The position numbers and the translations under genes were made by a program. Below, in pieces: positions 1 through 64,000 of a DNA stretch of 64,000 nucleotides. The notes beneath the pieces were generated by a model. The model did not search any database, was not told where the DNA came from, and was given only the letters and a program-made list of their open reading frames with translations. The stretch comes from Cyanidium caldarium (taxonomy: Eukaryota; Rhodophyta; Bangiophyceae; Cyanidiales; Cyanidiaceae), in assembly GCA_026184775.1 (NCBI GenBank), contig JANCYW010000011.1, positions 124,001-188,000 of the forward strand, given 5' to 3'. Each line of letters begins with the position of its first letter. The stretch's first letter is position 1.

Positions 1-1
1 G

Positions 2-295
2 ACCGGCCGGCTGGTCGGCTGGGATGCGCTGGTGAACATGGTGCTGGACGATGCGGTGGAGGAGGGCGCTGTGCCGTCGGACAGCCCGGCGCTCCGCGGG
101 GCGGCCGTGGGCGCGGAAGGCTGGAGCGTGGCCGAGATTTATGCTGCATCTGCACGGCGTGGTGGAGAGGACGCTTCTACGGTCGCGCCGCTGCACAGCA
201 TGGAGTGGGGTGAGGACGGGCGCGTATGGCGCCGTCGGCTCGGCCGAGCGGTGGTGCGCGGACCCGCAGTGACCTCCCTGGGCCCGGTGCCGTAG
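2..295 (+). CDS. LSM7: LSm7-like Sm-fold protein, 3' part only
   Basis: This is the C-terminal 97 residues of a gene that begins before the window; the frame is open from base 2 to the TAG at 293-295. It starts inside an Sm1 motif (TGRLVGWDALVNMVLDD), which matches the LSm7/SmG pattern of a Gly-Arg followed by a D..NLVLDD stretch. It ends with an Sm2-like motif (RRLGRAVVRGPAV), close to the QLG.VV.RG.SV of LSm7. The Sm1-Sm2 linker is unusually long and Gly/Ala-rich. In the family, LSm7 belongs to the LSm1-7 (mRNA decay) and LSm2-8 (U6 snRNA) rings. The longer loop and RRLG motif favour LSm7 over SmG, but the missing N-terminus prevents certainty. It converges on the LeuRS gene with 141 bp between stops. 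Confidence 0.62.
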   Translation, partial: TGRLVGWDALVNMVLDDAVEEGAVPSDSPALRGAAVGAEGWSVAEIYAASARRGGEDASTVAPLHSMEWGEDGRVWRRRLGRAVVRGPAVTSLGPVP

Positions 296-436
296 ATGAT
301 GTGTGCCTTTTTCCTTTAGAGCGGGTACCTGAGGGAATGGACGATGGGACTGTCCGAAGCGAGACCCCGAATTCCCGCACTCCCCTCCATCCGTGCTCTG
401 TCTCTCTGTGCGGGTGTGAACGAGGCCGCTACCCGC

Positions 437-3400
437 TCACTGCTTCACCACAAAGTTCACAATCTTGCCGGGCACAAACACCTCTCGCACCACCTGCTTG
501 CCCTGCATGTGCTTGCTCACCAGCGGCAGCTGACGTGCCGCCTGCAGCACCTCCGCCTCGGGGGCGTCGATCGGCGCCTCGTAAGTGCCCCGCAACTTGC
601 CGTTCACTTGCACCGCGTACGACACCTGCTCCTGCACCAGGTATTGATCGTCGGCCACCGGCCACGTTTGGTACGCCAACGAGGACGGTACGGTGGCTGC
701 CGTTGCCTGCCCGCCTTCTTCATCTCTGGCGCCCTGCATCAGCTGCTGCCACAGCTCCTCGCACATATGCGGCGCGTACGGCGACAGCACCCGCACCAGC
801 GGCTCCACCAACGCGTGCCGCGACCACGGCTCGCTCCACTTGTACGCCGCATTCACATACTCCATCATCGCGGCGATGGCGGTGTTGAAGCGCATGGCCT
901 CGGTGTCGTCGGTCACTTTTCGCAGCATGCGGTGCAGCGCGCGCAGCTGCTCGCGCGTCGGTGGCCCGACAGCGGCGGCGGCGGCGGCAGCAGTGGAGAC
1001 GGCAGTCATGCCTTCGGCGGGCGCGTCCTGCACCAGCCGCCACACCCGATCCAGAAAGCGACGCATGCCGCCGACGCCCTGCGTCGACCACGGCTTCACC
1101 TGATCCAGCGGTCCCATAAACATCAGAAAGCAGCGCAGCGCATCGGCGCCGTACGCCCCGACCACCTCGTCCGGATTGACCACGTTGCCGCGCGACTTGG
1201 ACATTTTGTGCGAGCGCGCCATCACCTCCACGCTCGGGTCGGCCTTGAGCACGTACCGATCGCCGGGCAGTTTCTCCACCTCTTCGGCCGACACCCGCAC
1301 CTCTTCATACTCCTCGCGGTGAGCCGGGTGGCCGTTGGACGAGGAGACGGGTTCAGCGCCCGCGGCATCCGTCGCCGCCGCCGCCGCCGCCGTCGCTGCA
1401 CCCGAACGGGCCGGCCCGTCTCCGACAGCAGCAGCAGCAGCAGCAGCGGTCGCTGTCGACGATCCGGCCGCACCCGCGGCACTCTCTCTCGGTTGCTGCT
1501 GTTTGGTCGGCCGCCGCACCGTAAACTCCATCTCCCCCAATATCATGCCCTGGTTCACCAGCCGTTGGAACGGCTCGGGCGTGCTCACCACCCCGATGTC
1601 GTACAGCACCTTGTGCCAGAAGCGCGCATACAACAAATGCAGCACAGCGTGCTCCACCCCGCCCACATACAAGTCCACCGGCATCCAGTAGCGCTCCTTG
1701 GCCGGATCCACCAGCGCTCGCGTATTGGCGTTCTCGATAAAGCGCAGGTAATACCAACAGCTGCCGGCCCACTGCGGCATGGTGTTGGTCTCGCGCCGAT
1801 ACCGCACTTCGCCGGTGTCCGCATCGCGCACCTCCGCCCAGTCGCGAATGTTGGCCAGGGGCGACTGGCCGTCGCCGCTCGGCTGAATAGAATCGGTGTC
1901 CGGCAGCAGCACCGGCAGCTCGGACTCGTCCACAGCGCGCGGCTCGCCGGTGCGGGCGTCGTACACGATGGGGAACGGCTCGCCCCAGTATCGCTGTCGG
2001 CTGAACAGCCAGTCGCGCAGCTTGTAGTTGACGCGGCGCTCGGCGTGTCCGCGCTCGATCAGCCGTTCGATGATCACCGAGCGCGCTCGGTTCAGTGGCA
2101 AGCCGGTCAGTTTGGCGCCCAGCCAGCTGCAGTCCCAGGCGATGAGCGTGCCGCGCTGTTCGTTCACGATGCGCCGCTCCGGTATGGCGTGCTCGCGGGC
2201 AAACTCCCGGTCGCGGTCATCGCAGCTGGGCACGCCCATGACGGCACCGGTGCCGTAGCCGCCGAGCACGTAGTCGGCCACGTAGATGGGGATGACCTCC
2301 TCGGTGGCCGGATTCAGCACGTAGCTGCCGGTGAACACGCCCGTCTTCTGCTTGGCGTCGGCGGCGGTGCGCTCGCGGTCGCTGCGCTGTATCGCCGCCT
2401 CCACGTACGCCTCCACGTCCGGGCGCTTGAACTTGGTGATGAGGTGCGGCAGCATCGGGTGCTCGGGGGCGATGGCGACGTACGTGGCGCCGCCAATGGT
2501 CTCCGCCCGGGTGGTGAACACCACCAGCGGGTCCTCGACGGCGGTGCCGTCCGGCAGGCGGCGTCCCTTGTACACGGTGGAGAGGATGCGGAACTTGATG
2601 TTGAGGCCCTCGCTCTTGCCGATCCAGTTGCGCTGCATCTCGATGACGTTCTCCGGCCAGTCGAGCGTGTTCAGGTCGGCCAGCAGTCGCTCGGCGTACT
2701 CGGTGATGCGCAACACCCACTGACGCATCGGTCTGCGCTCCACAGGGTGATTGCCGCGCTCGCTGCGGCCATCGATGACCTCCTCGTTGGCCAGCACCGT
2801 GCCCAGCGCCGGACACCAGTTCACCGCCACCTCATCCTGGTACGCCAGACCGCGCTTGTACAGCTGCAGAAAGATCCACTGCGTCCATCGGTAATAGCTC
2901 GGATCGGTGGTGTTCACCTCGCGCTGCCAATCGAACGAGAAGCCCAGCATGCGCAACTGCGCGCGGAAGCGGCCGATGTTGCGCGCGGTGGTCACCGACG
3001 GGTGCGTGCCGGTCTCCAGCGCGTACTGTTCCGCCGGCAGGCCGAACGCATCCCACCCCATCGGGTGCAACACGTTGAAACCGCGCATGCGCTTGTACCG
3101 TGCCACGATGTCGGTGGCAGTGTATCCCTCGGGATGTCCGACGTGCAAGCCGGCGGCGCTGGGGTACGGGAACATGTCCAGCACGTAATACTTGGGTCGG
3201 GTGGTGTCCACCTCGTCCGGGGTGCGGAACGTCTGTTCGCGCTCCCACAGCTCTTGCCACTTGCGTTCCACGGCCAGAAAGTCGTACGCCGCCGGAGCCG
3301 GGGCGCTCGCGGCGGGAGCGTCGGTGGCCGCGGCGGTCGACGACGATCGGTCAGACGGCTGGTGCATCCGCCAAGTACGCGCGGTCGGAACGGCGCGCTC

Positions 3401-3541
3401 GCGATGCGGCCTTCGAGCGCTGGCGCCGGAACGAAAGCGCTGGCACAGCGCCCACGACAATGTTGCGGCCGCGCCGCTCCGCACGGCCGGCGGGCCACGC
3501 ACCCGCAGCACGCTCGTCCAGGGCGATCCGACGAACGCCAT
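437..3541 (-). CDS. Bacterial-type leucyl-tRNA synthetase, organellar
   Basis: A 1034-residue class I synthetase that charges tRNA-Leu. The HIGH motif reads HVGH at residues 133-136 after a typical MFPYPSAAGL lead. KMSKS is intact at 779-783. The architecture is that of bacterial LeuRS, not the cytosolic eukaryotic type, so it should serve mitochondria, plastid or both. The ATG at 3541 is preferred because it adds an Arg/Ala/Ser-rich, acid-poor presequence of about 60 residues (starting MAFVGSPWTSV) before the conserved start. A later ATG at 3367 (MHQPSDR) would give an untargeted form. An Ala/Gln/Ser-rich insert of about 70 residues precedes the KMSKS region (about 1330-1520). No second, cytosolic LeuRS lies in the window. 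Confidence 0.95.
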   Translation of the reverse strand: MAFVGSPWTSVLRVRGPPAVRSGAAATLSWALCQRFRSGASARRPHRERAVPTARTWRMHQPSDRSSSTAAATDAPAASAPAPAAYDFLAVERKWQELWEREQTFRTPDEVDTTRPKYYVLDMFPYPSAAGLHVGHPEGYTATDIVARYKRMRGFNVLHPMGWDAFGLPAEQYALETGTHPSVTTARNIGRFRAQLRMLGFSFDWQREVNTTDPSYYRWTQWIFLQLYKRGLAYQDEVAVNWCPALGTVLANEEVIDGRSERGNHPVERRPMRQWVLRITEYAERLLADLNTLDWPENVIEMQRNWIGKSEGLNIKFRILSTVYKGRRLPDGTAVEDPLVVFTTRAETIGGATYVAIAPEHPMLPHLITKFKRPDVEAYVEAAIQRSDRERTAADAKQKTGVFTGSYVLNPATEEVIPIYVADYVLGGYGTGAVMGVPSCDDRDREFAREHAIPERRIVNEQRGTLIAWDCSWLGAKLTGLPLNRARSVIIERLIERGHAERRVNYKLRDWLFSRQRYWGEPFPIVYDARTGEPRAVDESELPVLLPDTDSIQPSGDGQSPLANIRDWAEVRDADTGEVRYRRETNTMPQWAGSCWYYLRFIENANTRALVDPAKERYWMPVDLYVGGVEHAVLHLLYARFWHKVLYDIGVVSTPEPFQRLVNQGMILGEMEFTVRRPTKQQQPRESAAGAAGSSTATAAAAAAAVGDGPARSGAATAAAAAATDAAGAEPVSSSNGHPAHREEYEEVRVSAEEVEKLPGDRYVLKADPSVEVMARSHKMSKSRGNVVNPDEVVGAYGADALRCFLMFMGPLDQVKPWSTQGVGGMRRFLDRVWRLVQDAPAEGMTAVSTAAAAAAAVGPPTREQLRALHRMLRKVTDDTEAMRFNTAIAAMMEYVNAAYKWSEPWSRHALVEPLVRVLSPYAPHMCEELWQQLMQGARDEEGGQATAATVPSSLAYQTWPVADDQYLVQEQVSYAVQVNGKLRGTYEAPIDAPEAEVLQAARQLPLVSKHMQGKQVVREVFVPGKIVNFVVKQ

Positions 3542-4164
3542 AGTACATCCTGAGCACCCAGGTGCTCCGTCTGACATTTTCGTGCCGTGGATTCCGATGC
3601 CACCCACGGCTGTTGTCGCTCGGTCGACGCGGCACTGCCGCCGATGTGCTCGCTGCCGGACGCCGCGGCGCACCGAGGCGTCAGCGGCCGCCGGCGCAAC
3701 CACCGTAAAATCGCCACGCAAGGTTCGATGGTTTCCCCTCGTCGCCCTGTCCACTCTAACGGACCCCCCGTGAACGTTGAGGCTGCTGCCACCAGCGACA
3801 ACGCGTTGCCCCACGAGCTGCGGTGTGCGAGGCGCGCTCAGCCCTGCAAGTGCAACGTTCGCAGAGACGATGTCCTCGATGAGCATCGCTGACGGTGTGA
3901 TGCACACTGCGGTGGAGATGGGCACTTTGGGAAGCGGGAAGGGCACATACGAGCGGTGTTGCCTGTACCGAGGGTGTCCGAGTGTTTTGCACGGACAGGC
4001 ACCGGTTCAAGGCGTAGTGCGGGGGGCGACGTTTGGCCAGGCAAGGAAGGCGAGGAGGGAGCGGAGGCGCGTTGGACGTGTGCTGCCGTTGGACAGTCGA
4101 TGATCAGAACAAGGCGTTATGAGCAACAAGGCGGAGCGCGGAGGAAGCCATCAGCTGACGTGCG
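3542..4164. other. Gap upstream of LeuRS
   Basis: About 620 bp lie between the LeuRS start and the 3' side of the U5 candidate. Short open frames exist on both strands but none resembles a known protein. An in-frame ATG at 3577 could lengthen LeuRS by 12 residues. I see no tRNA-like fold. It should hold the LeuRS promoter. Confidence 0.5.
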
Positions 4165-4475
4165 TCTCGCGCGCCGCTCCTCAGCAGCTGGCGTTCCTCC
4201 TTCGATTGCGGTAGGGGACGAAAAATTCCGGCGGCAGCGTTGCAGGCGGTCATGAAACCGCACCGTCCGCTGTCGCCTGGGGCACGAGTCGATCGCCGCA
4301 AGCGCGCGTTCGCCCTGCACGCGCATCGCCACACTGCGGGCGCGCTCGATGGCACGCCGGCCAGAGCGCCGCAGCCGGTGCGCTTCAAACCATCGTCCGG
4401 ACACCGCAAGTAAAAGGCATGGGGTGTTTGCGTTTCTCTCTCCAACCGCGGCTCGAGGGGCAGTCGGCAATCCCA
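4165..4475 (-). ncRNA. U5 spliceosomal snRNA candidate
   Basis: Read on the minus strand, bases 4419-4409 are TGCCTTTTACT, which matches the invariant 11-nt loop 1 of U5 (human CGCCUUUUACU). The loop is closed by an 8-position helix, ACACCCCA with TGCGGTGT, with one C-C mismatch. Flanking it are CGCAAA on the 5' side and TCCGG on the 3' side, where U5 has internal loop 1 (CGCAUAA and UCCGUGG). Outside this, AGCC-gc-GGT (4453-4445) pairs with ACCGGCT (4379-4373). An Sm-site-like AATTTTTCG lies at 4227-4219. It is followed by a hairpin (arms CGCC..GCT and AGC..GGCG, about 4194-4173) where the 3' terminal stem should be. Loop 1 aligns the exons during splicing. About 145 nt separate stem I from the Sm site, longer than in human U5 but reminiscent of enlarged U5 RNAs. 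The ends are estimates. Confidence 0.7.
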
Positions 4476-5116
4476 CTGCCCGTAGCCGGTCGGTGACGAT
4501 CGTTTGGCAGGGCTCGCGGACCACCGAGGTCACACGCGCACGCTCACAGCGCGACCGCCCGCGCCGCCGTCTCCTGCCGCCGCGGACGCCACTTCGCCCC
4601 CGGGAACGAACCCGAATCAGTCCGCGCCGGCAGCGGATAGTGCCCACGACGCAGGGGCCGGCGGCACGATGACGCGGAGACACCGCCCAAAGATATGCAG
4701 GGCGCGGCGTGCCGGGGGAGCCGCGCGCTGGAGCGACCCTTTCGGCATTTTAGGGAAATTCCCTTACGTCGATAGGGGACATTCCTGGGCGGCGCATTCC
4801 GTGGGAAAGCGTCCGTGATCGGTGAAGGGAGGGTCGTCGCGACGTTGCCGTTCAGGTCTGCTGGCGGGGCGTGCATGTCAGCAAAATGGCGGCGAGGCGC
4901 TTGATACCATCGGGAGTAGAGGCAAAGGCTGACGGAGACATGAGCGAGGCGCAGTTCGTGCCTGAAGAGACAACCCGAGGCGACGCGGACGCGTGGGTTG
5001 GCGGGCGACAACGACGACGTCGGTGCCGCGGCGCTGGCCACAACTCCCGGAGTCGTCCTGGGAACGAAGATTTTCAGGGACGTCGATGGACATCGCATTT
5101 AGGGTACGATAGAGTG
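4476..5116. other. Gap between U5 candidate and NUMOD3 gene
   Basis: About 640 bp that should hold the U5 promoter (minus strand) and the promoter of the 5117 gene (plus strand). It contains an interrupted palindrome, GGGAAaTTCCC (4753-4763), followed by a second GGGGAC/GTCGAT-rich stretch. No known element was recognised. The reading frame of the downstream gene is open back to 4871, but only from a GTG. Confidence 0.45.
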
Positions 5117-6451
5117 ATGGCCGCGGCCTTTACAGGTTGTGGAGTGTGGGGTCGGTTAAGTGTGTCGGGTCGACGCGCGTCCTTGCCGCCGTGGGCATCA
5201 GACGGCAGCGGCTTTACGTCTGCCTCTACGCTGCGAGTTTTGGCACTTCCCAGCACCGCCACCACCGACAACGTAGCGGCTGACCCCGTGTTCCCCTCCT
5301 CTTGCCCGGCACAACGATCACGGAGGAGGCGATCGCCGACTGCTCGTTTGTGCTCTGTGGGAATGTTGGCGCACTCGGAGGAGACTGGCCCAGCGCAGCG
5401 CGACCGTCCCGCCCGCCGAAAATATAACCGGCGAACGAAAGACGAGTTCTTCCTGCTCTTGCCGCGAAAGCCTCAAAGTCACCACCTGGCGCGCTTCCTG
5501 GTGCCTTTTATGGTGAGCGACGCGTTCACCACCGAGAACATCCTGGCGGTGGTGCTCGTGGCCACTCTGCTGCGTGTCGATCGGCGGCTGCTGAGCGAGC
5601 GGCCGCCGCGCTCACCGGAGACGCGTGCCAAGATCTCCCGCGCGCTCTCAGGGCATGTGCGCTCGGAGCTTTTTCGGCAGCGCATCTCCGAGCGCATGCG
5701 CGGCCGAAAGCTGTCGGAAGCGCATCGGTTGCACTTACGGCAGGCGCTGACCGGCGAAAAGAATCCGTTGTACGGACGGCGTCGCACACCCGAGGAACGG
5801 AGGCGGATTGCCGAGGGCGTGCGGCGAGCGCTTATAGCGCGGGCCCAAACACTCGGGCTCACCGACCACATCACCGCCGACGGGCGCGTCAAGATGCCGC
5901 GTCGCGAATGGACGGGAACCAAGCTGGAGCGCAATGTGCGCTTGGCCATACTGCGTCGTCGGCTGCACTCGGAACTGGATCGGGAGGTGGACGCGCACAT
6001 CCAGCTTGCTAACTCGCGCCCATTCACCAAGGAGGAAATCGAACGCCTACACGCCATGGTGGATGAGCGCCATCAGCGGGGCGGCAGTGGTGGAGACGGC
6101 GAGCCGCTGGATGCGGTTGAAGGGGCCGTGTCGCCGTCGTCGTCGTCGTCGTCGTCGTCGTCGGTGTCTGCGGAAACGTCGCCGCCATCGCCAAATGCAT
6201 CGCCGGCATCGGATAGCGCACACCGCAATGGTCAGGGCGCGAATTCCTCTCCAGTAGAACGCACCAGTGGCAACGCCAAAGTGCCGTGTGCAACCTGCCG
6301 CGGTGATGGCGTGTTGCCGTGCTCCGCTTGCGTGCAACGCTTCGGTATGCGCAGCAATCGGTGTCCCCAATGTCGCGGCAGCGGCATCGAGTTTTGCCGC
6401 GCGTGCGATGGCACGGGCTATGCTATGCGGAGCGTGACGCAGCGTCGGTGA
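5117..6451 (+). CDS. NUMOD3-repeat protein with DnaJ-type zinc finger
   Basis: A 444-residue protein, probably organellar. The first 80 or so residues are Ser/Ala/Arg-rich and acid-poor, like a transit peptide, and start at ATG 5117. From about residue 166 to 250 there are about three tandem NUMOD3-like motifs (patterns of the type PETRAKISRALSG and SEAHRLHLRQALTG). NUMOD3 is a helix-turn-helix-like DNA-binding module best known from GIY-YIG and HNH homing endonucleases, but no nuclease domain is present. A serine run coded by TCG repeats follows (about 6130-6165). The C-terminus (about 391-434) has four CxxC pairs (CATC, CSAC, CPQC, CRAC), with CxGxG-type spacing in three, as in the DnaJ cysteine-rich domain of the plastid proteins BSD2 and LQY1. 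DNA or RNA binding in an organelle is inference. Confidence 0.72.
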   Translation: MAAAFTGCGVWGRLSVSGRRASLPPWASDGSGFTSASTLRVLALPSTATTDNVAADPVFPSSCPAQRSRRRRSPTARLCSVGMLAHSEETGPAQRDRPARRKYNRRTKDEFFLLLPRKPQSHHLARFLVPFMVSDAFTTENILAVVLVATLLRVDRRLLSERPPRSPETRAKISRALSGHVRSELFRQRISERMRGRKLSEAHRLHLRQALTGEKNPLYGRRRTPEERRRIAEGVRRALIARAQTLGLTDHITADGRVKMPRREWTGTKLERNVRLAILRRRLHSELDREVDAHIQLANSRPFTKEEIERLHAMVDERHQRGGSGGDGEPLDAVEGAVSPSSSSSSSSSVSAETSPPSPNASPASDSAHRNGQGANSSPVERTSGNAKVPCATCRGDGVLPCSACVQRFGMRSNRCPQCRGSGIEFCRACDGTGYAMRSVTQRR

Positions 6452-6774
6452 AATCTGTGGAAACGTACAGAATGGCGGGTGACAATCGCACGATCAGAGA
6501 GACGCGTTGCTCGAGGGACGGACGTTTCGGGGGCGCACGTCGGAACCGATCTTCCCCAAAAAGTGCCCTCACTTGGGCACATTGCACGTGCTTCTGTAAA
6601 ATTCCCCGATCTTCCACGCATGCTTCCCCCGACTTCGCCGGCTGTTTCACTCTGCACCGATTGTGTCGCCTCTGTACCGCTGCCAGTATCACGCGCCGTG
6701 AAAAGCGCTGCTACCCAGGTGAACACCACGAGCTCGCTAGTATCATCGTCATTCGCTTTACCCCTCCGTTCACC
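6452..6774. other. FtsH upstream region
   Basis: About 320 bp between the NUMOD3/zinc-finger gene and FtsH. Besides the palindrome and G-box core listed separately, I see no open frame of note. The sequence becomes C/T-rich toward the FtsH start. Confidence 0.45.
6563..6590. promoter_or_regulatory. Inverted repeat plus G-box core upstream of FtsH
   Basis: GTGCCC (6563-6568) and GGGCAC (6575-6580) form a perfect 6-bp inverted repeat with a 6-nt spacer. It is followed at once by CACGTG (6585-6590), the palindromic G-box core used by bZIP and bHLH factors at many light-responsive plant promoters. The site lies about 185-210 bp before the FtsH ATG. Function is inferred from position only. Confidence 0.28.
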
Positions 6775-9054
6775 ATGGCGCGCTTGGCGTTTACGCTGAA
6801 TTCGGTGGCGCTCCCCGGTGGTTTTCTGGGGCGGCCGACGGCACCCCGGCAGGTGCGCTCAGTCGCGTCGGCGGCGCCGTCTCGCTACGCGCACGGCCGG
6901 CCGTCGCGGGCGGTGAGCGCGGTGCGCATGCAGGCGCCTGGATCTCAGTTACCGCCGACGACGTCGGAGACGTTGGGGCGGGTGCTGCGGGATGCGGTGC
7001 GGGAGAACGTGGAGCGCGGCCGCGTGGATGGCGCGCAGTATTGGACGCGACTGCAAGCTGCGCTCGCCACCGGCGTCCGTCGTCGGTCGCGCTCATCAAC
7101 GCTGGCCGGAGCGTTGGCGTCGGCGATGATCGTGCTCGCCGCGGCCACGCTAAGCGGTAGCGCGGGGTCGCTGCAGCTGTCGCCGGTGGCGAGCGCCCAT
7201 GCGGCGCCCGCGACCACCACCGCAGCACCGACGTCGCGGCCGACACAGAGTACCGCCATCAACGGCAACACGTCCGAGGTGCCCTCAGGCGGTCATTTGC
7301 GCTACTCGCAGCTGCTGGATCTGGTGCATCGCGATCGCATTGAAAAGGCCACCTTCGCCCCCGACATGCAGCGCCTCCTGGTGGTGGACGTGGACGGCAA
7401 TCGGTACCGCCTGGATGCGCTGCCGCCGGACCAGGAACTGTTGTCTGATCTGGCGGCGCACAAAGTGGACGTGACGGTGTTGCCGGCGCAGCAGGACGGG
7501 AATACGGGCGACCTTTTGCGCTCGCTGGTGGTGCCGCTGCTGCTGTTCGGCGGCCTGTTTCTGTTGTCGCGGCGCATCGGCGGCGGTTTCGGCGGGGGCG
7601 GCATGAACAACCCGCTGGACATGGGTCGCTCGCAGGCCAAAGTCCTGATGGTGCCCAAAACGGGCATCACCTTTGGCGATGTGGCCGGGGTGGAAGGCGC
7701 CAAGTTGGAGCTGCAGGAGGTGGTGTCGTTTTTGAAAAACTCGGACGAGTTCACCGAGGTGGGCGCGCAGGTTCCCCGCGGTGTTATTCTGGAGGGCCCG
7801 CCCGGCACTGGCAAGACGCTGCTGGCGCGCGCCGTGGCCGGCGAGGCTGGCGTGCCGTTCTTCTCCATCTCCGGATCGGAGTTTGTGGAGATGTTCGTGG
7901 GTGTGGGCGCTGCGCGAGTGCGCGATCTGTTCGCGCAGGCGAAGAAGAACGCGCCGTGCATTATCTTCATCGATGAGATCGACGCGGTCGGGCGGCAGCG
8001 GGGTGCGGGCTATGCGGGCGGCAACGACGAGCGCGAACAGACGCTGAATCAGCTGCTGACGGAGATGGACGGTTTCGAGGGCAACGCGGGCGTGATCGTC
8101 ATTGCCGCCACCAACCGCAGCGACGTGTTGGATCAGGCGCTGCTGCGGCCCGGCCGTTTCGACCGCCGCGTCGCCGTGGATTTGCCGGACGTGCGCGGGC
8201 GCCTGGGCATTTTGCGGGTGCACGCGCGCAACAAGCCGTTGGCGTCGGATGTCGACTTGGAGGTGATAGCGCGACGCACGCCCGGCTTTAGCGGCGCATC
8301 ATTGCAGTCGCTGATGAACGAGGCGGCCATCCTGGCGGCGCGCCGCGACGCCACCCAGATCACCAACGAGGACGTCGACGGAGCGCTGGATCGGGTGTTG
8401 TTGGGCCCGGCGAAGAAGGACACCATCATGTCGGAGTACAAGAAGCGTCTGGTGGCTTACCACGAAGCTGGCCACGCGCTCATCGGCGCACTCACACCCA
8501 GTTACGATCAGCCGATCAAGGTCACCATCCTGCCGCGCGGCGGTGCGGGCGGCGTCACCTTTTTCGCCCCCGATGAACAGCGCTCCGAGTCGGGCATGTA
8601 CTCGCGCCATTTCCTCGAGGCACAGCTATCGGTAGCGCTGGGCGGGCGCGTCGCCGAGGAGATCGTGTACGGCACCGAGGAGGCCACCACCGGCGCCTCC
8701 AACGATCTGCAACAAGTGACCAATGTGGCGCGCCGCATGGTGGCCGAGTTTGGCATGTCGGACGTGCTGGGCCCGATCACGGTGGAGAGCTCAGGCATGC
8801 CGTTCATGGGCCGTGAGATGGGCTCGCGCGGCCTGCCCTTCTCCATGGAGACCCGCAAGCTGGTGGACGCCGAGGTGGACCGCCTGGTGCGCGGTGCCTA
8901 CCAGCGGACGCACGACCTGCTCACCAAGAATCGGCCGCTGTTGGACAAGCTGGCAGACCTGCTGGTCGAGAAGGAGACCGTCACCTCCACCGAGATCGCC
9001 TTACTGATCGCCGAGGGCGACGTGCAGATGGCCGAGTACGCCGTGTTGCCGTGA
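6775..9054 (+). CDS. Plastid FtsH AAA zinc metalloprotease
   Basis: A 759-residue membrane protease that in plastids degrades damaged thylakoid proteins such as photosystem II D1. Order of parts: an Arg/Ser/Ala-rich transit peptide; a hydrophobic stretch ending in ASAHA (about residues 120-145), resembling a thylakoid-transfer signal; a small lumenal domain; a second hydrophobic segment (about 245-260); the AAA module with Walker A GPPGTGKT at 341-348, Walker B IIFIDEID and the arginine-finger region RPGRFDRR; then the peptidase with HEAGH at 563-567. All catalytic motifs look intact. ATG 6775 sits in a good Kozak context (caccATGg) and directly yields the targeting peptide. The sequence is closest in style to chloroplast FtsH rather than mitochondrial AFG3/YME1, but the exact paralogue cannot be fixed by eye. 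Confidence 0.95.
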
Positions 9055-9572
9055 TGACGCTGCAAGAGACAAGCGCAGGACGCATGCTCCTGCGGGCCTT
9101 TTTCCCGTAAACGAATCGGTTGCCCACGCGTGCGACGAATACGAGGCAACGCGTAGGGAAGAGGAAAGATCCCCATTACCTCGTCGACACCGACAAGTGC
9201 TTCTAACGCTCTCTCTCTCTCTCCTCTCCCTATTCCCCACGCTGCCTGCGCGCACCCGGTCCTCTCCGTGCGTGCGCGCCGTTGCGCATCGGTGCGCACA
9301 CCCGTGTGTGCGTGTGTGCGTGTGTGCAGGGTCATCGCCCAGCCGGCTCCGCATGGCGCGCCATCCACAGCCGCGCGCGTTTCGGTGCGCGCGCACAGGC
9401 GGGTGGTATCGCGAGGCTGCGCACACCGCCCGATTCTGCCGTCTCCCGGTCCCCGACGAACGTATCGTCGCGGAGAGGGTGTTGCGGGCGTTGCCGGGAT
9501 CGTCTGCTGTGTGAGTGTCGTTTTGGGAGGGTGTTTCGGTCCGGCTGGTGGCGTCTGCAACACTTCGCGTGC
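9055..9572 (+). other. Leader of the ankyrin gene with a splice-acceptor-like stretch
   Basis: Of the 518 bp between FtsH and the ankyrin ATG, 9201-9329 looks like the end of an intron. It has TTCTAAC at 9201-9207 (branch-site-like), a (CT)n tract at 9209-9222, then more than 100 bases with no AG until a (GT)n run (9304-9327) ending in GCAG at 9328. GTAAAC near 9108 is the only weak donor seen. A 5'-UTR intron is possible. The frame is also open upstream of 9573, but the predicted peptide there is not protein-like. Confidence 0.3.
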
Positions 9573-11196
9573 ATGGGGTGTTGGGGATCGCGGCCGGCAG
9601 AGGCAGCTGCCCGGTCTGCCAGCCGCCCGGCCACGACCCCTTTCGCCGGGGCGCCCTCTGCTGCCGGAAACGGCAGCGTTGCGTACGACTACGTCGTGGA
9701 GGGTGAGGCGTCCGGCGGGCAGGAGACCGCTCTGGGCAAGGCGGTGCTGGCGAACGACGTTACGGCGGTGCGGCGGTTGCTGTACGGCTCGACGCTGCCG
9801 GCGGACGTCAACGAGCCGGTGAATGCATCGGGTGCCACGGCGCTCATCCTGGCCATCTACGAGAACAAGAGTTTGGAGGTCATCCGGGAGCTGGCGCGAC
9901 ATCCGGCGGTCGACTTGACGCGCGCCACCCCGCAGGGGTTCTTCGCGCTGAGTTTCGCGGCCGAGTATCGCGACGCGGCGGTGGTGCGCGAGCTCGTCGA
10001 TGCCGGCGCCGACGTGAACCAGCAGTCGGATGCCTCTGGCTGGACGGCGCTGATGCGGGCCATGCGGCATAATCGTGACCGCGCCGAGGCGCTGGAAATC
10101 ACCCGGCTACTGGCGGTGCAACCCGCCGCCGACATCAACTTGACCGACGCTTCTGGTTGGACGGCGCTGCATCACGCGGCGCGCTACTTGCCGGCCGAGT
10201 TTAGTCGCATCCTGGTGCAGCAGGGCGGCGCTGATGTGAACCACGGCAAGAGCGACGGCTGGACGCCGCTGATGCTCGCCACTGGCAGCAACGAATGCGA
10301 CGACGTGCTGGAGACGGTGCGGGTGCTGGTGCGGGCGCCGGGCATCGACCTGGAACGGCGCACGGTGGAGGACGACGCCACCGCGCTGATGTTCGCCGCC
10401 TCCATTCGCGACGCGGAGATGGTGCAGCTGTTGGTGCAGGCCGGCGCCGACGTGAACGCCGTCGATCGCAACCACTGGGCGGCCATCCACCACGCGCTGC
10501 GCTACAATGAACGCCCGCTGGTGGCCGATCTGGCGCGGGCGCTGCTGCAGGCGCCACACGCCGATCCCAATCTGCCGGACGGCGAAGGCTGGTCGCCGCT
10601 GATGTATGCCGCGCGCTATCGCGGTTACGAGGAGGTGCGCGTGCTGCTAATGGAGCACCGCGCTTCGGTGCGAGCGACATCCGCACAGGGCAGCACGGCG
10701 TTGTCAATGGCGGTGCGATATTCGCGGGAGGCGGCGCGGGTGGTGCAGCTGTTGTTGTCGGCCGAGCCGGAACACCACCCGAGCGACACGGTGGATGCGC
10801 TCGGCTGGACGCCGCTCATTACGGCAGTGCGGTACGCGCCCGACCTGGAGGTGGTTCGGTTGTTGGCCAGCGCCGACGACGTCCCGATCAATGCTGCGGA
10901 GTCGCGCTCCGGATGGACCGCGCTGATGGTGGCCGCCAAGTATCGCGACGCGGCGACGGCGCGATGGCTGCTACAGGTGCCCGGTTGCGACCCCAATCGG
11001 CAACGCGATGACGGCATCACCGCGCTGCATATTGCAGTGGCGCGCGAAGACGGCATGGCGGCCGGGTCGTTTATGGATCCGCAAGCGGCGGCAGAACGGC
11101 GCTCGCGTCTGGATGGCGCACGACAGCGGCAAGCATCGTTGGGGATAGGCGGGGCGTCCGGAGAGGAGGAAGAGGCGGATACGGTCACCGGAAAGC

Positions 11197-11235
<39 letters not shown>

Positions 11236-11669
11236 CGGCGGCGGCATGGGCGGACGCACCACGGCTACGGGAAGATGCCGAGCTGTTGCGACGACACCAG
11301 ATTCAGCTGGAGTTGGTAGAGGCACTGGTCGCGCCGCACGAACCACCTCTGAACATCGATGCGGTGGAACGGCGCGCTGGCTGGACCGCGCTGCATTTCG
11401 CCGTCGCCTACGACCGCACCGACCTGATCCTGGTGCTGTTGCGAGCGGGCGCGTCGACGACGGTGCGCACCCACCAGGGCGAGACCGCGCTGGAGATGGC
11501 GGCGCGGCTCGGGTTTGCCGACGCAGCGGCGTTGCTCGAGGCGACCGTGGACGGCGGCGGACGTGGAGAGGGCCAGGAGCCGAACCAACACGACGATGCG
11601 ACCGGTGGCATGGCCGCGGCGGGAAAGCGATACGCGGCGGCGGCAGTGAGCAACAAAGCGCCGGGGTGA
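9573..11669 (+). CDS. Ankyrin-repeat protein with myristoylation signal
   Basis: A 698-residue protein made almost entirely of ankyrin repeats, with about 12-14 helix pairs recognisable by G.TAL..A and ADVN/DPN patterns. The start at 9573 gives MGCWGS: Gly2 and Ser6 fit the N-myristoylation consensus and Cys3 is a natural palmitoylation site. The protein is therefore probably anchored to the cytosolic face of a membrane and used as a scaffold. A repeat-free insert (about residues 505-575) carries a run of 13 glutamines, after which one or two more repeats follow (GWTALHFAVAYDR). The C-terminal tail is Gly/Ala/Gln-rich. No enzymatic domain was seen, and ankyrin repeats alone do not reveal the partner. 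Confidence 0.85.
11196..11234 (+). repeat. (CAA)13 trinucleotide repeat
   Basis: A perfect CAA repeat inside the ankyrin gene that codes for 13 glutamines. Only CAA is used, not CAG, which suggests recent slippage expansion rather than old selection on the protein. Its length is likely to vary between strains. Confidence 0.9.
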
Positions 11670-11803
11670 GCGAGAGCGAGAGAGGGGAGGGAAGCGGTGC
11701 ATTCTATGCGCGAGTGTGTCACAAACGGCACCGCATCCACCCAAGCGCCGGACGGGAGTTGGACGTTCCCGTCAGCGAGCGACCTCTGTCACCGTCAGGT
11801 AAT

Positions 11804-13024
11804 TTATGCATCGACCTGGGCCTCCTCCTCCATCGCCTCCTCTTTCCCTTCGGTGTCGGTTTGCAGCAGGCGTCGAATGAACAGGCGCCGCGAACGCCGC
11901 GGGGGCGCCTTGTCGGCGGCGGCTGCAGGCGCCACCGGCTGACTCGCCAACTTCACGATCGCGTCGTAAGCGGGATTGAGCTTGCGCATAAACTCCTTAT
12001 TGCGTAGGGCGTTGCGCCTGAGGGCGGGTTTCGGGACCTTGGGTTGTGCCGGACGCAGCACGCTCTGCACCTCGTCGGAGTTGATGATGCGGGTGAGGTC
12101 GGCTTGCGACATGACTGCGCGCGGCAACCGGAAGCCGCCCTTGTGGCTGGCGTACAGCGTTTCCAGCCGTTCGAACGCCGGTTTGGTGAACACGCAGAAA
12201 CGCCCCAGGTGTCCGCCCGGCGCCAGATCCAACACGCTCAGGCGATCGACGTGCACACACTCCACTCCGGGCAAGTTGCGGAATGCCCGCGCGCAGGTCG
12301 GCTTGGGCGAGGAGGAAGTGGCGCGTCTGCCAGCGGCAGTCTCTGAGGGCTGCTGCTGCTGCTGCTGCTGCCCCTCGTCGCCGGCGAAGATCACCAGCGG
12401 CCCGCGCCGCATGGTGTGCCGCCGGTTGCGCATCTTGCCGCGGCCGGCGCGCAACTTTTTGGAGGCCGCCGCGCGCTCCACGTCCCCGTACGCTCCACAC
12501 GCCCGCAGTGCCGCCACTGCGTCCTTGGTGTGGCGAAGCTGCTCGGCATCGGCGCTGAGCACCAGCGGCACCTCCGTCACCCGCTCGATGGCGTGCCCGC
12601 GCGACATCACCAACGCCGGCACCGCCGTCGCCGCCAACGCCGACGCCGCCGCATACCGCCGCTGCGCCTTGCTCACCTTCACGTGCCATCGCCGCCATAT
12701 CTTGGTGGGCGCAGACATGCGCGCACCGCGGGCAAAGTTCGCCCCGCTCACCTGTCCGGATCGATGCGTGCCGCTCCCGTGCACGCGTGGCGCCCGCGAC
12801 ACCGCCCGACCGGTGCCCCAAGAGTGCGCAGTGGCCCACTCGCCCGCCATGTCGCTGACGGCGTACGGCTGCCGATCGTTCTTGGCCAGGAGATCGTGTA
12901 CCGCGCGCACCACGTCGGAGCGGATCGGCGACGTGAACACATCCGGCAGCGGCACCTGCTCATCGGTCGGCTGACCCGTCTGGGTGGAGATCACCCGCAC
13001 CAGCGGACGCGCCGTGGAGGACAT
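11804..13024 (-). CDS. RPL4: Cytosolic 60S ribosomal protein uL4
   Basis: A 406-residue eukaryotic-type uL4. The N-terminus ARPLVRVIS, the NDRQPYAVSDMAG and SWGTGRAVSR stretches, APTKIWRRWH, and the basic GRGKMRNRRHTMRRGP loop all match the family. So do the later APGGHLGRFCVFT and KLNPAYD segments. The protein lines the peptide exit tunnel of the large subunit. ATG 13024 leaves the canonical short N-terminus; an upstream GTG-started extension is ignored. An insert with seven glutamines (CTG repeats at about 12350-12371) sits before the conserved ARAFRNLPG, where animal uL4 has only a short loop. It is divergent from the uL15 gene (328 bp apart) and converges on the ankyrin gene. Confidence 0.95.
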   Translation of the reverse strand: MSSTARPLVRVISTQTGQPTDEQVPLPDVFTSPIRSDVVRAVHDLLAKNDRQPYAVSDMAGEWATAHSWGTGRAVSRAPRVHGSGTHRSGQVSGANFARGARMSAPTKIWRRWHVKVSKAQRRYAAASALAATAVPALVMSRGHAIERVTEVPLVLSADAEQLRHTKDAVAALRACGAYGDVERAAASKKLRAGRGKMRNRRHTMRRGPLVIFAGDEGQQQQQQQPSETAAGRRATSSSPKPTCARAFRNLPGVECVHVDRLSVLDLAPGGHLGRFCVFTKPAFERLETLYASHKGGFRLPRAVMSQADLTRIINSDEVQSVLRPAQPKVPKPALRRNALRNKEFMRKLNPAYDAIVKLASQPVAPAAAADKAPPRRSRRLFIRRLLQTDTEGKEEAMEEEAQVDA

Positions 13025-13352
13025 GAAATAATCGAGCGATGAGAGGAGACGATCACCGGGACACACCGCGACGGAGAGGAGCGTCTCACCGCGCCGCCGG
13101 TCTCGGCAGCGACGACCGCCCGTCCGACGCGCCGCGTCGGAACGCCGACCCGCGGCGGCCGTGGCGCAAGAAAAGCTTCTGGAAGGAAATGGAAGTCATT
13201 TCGATCGGGCCTCGGCGTCCCCGCTGCGGGAGGCAGCGGCGGCGCTCGTGACAGCCTGCGTGCCCCTCCTCTCGGCGCAGCAACGGGTGTGCTCCGTGCT
13301 CCTCGAGCGCCCTCCCTGCCCAGACCCGTTCTCAGTGTTACGCGGTAGCGTC
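13025..13352. other. Shared upstream region of uL4 and uL15 genes
   Basis: A 328-bp divergent promoter region between a cytosolic and an organellar ribosomal protein gene. It contains a near-palindrome, GACGCGccGCGTC (about 13128-13140). The uL15 frame is open across part of it (from a GTG at 13161) but has no earlier ATG. Confidence 0.4.
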
Positions 13353-14225
13353 ATGGTGATGGGTCTGGGTTTTGCAGGCGCGTGGATTGCCGCTCGTGCG
13401 GGCGGCAGCGGCGGCCGCCCTCCTTCGCGGCGGCCGCCGCTGCCCCGGGTGGGCGGCGGCGCGACCGCTGCGCCGTTCACGCTGCAGCGCCGGTCGGGAA
13501 CGTTGGCGCCGCTCGGCAGCCGTTGGTTGGGTCAGAGGATGGCGTCATCGACCGATGCATCCCGCACGCCCACCAACCACAGCGGTTTGCAGATGAAGAT
13601 GTTCGACTGGAAGCGGCGCGGGGAGAGCGGCGCGCTGGCCGAGGTGCTGCAGCCGAACACGTTGCGGCCAGCGCCCGGCAGCCGCCACCGTAAGAAGCGC
13701 GTCGGGCGCGGCATATCCGCCGGGCAGGGGAAATCGTGTGGTAAGGGTATGCGCGGGCAGAACTCCCGTTCGGGCGGTGGTGTGCGGCCGGGCTTCGAGG
13801 GCGGCCAGACCCCGCTGTATCGGCGGCTGCCCAAGTTTGTCGGTCGCCCGGTCGGCAAACGACACAAGCGCGTCAAATACGGAGTGATCAAGCTGGAGTC
13901 GCTGAACAAATGTCAGGAGGGCGACGAGGTGACGTACAAGTCGTTGCTGGAGAGCAAGTTCATATGCAAACTGAACCGCAAATTGCACAAGGTGCTCGGC
14001 GACGGCGAGCTGCGAGTGCGCAATTTGATCGTCAAGGCACACGCCTTCACCACCTCGGCGCAGGAGAAGATCGAGGCGGCCGGTGGGCGCTGCGTGCTGT
14101 TGAACCCGGCGAACGGGAAGGAGCTGGTGTTTGAGCAGGACGCGGAAGAGGAGGCGGGAGAGGGCACGGACAACGGCCCAGCGGAGGAGGAGGAGGAGGA
14201 GGAGACGGAGGGGGGAAGTGGGTAG
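13353..14225 (+). CDS. Organellar ribosomal protein uL15 (L15)
   Basis: A 290-residue bacterial-type L15. The signature KRVGRGISAGQGKSCGKG, then GQNSRSGGGVRPGFEGGQTPLYRRLPK, is unmistakable. The protein helps assemble the large subunit near the peptidyl-transferase centre. The first 70-80 residues after ATG 13353 are Arg/Gly/Ala-rich and nearly acid-free, fitting an organelle presequence. Whether it goes to mitochondria or plastid cannot be decided by eye. ATG 13359 is an equally good start. The C-terminus ends in a Glu-rich tail coded by GAG repeats, which bacterial L15 lacks. Confidence 0.9.
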   Translation: MVMGLGFAGAWIAARAGGSGGRPPSRRPPLPRVGGGATAAPFTLQRRSGTLAPLGSRWLGQRMASSTDASRTPTNHSGLQMKMFDWKRRGESGALAEVLQPNTLRPAPGSRHRKKRVGRGISAGQGKSCGKGMRGQNSRSGGGVRPGFEGGQTPLYRRLPKFVGRPVGKRHKRVKYGVIKLESLNKCQEGDEVTYKSLLESKFICKLNRKLHKVLGDGELRVRNLIVKAHAFTTSAQEKIEAAGGRCVLLNPANGKELVFEQDAEEEAGEGTDNGPAEEEEEEETEGGSG

Positions 14226-14456
14226 GGGAAGCTTCCGACAGTGCGCTGGTCGCATGCGCGTGTTTCGGTGGAGAGTCAGTCGGCAGCACCGGGCCAACGC
14301 CGGCATCCCGTAGAGCTGACCGGCGGGGCGAGAGACCCGGATGCGGGGGCTCCCGTCTCTGGCACACCGCTCATCACGCTTCCGTCTCCGGCACGGCGTC
14401 AGCGGTCGCCCAACCGCCCTCTATTCTTCACTCCCATTCACTGCGTGCTCTCGCAT

Positions 14457-15533
14457 TCACATCGCGGTAAACTTGGTGCACGGTGACAGCAGGTGATCGT
14501 CCATGACGTGTGGCACTGCGTCGGCGCACGCTGCGTCGGCGTCCGCGCTAGGCGATTGCGCAAAGCGCCGAATGCGCACGCCGGCCTCGGTCAGTAGCGC
14601 CGCCGAGCGTTCGTCCATGGCATAGTCCATGCCATACACCACCTGACGCACGCCCGCCTGCACGATCTTCTTGGTGCAACCGAGGCACGGACACAGGTTG
14701 GTGTACAGCGTGGCGTCGGCGCAACGCGCTCGCCCGGCCTCGATGAGCGCGTTCTCCTCGGCGTGCAGACAGAGACACTCGTCGAGAGCGTGGCCGGCGC
14801 GCGCATCATCGTTGCAACGCGGACATCCGCCGGCGTTGCAGTTGCGGGTACCGCGCGGCGTGCCGTTGTAACCGGTGGCCACGACGCGGTGGTCGCGCAC
14901 GATCACCGCACCGACGCGACGCTTCATGCAGTTGGTGCGCATCGAAGCCAGGTTGGCCATGCGCATAAAGTAGGCATCCCACGACGGTCGCAGGCGCTCC
15001 GCATTCAGCAGGTCCAATCGCGCAATTTGTTGCGCCAGCGCCTCGATGCTCTCGTCGGCGTTCACGAGACGCACGTCGGCGGCCGCCACACATCGCCGCA
15101 ACGTCGTCGAAGGGGCACCGAAAGTGACGGGCGGGGAGTCTGCGGTATCGCTGCTGGTGCCATAATAGCTGGCGTCGTCCAGTCGCACAAACGCCTCCAG
15201 CGAGGCGGTGTCCTCCGCAGCGTGTTGTCGTCGCCGATATCGTCGGTATCGCATCAACAGCGGCGCTTCCACCGCCAACAACAAAAAGTACGGCCGCTTC
15301 CGCAGCGCCTCTACCAACGGCACCGAATCGATCGGCGACAATACGTAGTGGCGCCCGGACACCCAGGCGTCATCCGGAAACGGCAACGTGGTGCCCCCGT
15401 CGGCGCCCACCCCGTCCACCGACCCGTCGATCCCGTCTCCCGCGGGAATCTCCACGCAGCCGTACAACTCTCGAACAAGCCCGCTCACAGTCCTCTTGCC
15501 AGCACAAACGCGCCCAGTCACCCCGATCAACAT
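14457..15533 (-). CDS. DCD1: dCMP deaminase with N-terminal kinase-like domain
   Basis: A 358-residue enzyme that converts dCMP to dUMP for dTTP synthesis. The C-terminal deaminase (about 185-330) has the zinc set HAEEN (H257, E259) and PCLGC (C283, C286), and the substrate-loop motif GYNGTPRG (221-228). The N-terminal half resembles yeast Dcd1: it begins MLIGVTGRVCAGKRT, a P-loop-like sequence in which the usual Ser/Thr after the lysine is Arg, so nucleotide binding there is doubtful. ATG 15533 matches the yeast start exactly. Allosteric control by dCTP and dTTP is known in the family. It is divergent from MLH1 with 286 bp between starts. Confidence 0.92.
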   Translation of the reverse strand: MLIGVTGRVCAGKRTVSGLVRELYGCVEIPAGDGIDGSVDGVGADGGTTLPFPDDAWVSGRHYVLSPIDSVPLVEALRKRPYFLLLAVEAPLLMRYRRYRRRQHAAEDTASLEAFVRLDDASYYGTSSDTADSPPVTFGAPSTTLRRCVAAADVRLVNADESIEALAQQIARLDLLNAERLRPSWDAYFMRMANLASMRTNCMKRRVGAVIVRDHRVVATGYNGTPRGTRNCNAGGCPRCNDDARAGHALDECLCLHAEENALIEAGRARCADATLYTNLCPCLGCTKKIVQAGVRQVVYGMDYAMDERSAALLTEAGVRIRRFAQSPSADADAACADAVPHVMDDHLLSPCTKFTAM

Positions 15534-15819
15534 TCCAGCGGTAGGAAACGTCCTGAAGGGCGAGCACCAGGTGCCGCTGGCGGAGGGTGCGCGGCTTGGC
15601 ACCGGACCGCCTGTCTCGTGCGCCCGCACGCTCGACGCTCGGACACGCGACGCCGAGCGCCGAGCGATCGGGTGCGCGTACAACAGACTTCTGGGAAACG
15701 CATGAAGCGCGTTTCAAGGCTCACGGCGGACGCACGCTCCTCTTCACACACCTCGTGCCGTGTGAAATCCACACTGGCATCGTAATGCGGTCCGAGCAGG
15801 TGGTTTAGACCGACTCGTC

Positions 15820-18147
15820 ATGTCCGCCCGCATTCACCGACTCGACCCGGAGGTGGTGGACCGCATTGCGGCTGGCGAGGTCATTTTGCGCCCGGCGGCC
15901 GCACTGAAAGAGCTGCTGGAGAATGCACTGGACGCGTCCGCCACTCAGATCGTGGTCACAGTGGCACAGGGTGGACTGCGGAGGTTGGAGGTGAGCGACA
16001 ACGGCTGCGGGATATGTCGTGAGGATTTCCCGCTGCTATGTGAGCGGTTTGCCACCAGCAAAATCCGGCACTACGACGATTTGCTGTGGGCGAGCACGCT
16101 GGGCTTTCGGGGCGAGGCGTTGGCGTCCATCTCGTATGTGGCGCGCGTGTCGATCCGTTCACGGACCGAGGCGGACGAATGTGGCTGGACGGCTGACTTT
16201 GTGGACGGGCAGGTGTCGGGCGCGAGCGGCGAGTTCGCGATCGCCGTTGCGGCATCGGACGGGCTGCGACCGTGTACGCGCACCCGCGGCACGACGGTGG
16301 CAGTGACCGACCTGTTCTATAATGTGCCGGCGCGTCGACAGCGCTTTTGGCAGTCGCGACAGGAGGAGTATCGACTGATGCTGGCGGTGATGACCCGCTA
16401 CGCCATCTACCACTCCGGTCGCGTGTCCGTGATACTGCGCAAGACGGATCGTGAGGGCGCGGCGGTATCGACGGCCGATGCGCTGGCCATGCGCGCGGAC
16501 TTGCACACCCTGCGCGGGGCCACGCATGTAGACAACGTCCGGGCGGCGTTCGGGACGCACACCGCCCGCCATCTGCGCGTCGTGCCGCGCACTCCGCTGC
16601 ACACGGTGCACACCGGCAGCGGCACCGGTGAGGTGGTGCTGGAGCGGGCGCTATTCAGCGTGGCCGGCTTCAGCATGCGCAAGCCGGTGCACATGTACTT
16701 TGTGAACGGTCGGGCGGTCGAGTGCGGTGCCCTGCGCAAAGCGCTGGATGCCGTATACGCGCGGGTGTTGATGAAGGGCGAGCACTATCCGTTCTGCTAC
16801 GTGGAGCTGCGCCTGCCGTCGGACGCGGTGGATGTGAACGTGCATCCCACCAAGCAGGAGGTGCAGTTTGTGGATGAAGCGGTGGTGGTGCGGGCGGTGG
16901 CCGAATGTGCCGAGCGCGTCATTTTGGGCAGCGCGGACGTGCGCACGCTGCCGGTGGCGCAACCGCGCCAGCACAGGATACACGCGTTGTCATCAGCGGG
17001 CATGCCGAACGGCGGACCGGAGAGCGATGGGGAGGCGGATCCGCGGGCGGCGCATGACTCCAGGTGCTTCACAGCGCCCCTGCCAGCGCAGCCGGTGGCT
17101 CCGGGTACCGCCGCGGAACGTCTGCTCCGAGTCGTCAAGCGGGCGCGGGTGGCGCGAGAACAAGTACACGCTCCCACGACGCTGCCGTCGCAGCGCGTGC
17201 GCACCGACGCCAATGCGCAGACGCTGGAGACGGTGATGCGACAAGAGAAGCGGGACGAGGCGGCGATCCCCGCGAGCACGTCGGATGCGGATGCAACGCC
17301 CACGCCGGTCCGCCGGTCGTTCGGCGGCGATCTCGTCGTCCAGGAGCTGAAACGGCGCGTACAACAAAAGGGCGGCAGCGCCGTCGCCGGCGTGTTTCGC
17401 AATCAGGTGTTCGTGGGCGTGGTGGATGAGCGATACATCCTGCTGCAGTATGAGACGGCGCTGGTGCTGGCCGACGCCGTTGCCATTGCGCGACACTTGC
17501 TGTACCAGCGTTGGCTATCGGCACTGGAGGCGACATCGGTGCAGGTGGTGCAGTTACAGCCGGCGCTGGCGCTGCGACCCTGGACGGAAGCGGCAACGGC
17601 TGCTGCTGGAGCGTCGGGCGCGCTGGTTGAACAAGTGTTGCAGCAGCTGTCGGCGGTGGCGCCGTTCCTACACACCCGCTTTCAGCTGCATCTGTGTGCC
17701 CGCCGGGAATGCACTTTGGCGACGTCGGCGGGCGTGTACTGCGATACCCTGGCAGCACCGCACCCCGAGACGCCACCCTCCCTCTACTTGCATACACTGC
17801 CGGCCGCGCCCGTGCCGGGCATCGACCTGCACCTGGGCGCCCTGCCGGATCTGCTGTTGCCACTGAGCCGACTGGATAGCCCTGCTGCGGACCGCGGTGA
17901 GCGCACGGCGGAGCAGCTGCATTCGGCGGTGGATGCCCTCGCCCACTTTTACGCGCACTCGATGGAGATGTTAGCGCGCGAGGAGGGAGCCGATTACCTC
18001 CGACACCAACAGCGACTGACCGACGACATACTGCCGCTCACCCGGCAGCCGGCATGCTTCACCGCCCCGGCCGCCTTTCGCCACGACGGTACCTTGCGCG
18101 TCGTAGCCCGTCTCGAACGCCTCTATCGCGTCTTTGAGCGATGTTGA
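15820..18147 (+). CDS. MLH1: DNA mismatch repair protein MLH1
   Basis: A 775-residue MutL homologue. The N-terminal GHKL ATPase shows all three motifs: ELLENALDA at 31-39, DNGCGI at 60-65 and GFRGEAL at 95-101. The transducer domain follows, including NVHPTKQEV. A low-complexity linker (about 390-510) leads to the C-terminal dimerisation domain. The protein ends in VFERC, the FERC tail diagnostic of MLH1, which completes the endonuclease site of its PMS partner. No PMS-type endonuclease motif is present, as expected. MLH1 pairs with PMS1/PMS2-type proteins after mismatch recognition by MSH complexes, and with MLH3 in meiosis. The gene appears intact and intronless. Confidence 0.95.
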   Translation: MSARIHRLDPEVVDRIAAGEVILRPAAALKELLENALDASATQIVVTVAQGGLRRLEVSDNGCGICREDFPLLCERFATSKIRHYDDLLWASTLGFRGEALASISYVARVSIRSRTEADECGWTADFVDGQVSGASGEFAIAVAASDGLRPCTRTRGTTVAVTDLFYNVPARRQRFWQSRQEEYRLMLAVMTRYAIYHSGRVSVILRKTDREGAAVSTADALAMRADLHTLRGATHVDNVRAAFGTHTARHLRVVPRTPLHTVHTGSGTGEVVLERALFSVAGFSMRKPVHMYFVNGRAVECGALRKALDAVYARVLMKGEHYPFCYVELRLPSDAVDVNVHPTKQEVQFVDEAVVVRAVAECAERVILGSADVRTLPVAQPRQHRIHALSSAGMPNGGPESDGEADPRAAHDSRCFTAPLPAQPVAPGTAAERLLRVVKRARVAREQVHAPTTLPSQRVRTDANAQTLETVMRQEKRDEAAIPASTSDADATPTPVRRSFGGDLVVQELKRRVQQKGGSAVAGVFRNQVFVGVVDERYILLQYETALVLADAVAIARHLLYQRWLSALEATSVQVVQLQPALALRPWTEAATAAAGASGALVEQVLQQLSAVAPFLHTRFQLHLCARRECTLATSAGVYCDTLAAPHPETPPSLYLHTLPAAPVPGIDLHLGALPDLLLPLSRLDSPAADRGERTAEQLHSAVDALAHFYAHSMEMLAREEGADYLRHQQRLTDDILPLTRQPACFTAPAAFRHDGTLRVVARLERLYRVFERC

Positions 18148-18414
18148 AAACGAGTCTCCGGTTATGGCCTCTTGTTTCGACTGACTTTTGCAGGTGCCAC
18201 GACTCGCGCCCTTTCGGTGTCCCTCCGACTTTGTCGGCGCAACGCTCTCCCTGTCGAACGCCCCCCTGCACGCATCGACAGGCGTCCGGATCGCCCGGAT
18301 CGTCCGGATCGACCGACCCGTCGACGATCGGCCGGCGTCGCTTTTGGCGGGAGCGCGGTGGGGCCCTTTCGGTCTCCGACGCGACCTACCGCTGCGCCGC
18401 CGCACCTGCTAGCG

Positions 18415-18669
18415 ATGGACAAACTGCAGGCTATCAAGTTCACGCTGGGTTTGGCGGAGCGAGAGGCGTCCAAGTTCTATGAAGTGGGTAACAAAGCGGC
18501 GGGCACGCGGACGCGAAAACACCTGACGGAGATCAAGCGCCTGTGCAGCGAGGTTCGCAAAGACATCCAGGAGCTCAAGGCGCGGAGGGCGCGGGGCGAG
18601 GGCAGTCCCGAAGACACGGATGCACCCGCATTTCCGGGCAGTGGGTATTCGGGCAGCGCCGAGCGCTGA
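18415..18669 (+). CDS. Hc1-like (histone H1-like) small basic protein
   Basis: An 84-residue protein whose first 60 residues match the bacterial Hc1 histone-H1-like family: FYEVGNKAAGTRTRKHL followed by EIKRLCSEVRKDIQELK, compared with the FYEKGN.AAGTR.RK..Q.LK pattern of Bacteroidetes proteins and the core of chlamydial HctA. In bacteria these proteins bind and compact DNA. The C-terminal 20 residues are Gly/Ser/acid-rich rather than lysine-rich. ATG 18415 is the only in-frame ATG. The frame is open upstream to about 18172, and that stretch, if translated from the TTG there or from an unseen exon, would read like an organelle presequence. Nucleoid packaging in an organelle is a hypothesis. 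Confidence 0.72.
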   Translation: MDKLQAIKFTLGLAEREASKFYEVGNKAAGTRTRKHLTEIKRLCSEVRKDIQELKARRARGEGSPEDTDAPAFPGSGYSGSAER

Positions 18670-18737
18670 GTGCGGAGTGCGAGGTGAACGAGCGGTGGCG
18701 CTCGGCAACGGTGCTCTCGCGGGGACGCACTTCCGGT

Positions 18738-19907
18738 TTACGTGTTTCCTCCGGCGTCGACGGCGTGCGGAAGCGGTAAGCCGCGCAGACCGGCGACCAC
18801 GTTATCGACGGTCATGGCAGCCATGGCGGCGCGGGTGGCGTGGCTGGCGCTGCCAATATGCGGCAGAATGGTCACGTTGGGCCGCCGCAACAGCGGATGG
18901 TCGGCCGGGAACGGCTCCGGCTCGGTGACGTCGGCGCCGTACGCTGCCAGCTGTCGCCGCTCCAGTGCCTGTATCAAATCGTCATGGTTGACGATCTCAC
19001 CGCGGGATACGTTGATGAGCATGGCGGACGGTTTCATGTGCGCGAACAGGTCCGCACCGAACAGATGGTACGTCTCGGGGGTGAGCGGACAAAACGGCAG
19101 CACAAAGTCCGAGCGCTGCAGCAGCTGCGGCAGCGAGGCCACAAACTCGGCCGGGCCCAGTGCGGCCGCCTCTTGCGGCTTGTCGCGTGGCCCGTGATAT
19201 AAAATGTGGCAGCCGAAACCGTGATGCAGTCGATGCGCAACCGCCGCACCGATCCGTCCCAGCCCGACGATGCCCACGGTCTTGTGATGCACGTCCGCGC
19301 CGCATAACCACTCGAGCGACCAGGACGATGACCAAGCGCCAGGTGTCTCCACCGCCTGCAGAGCCTCGCGGAACCGGCGCGCGGTCGCCAGCAGCAGCCC
19401 CACCGCCAAGTCGGCCGTCGTGTCCGTCAGCACGTCGGGCGTGTGACCGACGGCGATTCCGCGCGCCCGGCACGCCGCCACGTCGATGTGATTGTACCCG
19501 ACCGACACCGTGGCCACCACTTTCAATCGCTGTTCCGCGTCGCACTGCAATAGCGGCGCGTCGATCCGGTCGCCGATCACACACACCACCGCGTCCACGC
19601 CCTGCCGCAACGCGCGCTCCATCTCCTCCCGCGCCATGGCCTCTTGCTCGGCGTCATGCATCGCCAACGTCACTCCAGGTAACTGTTTGCGTATTGTATC
19701 GAGCATGGAGTCGGGCAGTCGGCGAGTGATCAGCACGCGCTGCCCCGACGACATGATCGGGCGCGCCCCCGCCGTGCGAGAAAAAGTAGACAAGAGGCGC
19801 CGGTGCCCGCTTCGGACCGCAGCTCGCAATGAGTGGTACCTCTTCGGCTGCAGCACCACTGTCCAATGTCGGTGGATGGCGCTATGCAGTGGCACCGACC
19901 AGGCCAT
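18738..19907 (-). CDS. GRHPR: Glyoxylate/hydroxypyruvate reductase-like D-2-hydroxyacid dehydrogenase
   Basis: A 389-residue NAD(P)-dependent oxidoreductase of the D-isomer 2-hydroxyacid family. The nucleotide-binding GLGRIG is at 215-220. The catalytic Arg lies in NVSRGEIV, the Glu in DVTEPEPFP, and the His in LPHIGSA. These surroundings resemble GRHPR, which reduces glyoxylate and hydroxypyruvate in photorespiratory or serine metabolism. ATG 19907 adds about 50 Arg/Ser/His-rich residues ending near RLLSTFSRTAGARP, a good mitochondrial-type presequence. ATG 19754 (MSSGQ) would give a 338-residue cytosolic or peroxisomal form, so the gene could serve two compartments. Confidence 0.88.
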   Translation of the reverse strand: MAWSVPLHSAIHRHWTVVLQPKRYHSLRAAVRSGHRRLLSTFSRTAGARPIMSSGQRVLITRRLPDSMLDTIRKQLPGVTLAMHDAEQEAMAREEMERALRQGVDAVVCVIGDRIDAPLLQCDAEQRLKVVATVSVGYNHIDVAACRARGIAVGHTPDVLTDTTADLAVGLLLATARRFREALQAVETPGAWSSSWSLEWLCGADVHHKTVGIVGLGRIGAAVAHRLHHGFGCHILYHGPRDKPQEAAALGPAEFVASLPQLLQRSDFVLPFCPLTPETYHLFGADLFAHMKPSAMLINVSRGEIVNHDDLIQALERRQLAAYGADVTEPEPFPADHPLLRRPNVTILPHIGSASHATRAAMAAMTVDNVVAGLRGLPLPHAVDAGGNT

Positions 19908-20067
19908 GCAACCGCAGGGCACGGCAGGCCGCCGGAGCGTGCCAAAAAGCGTTGCTCGCGCGCCAACGCATCGGGCGACAGGCCGCAAGCGAACGCGGCA
20001 GGCGTGTGCCGGAGCGTAGTCGCCGCGGAGCGGATGAGCAGGGGCAATTTTACGAGTGCTCCGCCTC

Positions 20068-20652
20068 CTACGCATCTCGGAATGCGTCTCCGCGAGCATA
20101 CTCTGCGGCCGGCCGTCGCCATCGGGTGTAGAACGGCGGTGGCAGGCCGGGCGGCGGTAGAACGCCACACGCTCGCAAGAATGTGCGGATACCGCAGATG
20201 CTCCTGTCCCATCGCTTGGGGGAGAAGCGCACGATGGTGGCCTGCGCCGCCTCTTGCACGTCGGCCTGCGGGTCGGGCAGCGCCAGCTCGATGTGAGGCA
20301 GTTCGGACGGTTGAAGGCGGCGACAAAACTCCTCCGCCTCCAAGCTGGCGCCGCAATCTACCCACACAAACCGCACCGAGTCACCCAGCACCCAACCGGT
20401 ATTGGCCTGCAGCGGCGACGCCATACCCGGCAGCGCCGGCGACACGCACGCACGGCGCAACAGCCGCTCCACAAACTCGCTGAAGCGACAGCCGCGCACC
20501 GCCAACACGTAAAACACCGGCACGCCGTGCGCCAGCGGCTCCCGTATAGAGTGCTCCTCGCTGGTGAAGCGGAACAGTTGCGCGGAAGAACCCAGCGGGT
20601 ACCCGGTGTAGTGTCGGGAGAGGCTCTGAACGAGGTCCGCCAACGAGCTCAT
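20068..20652 (-). CDS. Conserved-looking protein of unknown function
   Basis: A 194-residue open frame from ATG 20652 that I do not recognise. Its codon use resembles its neighbours and its composition is protein-like: alternating hydrophobic segments (VPVFYVLAVRGC, VRFVWVDCGA) and amphipathic helices, with a Pro/Arg-rich C-terminus. The pattern of a beta strand ending in Asp-Cys, a helix, and then HIELALPDP vaguely suggests a thioredoxin-like or UAS-like fold, but no CxxC is present. There is no signal peptide or membrane helix. It sits between hydroxypyruvate reductase (same strand) and DnaG (divergent). Confidence 0.55.
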   Translation of the reverse strand: MSSLADLVQSLSRHYTGYPLGSSAQLFRFTSEEHSIREPLAHGVPVFYVLAVRGCRFSEFVERLLRRACVSPALPGMASPLQANTGWVLGDSVRFVWVDCGASLEAEEFCRRLQPSELPHIELALPDPQADVQEAAQATIVRFSPKRWDRSICGIRTFLRACGVLPPPGLPPPFYTRWRRPAAEYARGDAFRDA

Positions 20653-21028
20653 GCGTCAAGAGAGTGGGGATTCAAGGAGAGTAATGAGAGATGGATCCAC
20701 TTATCGGAGAAGAAGTGCATGGACGTGCCGTCGTCCATCGTTATGCCGGTCTGTTCGACCCTCTCCGGTGACCACCAACACCGTCCTCCCGCCGCCTTGT
20801 TCCTTGTGCGGCGACGCGTTCCAGCGCAGTCGTCGATCGGATCGAGGCAGGACGGCGACGCGGCGAGACGTTGCACGCGGGCACGGGGCCAGCGGGGGGC
20901 TGCGGCGTCCCGGCGGTGCTCGGCGGTGGGTTTGGAAACGATCGGGACGGCCGCGGCTACGACGACGAGTGCGTCTTTTTTCGGTGCAGACGGTGTAGGG
21001 ATACCAGGCGGAGTTTCATGGCTGTTTC
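20653..21028. other. Upstream region of DnaG and the 194-aa gene
   Basis: 376 bp shared by two divergent genes. It holds a perfect 7-bp hairpin, ATGGACG and CGTCCAT (20719-20725 and 20732-20738) around a 6-nt loop. The stretch before 21029 has several ATGs out of frame with DnaG. Otherwise no signal was recognised. Confidence 0.4.
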
Positions 21029-24000
21029 ATGGCCCCGGACCGCCGAAAAGAGTGGAACGGAGCGGTGGCTTTCCAGGCCAGCGCTTTGGGCGGGAGGGGG
21101 CTGCGGCGGCTGCGAGCGCCGGTGTCGGCGGTTTGTCGGCCTGGCAGCTGGTCACACGGCGATCGGCACGCTTGGATGGGCGCGCCGGTGGAAGCGTCTG
21201 CTGTGCCCAAACGACCGCGTGCCCGATGCTTCCGCATGCAGATCGATGAGACGGTGCAAGTGCTGCGACAGCTGCGGCACCGGGTGAACCTGCGAGAACT
21301 GATGCAACCGTACGTGGGCGAGTTTCGGGAGCGCGCCGGTCGCGCATTCTGCCTGTGCCCGTTCCACTCCGAGAAAACGCCGAGCTGCCTGATCGACGAG
21401 AAGCAGGGACGGTACTATTGTTTCGGATGCGGCGCGAAAGGCAACGCGGTGAGTTTTCTGATGCACGTCAAACGCATCGGGTATCACGAGGCGGTCGCGG
21501 AATTGGCGACACGAGCGGGCATACCGCCACCGGCAGTCATACCGCCGCCTTCACCGTCGCCGTCGCCGTCTTCGTTTCCGGACGCGCCGCCGCCGTCGAA
21601 TCCCGCCGGCCACCGGCCGCCGATGCGGACATCGGCGTCCTCGTCGCCACCCGCTCCCTCGTCGTCGTCATCATCGTCATCACCGCCGCTGCGGTCGGTG
21701 TCCAAACTGGCGGCGCGACGGGCGCGAAGCCGTCGGCGCAAAGCACCCCTCGACGAAATGGAACAAATGCTAGAGGCCGCGCGAAAACGCGACCGCCGTC
21801 GGCACCTGCTCCGAGTCAACGCGCTAGCCATGCGCTTCTTCCGCCGCCAGTGGCATCGGCCGGGCACGGTGTTTGACGCGCACTGGCGGGATGCCGCCCG
21901 ACGCTACCTTGCCGAGCAGCGCGGCCTGTCGGCGGAGGTGATCGAAGCGTTTGGCATCGGCTATGCGCCCAACTCGTGGCGAGCGCTGTTCGATTACATG
22001 TTGTACGAACAGGACGAGATGGATGTGAGCGAGGAGGATCTGGCGGAGCTGGGACTGGTGAAACGCCACCAGGGCACCCCACGCTACGCCCGCAACAAAC
22101 TGGTCGGTGATACGTCGCTGTCGCGCCTCTACTTTTACGACGCGTTCCGCAATCGTATCATGATACCGATTCGGGACGCGCACGGCAACGTGGTCGGCTT
22201 CGGGGCGCGCCTGGTGGGCACGCAACAGACGCCGCCGCCGCCGCCACGGATCCTCATCTACGACTTGGAGGACAATTTGGAGACACGACGGGTGCTGGAC
22301 GCGTACAATCGCATCGAGCGCATGGGCCGCGGCGATGCCGACAAGTTGGGCGGTGGCCGCGCTGACTTTGCCGAGCCCCGCGAAGAGAACGACGATGAGG
22401 AGCGGGGCGGCGAGGAGGAGGAGGCCACAGAAGCGCGAGGACGGGACGAGGAGCAGCGTGCGGCGCCCAAGTATATCAATTCGCGAGAATCAGATGTGTT
22501 CCACAAGTCGAGGGCGTTGTTCGGCAGCGATCAAGTGCTGGAAGCGGCCAAAGCGCGTTGCCGCGCGGCGACGACCGACGGCGACCAGGCGGGGAGCGGG
22601 AGGACATGGTCGTCGTCGGTGCCGCCGGCGGTGCGCCCGACGTATTTGATCCTGGTGGAGGGCTACATGGACGTGCTGGCGCTCTTTCAGCACGGCATTC
22701 CCTACGCGGTGGCGTCCATGGGGACGGCGGTCACTGCCGAACAGATGGTGGCGGCGTGGGAGTTGGCCCTCAAGGTGGCCCGGCTGGAGGCGAGCGCTGC
22801 GCCACCGGAGACACCACTTGAGGCGGCTCCAGCCGCGGAGTCGCCGTTGGACATCGGCGCACCGGAGGCGGCATGGACGACATCGGGGCTGGAGTTCAGT
22901 GGGAAATTCGGCCGCTTGGAGGCGGAGAGTTGGGGCGAGGCGTGGGCGGCGGCAGAATCGTGTGACTCCTACCCGCCGCCGCCTCGTATCGTGTTGCAGA
23001 TGGACAATGACGAGGCGGGCCACCGTGCCGTCCATCGCACCGTGGAATTGCTGATGGGCGGGGTGCCGAGTGCCCTCCGCGATCAACTGCTGCCGTGCCT
23101 CGGCCACGTGATGATTGCCACCCTGCCAGACGGCTTCAAGGATGCCGACGAGTTTGTGCGCCTGCGCGGTCACGACGCCTACTGGCAGCAGGTGATCGGA
23201 CGGGCGCAGCGGTGGTGGGAGTGGCGCATCCGCCGGCGCCTGGACGAGGCGCTGGGCCAGGTGTGCCGGCAGTCCGAATGGTCCACGGCGCCTGCGGACG
23301 CGCTCATATCCGACCTGGAGCCGCTGTCGGATTGCGTGCGGGATGTGGCGCACGTGTTACGCGCTGCCGAGCTGCCGGAGGATGAGGTGCTGGTCGCATG
23401 TGAGGCGATCGCCGAGAGCATTCTCTGCAGCCTTCCCGATGCGCTGTACGACACGCAGCTGTTGCAGGACATTGCCGACGATGTGGCAAAGCTGGCGCTG
23501 CCGGAGGAGAGCCTTATGGATGGCGACGAGAGCTCTGCCTCGCAGCGAGCAGTGCCGGAAAAGATCGGGCCAATACGGGCCGAAGATTTGCCGCCCTGGG
23601 ATGACGTGTTCGAACGTCAGCGTATGGAGCTCGAGTTGCTCGATATGGTGGTGCGAGCGTCGGCGGCACAGCGGAAGGCCTGGCGCGAACGCTTGACGGC
23701 GGAGGGCCTCGAGCTGCGCCACCTCTTCACCGATACGCTATTGCGGCGGGTGAGCGGGCGTGTGCTGGGCATGGAGAGCGAGAGCGGTGTCGAGGAGGTG
23801 CCGTACGATGCGGAGCGCGACGAGCCGGAAGCGCACGCCCTGGACGATTGCAGCCAGTTGGAGGAGCCGGCGCAAATTCTGGCGGCGCTCTTGGCACAGC
23901 GGGTGATCAGCGAGCGGGATTTATGCGACGAGCTGAGCGATGCGGTGCAGCGCGATGGCGGCCGCGAGGGTGTCGGTGCGCTGGTGTATATCCCGCGGGA

Positions 24001-24661
24001 GATGTTCGACGCGCGACCGGGAAGCGGAGGCGAGGCCGATGCCACCAGGTGGCGGCAATCGGCGGCGGAAGGACTGCCGGAGGGCCTGTTCCCCGGATTC
24101 GGAAGCGTGCCAACCACCGACAGCGATTTGGAGAGGCCGGCGAGGGCGGCGTCGGAGGCGACATCGCATACCAAGGCCGCTGCGGACGGCGCGGTATCGC
24201 CCGATCCGGTGTGGTGGCTGTCGCAGGCGTTCATAATGCAGCCGGGGCGCCCTCGCGATACGGCATTCTGGGGAATGGTGCAGCAAATGTTGAGGCCGGC
24301 GATGCATCACGAGTACATGCAAGCATCGGCCGAATGGCGCATAGCGTGCGAGGCATTGCTGCGGCGTCGAGCGGCGCGGCAGTCGGCGCGTGAACCGACG
24401 GGGACATCGTCGTCGTCGACGTCGGACGCTGTCGACGTCGATGCGACCGCCTGGGACACGACCGTTGGCGGTGAGGAGGGGGCCTTTCGGCAGCAGGACA
24501 CCGACGCCGGCAAGTCGGCATCGGCAGGGGCCAGCAAAAGCGACGACGCACTGACCGAGCTATACAATGACCCGGAATGCCGCGCCGATCTCGAACGCGC
24601 CCGGCAATGCGAGGCGCGTCAGAAGTGGGCACTGGAGAAGATGCACCTGCGCGATATATAA
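21029..24661 (+). CDS. Bacterial-type DnaG primase, probably plastid
   Basis: A 1210-residue primase, about twice the size of bacterial DnaG. It synthesises RNA primers for replication. A basic N-terminal extension of about 70 residues resembles a transit peptide. The CHC2 zinc-binding domain has C110, H113, C131 and C134 (CPFH and CFGC, then GAKGNAVSF). The catalytic core includes the AFGIGYAP, IMIPIRDAHGNVVGFGARL and FHKSRALFG segments. The TOPRIM fold has E544 in LVEGYMD and D659/D661 in MDNDEAGH. Large Pro/Ser-rich and acidic inserts separate the CHC2 domain from the core, and E544 from the Asp pair. The C-terminal 550 residues are mostly helical and poorly conserved. DnaG-type primase acting in the plastid has been described in Cyanidioschyzon. 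Confidence 0.92.
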   Translation: MAPDRRKEWNGAVAFQASALGGRGLRRLRAPVSAVCRPGSWSHGDRHAWMGAPVEASAVPKRPRARCFRMQIDETVQVLRQLRHRVNLRELMQPYVGEFRERAGRAFCLCPFHSEKTPSCLIDEKQGRYYCFGCGAKGNAVSFLMHVKRIGYHEAVAELATRAGIPPPAVIPPPSPSPSPSSFPDAPPPSNPAGHRPPMRTSASSSPPAPSSSSSSSSPPLRSVSKLAARRARSRRRKAPLDEMEQMLEAARKRDRRRHLLRVNALAMRFFRRQWHRPGTVFDAHWRDAARRYLAEQRGLSAEVIEAFGIGYAPNSWRALFDYMLYEQDEMDVSEEDLAELGLVKRHQGTPRYARNKLVGDTSLSRLYFYDAFRNRIMIPIRDAHGNVVGFGARLVGTQQTPPPPPRILIYDLEDNLETRRVLDAYNRIERMGRGDADKLGGGRADFAEPREENDDEERGGEEEEATEARGRDEEQRAAPKYINSRESDVFHKSRALFGSDQVLEAAKARCRAATTDGDQAGSGRTWSSSVPPAVRPTYLILVEGYMDVLALFQHGIPYAVASMGTAVTAEQMVAAWELALKVARLEASAAPPETPLEAAPAAESPLDIGAPEAAWTTSGLEFSGKFGRLEAESWGEAWAAAESCDSYPPPPRIVLQMDNDEAGHRAVHRTVELLMGGVPSALRDQLLPCLGHVMIATLPDGFKDADEFVRLRGHDAYWQQVIGRAQRWWEWRIRRRLDEALGQVCRQSEWSTAPADALISDLEPLSDCVRDVAHVLRAAELPEDEVLVACEAIAESILCSLPDALYDTQLLQDIADDVAKLALPEESLMDGDESSASQRAVPEKIGPIRAEDLPPWDDVFERQRMELELLDMVVRASAAQRKAWRERLTAEGLELRHLFTDTLLRRVSGRVLGMESESGVEEVPYDAERDEPEAHALDDCSQLEEPAQILAALLAQRVISERDLCDELSDAVQRDGGREGVGALVYIPREMFDARPGSGGEADATRWRQSAAEGLPEGLFPGFGSVPTTDSDLERPARAASEATSHTKAAADGAVSPDPVWWLSQAFIMQPGRPRDTAFWGMVQQMLRPAMHHEYMQASAEWRIACEALLRRRAARQSAREPTGTSSSSTSDAVDVDATAWDTTVGGEEGAFRQQDTDAGKSASAGASKSDDALTELYNDPECRADLERARQCEARQKWALEKMHLRDI

Positions 24662-24813
24662 GCTCCGGCGTGGGAGGCTCAGACGCGATATGACGAGTCG
24701 GCCGTGGACTCCGTCCGACGCCACGACCACCTCCGCGCCCATGACGACCTCACCGACATCCTCTGAACGAACCCGCAATGCCGCATTCGCCTCCACGCAC
24801 GCAACCCCGCCGG

Positions 24814-25767
24814 TCACATAAAGTCGTCATCGTCATCGGCATACCCGCCGCCACCGCCGCCGGCAGCGCCGCGGGCGCTCCCGGCAAAGTCCGAGAAATC
24901 GTCCGCCCGCTCCACCCGCAGCGTGCCCTTTTTGTTGGCGACTTTAGCGCCGTAACCCGCCGACCCTGCAGCTCCCGTTCCCAAAGCGCCCGCCGCAGCG
25001 CTCCCGGCATGCGCCCCAACGCCGCCGGCCGTTGCTGCCGTGGTCGCATTGGCGTCGCGACGCTCTCGCTCGGGCCGCAATGTATCCGACAGGTACTTGG
25101 CCAGCTCGGCCACCTCGATCGCCTGCACGCTGCCGCTCTCCACGCATATCTGCCGCAGCAACTCTTTCAGGAAGAGGATGAACGTGCGCGGCGTCTTGGC
25201 GTTTTTGCGGAACGCGCCCAGTCGCTCCGCGAACCGTTTGGCGTAGCGGTCAAAGTCGGCCTTGGTGCGCGGCACCATGGTGTCCAGCGACGCGCTGTTG
25301 CCCGCAGCAGCAGCAGCAACGCCGCCAGCGGTTGCTGACGCCGTGCTTTCTGCGCCGGCAGTCGCTGCCATCGCCGGCCCGAAGAGTTCCTCAGCGTGTC
25401 GCAACGCGTGCTCTTCCTCCAGCTGTTGCAAACGCACCTTGCGCTCGGCGACGCTCATCGACTCCAGCTGCTGCTGCAGCGCCCGCTCGCGCTCTTGCTG
25501 CTCCCGCTCACGCAGCTGTCGCTCGCGAATCTTGGCACTCAGTTCGGCGTCTCGCTCAGAGACGGCACTCACGCCCAACTCGGGCCGCGCGGTCCCCTCC
25601 GCGTCGGTCGCCGCCGCCGCCGCCTTGCGTCGGTCCACCGTCCCGCCGCCCAACACGTCAAACTCGGCGTCGTCCGCATCCCACGAGTCCACCACCCGCT
25701 CCTCACTCACTCGATGAGGCATATCAGGTGCCTGATAGTCGTCGTCGTCGTCGTCGTCCCAGGAAGC
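24814..25767 (-). CDS. EIF3J: Translation initiation factor eIF3 subunit J
   Basis: A 317-residue protein with the eIF3j/Hcr1 layout. The acidic, Trp-containing N-terminus (MASWDDDDDDDYQ, then VVDSWDADDAEFD) corresponds to the part known to touch eIF3 and the 40S decoding site. A long charged coiled coil (about 85-145) leads to the conserved block TKADFDRYAKRFAERLG and FLKELLRQIC. The extreme C-terminus is an Asp run ending in DDDFM, as in the family. Ala/Gly-rich inserts break up the conserved blocks. eIF3j stabilises 40S-mRNA interaction and aids recycling. ATG 25767 gives the canonical N-terminus. It is divergent from the Ca2+/H+ exchanger (251 bp) and converges on DnaG (152 bp). Confidence 0.9.
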   Translation of the reverse strand, partial: ASWDDDDDDDYQAPDMPHRVSEERVVDSWDADDAEFDVLGGGTVDRRKAAAAATDAEGTARPELGVSAVSERDAELSAKIRERQLREREQQERERALQQQLESMSVAERKVRLQQLEEEHALRHAEELFGPAMAATAGAESTASATAGGVAAAAAGNSASLDTMVPRTKADFDRYAKRFAERLGAFRKNAKTPRTFILFLKELLRQICVESGSVQAIEVAELAKYLSDTLRPERERRDANATTAATAGGVGAHAGSAAAGALGTGAAGSAGYGAKVANKKGTLRVERADDFSDFAGSARGAAGGGGGGYADDDDDFM

Positions 25768-26018
25768 CATAACGGAGGAGTGCGATGGCAAGGAATGGGT
25801 GAACGAGCGTCGTGTACTGAAAGCGCTTCCGCGAGCCCTGGCCGACGTCCGCCGCCCGACCGGGCGCGAGCGAAAGGCCAACGTCTGGCGGCGCCGCTGC
25901 AGAGAGGGCAGTGGTGCCGACGTGGCCACGTTGCGGTGTGTGTGTGTGTGCGTGTATACACTGCAGCACGCTGCGACCGACCGAGTATGTAGTTTAGAGA
26001 GTGGATCGCACGCCCAGT

Positions 26019-27587
26019 ATGTACGGCAGTGGGCGAGGAGAGGATGGAACGGTTGATCGGGAGCCGGCAGCCGCCTCTCCGGAGGGCGCGGAGACGATGT
26101 CGGCGCGATCGATCGCGGACAAAGTGGCCGGGCGGGCGTGGGTGTCGGCAGCGCACGAGGGTGATGCGCTGCTGGCGGGACCACCGGGACAGCGGGGGAG
26201 CCGGAGACGACAGTCGCCCAGTGGTGGGACGGACCCATCGCCCACGCCCGACGGCCGCAGCCGGGACATGACCGCGATGTCGCGATCACGGGCGCGTTCT
26301 GCCAGCGGAACTGGGCGCAACGCCAGCCATCTGGAACTGTACGTCAACTGGACGCATCCGCTGCACCAGGCGCGCCCTGGCGGTACCACCACCAACTCGT
26401 CGTCGTCGTCGTCGTCGTCGTGGCTTCCCTACGCCTGCATGCGATACCGCATCAACGCGCTGCTGCCGCTGCTGCCGGCCGGCTGGGTGGCTGCCGCGCT
26501 CCACGCATCCGACACGCTGGTGTTTGCCAGCAACTTTTTGGGCGTGTTACCGTTGGGCGTGCTGCTGGGCAAGTTCACCGAGGACATCGCCTGGTACTCC
26601 ACCCCGACGCTGGGCGCGCTGCTCAACGCCACGTTCGGCAACGCGGTGGAGTTGATCCTGTCGGTGGCGGCGTTGCGTCAGAACATGCCCGAGGTGTTGA
26701 AAGCCACCATGCTCGGATCGATGATCAGCAATCAGTTGCTGGTCACGGGGGTGAGTTTTCTGGCGGGCGGCGTGCGCTACGCCGAGCAGCAATTCTCCAG
26801 CGGCTTGAGCGACACCAACATGAGCATTATGTACGTCACGTTGATGGGTCTACTGTTCCCGACGGTGTTTGCACACGCCGCTGCATCGGGCGACGGCGAC
26901 GGCGACGGCGACGCGGCATCTCCGGCCGCCCTAATCGTCTCGCGCTGCTGTGCGGTGGTGTTGCTGCTGGTGTACGGCTCGTATTTGGTGTTCGAACTGT
27001 GGACGCACGCCCATCATTTCGCGGGAAACAATGGAGAGGAGGACTCTGCAGTAGAGGACGGTGTCGAGACCGGCCGCCCGAATGCGGCTGCCCCCTCCTC
27101 CGATGCCACCACCGACGACCGACCGGACATGTCGCTGTGGGCGTGCGTGTCGCTCCTAGCGCTGACCACCGTGCTCATCAGCGTCGCCTCCGAACGACTC
27201 ATCGGTTCGTTGAGTGGGGTGGCGCGCGCTTGGCGCCTGACACCCACCTTCATCTCCTTCATCCTGTTGCCGCTGGTGGGCAACGCCGCCGAGCACCTCA
27301 GCGCAGTCACCATGGCACTGCGCAACAAGATGGACATTGCGGTGAGCGTGGCCATCGGCTCAGCGGTACAGATCGGTCTGTTCGTGTTTCCCACGCTGGT
27401 CACCCTGGCGTGGCTGATGGGCGTGCCGCTGTCGTTGCAGGTGTCGACGGTGAGCGCATTCGCCCTGACGGCCTCCACCGTGGTGGTGGCGAACACACTG
27501 CGTGACCACGCCAGCAACTGGTTGGAGGGCGTCGAGTTGCTGGCGGTGTATCTCGTGGTGGGCGTGTGTTTTCTGTACGCGGAATAG
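26019..27587 (+). CDS. Vacuolar Ca2+/H+ exchanger (CAX type)
   Basis: A 522-residue cation/proton antiporter. About 11 hydrophobic segments start near residue 145, preceded by a long hydrophilic cytosolic N-terminus; such N-termini autoinhibit plant CAX1. The two ion-selectivity repeats are intact: GNAVELILS at 207 and GNAAEHLSA at 421. An acidic stretch lies between the halves (GDGDGDGD and EEDSAVEDG). The protein should move Ca2+ or Mn2+ from cytosol into the vacuole in exchange for protons. ATG 26019 is the first in frame; the ATG at about 26098 would remove 26 residues. A serine run is coded by TCG repeats (about 26397-26421). Confidence 0.93.
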   Translation: MYGSGRGEDGTVDREPAAASPEGAETMSARSIADKVAGRAWVSAAHEGDALLAGPPGQRGSRRRQSPSGGTDPSPTPDGRSRDMTAMSRSRARSASGTGRNASHLELYVNWTHPLHQARPGGTTTNSSSSSSSSWLPYACMRYRINALLPLLPAGWVAAALHASDTLVFASNFLGVLPLGVLLGKFTEDIAWYSTPTLGALLNATFGNAVELILSVAALRQNMPEVLKATMLGSMISNQLLVTGVSFLAGGVRYAEQQFSSGLSDTNMSIMYVTLMGLLFPTVFAHAAASGDGDGDGDAASPAALIVSRCCAVVLLLVYGSYLVFELWTHAHHFAGNNGEEDSAVEDGVETGRPNAAAPSSDATTDDRPDMSLWACVSLLALTTVLISVASERLIGSLSGVARAWRLTPTFISFILLPLVGNAAEHLSAVTMALRNKMDIAVSVAIGSAVQIGLFVFPTLVTLAWLMGVPLSLQVSTVSAFALTASTVVVANTLRDHASNWLEGVELLAVYLVVGVCFLYAE

Positions 27588-27652
27588 AAGTGGTAGCAGA
27601 GGGCGAGCTGTCCGAATGGGGAGGCCGACGTCATTCCACTCGCTTTTATCAC

Positions 27653-27681
27653 CACACACACACACACACACACACACACAC
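27653..27681. repeat. (AC)n dinucleotide repeat
   Basis: An almost perfect AC tract of about 29 bases in the 103-bp space between the convergent CAX and RPN2 stop codons. Shorter GT/CA tracts occur at 9304-9327, 25936-25955, 46971-46984, 48375-48393 and 53162-53179, all in gaps or an intron. Confidence 0.9.
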
Positions 27682-27690
27682 CGTACGTGC

Positions 27691-30600
27691 TCAGGCGCTG
27701 CCGGGCGGTGGCGGATCGGGTTCGGGCGACCGATCCTTTCCCTGGCCGTCCGCGCCTTTCGGGTCCGGTTTGGAGGTGCCGGACACGTTGCCGGTGTACT
27801 CGAATGGTTCGGGCGGCGGCGGCTCGTCGCCCTCATCGCCGTCATCTTCTTCGGCACCCGGACCGCCGGCCGCCACGGCATCGGCGGTGGATGGGCGCGG
27901 TGGCGCGGGCGCGGGCACCGGCAGCAGTGGGATCACCTCGTCGGCGTCCTCTTCGCGCAGTTGCCCATCGGGCATGGCCCCGCCTGCCTCGCCGCGCCGG
28001 CGCCGCTGCACCACCACGATGCCGGTCCCCCGGCGCATCGGCCGGTATCCACCCTGCACGTGCGTCCGATGCAGCTGCACCAACGGTTCCTGCTCCGCCA
28101 ACACCCGCGCCGGATTCTCTAAAAGACGCAGCGCCTCCGCGCTCTCCTCCGCGACGCCCTCGGACGCCGATGACGGCTCGTCGTTCGCTGTCGGCTGCTG
28201 CGCGCTCTCCTTCTTTCCGTCCTTTTCCTTCTTATCCTCCTCCACCTGCATCTGTTCCGCATCTCCCTCGTCATTCCCTCCCGATGGGGCGTGCGCCGCC
28301 AACGCCGCCCGCAGCCGTTCCTCGTGTTCGCCGCGCCCGCCCGCCATGCGCGCCTTCTTCAACTGATCCGCCTTGGCCGTCACCGACAACACCGTCTTTT
28401 CGCGTCGCTTCTCCGACCGCCCGCCTTCCTCCTCGTACATCACCGCGTAAGTGTACTTGCGCTGCGCCTCAGCGCCGCCCTCCGTCTCCCAACGCACTCG
28501 CAACAGCTGCATCTGGTCGTTGACCGCTATCGCCGCCGCCGGCCGCAACGCCAGACACAGACAGTGCGTCATCGGAAACCAATACCAGTACTGGGTGAAG
28601 AGCGTCATGCCCACTACGGCGCCCGGGCGCAGGCTGCCGGTGAGGCGAGAGCGCAGGGCGATCTCGGCGTTGCGCCCGCCGGCATCGATAATGCCCAGCG
28701 CCAGCGCCGCCCCGAATTTGGCCAACACGTCCTCGTGCTTGTCGCGCGCCACCGCATCCATTTGCTTGCGCAGACCGGCCACCGCCGGCGAGCGCGCCTC
28801 GTGGTGATGCTGATACACCATGGCCAGGGCGATGAGTGCGCCCTGGCGCACGAACCCGACGGTGTCGGTGGCCAGCTGGTGCAGCAGATCGCCGGCCTCG
28901 CGCAGGCCAGTGCCCGCGCCGGCGATGCCCAGCGCCATCGCAGTGCCGTAGCGAATGTGTGGGTTGTACGACTCGGCCAGCAGCGACACCACCCGCGGCA
29001 GCTGCGCCGGTTGGCGCGCGAACACCAGCCCCAGCGCCAGCACCGCCGTGCGCCGCACATCGTCACTGACATCGCTCACCGCGATATGCAGCAGACGGCG
29101 GATGGTGCCGTTGTGAGCGGTGCCGCAATAGGCCAGCGCCGCCGCGTACACCCCGCCGCACCGCAGCGCTGCGTCGTTGCTGCCGCACATCTCGTCGATC
29201 AGCGCATCGGCCTCCTCGGCGGTCTCCAGCACCACCAGCGCCAACCCCAATGCCAGGCCGCGCACGATCTTCTGATGTTGCGTCTCGCGCGCATAATCCA
29301 ACATGTCCGCCACGGCCGCCTGGTTCCCGGTGCCCAGCATCACCATGCCCATCGCCAGCGCGGCCGCCTCGCCGGCCAGCGCTGAATCGGTGTAGAGCAC
29401 GTTGCGCAGCTCTTGGAAGATTTCGCCGTCCTCCGCGGCGACCGCATCGGCATCGCCGGGCGCTCCGTCCGCCTCGTCGGCACGCCCGACGCCCAGCGCA
29501 GCCAGTCCCAGGCCCAGACACCCGCCGTGTTGCACCACCTCATTGGTGCCGGCGCGCCGCAGCGCCTCCAGCAGAAACGCCCGAAACTGCTGCTGCTTGG
29601 CCACTTCCACGCCGCTCGCGGCGATGAGTCCCAGCGCGTACAGGGCGCCGCCCTCTGAATAGGCCGAGTGGGCGGTGGCGCCCGACAGCGACGGCAAGTA
29701 GGGCGAGAGCAGATTCAGCGCCTGGCTGTCGTGAAACGCGTGAATCACGCCCAAGCTGGCCGTCGCGGAAAACTTGGTGCAGTTGGTGGCGCGCGACAGC
29801 CACTCCAAGTTCTCGCGCAGGAACGAGTCGTCGGCGGTGCCGGCCAGGGCGAATGCGTTGGCGAAAAGCACCGCCGACTGCGCCAACGACATCGGCGCCA
29901 GCAGACGCGTCATCAGCGACTTGAGCAAGCGCTTATCGTAGCAGTTGCGGCGGCGGAGGAAGTCGAAGAAGAGCGCCGACGGCGTGGCACCCGACATGAT
30001 CCGCGCCAGGGCGTCCGCGGACTGTCGCAGCGAATCGGGTGCCTCTGCCGACCCGTCCGCCCCCGAAGGCTCTGACGGCAACAGCAGTTTGCGCAGGTGC
30101 TCCAAGATGCGCGCGGTGAACAGCGGCATGTCCGCGTCCCACAGGTCGAATCCGATCTGGTACGCCTCATGCATGCGGCCGCTTCGCAGCAGCCGCTCCA
30201 GAATGTCGGCAATGCCGTCAGCATCGTGCACCATGCTCATGCAGCGGCACACCGCCACAAAATCGGTGCGCTCCTCGCCATACTTGCCGTGTTCCTGGAT
30301 CAGGAAACGCAGTACCCGCTCGCGTTGCTGGCGGCGACCGACCAATTCCCGCCAACACTCCAACGCGTACGCCAGTGCCGACGCCCGTTCGCCCTGTGAT
30401 GCCGCCGCCTCAATCACCTCGCTCGCCGCATCTAGGCGCAGCGCCTCCAGTGACATGCCCAGCGCCTCCTTCAGCTCGTTGGCCTGCAGACAATCCTTCA
30501 GGATACGGTTCACCACCGCTTCGAGGGCGGGACGCGACACCGCACCCACCTCGCCGTCCGCGTCCATCCAGCCATTCACCCCGTGGCCAGCTTCCTCCCG

Positions 30601-30945
30601 CGTGCGCATCGCCACGTAGCGGTCGATGCACTTGGCACGGAGCGCGCGCGAAAACTCGCTCCGCTCATCCACCCGAAACTGCGCGCCGGCCGCCAGCGCG
30701 TACACCACCGCCTCGTCCAGGTCACTCAAGTGGAACAATACCTTGGCCGCCAGCAGCGCCGCCCGCTGCCGATCCTCCTCCGCCAGTGACTCGTCCTCGC
30801 TCAACTCCTGAATGCGCGGCAAGTGCGCGGCCACCTCTGGCCAACACGCGTCGATCAGGCCGTCCAGCTCCACCAGCGCCCGTCGCTGCAACTCCGGTTC
30901 GTGCTCCTCCAGCAACGACAGCGCTGGCGCTGCAGTCGCGTTCAT
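27691..30945 (-). CDS. PSMD1: 26S proteasome regulatory subunit RPN2
   Basis: A 1084-residue scaffold of the 19S base. The N-terminal half is a helical-rod region (LSLLEEHEPELQRRAL, then DDSFLRENLEWL). The middle is a toroid of about ten proteasome/cyclosome repeats, visible as recurring GALYALGLI, GGCLGLGLA, LALGLVF, MALGIAGAG and LALGIIDAGG motifs. RPN2 binds RPN13 through its C-terminal tail and contacts RPT subunits. The C-terminus here is a long acidic and Pro-rich tail, ending in DPKGADGQGKD and a Pro run, which makes the protein longer than human PSMD1 (953). ATG 30945 is chosen because it aligns with the family start; upstream in-frame ATGs exist in sequence that is not conserved. Confidence 0.94.
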   Translation of the reverse strand: MNATAAPALSLLEEHEPELQRRALVELDGLIDACWPEVAAHLPRIQELSEDESLAEEDRQRAALLAAKVLFHLSDLDEAVVYALAAGAQFRVDERSEFSRALRAKCIDRYVAMRTREEAGHGVNGWMDADGEVGAVSRPALEAVVNRILKDCLQANELKEALGMSLEALRLDAASEVIEAAASQGERASALAYALECWRELVGRRQQRERVLRFLIQEHGKYGEERTDFVAVCRCMSMVHDADGIADILERLLRSGRMHEAYQIGFDLWDADMPLFTARILEHLRKLLLPSEPSGADGSAEAPDSLRQSADALARIMSGATPSALFFDFLRRRNCYDKRLLKSLMTRLLAPMSLAQSAVLFANAFALAGTADDSFLRENLEWLSRATNCTKFSATASLGVIHAFHDSQALNLLSPYLPSLSGATAHSAYSEGGALYALGLIAASGVEVAKQQQFRAFLLEALRRAGTNEVVQHGGCLGLGLAALGVGRADEADGAPGDADAVAAEDGEIFQELRNVLYTDSALAGEAAALAMGMVMLGTGNQAAVADMLDYARETQHQKIVRGLALGLALVVLETAEEADALIDEMCGSNDAALRCGGVYAAALAYCGTAHNGTIRRLLHIAVSDVSDDVRRTAVLALGLVFARQPAQLPRVVSLLAESYNPHIRYGTAMALGIAGAGTGLREAGDLLHQLATDTVGFVRQGALIALAMVYQHHHEARSPAVAGLRKQMDAVARDKHEDVLAKFGAALALGIIDAGGRNAEIALRSRLTGSLRPGAVVGMTLFTQYWYWFPMTHCLCLALRPAAAIAVNDQMQLLRVRWETEGGAEAQRKYTYAVMYEEEGGRSEKRREKTVLSVTAKADQLKKARMAGGRGEHEERLRAALAAHAPSGGNDEGDAEQMQVEEDKKEKDGKKESAQQPTANDEPSSASEGVAEESAEALRLLENPARVLAEQEPLVQLHRTHVQGGYRPMRRGTGIVVVQRRRRGEAGGAMPDGQLREEDADEVIPLLPVPAPAPPRPSTADAVAAGGPGAEEDDGDEGDEPPPPEPFEYTGNVSGTSKPDPKGADGQGKDRSPEPDPPPPGSA

Positions 30946-31407
30946 TATATTGGGCACTGCCACCACGTTCATGATCTGTGCGGGCTGTCGGAAACGGTAG
31001 TTTATCGGGCAGGCCGGTGTGAATGTTGGGCGCCAGTACGTACAACCGGAGCGGTTCAGCAGCGCGACGAATGGATCGATCATCGATTCGAGGGACCCGA
31101 GGGATGAGGGGGCTGCGCGACACGGCCAGTGCCAGGACCGAGTGATCACTTGAAGCAGTGAGCGTGAGCGATACAGGCGAGGAGAACAGAGGCGAGCATA
31201 GCGTGAGGGGGTATGCGCGGACCAAGCGGCCAGGTGGATAGCGGGGAGCGAATATTATGTGCAGGAGACAGGACCATCCGGCAGGATACGCATTATCGGG
31301 CGGTGGACGCATCAAATCAGACGTCCGTATCGCCAGGAGCACTGCTGCCAGCAACACGCATCCTCCTCCCGATATCTGCTCTCAGCGCCACCTCTTATAC
31401 GCTATTC
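30946..31407. other. RPN2 upstream region
   Basis: About 460 bp between CBP20 (same strand, upstream) and RPN2. It should carry the RPN2 promoter and the CBP20 3' end. No proteasome-associated control element (GGTGGCAAA) was found on either strand, and no small gene was recognised. Confidence 0.4.
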
Positions 31408-31839
31408 TCAGGCGTAGCTCTTCAGACGGCGGTTGCGTTTGCGATCCTCGGCCCGCTGACCTCCGCCCTTGCCGCGGCCCCACTGGCGACCTTCCTGAAA
31501 GCCGACGTCGAAATCGACGCCGATGAGCTTGTCGTCCAGCACACTGTGGTGCAACAGCTGCACGCTGTACTCTGCGCCGGTGCGCGTGGCAAACTCCACG
31601 AAGCAGAACCCGCACGGCGTCCGCTTGAAACGATCCAGTCCCATGACGATGCGTCTCACTTCGCCCGCCTTGGAGAACACCTCGTGAATCTGCTCCTCGG
31701 TGGTGTAGACGGCCAGGTTGCCCACGTACACCGTCCGGGTGGTCAGCAGCTGCTGCTCGCGCACGGCGTCGTCTCCAACGTACTGCCGGTCGCGGTACCG
31801 CGACACCGGCGGCAACTGCTCCTTCACTAGATCAGCCAT
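31408..31839 (-). CDS. NCBP2: Nuclear cap-binding protein subunit 2 (CBP20)
   Basis: A 143-residue RRM protein that binds the m7G cap of nascent RNA together with CBP80. RNP2 (VYVGNLAVYTTEEQI) and RNP1 (CGFCFVEF) are intact. The cap-stacking tyrosines correspond to those in SRYRDRQY and TVYVGNL. The C-terminal GVDFDVGFQEGRQWGRGKGGGQ matches the family segment that folds over the cap. ATG 31839 gives the usual start. The protein is somewhat shorter than human CBP20 (156), lacking the Gly-rich tail. The complex promotes splicing, export and snRNA metabolism. Confidence 0.95.
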   Translation of the reverse strand: MADLVKEQLPPVSRYRDRQYVGDDAVREQQLLTTRTVYVGNLAVYTTEEQIHEVFSKAGEVRRIVMGLDRFKRTPCGFCFVEFATRTGAEYSVQLLHHSVLDDKLIGVDFDVGFQEGRQWGRGKGGGQRAEDRKRNRRLKSYA

Positions 31840-32094
31840 TAATTTAAGGAGACAAGGACGTTTCTCCTCCCCATTCCGAGCGCACTCCCTGACGTTGAGC
31901 CTGCCGCTCGGCAACACCACTTGCTGCGGCATGGCACGGACGGAATGGCGCGTGGGAGGTGGTTTCGTCTTCGGTCGTGCCGGTGACTCACGACCTCGGA
32001 TCGTCTGCGCACCACCGCAAAAGCACCGGGAGGGGATATCTGAAGCGCCCAGCAGGCGTCGATGTCGGTGTATTCCCGGAGACCAACGAGCACC

Positions 32095-33171
32095 ATGGCT
32101 GTGGGAAAGTGGCGCCTGACGCTGCTGTTGTCTTGGCTGGTTCTGAGGGCGATCGCCCCCGCGGGAGCGCGGGCTTACCAGGCGGACGCGCAACCTGTCG
32201 GCAGCGACGGTGCGCAAAGGGCGCGCGGGCCGTCGTTGGAGATCATCACGGCACTGAATGCGCAGATCGCCCCGCACCTGCTGTCGCCGTCGCATCCGTT
32301 GACGGACATTCCGGGTCCGCCAGAGGAGATCGATTTCGGGTATCAGCTGCTGAGCGGCAGCGATGAGCCGTTGCGTGACGGGTGCCTGGACGCCAATCCG
32401 TTGCCGCGGCTGCAGGCGGGACAGCTGACTGAGGTGGTGATCGGCCTGGCGCGGGAGGCGTCTGCCTCCGGTGTGGCTACCGCCGCGTCCGACGCGCACC
32501 GCGTGATCGGCTCCATGGGAGCGTTATACGCCGAAGACGACTATACGGCGCCGCTGCAGAACTTTTCCTTCGCGCTGGTGAACCGCACCCTGGCGCCGGG
32601 ACAGGAGCTCTCTTTCACCTACACGCTCGCGCCGCACGTGGCCTTTCCGCTAGGCAGGGCGACGCTGCAGCTGATCACCTTCACCGAGCGAGACTACACC
32701 CACGCGCAACTGCTCCACAAGGCGGGCATCGCGGAGAGCGTCGTGCACCAATCCATGGCCGAACAGGGCGAAGAGGCGGCACGGGCGTTTCTAGCGCAGC
32801 CGTTGCGGCTCACGTACGGCCTGGCGGTGCTGAACGGCACCGTGGAGATCGTGGCGGGTGCCAACGGCACCCATTCGCGCATGCTCTTCACGGTGCTGGC
32901 CGGCATCGCGGCGCTGGTGGCGCTGGCGCTAGGTATTGTGGGCGCGGTGGCCGGCGGCAGCGCCTGGGCCAAGCCCCACCGATGGGCGGAGGTTGTGAAG
33001 CGGCGCCTGGGCGGTCGCGCAGTGCCCCCGCCCCCGCATCGTCCCACGGCGGCAGTGCGGCACACGCCCGCCGCCAAGGACGAGTGGCTGGAGGAGCATC
33101 GTCGCATCCTGAAGAGCGCGCGGGCGGTCGGGTCGAATACGGAGAGCACACGGCGGTCGGGAGGGAAGTAA
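32095..33171 (+). CDS. SSR1: Translocon-associated protein alpha (TRAP-alpha)
   Basis: A 358-residue type I ER membrane protein that sits beside Sec61 and assists import of certain secretory proteins. ATG 32095 (caccATGg) starts a clear signal peptide (MAVGKWRLTLLLSWLVLRAI), probably cleaved after ARA. The lumenal domain carries the family core (YTAPLQNFSFALVNRTLAPGQ and FTYTLAPH), with potential N-glycosylation sites at NFS, NRT, NGT and another NGT. A single transmembrane helix (MLFTVLAGIAALVALALGIV) lies near residues 263-285 and a basic cytosolic tail follows. ATG 32062, 33 bp upstream, would add 11 residues and spoil the signal peptide. It is divergent from CBP20 (255 bp). Confidence 0.87.
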   Translation: MAVGKWRLTLLLSWLVLRAIAPAGARAYQADAQPVGSDGAQRARGPSLEIITALNAQIAPHLLSPSHPLTDIPGPPEEIDFGYQLLSGSDEPLRDGCLDANPLPRLQAGQLTEVVIGLAREASASGVATAASDAHRVIGSMGALYAEDDYTAPLQNFSFALVNRTLAPGQELSFTYTLAPHVAFPLGRATLQLITFTERDYTHAQLLHKAGIAESVVHQSMAEQGEEAARAFLAQPLRLTYGLAVLNGTVEIVAGANGTHSRMLFTVLAGIAALVALALGIVGAVAGGSAWAKPHRWAEVVKRRLGGRAVPPPPHRPTAAVRHTPAAKDEWLEEHRRILKSARAVGSNTESTRRSGGK

Positions 33172-33444
33172 AGCACGATGCCGGGAATGCGAGGGCTGTG
33201 TTGAGGAACGGATACGATCGAGTCGGCCAACCCGACTCGGGCGATGTTGACGGCTGTTGGCGACTGTGGATATATCTGCCATACACGCTCGACGTGTGTC
33301 TCTCGCTCCTTTCCGTGGCTGTGCACACGTTGCCGTTGGTGAGAGATTCGCTCTCCCTCGCGCCGCTTTATTTCTCTCCGGCGCGCAACATCACCGCTGC
33401 AACGACGCCCTCTGCCGCGGATCGTCACCCTTCCTGCACCCCTC

Positions 33445-35061
33445 ATGGACGCTGGCGAATCGAGTTCGCCACGCGTGGCATCGCGTCAGGTGCCAGAGCT
33501 GGTACGCCGCAGCACGCTGGAGGATCTGCGGTCGCTGGCGGGCATCGACCATCCCATCAAGTATCGACGGGCGGCAGCACAGCGGGTGTACTGCAACCGC
33601 GACGTGAACATGGAGCACATCGCCTACATCGGCTTCGATATGGACTACACGCTGGCGGCGTACCGGCGGCCGGCGTTCGACGAGCTGCAGTTCTCGCTGA
33701 TATGTGAGACGCTAGTGAAAGAGTTCGGGTACCCGTCGGTGCTGTTGGAGTGGCATTTCCAGCCGGACTTTCTCATACGCGGCCTCTTGTTGGATGCTTC
33801 GCGCGGCAACTTTATCAAGTGCGACGCGTACGGCGTGATGCTGCGGGTGCTGCACGGCCGCCGACGCCTGCTGCAGGAGGAGATGGAGGCGGCGTACCCG
33901 TCAGGCAACGTGGCGTCGTCGCAGGTCGGGGAGGAGTTTCAGAGCATGGACACGCTGTATCATCTGCCCATCGCCAACGTATACGCCAATTTGGTGCACT
34001 ACTTTGACGACGGCCACGTCGAGCGCGACGAGAACGTCTCGGCACACGCCGCCGCGACGACGGCTGGGACCAATGGCATCGCCGCCGCCTCGCTGATGGC
34101 CGACGACGCTCGTATCAGTTACTTGAACTTGTGGCAAGACGTGCGCGCCGCGTCCGATATCGTTCACGAGCGCGGCCTGCTGAAACAGAGGACGCTAGAG
34201 CGGCTGACCGAGTACCTCTCCGATGACGACGCCACGTACCGCATGCTGCGACTGCTGCGCGGCGCCGGAAAGCGCCTGTTCCTGCTGACCAACTCGGAGT
34301 ACTGGTACACCAGCGCCGTGATGGATTACATGGTGGGGCGTTTCGCGTGTCCCGACGACCCGAGCGCCGGCTGGCGCCATGCGTTCGATGTGTGCATCGT
34401 GGGCGCCAAGAAACCGACCTTTTTTCGCAACGGCACCACGTTGCGCGAGGTGGACGTCCGCACCGGCCGCCCCAAACTGGACGATGTGCGCACCCGGCAC
34501 CTGCGTTTAGAGGCGCTGCGCGGGCGGGTATTCCAGGGCGGTTCCATCGCCATATTTCACGCGCTGGCCGGGGTGGCGCGTGGCAGCTCGGTGCTGTACG
34601 TGGGCGATCACGTCTATGCCGACGTCCTGCTGGCCCGCAAAGCGCACCACTGGCGCACGCTGCTGGTGGTGCCGGAGCTGTCGGCCGAGATACGCGCCCT
34701 CACGCAGGCGCAAGCGCTGCTGAAGCGCTTGCAGACGCTGGAGTACCTGCGCGCTGAGATGTTCCGCGGTCTGGACGCGTCCGCCCGAGAGCGACCCGAT
34801 CGGGACGGCGTGTTGCAGGCGGAGCTGGAGCGCGTGCGCGAAGGCATCGAGGCAGCCTTCAACCGGTACGCTGGCGGCCTGTTCCGTTCCGCGCACCGCA
34901 CCACCTTGTTCGCGCAGCAAGTGAGTTTCTTCGCGGATCTGTACACCGAGCGGTGTGCCAACTTGGCCGACTATCCGGGGTTCTACTATTTCAGTTCGGT
35001 CAGCACCCCGCAGATGCCACACGAAGACCAACCGGCGATGACGTCGGAGCGCGTCGGTTAG
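33445..35061 (+). CDS. HAD-family cytosolic 5'-nucleotidase (cN-II/NT5DC type)
   Basis: A 538-residue member of the purine 5'-nucleotidase family. HAD motif I is GFDMDYTL, with nucleophile D65 and acid/base D67. Motif II is in LFLLTNSEYWYT, and later motifs include KKPTFFRNG and VLYVGDHVYADVL. Family members dephosphorylate IMP and GMP, though several NT5DC proteins have no known substrate, so the substrate is left open. The first 40 residues (STLEDLRSLAGIDHPIKYRR) are also conserved in style. There is no targeting peptide or membrane helix, so it is probably cytosolic. Lengths of about 500-560 are normal for the family. Confidence 0.9.
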   Translation: MDAGESSSPRVASRQVPELVRRSTLEDLRSLAGIDHPIKYRRAAAQRVYCNRDVNMEHIAYIGFDMDYTLAAYRRPAFDELQFSLICETLVKEFGYPSVLLEWHFQPDFLIRGLLLDASRGNFIKCDAYGVMLRVLHGRRRLLQEEMEAAYPSGNVASSQVGEEFQSMDTLYHLPIANVYANLVHYFDDGHVERDENVSAHAAATTAGTNGIAAASLMADDARISYLNLWQDVRAASDIVHERGLLKQRTLERLTEYLSDDDATYRMLRLLRGAGKRLFLLTNSEYWYTSAVMDYMVGRFACPDDPSAGWRHAFDVCIVGAKKPTFFRNGTTLREVDVRTGRPKLDDVRTRHLRLEALRGRVFQGGSIAIFHALAGVARGSSVLYVGDHVYADVLLARKAHHWRTLLVVPELSAEIRALTQAQALLKRLQTLEYLRAEMFRGLDASARERPDRDGVLQAELERVREGIEAAFNRYAGGLFRSAHRTTLFAQQVSFFADLYTERCANLADYPGFYYFSSVSTPQMPHEDQPAMTSERVG

Positions 35062-35219
35062 GCACGGAGGGGGCGTAGGATAGAAGCGCAGTAGGAGCCG
35101 GTGGTGCGTGCCAGCGTGCGGAAAGCGACGGGTGCCGTTCACCGGATAGAGTGGTCTCTCCTTCCCGGTGATGACCCGAATTCATCGACATGGCGGACGA
35201 TCGTCTCCGGTGTTCTCAG

Positions 35220-36734
35220 TCAAGGCAGATGGCTCGGTGCCGCCGGCTGATCCGCGGATGCCGCGGGTGCATTGGTTGACGACCGCAAATGCGCCACCAG
35301 TCGGGCGGCGTCGCAGACGGCCGGACGATGCACCCGCACGAAATCGACGCGTTGCAGCGTGGCCCAGGCGACGGCGCCGGCGGTGGCGAAATCGCGTTCA
35401 GTGGAGGCGTCTGGATCGCGCGCCGCCGTAGAGCTTGGTGTTGTGGCGGCCGGCGTTCCAGGCGATATTGGCGCGTGCACCGCTTGTCGCGGCCCGCAAA
35501 ACTGCGCCAAGAGGCGTTTGCGAGACGGGCCCATGAGCAACGGCAGCATGCTGCCGCCCGCCTGCACACCCTGCCGGAACGTCTCCACGTCGCGCAACAG
35601 CTCTAAACAGTGGTGTGCGTGTTTGGCAAAGCCCAGCCCCGGGTCCACGATGATATGCCAGCGCGGAATGCCGGCGCGCTCTGCTGCGGCCACTCGCTCT
35701 GCCAGTTCGGCGGCCACGGTGCACGCCACTTGGTCGGTGTCGTACTCGGCTAGGTCCATCATGGTCTTCGGGTTGCCGCGCATGTGCATCAACACGATGG
35801 GCACGACTTGCTCGGCGGCAGTGCGCAACATGTCCGCATCCATCCCACCCGCGCTGACATCGTTGATGAGGTCGGCGCCGACGGTGAGCGCGGCCCGCGC
35901 CACCCGCGCCGAAAACGTGTCCACTGAGATGAAGATGCCGCGGCCGCGCGGATACACCTCCCGCAGCGCTCGGATGACTGGCACCACGCGCGCCTCCTCC
36001 TGTTCGGGCGGCACCGGCGCAGCGCCTGGCCGAGTGCTCTGTCCGCCCACATCCAACACCGTGGCGCCGTCGCGCACCAGACGCTCAGCGGCCGCCACCG
36101 CATTGGTCACCAGCAAGTTGCGCTCGCTGCCGTCGCTAAAACTGTCCGGGGTGATGTTCAGGATGCCCATGATGTGCGGCTCGCGCAACGACGGTCGACA
36201 CACCTCCAAGTAACTGTCGTCTGGCAGGAACGGCAGCACTTGCTGCACCACGCCCGGCTGCGGGCGCTCCGCTTGCAGGGCGTGTCCCAGGTCGCGCATC
36301 GGCCGCAACACAAACTCGCGCTCGAACAGCTTCGCATGCGGCACCTGCAAAGCCGCGGTGTGCAGCGGTTCCATGCGCTGGAATGGCTCGTGCGGCTTCC
36401 GCCGCTGCTCGTACCAGACAATGTCCAGATCGATGGGGCGCGGTCCATAGCGGAGTGCACCGACCGCCTCCCCTTCGCGGCCCAACTCGCGCTCCATCTG
36501 TTGCAGGGCGCCCAACAGCTGCGCAGGCGCTCGGTCGGTTATCAACGTCAGCGCGGCGTTGTAGAACGCCGGCTGCTCCCTCATATATAGCGGTTCAGTG
36601 ACGTACAGTGCCGAGGTGCGCTCTACGCGCCCCACCGTGCCCAGCATCGCCAGCGCCTGGTGGAAACGCTGTAATTTGGGACCCACATTCGCGCCCAAGG
36701 CTATCGTCGCCCTGTACAACCCGCTAGGCATCAT
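35220..36734 (-). CDS. Bifunctional HPPK-DHPS of folate synthesis
   Basis: A 504-residue fusion of 6-hydroxymethyl-dihydropterin pyrophosphokinase and dihydropteroate synthase. HPPK (about 8-150) shows GANVGPKLQRF, EPLYMREQPAFYNAA and the metal/ATP-binding GPRPIDLDI. DHPS (about 185-490) shows MGILNITPDSFSDGS, DVGGQSTRPGA, MHMRGNPKTM, DPGLGFAKHAHHC and GPSRKRLL. These are consecutive steps leading to dihydropteroate, the sulfonamide target. This two-domain form is the plant and apicomplexan arrangement; fungi add an N-terminal aldolase. Unlike plant enzymes it starts directly with the catalytic domain and has no visible mitochondrial presequence. A Pro/Ala/Ser-rich insert follows GPSRKR. Confidence 0.95.
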   Translation of the reverse strand: MMPSGLYRATIALGANVGPKLQRFHQALAMLGTVGRVERTSALYVTEPLYMREQPAFYNAALTLITDRAPAQLLGALQQMERELGREGEAVGALRYGPRPIDLDIVWYEQRRKPHEPFQRMEPLHTAALQVPHAKLFEREFVLRPMRDLGHALQAERPQPGVVQQVLPFLPDDSYLEVCRPSLREPHIMGILNITPDSFSDGSERNLLVTNAVAAAERLVRDGATVLDVGGQSTRPGAAPVPPEQEEARVVPVIRALREVYPRGRGIFISVDTFSARVARAALTVGADLINDVSAGGMDADMLRTAAEQVVPIVLMHMRGNPKTMMDLAEYDTDQVACTVAAELAERVAAAERAGIPRWHIIVDPGLGFAKHAHHCLELLRDVETFRQGVQAGGSMLPLLMGPSRKRLLAQFCGPRQAVHAPISPGTPAATTPSSTAARDPDASTERDFATAGAVAWATLQRVDFVRVHRPAVCDAARLVAHLRSSTNAPAASADQPAAPSHLP

Positions 36735-36970
36735 TCAATCACATTCGCCAACAACCCTAATAACCGACGAAGCGTGCAAGTGAATTTCTCCAGCTACACC
36801 ACGCAGTGGAAGTAGAAGCGCCCCGCACTTTCCGTCCACCTGCCCACGGTGGCCCTCTCGAGGGCGTCTCCCGCACACCCGAAGTGTCCCGGCGAGCGCG
36901 CGCGCGCCACATTCTCATCTCCGCGCTCGGTTCCCAGGGTCGGGAAGGTTGGACGGTGGTGAAGAGCGGT

Positions 36971-38047
36971 ATGGACACCGATGAGGCGTGTCTATCGCGA
37001 CTGGAAGGGTTGCTATACGGTGAGGAGACGGCCGCAGGCGGCATCACTTTGAGGCACGCGAAAGCGCTGCTGCAGGTGGACTGGGAGACGGCGCGGCGGG
37101 TGTGGAAACGGCGGGCGGGAAGCGCGAGTGCGGATCGAGTGTTGCGGGTGCGGCTGCGTACGGACGCCGAAGACGGTGCGGTGCGGCTGAAGTGGATCAA
37201 GGTGGCCGCTGATGCGGACGGCGCGGATACGGTAGTGTACGGGATAGTGCGGGACGACAGTGCGCTGCCGCAGGGCGATGGGTCGGTGCTGGTGGGCGCG
37301 GCGGCCACGGTGGTGACCGAGCCGGCGCTAACGCTCGCTGAGGTGGATGCGGTGGCGGTGCAGGGCGCGGCCCAGGAGCGGGCGTTGCGGAGAAAAGCGT
37401 TCATGATGGGAGCGGACGGTGGGGAGATCGTCGGTGGTGCGCGCTCGTCGATCGCGGAGGCCGGTTCGGGTGGCGATGCGGGAAGGAGCACGGCAGACCG
37501 CGATGGGGCCGCTTCCAAGACACAGACGGTGCCCGCGGGCAAGCGCACGGCGGGCAAACGGGTATCGCTATCGCCGGCGGGTGTAGCGGAGGAGCAGCCT
37601 CCCGCGATTCCCCCAACGAGTTGGACGGAGGGAGGGCGGACGACGGGAGCAGAGGCGGAAACTGCCGTGAAGGCCGCGGCGACTGATGTGAGGCGTCGCA
37701 CCAGACGCATCATCCAGGAGGAGCTGAATGAGGATGGCGAGATGGTGTGTCGGGCGGTGGAGGTGCCGGTCGACGAGGGAAACAGGAGCGGGGACGCGAT
37801 GGCGAATCGACCTTTCGCAAACACACTCGCCTCCACCGACCGCCACGCTGGCAACACTGCAGATGGTGCAATGGCCATGGATGTCGAGCTGAACCAGTTC
37901 ATCCGATCGGTGGCGTCGGACGAGCAGCGCCACGACAGGCAGATTACACGGCCCGACGCGGCGGAGACCGCCGACGGCGCATTGCCCAAAAAGCCCAAAA
38001 TGGACAAGCAGCGCGGCATACGGAGCTTTTTCGGCGCCAGAGCCTAG
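36971..38047 (+). CDS. POLD3: DNA polymerase delta subunit 3 (POLD3/Cdc27-like)
   Basis: A 358-residue protein assigned to the third subunit of DNA polymerase delta. The N-terminal 50 residues (LEGLLYGEETAAGGITLRHAKALL) fit the winged-helix start that binds the B subunit. The middle is Ala/Gly/Thr-rich and disordered. A conserved block, RRRTRRIIQEELNEDGEMVC, matches the family's kKR.vldEEG.mVt segment. The C-terminus carries a perfect PCNA-binding PIP box, QRGIRSFF (Q347, I350, F353, F354). ATG 36971 is the first in frame. Sequence similarity is otherwise low, as usual for this fast-evolving subunit. It is divergent from HPPK-DHPS (236 bp). Confidence 0.78.
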   Translation: MDTDEACLSRLEGLLYGEETAAGGITLRHAKALLQVDWETARRVWKRRAGSASADRVLRVRLRTDAEDGAVRLKWIKVAADADGADTVVYGIVRDDSALPQGDGSVLVGAAATVVTEPALTLAEVDAVAVQGAAQERALRRKAFMMGADGGEIVGGARSSIAEAGSGGDAGRSTADRDGAASKTQTVPAGKRTAGKRVSLSPAGVAEEQPPAIPPTSWTEGGRTTGAEAETAVKAAATDVRRRTRRIIQEELNEDGEMVCRAVEVPVDEGNRSGDAMANRPFANTLASTDRHAGNTADGAMAMDVELNQFIRSVASDEQRHDRQITRPDAAETADGALPKKPKMDKQRGIRSFFGARA

Positions 38048-38165
38048 TCGCTCAAACTGCAACGCCATGCACACGGCCGACCGACGATGCCCGATATTTA
38101 TTCCCTCTCGGTCGGTGCAGAGCCTAAAACACCGACAGACGCCCAATTTTGGCGGGGGGGGGCGC

Positions 38166-39785
38166 TCATAAGACGCGCACCAGCATTTTGTTCTTCTTGC
38201 CGGCCGCCAGCAACAGCAGGCGTCCGTCGATCAGATCCGCCTCGTGCACCGAGCGGCTCTCGTCGGTGACGCGCTCGTTATTCAAGTACGCGCCGCCGTT
38301 GCGGATCAGCCGCCGCGCCTCGTTTTTGCTCTTTTGCAGGCCGGCGCGCACCATCAGCTCCACCACGCTGGCGCCGACCACTTGACCGCGCGGCACCTCC
38401 GCGCCGGGCATGTCGGATGCAATGCTCTCCAACAGCGCCGCGCTGAGCGGCGGCGCCGAGGCGGCCGCGTTACCATACCCGTCGGCGGCATCGCTCCCGA
38501 TACTCGCGCCCGGATTCACCACGCGCCCGGGCGAGGCGATGGCGGTGGCTGCCAGTGCCGCCTGCACGCCGACCTCGCCGTGCACCAGCCGCGTCACCTC
38601 CGCCGCCAGCAGGCGTTGCGCCGTGTTGGCCACATAGTCCGCGTCGTGAAGCATCGAATGCTCCAGCGCGTCCACCTGCTCCAGCGGCAGAAACGTCAGC
38701 CGCCGCAGGTACCGACACACGTCCTCGTCGGACACCTTGAACAGAAACTGGTAAAACTCGTACGGGCTCAGCCGGTCCGGCGCCAGCCACACCGCACCTT
38801 TCTCGCTCTTGCCCAGCTTGCGCCCGTCGCTGGTGGTCAGCAGCGGAAACGTCAGTCCGTACACGCTGCCGCCGAACAACTTGCGGGTCATCTCGGTGCC
38901 GGTCACGATGTTGCCCCACTGATCCGAGCCGCCCGCCTGGATGGTCACGCCGTGCGCGGAGTACAAGTACGCGAAATCGTATCCCTGCAACAGCTGATAG
39001 GAGAACTCAGTGAACGAGATGCCCTCTTCGCTGTGCAGGCGCGTGCGCACCGCGTCTTTGCTGAGCATGTTACCCACGCGCGCCAGTTTGCCCACGTCGC
39101 GCAAAAAGTCCAGAAACGAGAAGCGCGACAGCCAGTCGTAGTTGTTCAGCACCAGCGGCTCGGTGAAGCGGGCAGCGTCGCCGGTGAATTCCAGCACCTG
39201 CCGCAGGTTGCCCTCGATGCCGCGCAAGTTGCGCTCGATGGTGTGCTGGTCCAGCAGCGGTCGCTCGGTGCTCTTGCCCGACGGGTCGCCGATGCGAGCG
39301 GTGGCGCCGCCCATCACCGCCACCGGCTTGTGCCCGAACCGCTGAAACCATCGCAGCACCAACAGACCCAGCAGGTTGCCCACGTGCAGCGAGTCGGCCG
39401 TCGGGTCGAAACCGACGTACACCGACACCGGGCGCCGGCAGAGGGCGTAGATTTCATCTGATGTCACCGATTCGATCAAGCCTCGGGACTCCAACGCGCG
39501 GATGACGTTGGTGTTGGCGTCATCGACGGGAGCGCCAGGCTGCACGGGCGACTCGGTCGTCTGACCTCGGGGCGACCGGTCGGACGGCGTGGAACACCGC
39601 AGCCGCGACGAATGAAAAGATGCAGACGGCAGCAGTCGTCGCGGTGTGCACGTCAGCCACGGACGTTGGAGGGCGGTACGCTTGGCGGCAATCCAAGCGG
39701 CGTCCGCAGCACTGCAGCCACCCGGCAGCCACCGCCACCTCCGCACCGCTCCCGTGCGTAACGTGCCAGTAAACGTGCAAAACAT
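38166..39785 (-). CDS. Bacterial-type tyrosyl-tRNA synthetase, organellar
   Basis: A 539-residue class I synthetase. The HIGH motif reads HVGN at 134-137, the KMSKS motif reads KLGKS at 323-327, and an S4 RNA-binding domain ends the protein (QKSKNEARRLIRNGGAYLNN). GGSDQWGN, which positions tyrosine, is intact. This TyrS form serves organelles in eukaryotes. ATG 39785 adds an Arg/Trp/Ser-rich presequence of about 70 residues ending near LLPSASFHSSRL, good for mitochondria or dual targeting. A short insert rich in Gly/Ala lies before the S4 domain. A run of nine or more G residues sits just past the stop (about 38153-38162). It is divergent from the SDR gene (318 bp). Confidence 0.95.
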   Translation of the reverse strand: MFCTFTGTLRTGAVRRWRWLPGGCSAADAAWIAAKRTALQRPWLTCTPRRLLPSASFHSSRLRCSTPSDRSPRGQTTESPVQPGAPVDDANTNVIRALESRGLIESVTSDEIYALCRRPVSVYVGFDPTADSLHVGNLLGLLVLRWFQRFGHKPVAVMGGATARIGDPSGKSTERPLLDQHTIERNLRGIEGNLRQVLEFTGDAARFTEPLVLNNYDWLSRFSFLDFLRDVGKLARVGNMLSKDAVRTRLHSEEGISFTEFSYQLLQGYDFAYLYSAHGVTIQAGGSDQWGNIVTGTEMTRKLFGGSVYGLTFPLLTTSDGRKLGKSEKGAVWLAPDRLSPYEFYQFLFKVSDEDVCRYLRRLTFLPLEQVDALEHSMLHDADYVANTAQRLLAAEVTRLVHGEVGVQAALAATAIASPGRVVNPGASIGSDAADGYGNAAASAPPLSAALLESIASDMPGAEVPRGQVVGASVVELMVRAGLQKSKNEARRLIRNGGAYLNNERVTDESRSVHEADLIDGRLLLLAAGKKNKMLVRVL

Positions 39786-40103
39786 CCTCAGCGATGCTAT
39801 TGGACGACAAGGATCAGTGATGTGGTCCTGGCATGGGTCTCGAGCGTCCGACTCATCCACTCCCGGGCGACATGACGAGGCGAAGCGCAGCTTCGACGCT
39901 GTGAGGGGAGCGTCGGTCATCGCCTGCGACGATCGGCGATGCGCTTGCGCGTCGCACGGCTCGTGCCGACCGGTGGGGAGATGGTCGCGTGCTACACAGG
40001 GCATCACCGTGCTCGATCTGTGTTCGCATAGCGCGCATAGATGAAAGAGTCGCTGCAAGCCACTTCTGGCTGAATTTGGTGGCACTTCATCCTCTCCGAG
40101 ACG
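39786..40103. other. Shared upstream region of TyrRS and SDR genes
   Basis: 318 bp between two divergent starts. The TyrRS frame remains open through it on the minus strand, but the earlier in-frame starts lie in sequence unlike a targeting peptide. No motif was recognised. Confidence 0.4.
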
Positions 40104-41003
40104 ATGTGGAATGGCCGGTCAGTTTTCTCCACCGATCTACGCACCACCGTACTCGCGGCGACGGCGATCACCTGTCTACTCCTCTGGTTGCTGTGGCCGT
40201 CGCGCACCAGGCGACGATGCCGCTGGTACTTTGCCGGCAAGACGGTGTGGGTCACTGGCGCCTCCAGCGGGATCGGGGAGGCGTTGGCTCGGCTGCTGGG
40301 CACGCAGCTGGGTGCGCACGTCATCCTCAGTGCGCGTCGCGTACCGCAACTGCAGCAGTTGGTGCACGAAATTCGGGCAGCTGGCGGCCGCGCCGACTGT
40401 GTAGCTCTGGACGCCTCGCTCAGCTACGACGATGTCCGGCGCGTCGTGTCCCAGGTGGCCGCCGCCGGCGTGCAGGTGGCCGTGTTGAACGCTGGGGTAA
40501 ACCACGGCGGCGAGGCGTTCGCCAATCTGCATGCGCAACAGATAGACAACGTGTTGAACGTGAACCTCCGAGGCACCATGTTCACCGCGCACGCGCTGTT
40601 GACCGAGGCAACGACACTGCAGTGCATCGCGGTGATCTCGTCACTCGCTGCTTATCGCGGCCTGCCGGGCGGCACGGTGTACGGCGCCACCAAGGCCGCT
40701 CTGTGCAGTTTTGTGGATGGGCTGCGGGTGGAGATGCGGCACGCGTCCCACACTCCGGTGCACCTGATGTGCGTCTGTCCGGGGTTCGTGCGCACGCCGG
40801 CCATCGAGCACCGCCAGCACCCCAAACCCTTTCTCATGGAAGCTGAGGCGGCCGCCTGGCACATCGCCGATGCCGTCTCGCGCCAGACCGCCCACTACGG
40901 TTTCCCCTGGGTTATGGAGCAGCTGGTGATGCGTATCGCCCGAGGGTGTCCGCGTGCCCTGTACGAAACCGTGTTAGGACGCACATGGCATCTTCCTGGA
41001 TAA
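40104..41003 (+). CDS. Membrane-anchored short-chain dehydrogenase/reductase
   Basis: A 299-residue classical SDR behind an N-terminal transmembrane anchor (about 15-32, LAATAITCLLLWLLW followed by basic residues). The cofactor site is TGASSGIG (51-58). The LNAG motif stabilises the sheet, the catalytic Ser is in VISS (about 179-180), and YGATK gives Y193 and K197. The layout resembles DHRS7-type or 3-ketodihydrosphingosine-reductase-type ER enzymes that act on lipids or steroids with NADPH. The basic residues after the NAD(P) fold (SARRV) favour NADPH. The substrate cannot be assigned from sequence alone. Confidence 0.85.
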   Translation: MWNGRSVFSTDLRTTVLAATAITCLLLWLLWPSRTRRRCRWYFAGKTVWVTGASSGIGEALARLLGTQLGAHVILSARRVPQLQQLVHEIRAAGGRADCVALDASLSYDDVRRVVSQVAAAGVQVAVLNAGVNHGGEAFANLHAQQIDNVLNVNLRGTMFTAHALLTEATTLQCIAVISSLAAYRGLPGGTVYGATKAALCSFVDGLRVEMRHASHTPVHLMCVCPGFVRTPAIEHRQHPKPFLMEAEAAAWHIADAVSRQTAHYGFPWVMEQLVMRIARGCPRALYETVLGRTWHLPG

Positions 41004-41258
41004 AATGCAAGAGTGGCTGGGTAGGCAAGTATTTGGGGCATTGTACGGGCACTCCATGCTGAGGTGGTCTCTGGGCGCCTCCAAACGGGCACCGACGCTG
41101 GTATTTGAGGTTGCCCGTTGACATCGACGCGTTTCTTTCGCCTCGGGAACTTCGTCTGCGGTTTCGTCCCGACAGGACACCGTTGTCCCACCGGCACACA
41201 CCGAGGTACCGTCGCCTCTGCTTCGGCGCCTCGTCTCGCTTGACATCCTTTCCCATCC

Positions 41259-44200
41259 ATGCAGACGGTTGACGATCCCACACGAGTGGACGAGGAGGAT
41301 GACACGCCGGCGGCACTGCAGGCGGTCAAGTACCGGGCGCTGCGGGCGGATCTGGCGGCGGTGTTGTCGCGCTTCGAAAAGGCCAACGACTGGGCAGACT
41401 ACGCTTCGCAGCTCGGAGAGGTGCGTCGGTGTCTGCAGCGACACGCGCAGCACTCGTTTGTGCCCGAGAAGCACGTGTTGGCCAAGTGGCTGGCGCACTG
41501 TCTGTGCGCCGGCTTTCCGACCGGCCTGCACCTGAAGGCACTGGACGTGTACGAGATGGTCTTCAAGCGCATCGGACAGCAGCGTTTGGCGCGAGACTTG
41601 CCGCTGTACGCCGCAGGGCTGTTTCCACTGCTGAGTTATTGCGCTATGTCGGTGCGTCCGCGGCTACTGGAGATATACGCCAAGTACATCGTGACGCTGG
41701 GCACGGTGGGCGGCGACGACACCAACACCGCCGCGGCGACGGTGAAGAGGCGCAAGAAAAAGTCGGTCATTGCATCCAGCATGAACAAGGCGTTGGCATC
41801 GCTGAAACTCACTCGGAAACATCACGGAACGGAGGCGGGTGCGCGTTCCGCAACCGCCTCTGAGGAGGCCGGCAGCAGCGCGGCGCCGAAATCGGGCGCG
41901 GAAGCGGCAGCCTTGTTGGACGCGAACGCCGAGAACGCCGCAGCACTCTCCACAGGATCCGGAGCAGTCGCCGAAGAGGACGCCGCCGCCGCAGCAGCAG
42001 CAGCAGCGGCGGCAGCATCCGCCAATCTGGTGGAATTCTCCGACTCCTCGTCAGACGAGGAGTCGGGCGCGGAGCGCATGTGGGCCGGCGCGGATACGGC
42101 GACCGACGATACCCTGTCATCCCCGGCGGCATCGCGGCCGCTGTCGTTCATGCTCGATGGAATCGTGCGCTCGCTGCTGCCCGGCTTGGACGAGAGCGGC
42201 AGCACCGAAGCGGATGTGGCGGTCGTGAGCAAGGTGCTCGACCTGTTGAGCGCGGTGCGGCAGAACGTCGCCTCGGATGCGGCCTTCTGCGCGGCCATCT
42301 GGCGCGCCATGCTCGACTTTGAGACCGACAAACTGATGCTGACGCAGTACGGCGCGGCACTGGTACAGAGCGGTGTCGGCTGGCGCATGGCCTATAGCGA
42401 GTGGCGCTCGATGGCGTCCAGCGCGCCTGGCTCCGAGGCGCACGGTATGTCCGCGCTTTCAGCGAGTGCCGAGCGGGCCGCAGCCGTGTCTGGTGCCGCT
42501 GGTGGTGATGCGGCGGCGCCTTCTTCTGAATACTCGGCGGTATCCCGACTGCGTCTGCAAGCACTGGTGTACCTGTTGTTCTTGTCGGAGGAGGCACGTG
42601 ACGCCCAACGTCCTCGCTCCCCGCAGCGCGTATCGCTGGCGAGCCTCTTCTTCGACACCGCTCTGGTGACGCGCGCACTGTCCGCAGCGCTGGAGGACCG
42701 CAACGCGCTAGTGTTGCGACACGCTCTGGACCTGGTGGTGAGCACGTTCGCCTTTGGAGTTGGTCGTGCTGGCGATGCAGAGCGAGCGGCGGCCGATGAC
42801 GGTGCACCGACGGGCATGCAAGTGAGGGATGCTCCGATACGTCTCCCGGTGGTGCAGTCGGTGGTGCTGATGCAGCGGGTGTTGCGCACGTTGCTGCGCC
42901 GCGATTTATCGCTGAACAAGCGGGTGCACCAATTTTTGGAATTGCCCGGCTGCGAGCCGTTGGTGATGCGAGCGTTGGAGCAAGAGTGGAGGGCGGCCGG
43001 CGCCGTACCGCTCACCCGAGCGGTGTTCGATGTTTCAACCGACGACCGCGGCGATGCGGTGGCGATAGGTACGGACGGGAGGCGCGACGACAACGCCGCT
43101 GCACCGTTTCCGTCTGTCAGCAGCAGCGATGCTGTCACCGGTTTGCGCGTGTTTCTGATGGTGGCCCAGCGGCCATCGTTGGCCGGCCGGCTGGGCTGGG
43201 AGTTTGTGGCCAGCGCCACGCGACTCGCCCACGCGTTGCTCGGTGCTGGTAACACTGCGTGGGCGGACGAGAGACCCAGTGCGGCGGAATCCGAAGCGGT
43301 GGCGACGTCGTTGTTTGCCGAATTGGCCGAAGCCGCGGCGCCGCCGGCAGGCACGTCCCTGCCGCTATCGCCGTCGCCTGCCGCGGAGACGACCGCGGTG
43401 GCGCGCGAACTGTATGACGCGCTCGGCCGCGGGGCGATCTGGCGGGCGCTGGCAGCCACGCTGGAGCAACTGCGTGCATGCTCGCAGTCGATGCGGACGC
43501 TGGCACCGTTGTCCGACTATGTGGCCTTCGTGGTGGACGAGGTGGGCGTGTCCGCGGATGTGGCCTGGACGGACGTGCTGCAGGTGCTGTCAGCGTACAT
43601 CGAACTGTGCGGACGCGGCTGCGGCAAGGCACCGACGGCTTCCTGGTACGGCGTTGCTGCCGTCTGGGCGCCTGCGCTGAGCACCCTGGCGCGCACTGTG
43701 GCCAGCGTGCGCCGACTGTCATTGGACGCGACGGCGGCGCGCGATTGCGCCGAGCGCATGCAACAGCTGTTGGAGGCGGCGGTGCACCAATTGTGGCAAC
43801 CGTGGGCGCGCGCCGTATTCTCAGCGACCGATGAGGGTGGCGACGCCACGACAACTGCCGATGCGCTGCGATTCGACAGCCCGCCGTGGCTGGTGGCTCA
43901 GGCCGAAGCCACCTCCGACGCCCTGGCCGAATGGGTGCGCGCGATACTCATCGCCCCGCAGCCGCTCAGCAGTGCCGTCGCCCGCGCCGCCGTCCGCCAG
44001 ACGCTGCACTGCACCCGCCAACTGTGTCTGAGTCGGGAGGCGCCGGTCAGCATCCACGGCCTGGAGCTGTATCTGGACGTGGTGGATCTGTGTGCGCTGC
44101 CGGCGCCCGCCCAGGCAGCACTGGCGGCGGAGTTGACACCGCCCGCCGAACGAGAGCAGGTGCTGGGGGGCTGCTGGCGCCTGTTACACCCGGCGCTGCC

Positions 44201-45461
44201 GACGTGCACACCGCGACTGGCCGCCATGTGGTACTCGATGCAGCAGCTGTACCCGGTGGAGTGCCGCGACCTGGTGGCCGACCGCCTGCTGCTGGGCGCG
44301 GCGGACGAGCGCGTCGCCGCCATGGACACCTTCCGGGCGGTGTTCCGCCATGCCCGCGAGCTGCAATTGTCACAGTCGCTGCCCAGCGCTTGCACCCTGC
44401 TGGTGCTGGACGGTCTGGCCAGCGATAACACCGCCGTGAAGGAGGCGGCCGCGCGCTTCGTGGACGAGTCGCTGGTGCTGGCGCCGGAACGCGTCATCGG
44501 CCCGCTGCTGGGACTGGTGCTGCACGAGTCGTTCCCGCTGCAGAACGAACGCCTCGAGTTTGTGACCCGGCCGGATCTGCCGCGCGTCACCTACGCACTG
44601 CAGACGCTGGCGGCGGTGTTGCGCGCCTGCCGCAAACCGAGCGCCGGCGCGCGCCCCACAGCACCCACGCTGCAGCTGCGCACCGATGAACAGCTGTTTC
44701 GAGCGTTGCAACAACCGCCCAGCGCCCCGATAGCGGCCGCGGTGACCGCGTTGGGCGGCCCGGAGGATTTGGTCAGCGACGGCGACTATTTGGATGCGTG
44801 CGCGTTTGCGGCGCTGTGGTATATGCGAGCGCGCTGGTCGGCAGCGGCCGCGCGACAGATGCTGCTGTATGATGAGGGAGAGGCGGAGGGCAGAGAGGCG
44901 GAGGATGCGCTGTATTGGGCGTTTATCTCCGCGCGTCACGCGGCGACCGATCTGGTGTTGGCGGTGCTGGAGGTGGCAGCCAGTGAGGCGCACGGCAACC
45001 GCGCCATGGCGTTGTGCAACGACCTGACCAAGCCATTGTTGGCGGTGATGGCCGGAGGAGCGGAGCAGCCGGAAGCAGGTGGCGGCGAGGGCGCAGCGGA
45101 TCGACACGATGCCACCGTACGGCTGTTGCTGGCGCGCGCTCTGCAGATGATGATATCGGTTCACGGCAGCTACTTTGTGGAGCAGCGGCCGCCGCGGCAT
45201 GGCGACGGAAGCGCCTCCAGCTCACCAGCCCGAGCTGGGTTGGGAAACGCGGAGGCGCTGCCCGACGGAGCGCACCCGGTATCGACGGCGACGGGTGAGA
45301 GTCGATCCAAGCGCAGCGGCGGCCGCAAGTCGCACAAATCGTCCCGCAAACCGTGGTCCATCAGTGCCACTTGGATGAAACTGGGCGGCGGGCGTCCGGT
45401 CAACGCCCATGCAACGTCCTCCGGCACGCATACCTCTTCCCAGGGTGTGGTGGAGAAGTAA
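41259..45461 (+). CDS. DOP1: DOP1 (Dopey) family trafficking protein
   Basis: A 1400-residue protein whose N-terminal 150 residues are strikingly Dopey-like: SRFEKANDWADYASQLGEV, then HLKALDVYEMVFKRIG, RLARDLPLYAAGLFPLLSYCAMSV and LLEIYAKYI. In yeast and animals DOP1 binds MON2 and acts in endosome-to-Golgi traffic and organelle positioning. The rest is helical-repeat-like, interrupted by Ala- and Ser-rich inserts (one coded by GCA repeats near 41990-42020). It is shorter than animal DOP1 (over 2000) and somewhat shorter than yeast (about 1700). No membrane helix or signal peptide was seen. The longest gene in the window, with no sign of an intron. Confidence 0.88.
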   Translation: MQTVDDPTRVDEEDDTPAALQAVKYRALRADLAAVLSRFEKANDWADYASQLGEVRRCLQRHAQHSFVPEKHVLAKWLAHCLCAGFPTGLHLKALDVYEMVFKRIGQQRLARDLPLYAAGLFPLLSYCAMSVRPRLLEIYAKYIVTLGTVGGDDTNTAAATVKRRKKKSVIASSMNKALASLKLTRKHHGTEAGARSATASEEAGSSAAPKSGAEAAALLDANAENAAALSTGSGAVAEEDAAAAAAAAAAAASANLVEFSDSSSDEESGAERMWAGADTATDDTLSSPAASRPLSFMLDGIVRSLLPGLDESGSTEADVAVVSKVLDLLSAVRQNVASDAAFCAAIWRAMLDFETDKLMLTQYGAALVQSGVGWRMAYSEWRSMASSAPGSEAHGMSALSASAERAAAVSGAAGGDAAAPSSEYSAVSRLRLQALVYLLFLSEEARDAQRPRSPQRVSLASLFFDTALVTRALSAALEDRNALVLRHALDLVVSTFAFGVGRAGDAERAAADDGAPTGMQVRDAPIRLPVVQSVVLMQRVLRTLLRRDLSLNKRVHQFLELPGCEPLVMRALEQEWRAAGAVPLTRAVFDVSTDDRGDAVAIGTDGRRDDNAAAPFPSVSSSDAVTGLRVFLMVAQRPSLAGRLGWEFVASATRLAHALLGAGNTAWADERPSAAESEAVATSLFAELAEAAAPPAGTSLPLSPSPAAETTAVARELYDALGRGAIWRALAATLEQLRACSQSMRTLAPLSDYVAFVVDEVGVSADVAWTDVLQVLSAYIELCGRGCGKAPTASWYGVAAVWAPALSTLARTVASVRRLSLDATAARDCAERMQQLLEAAVHQLWQPWARAVFSATDEGGDATTTADALRFDSPPWLVAQAEATSDALAEWVRAILIAPQPLSSAVARAAVRQTLHCTRQLCLSREAPVSIHGLELYLDVVDLCALPAPAQAALAAELTPPAEREQVLGGCWRLLHPALPTCTPRLAAMWYSMQQLYPVECRDLVADRLLLGAADERVAAMDTFRAVFRHARELQLSQSLPSACTLLVLDGLASDNTAVKEAAARFVDESLVLAPERVIGPLLGLVLHESFPLQNERLEFVTRPDLPRVTYALQTLAAVLRACRKPSAGARPTAPTLQLRTDEQLFRALQQPPSAPIAAAVTALGGPEDLVSDGDYLDACAFAALWYMRARWSAAAARQMLLYDEGEAEGREAEDALYWAFISARHAATDLVLAVLEVAASEAHGNRAMALCNDLTKPLLAVMAGGAEQPEAGGGEGAADRHDATVRLLLARALQMMISVHGSYFVEQRPPRHGDGSASSSPARAGLGNAEALPDGAHPVSTATGESRSKRSGGRKSHKSSRKPWSISATWMKLGGGRPVNAHATSSGTHTSSQGVVEK

Positions 45462-45767
45462 ACGTGAGCACACGATAGGTGCCCAGCGGCACGATGCGCA
45501 TGGACGGCTCGCGGGGTCGCCTCCCGCGCGCGCGCGCGTGTGTGTGGTTCGGTGTCGTCGTGCCGAGGTGCCGTTGCGGCGACGCGGTGCCCCTGCAAAG
45601 TGTACAGTCGGGAGCGGAGCATCGTGTGCCATGGCAGAGGGTCCATGAGGTAGCGTGGTAAGTGGGGGGAAGGTCATGAAGGGGGCAGCACCCAGTAGAC
45701 GGCGGCACAGTCGGCAGCGACGGACTGGATGGGTCCGTAGACGACAGCGGTCGCACAGGGTCACCGG
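45462..45767. other. Gap before endonuclease V
   Basis: 306 bp. A perfect GTAAGT (45658-45663) resembles a 5' splice site, but no ACTAAC-like branch site lies between it and the endonuclease V start, so an intron is not proposed. Nothing else was recognised. Confidence 0.4.
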
Positions 45768-46685
45768 ATGCACGGACCGCAGTGTGGGGAGGGCGACGGC
45801 TTGCCCTGGACGAATCGAGCGACCGATTTCCTGCGTCTGGAAGAGGAGCAGCGGCTGAATAGCCAGAGGGTCGTCCGCCAGTACGACGGGCCACCGCTGG
45901 ATGGACGCTCTACCCGAGTGGCCGCGGCCGATGTGCACTGGAGTGAGGAGCGGCCGGTGGCGGCGCTGTGCTTGCCAGGACCGCAATATGTCCGGCAAAC
46001 GTACCCGTCGCCACCGTTTAACACTGCCATACCGTATCGCGCCTCGTTTCTGGCGGGGCGCGAGGCGCCGCTGCTCGCACCGCTCATCCGCCGACATCGT
46101 CACCAATGGGACGTGCTGCTGGTGGATGGCAACGGTGTCCTGCACCCGCGGCGGTTCGGTTTGGCGTGTGCGCTGGGCGTCGCGCATCAGGTGCGCACCG
46201 TGGGCGTGGCCAAGTCGTATCACTACTTCGAGCACGACCGGTGGGAGGCGGCGGTGGAGGCGAGCGGCGCTGTCCCCGCAGAGTGGATGGCGACGCTGAC
46301 GACGGATGCCGGCGAGCGGGAGAGATGGCACGGTCGCCTTCAGTACCGCACCGAACGGGATATCGTGCGGGTGATGCATAACGATCCGCAGTACGCCACC
46401 GTATTGCCGTTGGTGATGCAGTGGCACCGCCGACCGGATGGTGGGGATTCGCCCCGTACGCATCGGGAACGTGCAGCGCCAACCGCTGCGGCAACGACTT
46501 TTTCCGAGGTGCTCGGCGCGGCGGTGCGCACCGGTCGCCAAGCGCATCACCCGGTGTACGTGTCGATCGGTCACCGGGTGTCGTTGGAGGTGGCGGTGCG
46601 TATCGTGCAGCGCACCGCGCAGCGATATCGCCTGCCGGAGCCGCTGCGCCTGGCGGACCAATGCGCCCGCGGCACGTTGAGATGA
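45768..46685 (+). CDS. ENDOV: Endonuclease V
   Basis: A 305-residue nuclease that cleaves next to inosine, in DNA in bacteria and mainly in RNA in animals. Metal and catalytic residues align with E. coli Nfi: D55 in AAADVHW, E99 in FLAGREAP and D120 in VLLVDGNG. The HPRRFGLACALGV stretch and the C-terminal SIGHRVSLEVAVRIV and YRLPEPLRLAD are also typical. The strand-separating wedge PYIP of characterised enzymes reads PYRA here (89-92), keeping only Pro-Tyr. The first 25 residues are not conserved. No targeting signal is evident. Confidence 0.93.
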   Translation: MHGPQCGEGDGLPWTNRATDFLRLEEEQRLNSQRVVRQYDGPPLDGRSTRVAAADVHWSEERPVAALCLPGPQYVRQTYPSPPFNTAIPYRASFLAGREAPLLAPLIRRHRHQWDVLLVDGNGVLHPRRFGLACALGVAHQVRTVGVAKSYHYFEHDRWEAAVEASGAVPAEWMATLTTDAGERERWHGRLQYRTERDIVRVMHNDPQYATVLPLVMQWHRRPDGGDSPRTHRERAAPTAAATTFSEVLGAAVRTGRQAHHPVYVSIGHRVSLEVAVRIVQRTAQRYRLPEPLRLADQCARGTLR

Positions 46686-47159
46686 TGGGAGGCAGGGAGG
46701 ACGCAGGAATTTCCGCAACGGTTGTGGTGTGTGGCTCGCGGTGATGACCGGTATGCGCACCGCTAACGATCGCTTCAGGAAGGGCCGTCCGATGGGCGCG
46801 TGCTCGTGCAGGACGCGCCATGACGAGCGGGACGCGCCAGTGCGCCGGGGAGGGCGTGTGTATGCGGGCACAGCTGCGTTGGCTATCCGAGGCGGGGCGA
46901 ACCGGCTTGTGCGCGCACACCCTCCCTGTCTCTGAGCGAGCACCGTCGCCATCACAGCAGATCACCACCGGTGTGTGTGTGTGTGATGGAGACTGAACCA
47001 CAAGACGTGAGAACGACTCTTGCCTGCCTGCCTCCGATAAAGTACCTCCCTCGCTTGCCGCTCCGAGCACTGCCATCGTCCTACATCTTTATGAGACCGA
47101 CCGGTGGACATGATGCCTCCGCTGCCACATCTCTGCGCTCTTCTTCTCACGCGTTTGCA
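46686..47159. other. Gap between endonuclease V and HSP60 3' ends
   Basis: 474 bp, long for a convergent gap in this genome. It has a (GT)7 tract (46971-46984) and a CGCTAAC followed by CTTCAG near 46761-46777, but no donor. Box C/D-like words occur without pairing ends. No gene is supported. A non-coding RNA cannot be excluded. Confidence 0.35.
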
Positions 47160-49168
<2,009 letters not shown>

Positions 49169-49551
49169 TCACGTCGATCGCCGTTACCAGCGCTGTCGAT
49201 ATCGTCAACGTAGACAGAATGAACGCCGAGACGCTGGTGGATCCGATGCCAAACGGGCGGAGAACGGCAGCGAGGAGGGGAGGGACGGGTGTGCAGACGA
49301 GCCGGTCGGTCTACGAAAACGTGCCGGGCGGCGGTCATCGCGCGACACCGTCGGAACGCTTGGGAAGGTTCCCTCGGAATGGATAGGAATGCCTCTCATT
49401 GCGGCATATGGGCGAGAAAGAGGACGCCGGTTCTGCGATTCGGGCCTGCAGCACACCACCACCCGCGCTCTCGGGGGGTTGCTCCACAGCGCTCGAGCCG
49501 ATTCGGTCATGGTGTCATACTTTACGTATATACAACTTCACTGCTCCTCCA
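49169..49551. other. HSP60 promoter region
   Basis: 383 bp between the DUF547 stop and the HSP60 start (both minus strand). It contains the heat-shock-element-like site listed separately. No open frame of interest. Confidence 0.45.
49354..49372 (-). promoter_or_regulatory. Gapped heat-shock element upstream of HSP60
   Basis: GAA at 49354-49356, GAA at 49364-49366 and TTC at 49369-49371 are in register with 5-bp heat-shock units; the last two form nGAAnnTTCn. The site is about 190 bp before the HSP60 ATG, a plausible place for heat-shock-factor control of a chaperonin gene. One central unit is missing. Confidence 0.35.
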
Positions 49552-50913
49552 CTAGGCCTGGTTCCAACTCCAATCGTACGGCGCATACGTCAAGCGCAAC
49601 CGACCCGACTGGGCCCGGTGTTCCAGCTGGCGCCGCGTCTCCAGGTCTTGCGGCGTGTCGTCCGGCCAATGCGTCAGCAGCCACGACACGACGTCGTCGC
49701 CGAAATCGGGCGCATACCACAGGAAGATGCGACTCAGCTGCACGCGTCCGTCATCAAATACCACCACATTGTCGCGTATAAAGCTGGAGGCCGATTGTTG
49801 CAGCGCCTCCTCCACGTTCTCCTCGTTGTAGTATCGAATTGGCGGGCAGGAGCGGGCGCCGCAGTTCAGGCCAAAGTGGATCAGCGGTTCGCCGCCGGCG
49901 ATGACGGCTCGCGCACGCCCGTCGCGGCCGTCCTCACGGAACGGCTTGCGGGCAAACGGGTACGGCGCCGGACGGTTGCCCCGCAACACGCCGTTCTCGA
50001 TATCGTTCAGGCTGTACACATAACCGCCAATGCGGTACGCCGCGGTGCAGTAGAAACGAAAACGCCCTAGGAAATTCTGCGGTTTGCCTAGCACCGCCAC
50101 CGCATGGATGAGTAGCACGTTGTATGTGTTCAGGAAAAACGCCAGGCGCCGCTGCGTATTCATAGCAAACACGTTCACGTGCCGCAGCGAGGCAGTGTGC
50201 TTCAGAAAGTCGGCAAATTCGGTGGAGGCGCTCAGGCTACGGTAGTCCACCGACCGGCCATCCTGCGACAGGTACTCTGCCAGCAGACGCCGCAGCTGGA
50301 AACGCAGCGCTCCGTCCAATTCTTCCGTGTCTATCGCGGCCGATTTGCCCACCCGGGGCATCACTGCTGATGGGTGGTGTGGGCGTTCGAGTTTGCGCAA
50401 CGCCTGGAGCAGCGCGTCCTCATCGTTCAGCACCACGTACGGCAGCAGCCGCGAACGAAGGCCGCCCAGGGGATCCGGCTGCGCCCGCTCCGCACCTAAT
50501 CCGTTCACCTCCGCCGATCGTGCCGTCTTCAATGTATCGCCTACCACATCTTCTCGCTCGGCACGTGGCGTCTGCTCGCCGCACATGGCGCACGACAGCG
50601 CCACCATATCCGGCTCGGAGGTGGATCGCGGCGGTGCGGGGAATTCACTGCGGGAACGTGCCAACGGCGCACCAACCTGAACGTGATTCGGTGCCCGCAC
50701 CTCGGGCGCCCGCACCAATCGGTGCCTGCGGGACTCCGTGCCCGCGGCCGCCGCCGCCGCCGGCCGCGCTTCACTCGAGCTGCGCGCCGGCCGCTCCAGG
50801 GTTCTCGACTGGCGACGACGAGTGAACGACGTGTCGCCCACCACCACCGGCACCGCAAAGGCACTGCTCACGTTGGAGTTTCCCGTACAAGATCCAGATA
50901 CCTCTGTATGCAT
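49552..50913 (-). CDS. DUF547-domain protein
   Basis: A 453-residue protein. Residues about 230-430 are a DUF547 domain: LRRLLAEYLSQDGRSVDYRSL, then RRLAFFLNTYNVLLIHAV, HFGLNCGARSCPPIRYYN, and the C-terminal LTYAPYDWSWNQA. DUF547 is found in plants, often behind glutaredoxin or leucine-zipper domains, and in bacteria. A conserved Cys and the NxYN motif suggest an enzyme, but its reaction is unknown. The N-terminal 200 residues are Arg/Ser/Ala-rich and disordered, with one CAMCGE motif (CxxC). No membrane helix was seen. The start at ATG 50913 is the first in frame. Confidence 0.85.
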   Translation of the reverse strand: MHTEVSGSCTGNSNVSSAFAVPVVVGDTSFTRRRQSRTLERPARSSSEARPAAAAAAGTESRRHRLVRAPEVRAPNHVQVGAPLARSRSEFPAPPRSTSEPDMVALSCAMCGEQTPRAEREDVVGDTLKTARSAEVNGLGAERAQPDPLGGLRSRLLPYVVLNDEDALLQALRKLERPHHPSAVMPRVGKSAAIDTEELDGALRFQLRRLLAEYLSQDGRSVDYRSLSASTEFADFLKHTASLRHVNVFAMNTQRRLAFFLNTYNVLLIHAVAVLGKPQNFLGRFRFYCTAAYRIGGYVYSLNDIENGVLRGNRPAPYPFARKPFREDGRDGRARAVIAGGEPLIHFGLNCGARSCPPIRYYNEENVEEALQQSASSFIRDNVVVFDDGRVQLSRIFLWYAPDFGDDVVSWLLTHWPDDTPQDLETRRQLEHRAQSGRLRLTYAPYDWSWNQA

Positions 50914-51306
50914 CCGCAGCGTACGCCTACGACGAGTGGGTTGTGTGTACTTGAGCGGGCCTTCCGAACACCCAGAAACGATGCCCAGACGTCCCTCTCA
51001 CCGACCGAGCCCTGCACGAGGGCCGCGCGCAGCCCCGGACCGCGCCCGATTGGCGTCCGCAAACCTCCGCCATGCGTTTCGCGAATGAATGGCCGAAAGG
51101 GGAGCACTCCGATTCTCGTCCCCCTGGGCACGAGCGCGTGCGCGCGCGCGCATGGGTGCGACCCGACATTCTGTGTCTCTGTCTGCATATGTGGATAACG
51201 CCCACCGGAGTCGACGCCCATCCGCATCGATCTCTACTTGACGCGTCTTTACCACAACGCCTGCCGGTCAAACGTATGCCTCCATCCCTACGAAGCTCTC
51301 TTTCCC
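50914..51306. other. Gap between glutathione reductase and DUF547 gene
   Basis: 393 bp, the upstream region of the DUF547 gene and the 3' flank of glutathione reductase. Alternating purine-pyrimidine GCGCGCGC near 51140-51152 is notable. Nothing else was recognised. Confidence 0.4.
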
Positions 51307-52965
51307 TCAATTCGCCTCTGGCACTTTCTGCCGCATGGTGACCAGCTCCTCGGCGCTGGTGGGGTGCACGCCGATGACCCGGTCGAAATCGGCCTTCGTG
51401 GCGCCCATCTTCACGGCGATAGCCACCGCCTGTATGATCTCCCCGGCGGCATCGGACACCAGGTGGCATCCGAGCACCCGCTGTGTGGAGCGCTGCACCA
51501 CCAGTTTCATCAGCGTGCGCTCCTCGCGATGCGTCAGGGTGTGCTTGAGCGGACGAAACACGCTGCGGTAAACGTCCACCGCGTCGTTGTGCTCAGCGCA
51601 GTGTTGGCGCGCGCGCTCCTCGGTCATGCCCACAGTGCCGATCGGCGGATTGCAGAACACCGCCGTGGCCACCATCTCGTGGTCGGGCCGCCGATCCATC
51701 CCGCCAAACACCGTGTCGGCAAAGCAGTGGCCCTCAGCAATGGCCACCGGCGTCAGGTTCAACCGGTCGGTCACGTCGCCCACCGCGTAGATGTTGGGCA
51801 CGTTGGTGCGCGAGTACTCGTCCACGACGATGGTGCCGCGGCCATCCACCATCCGCACGCCCGCCTTATCCAACCCGATGCCCTCGGTGTTGGGATGCCG
51901 GCCCACCGCCAGCAGCACCTGATCCACCATCACCGTGCTGCCGTCAGTGAGGTGCGCCCGCAGCACCCGTCCCTCGGGGGACTCGGCATCCGGTATCGCC
52001 TCGACCGACTTCAGCGAGCACTCGAAGCGCAAATCGATGCCCGCCTGGCGCATCTGCTCGGCCACGAACTGCCGCGCGTCGTTGTCAAACCCGCGCAGAA
52101 ACATCTTGCCGCGATGCGCTTGGGTCACTTTGGCGCCGAAGCCGTGAAAGATACCGGCAAACTCCACGCCGATGTAACCGCCGCCGAGCACCAACACCGA
52201 TCGCGGCAGGCGTTTCAGGCAGAAGCAGTCGTCGGACACGATGCAGTGCTCGCCGCCGGGCATGCCCGACAGGCGGTTCGGGCGGCCACCGACAGCCACC
52301 AAAATGTAGTCGGTGGAGAGCGTGTTACCGCCGTCTACCTGCACGGTGTGCGCATCGGTCAGGACGCCGCGGCCCTTGATGATGCGCACGCCGGCCTTTT
52401 CCAGATTATTCTGGTAGACATTGTTCAGCCGGGCGATTTCAGTGTCCTTGTTGCGGATCATCTGCGACCAGTCCAGCACCGGCCGGCCGTTGTCCGGCCA
52501 CGTCCAGCCGTAGGCGCGCGCATCCTCGAAATCGTGCGAGTAGTGTGCACCGTACACCAACAACTTTTTGGGAATGCAGCCGACGTTGACACAGGTGCCG
52601 CCCAACCGATCCGCCTCGACCAACACCACCCGCGCGCCGTGTTGCGCGGCGATGCGCGCTGCCCGCACGCCGCCGGACCCGCCGCCTATCACCACCAGAT
52701 CATAATCGTAGGCGCTGTTGTGCGCATAGGGCGGTCGCGCTGACGTGCTGCTGCTCATATGGGCGGTTCGGAGCGAGCGGACGGTGCTGAGGGGCAGTCG
52801 CGCGGGGCGGTAACGTGCTCCCGGTCGATGGACCGCCGCCGCACCCCACCGACGACAGCAACGGCCCGCGAGTACCGGTGTGCAACGAGACTGTCCCACA
52901 AACGGACTGCCACACACGAAGAGCAGTCTTCCCGATGGCCAGCCCCGAAGCCACCACGAATTCAT
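51307..52965 (-). CDS. GSR: Glutathione reductase
   Basis: A 552-residue flavoprotein disulfide reductase that regenerates reduced glutathione with NADPH. The FAD site is IGGGSGG (93-99). The redox pair is C125 and C130 in GGTCVNVGCIPKK, the glutathione-reductase signature. The NADPH-binding GGGYIGVEFAG follows, and the C-terminal active-site HPTSAEE is present. ATG 52965 gives a 69-residue Arg/Trp/Gly-rich presequence ending LPLSTVRSLRTAH, suited to plastid or mitochondrial import. ATG 52758 (MSSSTSARPP) would give a 483-residue cytosolic form. Plant GR is dual-targeted, so both could be used. Related dihydrolipoamide and thioredoxin reductases differ around the redox cysteines. Confidence 0.93.
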   Translation of the reverse strand: MNSWWLRGWPSGRLLFVCGSPFVGQSRCTPVLAGRCCRRWGAAAVHRPGARYRPARLPLSTVRSLRTAHMSSSTSARPPYAHNSAYDYDLVVIGGGSGGVRAARIAAQHGARVVLVEADRLGGTCVNVGCIPKKLLVYGAHYSHDFEDARAYGWTWPDNGRPVLDWSQMIRNKDTEIARLNNVYQNNLEKAGVRIIKGRGVLTDAHTVQVDGGNTLSTDYILVAVGGRPNRLSGMPGGEHCIVSDDCFCLKRLPRSVLVLGGGYIGVEFAGIFHGFGAKVTQAHRGKMFLRGFDNDARQFVAEQMRQAGIDLRFECSLKSVEAIPDAESPEGRVLRAHLTDGSTVMVDQVLLAVGRHPNTEGIGLDKAGVRMVDGRGTIVVDEYSRTNVPNIYAVGDVTDRLNLTPVAIAEGHCFADTVFGGMDRRPDHEMVATAVFCNPPIGTVGMTEERARQHCAEHNDAVDVYRSVFRPLKHTLTHREERTLMKLVVQRSTQRVLGCHLVSDAAGEIIQAVAIAVKMGATKADFDRVIGVHPTSAEELVTMRQKVPEAN

Positions 52966-53445
52966 GCACACGTCGCGTCCAACGCTCACACACGACTCCC
53001 GGCGGGCGACGCGTTGCAACGGATAAAAGAGGGAGCGGAATGAACTCGTCTCAGCAGAGTGCGTACGGGTAGAGATGAGGCAGATCGAGCTTGCGCCGAG
53101 TGCCTGGTCCTCTATCCTCAGTGTCTGACCGCGCGCGCCTACCACAACGTGGAATGGACGGGTGTGTGTGTGTGTGTGTACCGCTCCACGCCATCCTTCG
53201 CGACGCGCCGGATCGCGCGTGCGTGCCATCAGGTCGTGGTGTGTGGGGGTGCCTGGCAGCGACGACGTCGACGAAGACGCTGCGGGTGGTTGGGCGCGAC
53301 GACGGGGTGGCCGTGAGTGCCGCGAGGAAGACGATAGGGCATATCAGTGTAAGCCGTGGTAAGAGCGAATAATCTGGCGGGTAATTTCCCGACTCATCCG
53401 GTTTCGAAAAGTTCGCTGTGCTGGCGCGAGGACGCCGCACACCCG
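52966..53445. other. Shared upstream region of glutathione reductase and TPR-like gene
   Basis: 480 bp between divergent starts, with a (GT)9 tract at 53162-53179 and a TATA-like GGATAAAAG near 53020. The plus-strand frame of the next gene is open back to about 53356, but only from a GTG. Confidence 0.4.
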
Positions 53446-54606
53446 ATGCCCCGTCCATGGCTTGCTTTCATCTCCAGTGCACCGACTTGGCGTCGCCTGA
53501 ACCGAGCGCGCTCGGATGTTACCTGCCATTCACCGACTCGGCGTTCCGTCCGTCTCGTGAGCGTTATTTGGCGAGCGTGCCACTCGCCAGAGGTGAACAC
53601 TGGCAAGCGGCCGGAATCGCCTCCACCCGCCGCCAACCTCCACACGCCCGCCGCACCGACACCGGACCCGCGCGGGCCGCGACCTACCGGCGCGACCTAC
53701 GAGTCCGAACTGCACGACGCCAATGAACTGTTCAACGAGTACGCATCGGACGTGTGGTGGCCGTATTTTATGCGCGGCATCGTGCACTGGAACTTTCGGC
53801 AGCCGGCGTTGGCGGCAGTCGATTTGGGCAAGGCGATGCGAATGGGACTGCCCAGTGCGGAGGCGCGCTTCTTTCTGGCGGCCGCCCTGTTCCGCGCTGG
53901 CTGCCTCGATGACGCCAAACTGCAGTATCGTCTGTTGCTCGTGGAGGAGTTGAACGTGGTGGGCAACCCGTACGGCGTGGCGGCGGAATTCCGAGAGCGG
54001 TTCGGGCACTTGACCCCGGTGTGGTCCCCTCCGGGCAAGCTGTTGCAGCGCGGAGTATGTCTATATTTCTGTGGCGCTTATGACGACGCGTATCGCAGTC
54101 TGCGTGCCGCGCTGCGCGACGGTATCGATCACGTCAACGCGGGCAACGAGGACCGCGGCGACGAGGTCACCTGGGATTACATCATCTGGCGCGAGCTGGT
54201 GGCCCGGAAGCTGCAACCACTTCATCACAAACGGGAACCGATAGAGCACGAAATCCTAGAACAACTGGAGCGCCAGGGCAAGCAGGGCGTCGGCGCGATC
54301 GAGCTGGTGCGTCTGTTTCTGGAGCGCGACCCGCAGGTGCTATCGCCCGAGGTGCAGCCGACCGACCCCAACCACATCATCCGCCGTGAGTTCTACCTCG
54401 CACTGTACGCGGACCTTGGTGTAGGCGATGGCGTGCCGCAGCCGGATCGCGCCCGCGAACATTACCGGCGAGCGCTGCAGCAGGTGCCGGAGGTGTACAA
54501 TCGGTTTCTGTACGAAATCGATGACATGGAGGCGTTTTTGGTGGATGTGGCTCGGTGGCGCTTGCGGGAGTTGGACAAGCCACTGGAATCCAAAGATGCC
54601 GAATGA
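53446..54606 (+). CDS. TPR-like protein of unknown function
   Basis: A 386-residue protein I do not recognise as a named family. From about residue 85 it is helical with tetratricopeptide-like spacing: DVWWPYFMRGIVHWNFRQP, EARFFLAAALFRAGCLDDA, LQRGVCLYFCGAYDDAYRSL and ARDHYRRAL-like segments. This suggests a protein-protein interaction module of three or four repeats. The first 80 residues are Arg/Ser/Pro-rich and acid-poor, so organelle import is plausible. The C-terminus (VYNRFLYEIDDMEAFLVDVA) is amphipathic. No enzymatic motif was seen. It converges on the AFG2-type gene, 33 bp away. Confidence 0.68.
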   Translation: MPRPWLAFISSAPTWRRLNRARSDVTCHSPTRRSVRLVSVIWRACHSPEVNTGKRPESPPPAANLHTPAAPTPDPRGPRPTGATYESELHDANELFNEYASDVWWPYFMRGIVHWNFRQPALAAVDLGKAMRMGLPSAEARFFLAAALFRAGCLDDAKLQYRLLLVEELNVVGNPYGVAAEFRERFGHLTPVWSPPGKLLQRGVCLYFCGAYDDAYRSLRAALRDGIDHVNAGNEDRGDEVTWDYIIWRELVARKLQPLHHKREPIEHEILEQLERQGKQGVGAIELVRLFLERDPQVLSPEVQPTDPNHIIRREFYLALYADLGVGDGVPQPDRAREHYRRALQQVPEVYNRFLYEIDDMEAFLVDVARWRLRELDKPLESKDAE

Positions 54607-54639
54607 GACGGAAACGCCCCCTGCAGGGTCCTGTGTACC

Positions 54640-56793
54640 CTACACGGAGACAGAGGCCGGCAGGGGCGTCGGCACCAAATCCACGTAGCCGATGACGTGT
54701 CGTCCGTCGCGGGCAGCGCGTACCGCAGCCTGCATCCACCGCTGCTCGAGGTGGGCGCCGCTGCATCCAGCGGTGGCCTGCACCAACGCCTCCATATCGG
54801 CAGCGTCCAAGGCCACCTCCAGCTCGCTGCTGCGGTGCCGCCCCAGGAACATCTCCCATATGGCGCGTCGATCGGCGGCGTCGGGCAGCGGCACCGCGAT
54901 GTGCGTGTCGAAGCGCCCGGGTCGCAGCAGCGCCGCGTCGAGGCGGTCCAGGCGATTGGTGGCAGCCACCACCAGCACCGAAGGGATATCTGCAGCCGCT
55001 GCCGCTGCCGTGCTCTGAATGCCATCCATCTCGGTGAGCAATGTGCCCAGCAGGCGATTGCGCACGTCGGCTGCGCCCTCGGTCGCGGTACCGCTGCCGC
55101 GTGCGCCCACCAGACTGTCCAATTCGTCCAGAAAGAGTACCGCGGGGCGGACGGCGCGCGCAAGGGTAAACGCTTCGCGCAAAGTGCGTTCCGACTCGCC
55201 CAGGTACGCCGAGTACAGTTCCGCACCGCTGAGTCGCAGGAACGACACGCGGATGCCAGCAGCGCTGGCGGCCGCCACTGCCGCGCGCACCAGTTTGGTC
55301 TTGCAACAGCCGGGCGGGCCGTGCAACAACACTCCGCGCGCCGGGCGTAAGTGCAATCGCTGCCAAGTGTGTCGATATCGCAGCGGCCACTCGATCGCCT
55401 GTCGCAGTGCCTGCTTGGCGCCGTCGTAGCCGCCGATGGATTCGTAGCCGTCCCGTTGCGGGCAGTAGTTGTCGAGCGCGGGCGTCTCCATGGCCAGCGC
55501 ATGACGGAGGAGGGCGGGCGTGCGCACCGCCTGCAGTTGGAAGTGGTGCTGCGCCAACGCCACCAGATCGGCGGCGACATAACCGGGCGTCTGGGTGGCC
55601 AGGCGAGCGGCCTCTTCGGGTGCTGCACCCAGCGCTTCCAACAAGCGCCGGCGTTCCTGCTCGGTGGGCGCGGCGATGTGAATTTCCTCGTCAAAACGGC
55701 CCGGTCGGCGCAGCGCCTCGTCCACCCCGTCCGGATCGTTGGTGGCGCCCACGACCATCACTCGGTGCGCCAGGCGCGGATGGGCACTGCCGACGCCGTC
55801 CATGATCGTGAGGAGCAGGGCGGTCGCTGCGGCCGCATCGATACCGCCGACGACGTCGCGGCGTTTGGGACACAGTCGATCGAGTTCATCGATGAAGAGG
55901 ATGGCGGCGGGAGCGTCCGCACTCGAGGCGGCAGCGGCTGCCTCGTGATACGCCTGGTGTAAGCGGGCCGCAGCAGCTGTACCGGCCGTTGCATCCGCGC
56001 TGACCTCTTTCAGCGGCATGCGGAGCGCGCGGACGACTTGGCCCACGGTGTGCGTCTTGCCCACCCCTGGCGGACCGCACAACAGCACGCCGCGGATGGC
56101 ACGAGCGCCCATGGCTTGTAGCTGGCAGCGCGGCTGACTGAGACACTGGGCGAGTCGACGGGCCAGAGGCGTGTCCAAAGTCGGTGCAGTGATGGCGCTC
56201 GCCCTCCCGCGAGCGAGTTCCGGCGGCGGCGGCGGCGTCTCGGCAGGCGCGACGCTGATGCGGGTCGACGGCGCGACCCAGTTGTCGCTGCCGGATATAT
56301 CGAATACACGCCAACGGCGGGACACCACTGCGTCGCGCATGACCGGCAGAAAGAGCAGGTCGGCCCGAACGGCGCGCTCCCATCCGAACGGCGTGTCTGG
56401 AGGGGAAGAGGCCGGAGCGCACCGCTGCAGCACGATATGTCGCGCCGGCCGACACGCGCCCAGGCACCGGATCGATACGTCGGAAAGTGCAGTGGAGTAT
56501 AAAGGGCTGGAATGCGCGGCAGCCGTCTCTACATTGTCGGCGACGCACCTGCCGTCCCGGACCACCGTCTCGTCATAGTGCCACGCGGGCAGTGAATCCT
56601 CCTCACGCTTCGGCGTGGTCCACACCAGACATACCGCTCGGCAGTTCAGCACGCAGATGGTGCCCGGCTCCACGTCGGGAGGCAGCGCGTCCTCGCGCAC
56701 CAGCGCCCAGCCCGTCCCTTGCAGGCGAGCACATCGTGGGCAACGAGACGAGTCGTGGCGAGTGCTCTGGCCATTTCCGCGGCTGCCGTTCAT
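54640..56793 (-). CDS. AFG2/SPATA5L1-type double AAA ATPase
   Basis: A 717-residue type II AAA protein. The first ATPase has GPPGVGKT at 240-247 and LFIDELDRL; the second has GPPGCCKT at 492-499 and LFLDELDSL. The second Walker A is close to the GPPGCAKT of SPATA5L1 and AFG2 proteins, which release Rlp24 and other factors from pre-60S ribosomes. CDC48 and NVL are less similar. The N-terminal 230 residues are unlike the usual double-psi barrel of CDC48. They are Cys-rich near the start (CPRC at 18-21, later CVLNC), which might bind zinc. ATG 56793 is the first in-frame ATG that does not run into RPT4. Confidence 0.85.
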   Translation of the reverse strand: MNGSRGNGQSTRHDSSRCPRCARLQGTGWALVREDALPPDVEPGTICVLNCRAVCLVWTTPKREEDSLPAWHYDETVVRDGRCVADNVETAAAHSSPLYSTALSDVSIRCLGACRPARHIVLQRCAPASSPPDTPFGWERAVRADLLFLPVMRDAVVSRRWRVFDISGSDNWVAPSTRISVAPAETPPPPPELARGRASAITAPTLDTPLARRLAQCLSQPRCQLQAMGARAIRGVLLCGPPGVGKTHTVGQVVRALRMPLKEVSADATAGTAAAARLHQAYHEAAAAASSADAPAAILFIDELDRLCPKRRDVVGGIDAAAATALLLTIMDGVGSAHPRLAHRVMVVGATNDPDGVDEALRRPGRFDEEIHIAAPTEQERRRLLEALGAAPEEAARLATQTPGYVAADLVALAQHHFQLQAVRTPALLRHALAMETPALDNYCPQRDGYESIGGYDGAKQALRQAIEWPLRYRHTWQRLHLRPARGVLLHGPPGCCKTKLVRAAVAAASAAGIRVSFLRLSGAELYSAYLGESERTLREAFTLARAVRPAVLFLDELDSLVGARGSGTATEGAADVRNRLLGTLLTEMDGIQSTAAAAAADIPSVLVVAATNRLDRLDAALLRPGRFDTHIAVPLPDAADRRAIWEMFLGRHRSSELEVALDAADMEALVQATAGCSGAHLEQRWMQAAVRAARDGRHVIGYVDLVPTPLPASVSV

Positions 56794-56963
56794 GAGGGTG
56801 GCGGAATCTGTGGACGCTGCCGTTACGCGACGCGCTTCGTCAACGCTCTCTCGTCGGGCCTGCCCGGTATACCCTCCGGAGTGCCGAGGCACGGCGAAAC
56901 GTCTCGCTGCGGGCGACAGCGTCTGCAGCGTGGGAGAGCGTCCGCTTTGACTGACACGAACGT

Positions 56964-58184
56964 TTATGCTTTCAGTTTGGCGAACGCCGTCCCGTAGTCC
57001 ATCTTGGACTCGAGTTTCTTGTTCTCGGCCAGTTTGCGCACCGCCTTCATAAAGTCGTCGGCCACCACGTGGTCGCGCTCCTCTCGGATGGCGCACATGC
57101 CCGCCTCGGTGCAGACGTTGCGCAGGTCGGCGCCGTTGAAGCCGTCCGCCAGCCGGCACACCGCCTCCAGGTCCACCTCGCCGTGGATGTTCAGGGCGCG
57201 GGCGTGGATCTTGAGCACCTCCAGGCGTCCCTGCTCGTTGGGCAGCGGCACCTCGATCTTGCGGTCCAGTCGGCCGGGTCGCAGCAGCGCCTCGTCCAGC
57301 ACGTCCGGTCGGTTGGTGGCCATGATGATCTTCACCGCCGCCAGCTCGTCGAAGCCGTCCATCTGCGCCAACAGCTCCATCAGCGTGCGCTGGATCTCGC
57401 GGTCCGCCGAGGTGCCCTCGCTGAACCGCTTACCGCCGATGGCGTCGATCTCGTCCATGAAGATGATGCACGGCTGGTGGTCGCGCGCGTACGTGAACAT
57501 CTCGCGGATGATGCGCGCCGACTCGCCGATGTACTTGTCCACAATGGCCGACGACACCACTTTGAGGAAGTGCGCGTCGATGTTGGAGGCGATGGCGCGC
57601 GCCAGTAACGTCTTGCCGGTGCCGGGCGGTCCGTACAACAGCACGCCCTTGGGCGTCTTCACGCCGACGCGCGCAAACAGCTCCGGGTTGGTGAGCGGCA
57701 GCTCGACCACTTCGCGCAACTCGCGAATCTGATCGGCGAGCCCGCCGATCTCCGAATAGTCCACCCGGGTGCGCGCATCGGCCTCGGTGAGCATCCTGTG
57801 CACCAGCGGGTCCATCTCGCGCGGCAGGATGCGCATAATGGTCAAAGTGGTCATGTCCAGCGTCACCCGCGTGCCTTGCTTGAGGCGTTCGCGCGGCAAG
57901 CGGGAGCGACAGCCTACCACGTACCGCGGGCCGGACGACGCCTTGACGATGAACGTTTCCTCGCTGAGCGGTCGCAACACCTCGCCGATAATCTGGCCCA
58001 CCGACTGCAGCGCCTTGAGGTCCTCCTCGGTCCGATCGTACTTGGCACGAACATCCCGCAGCGCCTCGCGGGCCCTGCGCACCTGTTGGGACACGTCGCG
58101 GTGCTGCCGACTCACTCGCAGGTAGTGCGCCAGTCCCTCGCGTTTCCGCGCCTCCTCGCCCGTCTCCGCAGCCGTGGAAGCCAT
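56964..58184 (-). CDS. PSMC6: 26S proteasome ATPase subunit RPT4
   Basis: A 406-residue AAA ATPase of the 19S base that unfolds substrates and opens the 20S gate. The N-terminal coiled coil (about 15-60) and OB domain are present. Walker A GPPGTGKT is at 185-192 and Walker B IIFMDEID at 240-247. The pore loop [14 protein letters not shown] and the stretch [20 protein letters not shown] are characteristic of RPT4, as are [15 protein letters not shown] and [15 protein letters not shown]. The C-terminus ends LKA with no HbYX motif, normal for RPT4. It is divergent from ubiquitin-eL40 (364 bp) and lies 170 bp upstream of the AFG2-type gene on the same strand. Confidence 0.96.
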
Positions 58185-59860
<1,676 letters not shown>

Positions 59861-59958
59861 GAGGGTCGTACGACGGGCCACTTGCGCCCGATCGCTGAGA
59901 AACCGTCACACGGCCGACGACACCCGAAGACGATGCTGCATCGCTGAGAGCGCGTGGC

Positions 59959-60915
59959 TCAGGTGGCCGGAATGGAGAGAGACGGGGTCGTATGCACATA
60001 CCTCAACACATCCGCCCAGGGCACCACTGCGGTGCAGCGTGGGCAGACAATGCGGTCGGTAAGAAGAGGCTCGGTGGCGTCTGTCGTTGCTACACAACGT
60101 AGATGAAAAGTAGTGACACATTCTGGACAGGCACTGCGCACATCGGCGCCCACCGGCCGGCCATCCTGGCGACGGCACACATAACAGGCAGCGCTATCGA
60201 TACCGGATCGCCGCGATGAAATGCAGCTGCCGAGACCATCAGGCACCAACTGCGCCACCTCGGCCAGGCGCGTGTACCGCTGGATGCGTACTTGCAACGG
60301 CAAACAGGACAAGAAGGTCTCATCGACCGCGGCTGACGAGACGCCAGCCGGTGGGGACAACACCACCACCCGCAGTGGTAGACAATTCCACGGACGCGTG
60401 CGCAGCATAGCATCTAGAACATGCAGTTTGCTGAGCACGCCGACTCGGGCAGCGCGGCCTGCAGCTCTGCACTTGGGGGCGGTCGGCAGCAGCGCCTCCG
60501 TTTCCGACCCGTTCATGTACTGTGGATGCTGCCACAACCACTCAAACTGCATCGCCTGTTGCGTATCCCGGAAGCCCTCCACCAACAACAGCATGCTCCA
60601 CGGGCGGTGCGCCCGTGTCCGCCGCGCACCGGCATGCTTCAGCTCTCCGTTGTGTTCTCGCAGCCGTCGGTACGGATCAGTGGTGAAGCCGATGTAGGTG
60701 CGATGGCGCGAACGCCGATCGGTACTCAGAGAGCGCAATAAATAACAGCAGTAGCGCCGGGCCCGGCAAGCGCAGGAGTTGATCTCTCGCGTGGGTCGAG
60801 CCTCTCCAACCAGGTTTTCATCCGACAGAGCACCGTCGCTTGTTGCAGTGCACCAACTCGCCAATTGCTCGTCGTCGATTTGCTTGTGGGTAGTCCATTC
60901 GTCACACCAGCTCAT
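59959..60915 (-). CDS. SLX1: Structure-specific endonuclease subunit SLX1
   Basis: A 318-residue protein with the full SLX1 layout. The GIY-YIG nuclease (about 60-140) has CCYLLRSL, TYIGFTTDPYRRLREHNG (with the catalytic Arg) and MQFEWLWQHP (with the metal-binding Glu). After a linker, a C-terminal RING/PHD-like zinc finger (about 245-310) carries CYVC, CPEC, the FHLRC His-Cys pair and CPRC. With SLX4 it cuts Holliday junctions, 5' flaps and other branched DNA. ATG 60915 is preferred as it leaves a short N-terminus, though here about 60 residues precede the nuclease, more than in human SLX1. It is divergent from CENP-X (159 bp). Confidence 0.92.
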   Translation of the reverse strand: MSWCDEWTTHKQIDDEQLASWCTATSDGALSDENLVGEARPTREINSCACRARRYCCYLLRSLSTDRRSRHRTYIGFTTDPYRRLREHNGELKHAGARRTRAHRPWSMLLLVEGFRDTQQAMQFEWLWQHPQYMNGSETEALLPTAPKCRAAGRAARVGVLSKLHVLDAMLRTRPWNCLPLRVVVLSPPAGVSSAAVDETFLSCLPLQVRIQRYTRLAEVAQLVPDGLGSCISSRRSGIDSAACYVCRRQDGRPVGADVRSACPECVTTFHLRCVATTDATEPLLTDRIVCPRCTAVVPWADVLRYVHTTPSLSIPAT

Positions 60916-61074
60916 GGGGAGCGTCTCTCCGGAGTCGCACTCCCTGTTGCGACTTGCGTTCGCAGCTTGTGCTGGAAGGGCACACCGACCGAAACGGCTG
61001 TCGTCGATGCGTTTGGCGCGACAAATCGTAACGGCTCGCTCCGCTTCGGGAGCTGACCTCCTCCTCACCACAAT

Positions 61075-61497
61075 ATGGATCCCGACGCCCTCGTCCATCA
61101 CCCCTTCTCCGGCCACGGCCGTGGCCTTCCACCTTTCGGCAGACAGCGTGTCACCACCTGGAAAAACGACCTTCCTGGCACCGATTCACCCTGGCTGACT
61201 CGCCACGGCGTCGCGGCGCTCCTGGAAGAGGGCGTGGAGGCGGCGAGTGCCGCTGCAGGCTCCGGTTCGCGCGGTATGCGTTTACGAGACGAGGCTGTGA
61301 CCGTGGCACAGCGCCACTTGACTTGTTTGGTGCGCGAGGCCCTGGAGCGAGCTGCGCTGGAGGCGGAAATTGACGCCCGCGCCCAGCAGGGAGATTCGGC
61401 CCCTGAAGCACCATCGGGCACAGGTTCGCCTAGTACGGTTCGGGTGGACGCCGACCACCTGCTGCGAATTCTACCACAACTGCTGCTGGATTTCTAA
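61075..61497 (+). CDS. CENPX: CENP-X / MHF2 histone-fold protein
   Basis: A 140-residue protein ending VRVDADHLLRILPQLLLDF, a near-perfect match to the human CENP-X C-terminus (RVDVDQLEKVLPQLLLDF). The preceding helix (LRDEAVTVAQRHLTCLVREALERAALEAEID) fits the histone-fold alpha-2, and alpha-1 is probably within GVAALLEEGVEAA. With CENP-S it forms the MHF tetramer, which binds branched DNA, activates FANCM and sits at kinetochores. The protein is longer than human (81) through an N-terminal extension and a Gly/Ser/Pro loop before the last helix. Its stop is 4 bp from that of the opposite-strand SDR gene. Confidence 0.85.
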   Translation: MDPDALVHHPFSGHGRGLPPFGRQRVTTWKNDLPGTDSPWLTRHGVAALLEEGVEAASAAAGSGSRGMRLRDEAVTVAQRHLTCLVREALERAALEAEIDARAQQGDSAPEAPSGTGSPSTVRVDADHLLRILPQLLLDF

Positions 61498-61501
61498 CGT
61501 T

Positions 61502-62614
61502 TTACTTGAATCGCTCCTCGATGGAGCGCAAACGCGTGCGAGACACCAACCCGGTCTCCCACATGGAGGACACCTCCAGCGTCAGGTCGAGTGGCCGCTG
61601 CAGACCGCTTTCCGACGACAGACCCGGTTGCACCCGACGTGCCACGGTCTCCGCACTCACATTCCACACGTGTCGCGCCAGCAGCTGTGCTAGCTGATAG
61701 CGGTTGGCGGTCTGCGCACATGTCAGGTGCACCACAGTGGGCACCGTTGCATCGACACACTCTCCCATTCGTTTCACACCCAGCGCCATCTCTACCAACG
61801 CCGCGCCCAAGTCCTCGGCCCAGCTCATGTTACGTGGCTCATCCACGAATAACGTCACCGGCGACGGATGGTCATAGGTGAGCGCGTCACGCAGAAAAGC
61901 AATCGCCTTGCCGTCTTCCTCGGGCGACTCGCCCAGCGAGAGGATGAGGGAGGTGCGGGCGATGACCAAGTCCGGATGTCGCAACGCTTTCAACGCGTCT
62001 TCCATCTCCACCTTGTACCGCGCATACGGATTGGTCGGCCGAGTCGCCGAGGTGGTGCAGTACGGCGCGTGCGGCGGCACGCCGTCAAATACCTGATCGG
62101 TGGAGATGGCGATGAAGCGACAGCGGTGCGGTGAGGCGTTGCTGGCGCGGCCAGCGGCCACCACATCGTCCACCAGGCCGCGACGAATACGCGGCCCGCC
62201 TTGGCCCGCCGCGCCGCCATGCTTCGGCGCCGCACAGTATACCACTGTGGCAAACGCGTCCGAGTTTTGTAGTGGCGCCAGCAACGCCGCGACCGCCTGC
62301 CGATCCGCGGTGTCCAACTGCACCCAATGCAACTCGGGAATGGAGTGCGTCTGCGGCAATCGCAGCTGCGACGGTGGCGTGTGATGGTACGTCGCCCATA
62401 TAGAGCGAAAGTAGACAAGGCGAGTCGAATGGGATTTGGGGTCGTCTCCCGCTACTGTCGTGTGGTTGTCCCCGTTTTCCAGCTGCAGCGCTGCTCGGAG
62501 GACGCAGCGGCCGAGCTCGCCGGTGGCGCCGATGATCACCAACTGCCGCGGCTCATCGACACCCGGACGGAACGAGCGGTAAACGGGTTGACTTTCTGTG
62601 ATGGTCTCTGGCAT
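61502..62614 (-). CDS. RmlD/MAT2B-like extended SDR
   Basis: A 370-residue NAD(P)-binding Rossmann protein. IGATGELG (28-35) is the cofactor site. FIAISTDQVFDG, then NPYARYKVEMED (YxxxK) and LVIARTSLILSLG, are typical of dTDP-4-dehydrorhamnose reductase and of MAT2B, the regulatory subunit of methionine adenosyltransferase. The late block TVPTVVHLTCAQTANRYQLAQLL fits as well. Whether it reduces a nucleotide sugar or regulates another enzyme cannot be told from sequence. The N-terminal 20 residues are not a clear targeting peptide. ATG 62614 is the only good start. It is divergent from the BRO1 gene (171 bp). Confidence 0.82.
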   Translation of the reverse strand: MPETITESQPVYRSFRPGVDEPRQLVIIGATGELGRCVLRAALQLENGDNHTTVAGDDPKSHSTRLVYFRSIWATYHHTPPSQLRLPQTHSIPELHWVQLDTADRQAVAALLAPLQNSDAFATVVYCAAPKHGGAAGQGGPRIRRGLVDDVVAAGRASNASPHRCRFIAISTDQVFDGVPPHAPYCTTSATRPTNPYARYKVEMEDALKALRHPDLVIARTSLILSLGESPEEDGKAIAFLRDALTYDHPSPVTLFVDEPRNMSWAEDLGAALVEMALGVKRMGECVDATVPTVVHLTCAQTANRYQLAQLLARHVWNVSAETVARRVQPGLSSESGLQRPLDLTLEVSSMWETGLVSRTRLRSIEERFK

Positions 62615-62785
62615 TTTCTTTCATCCTGAACGGGTGCGGGCTGTCCTCGACGCTGACTGCCATCCACCGAGCCACACCCGTCTCCCGCGGCCGTGCGTTC
62701 CGCGCGAGAGACAGCACTCGGGCGTTGCGCTCCGCTTTTCTCGCCCGGTGCCCTCGCTCACCCTCCCAAGAGTGCTATTCCCACC

Positions 62786-64000
62786 ATGTTAACCATCCAA
62801 GCACCACAAAAAGCAACTCATGTGGATTACACCCTGTCCGACTCGTTGCTGCGGGCGGTACAAGAGGCGCACGGGGCGGTAGACGTGGTGGCGCTGACGC
62901 AGCTGGTGGAGCGGTTCGGCTCGGCGTGTGCGCACTGGCAGGCGCGGCGGCAGCGAGTGACCGCCATATGCTCGGTGTCCGGTGAGGAGTACTCCAAGGA
63001 TGCGGTGGAGACGCTACAGGATTATTATCGCGAGTTGTGCTTTTTAGAGACGCGTTTTCGGTTCGGCACCGGGGGCAGCAGCACCGCTGCGAGCCGGGCA
63101 TTGCGGGGCAAGCGGGGTGAGGCCGCACCAGAGCCGTCGTCATCGTCTGCGAGCGCTTCCGAGCGGGATGTCGCAGTGGTGCCGGTGGTGTTCAGCTGGT
63201 ACGATGCGGTGTTGAGCAACAAAAAGTGCGCGCTGGCGGACAGCAGGCTGGAAAAGGCGGCTGTGGCCTTCAACATAGGCACTTGTTACGCCGCTCGCGG
63301 CCGTCGCCTCGTCGCCAGCGACACCGCTGGTGCCGCCGAGTTTCAAGCCGCCGGCCGGGAGTTTCAGCTCGCTGCCGGCTATTTCGCTTGGTTGCAGCGC
63401 ACGCCGCTGCACCGTCTGGGCGACACGATGACGCCCGACCTGCAGACCAAAGTGCTCAAGGTGCTCGAACTGTGCATGCTGGCCAACGCGCAGTTGTGTG
63501 TGCTCGAGCTGGCTATCAGCTCCAAAAAGTCGCTGATGAACACCAGTCGCATCGCTTCCGGTGCCGCCGAGCTGTTGTGCTCGGTGCGGGTGCGGCTCCC
63601 GGAAAAGTACTTCCCGCCGCTGTTCGTCGAAGTGGTCGACGCGTTGCAGCTGTATGCGTCGGCGCAAGCCGAGTTTCATTGTGCATTGGATTTGGATGAT
63701 GAGGGCAGCGGCAATGTGGCGCAGCTGCTGGCCAAAGGCAACGATGCCTGTGTGGAGCGATTGTGGCGGTATCACAAGGCGGCGCAACAGGCCGAGGCGG
63801 CGCTGCGAAAGAGCGCCGTCGCCCACAACGCCTTCCTGTCGGCGCGCCTGCAAGCGATTGCCGGCCGCTGTAACGCCGCCGCTCGCCGTTGCGAACAGGA
63901 GAATGCGGTTGTGTTCCAGATTGAGAGCGGCAACGACCACGCCGAGCGACGCATCCGCGAGCTGCCCGCCGTCGGCAGTACGGTGTTGGTGAGCGTGCCC
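62786..64000 (+). CDS. BRO1-domain protein (ALIX/Bro1-like), 5' part
   Basis: At least 405 residues; the gene runs off the window. The whole visible part is a BRO1 domain: ALTQLVERFGSACAHW, then DAVETLQDYYRELCFLETRF, FSWYDAVLSNKK, KAAVAFNIGTCYA, MLANAQLCVLELAIS and QAEFHCALDLDD, following human ALIX block by block. BRO1 domains bind ESCRT-III (CHMP4/Snf7) and act in endosomal sorting, membrane repair and cytokinesis. Whether a V domain and Pro-rich tail follow is outside the window. ATG 62786 (caccATG) gives the normal short N-terminus. A Ser/Ala-rich insert occurs near residues 100-125. Confidence 0.9.
   Translation, partial: MLTIQAPQKATHVDYTLSDSLLRAVQEAHGAVDVVALTQLVERFGSACAHWQARRQRVTAICSVSGEEYSKDAVETLQDYYRELCFLETRFRFGTGGSSTAASRALRGKRGEAAPEPSSSSASASERDVAVVPVVFSWYDAVLSNKKCALADSRLEKAAVAFNIGTCYAARGRRLVASDTAGAAEFQAAGREFQLAAGYFAWLQRTPLHRLGDTMTPDLQTKVLKVLELCMLANAQLCVLELAISSKKSLMNTSRIASGAAELLCSVRVRLPEKYFPPLFVEVVDALQLYASAQAEFHCALDLDDEGSGNVAQLLAKGNDACVERLWRYHKAAQQAEAALRKSAVAHNAFLSARLQAIAGRCNAAARRCEQENAVVFQIESGNDHAERRIRELPAVGSTVLVSVP

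Follow-up and report, generated by a model that had tools for sequence, protein, structure and literature searches.

The minus strand at positions 4139–4454 very probably carries the U5 snRNA gene of a Cyanidium-type hot-spring red alga, apparently in single copy; U5 is a central component of the spliceosome. The locus belongs to a 64,000-nucleotide stretch of Cyanidium caldarium DNA (hereafter the window; contig JANCYW010000011.1, positions 124,001 to 188,000) and most likely represents a further example of an oversized U5 like that reported for the related Cyanidioschyzon, with no new RNA type involved. This assignment is based on the sequence and architecture of the locus, its uniqueness among the genomic sites searched, an Sm element that it has in common with a U2 snRNA candidate, and the presence of a Prp8 gene.

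Architecture of the U5 Candidate

The candidate is composed of the following parts, listed with their window coordinates.

4139..4454, minus strand: proposed gene for the U5 snRNA, about 316 nt; the ends are approximate, placed from structure alone
4442..4452, minus strand: outer helix, 5′ strand; 11 consecutive pairs with 4378–4368, three of them G-U
4428..4441, minus strand: internal loop 1, 5′ side; has the CG aligned to the Rfam consensus
4420..4427, minus strand: loop-1 stem, 5′ strand, ACACCCCA; 7 of 8 positions pair with UGCGGUGU, with one C-C mismatch
4409..4419, minus strand: loop 1, UGCCUUUUACU, 11 nt; exact match to YGCCUUUUACY
4401..4408, minus strand: loop-1 stem, 3′ strand, UGCGGUGU; pairs with ACACCCCA
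4379..4400, minus strand: internal loop 1, 3′ side; starts CCG like the Rfam consensus
4368..4378, minus strand: outer helix, 3′ strand; pairs with 4452–4442
4230..4367, minus strand: extra body, about 138 nt, separating the U5 core from the Sm site
4217..4229, minus strand: Sm element, GGAAUUUUUCGUC, 13 nt; shared exactly with the U2 candidate on contig C4
4140..4200, minus strand: 3′ terminal hairpin; about −33 kcal/mol, z −3.86 relative to shuffles

Most of what a first-pass annotation had proposed for this locus is borne out. The exact 11-nt loop on a helix is present as UGCCUUUUACU (4419–4409), which matches the U5 loop 1 consensus as quoted in PMC6461891, and the internal-loop sequences described there as U5-like correspond to the CG and CCG that align to Rfam. 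The proposed Sm site is found as the Sm-like GGAAUUUUUCGUC at 4229–4217. An Sm site usually ends in G; that of the candidate ends in C (AAUUUUUCG), and its Sm role is a prediction. The terminal hairpin is also present (4200–4140), but the limit of 4165 previously given for the RNA cuts through it, and in our structural model the 3′ end of the RNA probably lies near 4139, beyond that limit.

A GGGCAGU...ACUGCCC hairpin occurs at 4459–4481 on the minus strand, just upstream of the proposed 5′ end, and could be part of the U5 RNA or of its promoter.

Matches to the Rfam U5 Model

The Rfam U5 model (RF00020; cmscan) aligns 4435–4398 to model positions 20–57 with an accuracy of 1.00, an alignment that covers the loop, the 5′-side CG, and the 3′-side CCG of internal loop 1. 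The significant match to this model that the first-pass annotation had hoped for was not obtained: the candidate scores 23.0 bits, below the gathering score of 40, with an E-value of 0.65–1.46 that is not significant alone, and a comparison of the whole window with 4227 Rfam families at the gathering threshold returned no match. Because the gathering score is an annotation cut-off and not a biological feature, we do not count 23 bits against membership in this RNA class. Moreover, the snRNAs of Cyanidioschyzon are reported as the least conserved among the red algae compared in PMC5880011, which would lead one to expect weak Rfam scores in this group.

In the genome (20 contigs, 8,787,356 bp) this locus is the sole match to the U5 model at E≤10 (E 1.46), with 46 of the 109 first-look candidates scored. 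The score by itself is no proof, because the model at this threshold also matches in 2 of 14 control prokaryotes.

The Joint Architecture Compared with Chance

One alternative is a chance assembly, in which a random GCCUUUUAC in GC-rich intergenic DNA has acquired a stem and a downstream T-run by accident. The loop core GCCTTTTAC does occur at the control rate: its 49 genomic copies compare with 60 for the reversed control, so it means nothing alone and was rejected as evidence by itself. The non-significant Rfam E-value would also suit a chance origin, as would the unexceptional folding of the region described below.

It is the joint architecture that argues against such an origin, in keeping with the earlier judgment that a chance match of loop, helix, and Sm site is unlikely. 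When all 49 GCCTTTTAC sites were examined, only the U5 candidate combined a stem of at least 7 of 8 pairs with an AAUUUUU Sm-like site no more than 320 nt downstream. The next best stems among these sites have 5 of 8 pairs, and the one other site with a short GATTTTCT downstream has a stem of just 3 of 8. Stems of at least 7 of 8 pairs around 11 nt arise at 0.9% of window positions, a rate that drops to 0.7% when both loop-closing pairs must form. AATTTTT[GC] was counted 6 times in 394,298 strand-bases, equivalent to at most about 0.005 per 300 nt; since this background holds the candidate itself as well as loci fetched for their likeness to the Sm element, the true rate is lower. Outside the genome, GCCTTTTACT and GGAATTTTTC occur at the candidate's spacing in 41 stretches of prokaryote contigs. 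None of these has a stem of at least 7 of 8 pairs (best 6 of 8), and we take them to be chance matches and not relatives. A search of viral contigs with one exact 19-mer gave no match.

The Sm element brings in a second locus, located with a different model.

Contig C4, 121950–121857, minus strand: U2 snRNA candidate; best Rfam U2 match, with GGAAUUUUUCGUC downstream

The 13-mer GGAAUUUUUCGUC is exact at two sites in the genome, the U5 candidate and the U2 candidate, in the latter about 80 nt after GUAGU. Seven more sites have one mismatch, compared with one site within one mismatch for the reversed control; inspection of the seven by eye and for 10-mer complementarity to the U6 candidate (see below) revealed no evident snRNA. 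The strongest argument for U5 is this Sm element common to two loci, each detected with a different model, and together with the joint architecture it leaves a chance assembly very improbable.

Comparably improbable is that the locus is a decayed or second U5 copy, the working gene lying elsewhere and being too divergent for our searches. A U5 with an altered loop would indeed escape the pattern search, and the first-look list was scored in part, as given above. Against this, loop 1 is intact, the Sm element is the one also present at the U2 candidate, and the searches turned up no further site resembling the locus; the stronger U5 locus elsewhere that would have displaced it did not appear among the candidates scored.

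Folding Energetics

Folding energy was rejected as evidence for U5. The whole region folds slightly better than shuffles (z −1.57), and against shuffles the 84-nt core, a 51-nt piece, and a 38-nt piece have z-scores of −0.11, 0.55, and −0.91, respectively. The terminal hairpin alone exceeds its shuffles but not random pieces of the window, as the 90 nt 3′ of the Sm site are matched in folding by 118 of 400 random 90-mers from the window.

The unconstrained minimum free energy of a 361-nt segment is −171.7 kcal/mol, in a fold from which the loop-1 hairpin is absent; with the U5 architecture enforced, the energy rises to between −168.4 (stem alone) and −162.1 (all parts), such that the loop-1 hairpin costs about 3 kcal/mol and the hairpin with the outer helix about 9 kcal/mol. 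In isolation, the 38- and 51-nt pieces form the loop-1 hairpin with a pairing probability above 0.85; the probability falls to 0.60–0.68 within the 316-nt RNA and to about 0.2 within the 84-nt core. Because U5 works as an RNA-protein particle, this weakness in folding energy is not decisive.

The outer helix included in the first-pass annotation is present at its full 11 bp but lies close to background, since helices of at least 11 bp were found at 2.6% of 2000 random positions; we regard it as plausible, near chance.

Genomic Neighborhood

The assembly corresponds in size to that reported for Cyanidium caldarium 063 E5 (8.79 Mb, 65.7% GC, 20 chromosomes; Cho et al. 2023, PMC9812998), and the window has 63–67% GC in 4-kb steps. 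The same source bears out the description of the genome as intron-poor, giving 44 introns in its Table 1 and 46 in its text, and reports a mean intergenic length of 319.7 bp. The U5 locus is flanked by divergent ORFs that stand about 1 kb apart, roughly three times that mean, although the bounds of this interval are ORF limits and not annotated genes.

Reaches 3946, first ATG at 3886, minus strand: leucyl-tRNA synthetase (LeuRS) ORF
4871–6451, first ATG at 4886, plus strand: NUMOD3 ORF, 526 aa; NUMOD3 motif with E 6.8e-12

The NUMOD3 motif, which usually accompanies homing endonucleases, sits here in an apparently nuclear genome, and its ORF overlaps the start of an FtsH-type protease ORF (6319–9054).

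That the locus is instead part of a protein-coding gene or an mRNA leader is the least probable of the explanations considered, and hardly credible: open frames of 107, 113, and 188 aa do cross the region, as expected in DNA of 66% GC, but none of the six ORFs at or beside the locus has a Pfam match at E≤0.1, and the 188-aa ORF, the longest across the locus, has no homologue at E≤0.001 among 7985 candidates scored.

Other Spliceosomal Components

The genome encodes Prp8, with six Prp8 Pfam families detected (PRO8NT, PROCN, RRM_4, U5_2-snRNA_bdg, U6-snRNA_bdg, and domain IV; PF10597 E 5.8e-34). The U2 candidate, which reads GUAGUUUCUGUUCUUUCUACUGUAACAGGUAGAA, scores 21.0 bits (gathering 46) with an E-value of 0.17 (15 of 15 candidates scored); the U2 model at E≤10 also matches in 7 of 14 controls. 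A U6 candidate was identified on another contig.

Contig C14, 118843–118941, plus strand: U6 snRNA candidate; ACTGAGA at 118878

The Rfam U6 model gives it 13.4 bits (gathering 44) with an E-value of 6.15 (47 of 161 candidates scored), a weak match that is not significant alone; the model also matches in 10 of 14 controls, and the candidate was not recovered in a further Rfam search at E≤10. It contains ACUGAGA, followed 5 nt later by an AGC triad, the spacing seen in human U6, and also has a stem-loop and a run of five T. In Cyanidioschyzon U6, a U is reported to replace the central A of ACAGA (PMC8163875, PMC10581693), and the ACUGA box of our candidate has the same change. The altered Cyanidioschyzon U6 is described as base pairing with the +4A of GUAAGU introns, METTL16 and m6A presumably having been lost (PMC8163875). 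No match to the METTL16 family (PF05971) was found in the genome studied here, while 5 of the 14 controls match.

Neither U1 RNA (no matches at E≤10; 41 of 62 candidates scored) nor the U1C zinc finger (PF06220, a 38-residue domain; no matches) was detected in the genome, in agreement with the loss of U1 that has been reported in Cyanidioschyzon. U4 likewise gave no Rfam match at E≤10 (41 of 182 candidates scored). A U4 pattern derived from the U6 candidate matched 248 times; of the 20 loci inspected, none has an Sm-like site within 200 nt, and one is the antisense of the U6 candidate gene. Such negative results carry little weight, particularly for a domain as short as 38 residues, since the searches also failed to find U4, whose gene is expected to exist.

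The U2 and U6 candidates can form a helix I pairing of −6.2 kcal/mol; this was set aside as support for either, since 953 of 5000 random 25-mers pair as well, as do 772 of 5000 shuffles. The upstream regions of U5, U2, and U6 have no promoter element common to the three: the words that recur are matches of 8–11 nt at differing distances, none of them between U2 and U6.

Predicted Function and Comparison with Known U5 snRNAs

For the U5 candidate we infer transcription, RNA ends, binding of Sm and other proteins, and a role in exon alignment. The predicted RNA would be transcribed from the minus strand, and an Sm ring would bind AAUUUUU (4227–4221). Internal loop 1 would be the docking platform of Prp8, Snu114, and Brr2, while the role of loop 1 would be to hold the 5′ exon and bring both exons into alignment for ligation in the few dozen genes with remaining introns. 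The yeast U5 loop 1 is reported to tether and align the exons, and loop 1 and both sides of internal loop 1 to be important for the association of Prp8, Snu114, and Brr2 (PMC4065371); because the same RNA parts occur in the candidate, the same role is proposed for it. The roughly 138 nt that would have been added between the core and the Sm site are in line with the oversized U5 of Cyanidioschyzon. Rather speculatively, and with the odds well against it, this extra domain might be specific to the Cyanidiales and have assumed some of the early assembly or 5′ splice-site functions of the absent U1 snRNP, together with the ACUGA change in U6.

With U5, U2, and U6 candidates, a second genus of intron-poor Cyanidiales now becomes available. 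Each of the three lies below its Rfam cut-off, so annotation at gathering scores misses all of them. We found no report of Cyanidium snRNAs in the titles and abstracts surveyed; most subscription papers lie outside that coverage, so one may have been published. Cyanidium is reported to have split from the Cyanidioschyzon lineage about 0.3 billion years ago (PMC13353863), and a comparison between the two could show which parts of the oversized U5 are conserved. Parts conserved across both genera would be likely to do work in a spliceosome apparently without U1. Genetic transformation has been described for both algae (PMC13353863).

Like the Rfam RF00020 consensus, the candidate has loop 1, the stem in its position, and the CG and CCG of internal loop 1; unlike it, the stem letters are largely changed and the extra body precedes the Sm site. 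The first-pass annotation had read this long spacer as the mark of a divergent U5, and there is precedent for it. The U5 of Cyanidioschyzon merolae, also from an intron-poor member of the Cyanidiales, is reported as 450 nt (PMC6461891, citing Stark et al. 2015) and, like the approximately 316 nt that we assign by structure, is far longer than the Rfam consensus of 116–117 nt, a comparison made by reported length alone. Cyanidioschyzon U5 and U6 are further reported to be unusually complementary to 5′ splice sites (PMC8831791, citing Stark et al. 2015). The U5 of Saccharomyces cerevisiae (214 nt, PMC4065371), likened here by its description, also exceeds the Rfam consensus and has a core of loop 1 and internal loop 1. 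The nucleomorph U5 of Bigelowiella natans, from another reduced genome, is described as having the exact YGCCUUUUACY loop that the candidate has, but there the RNA is shortened to 58 nt (PMC6461891), whereas in Cyanidium it appears enlarged.
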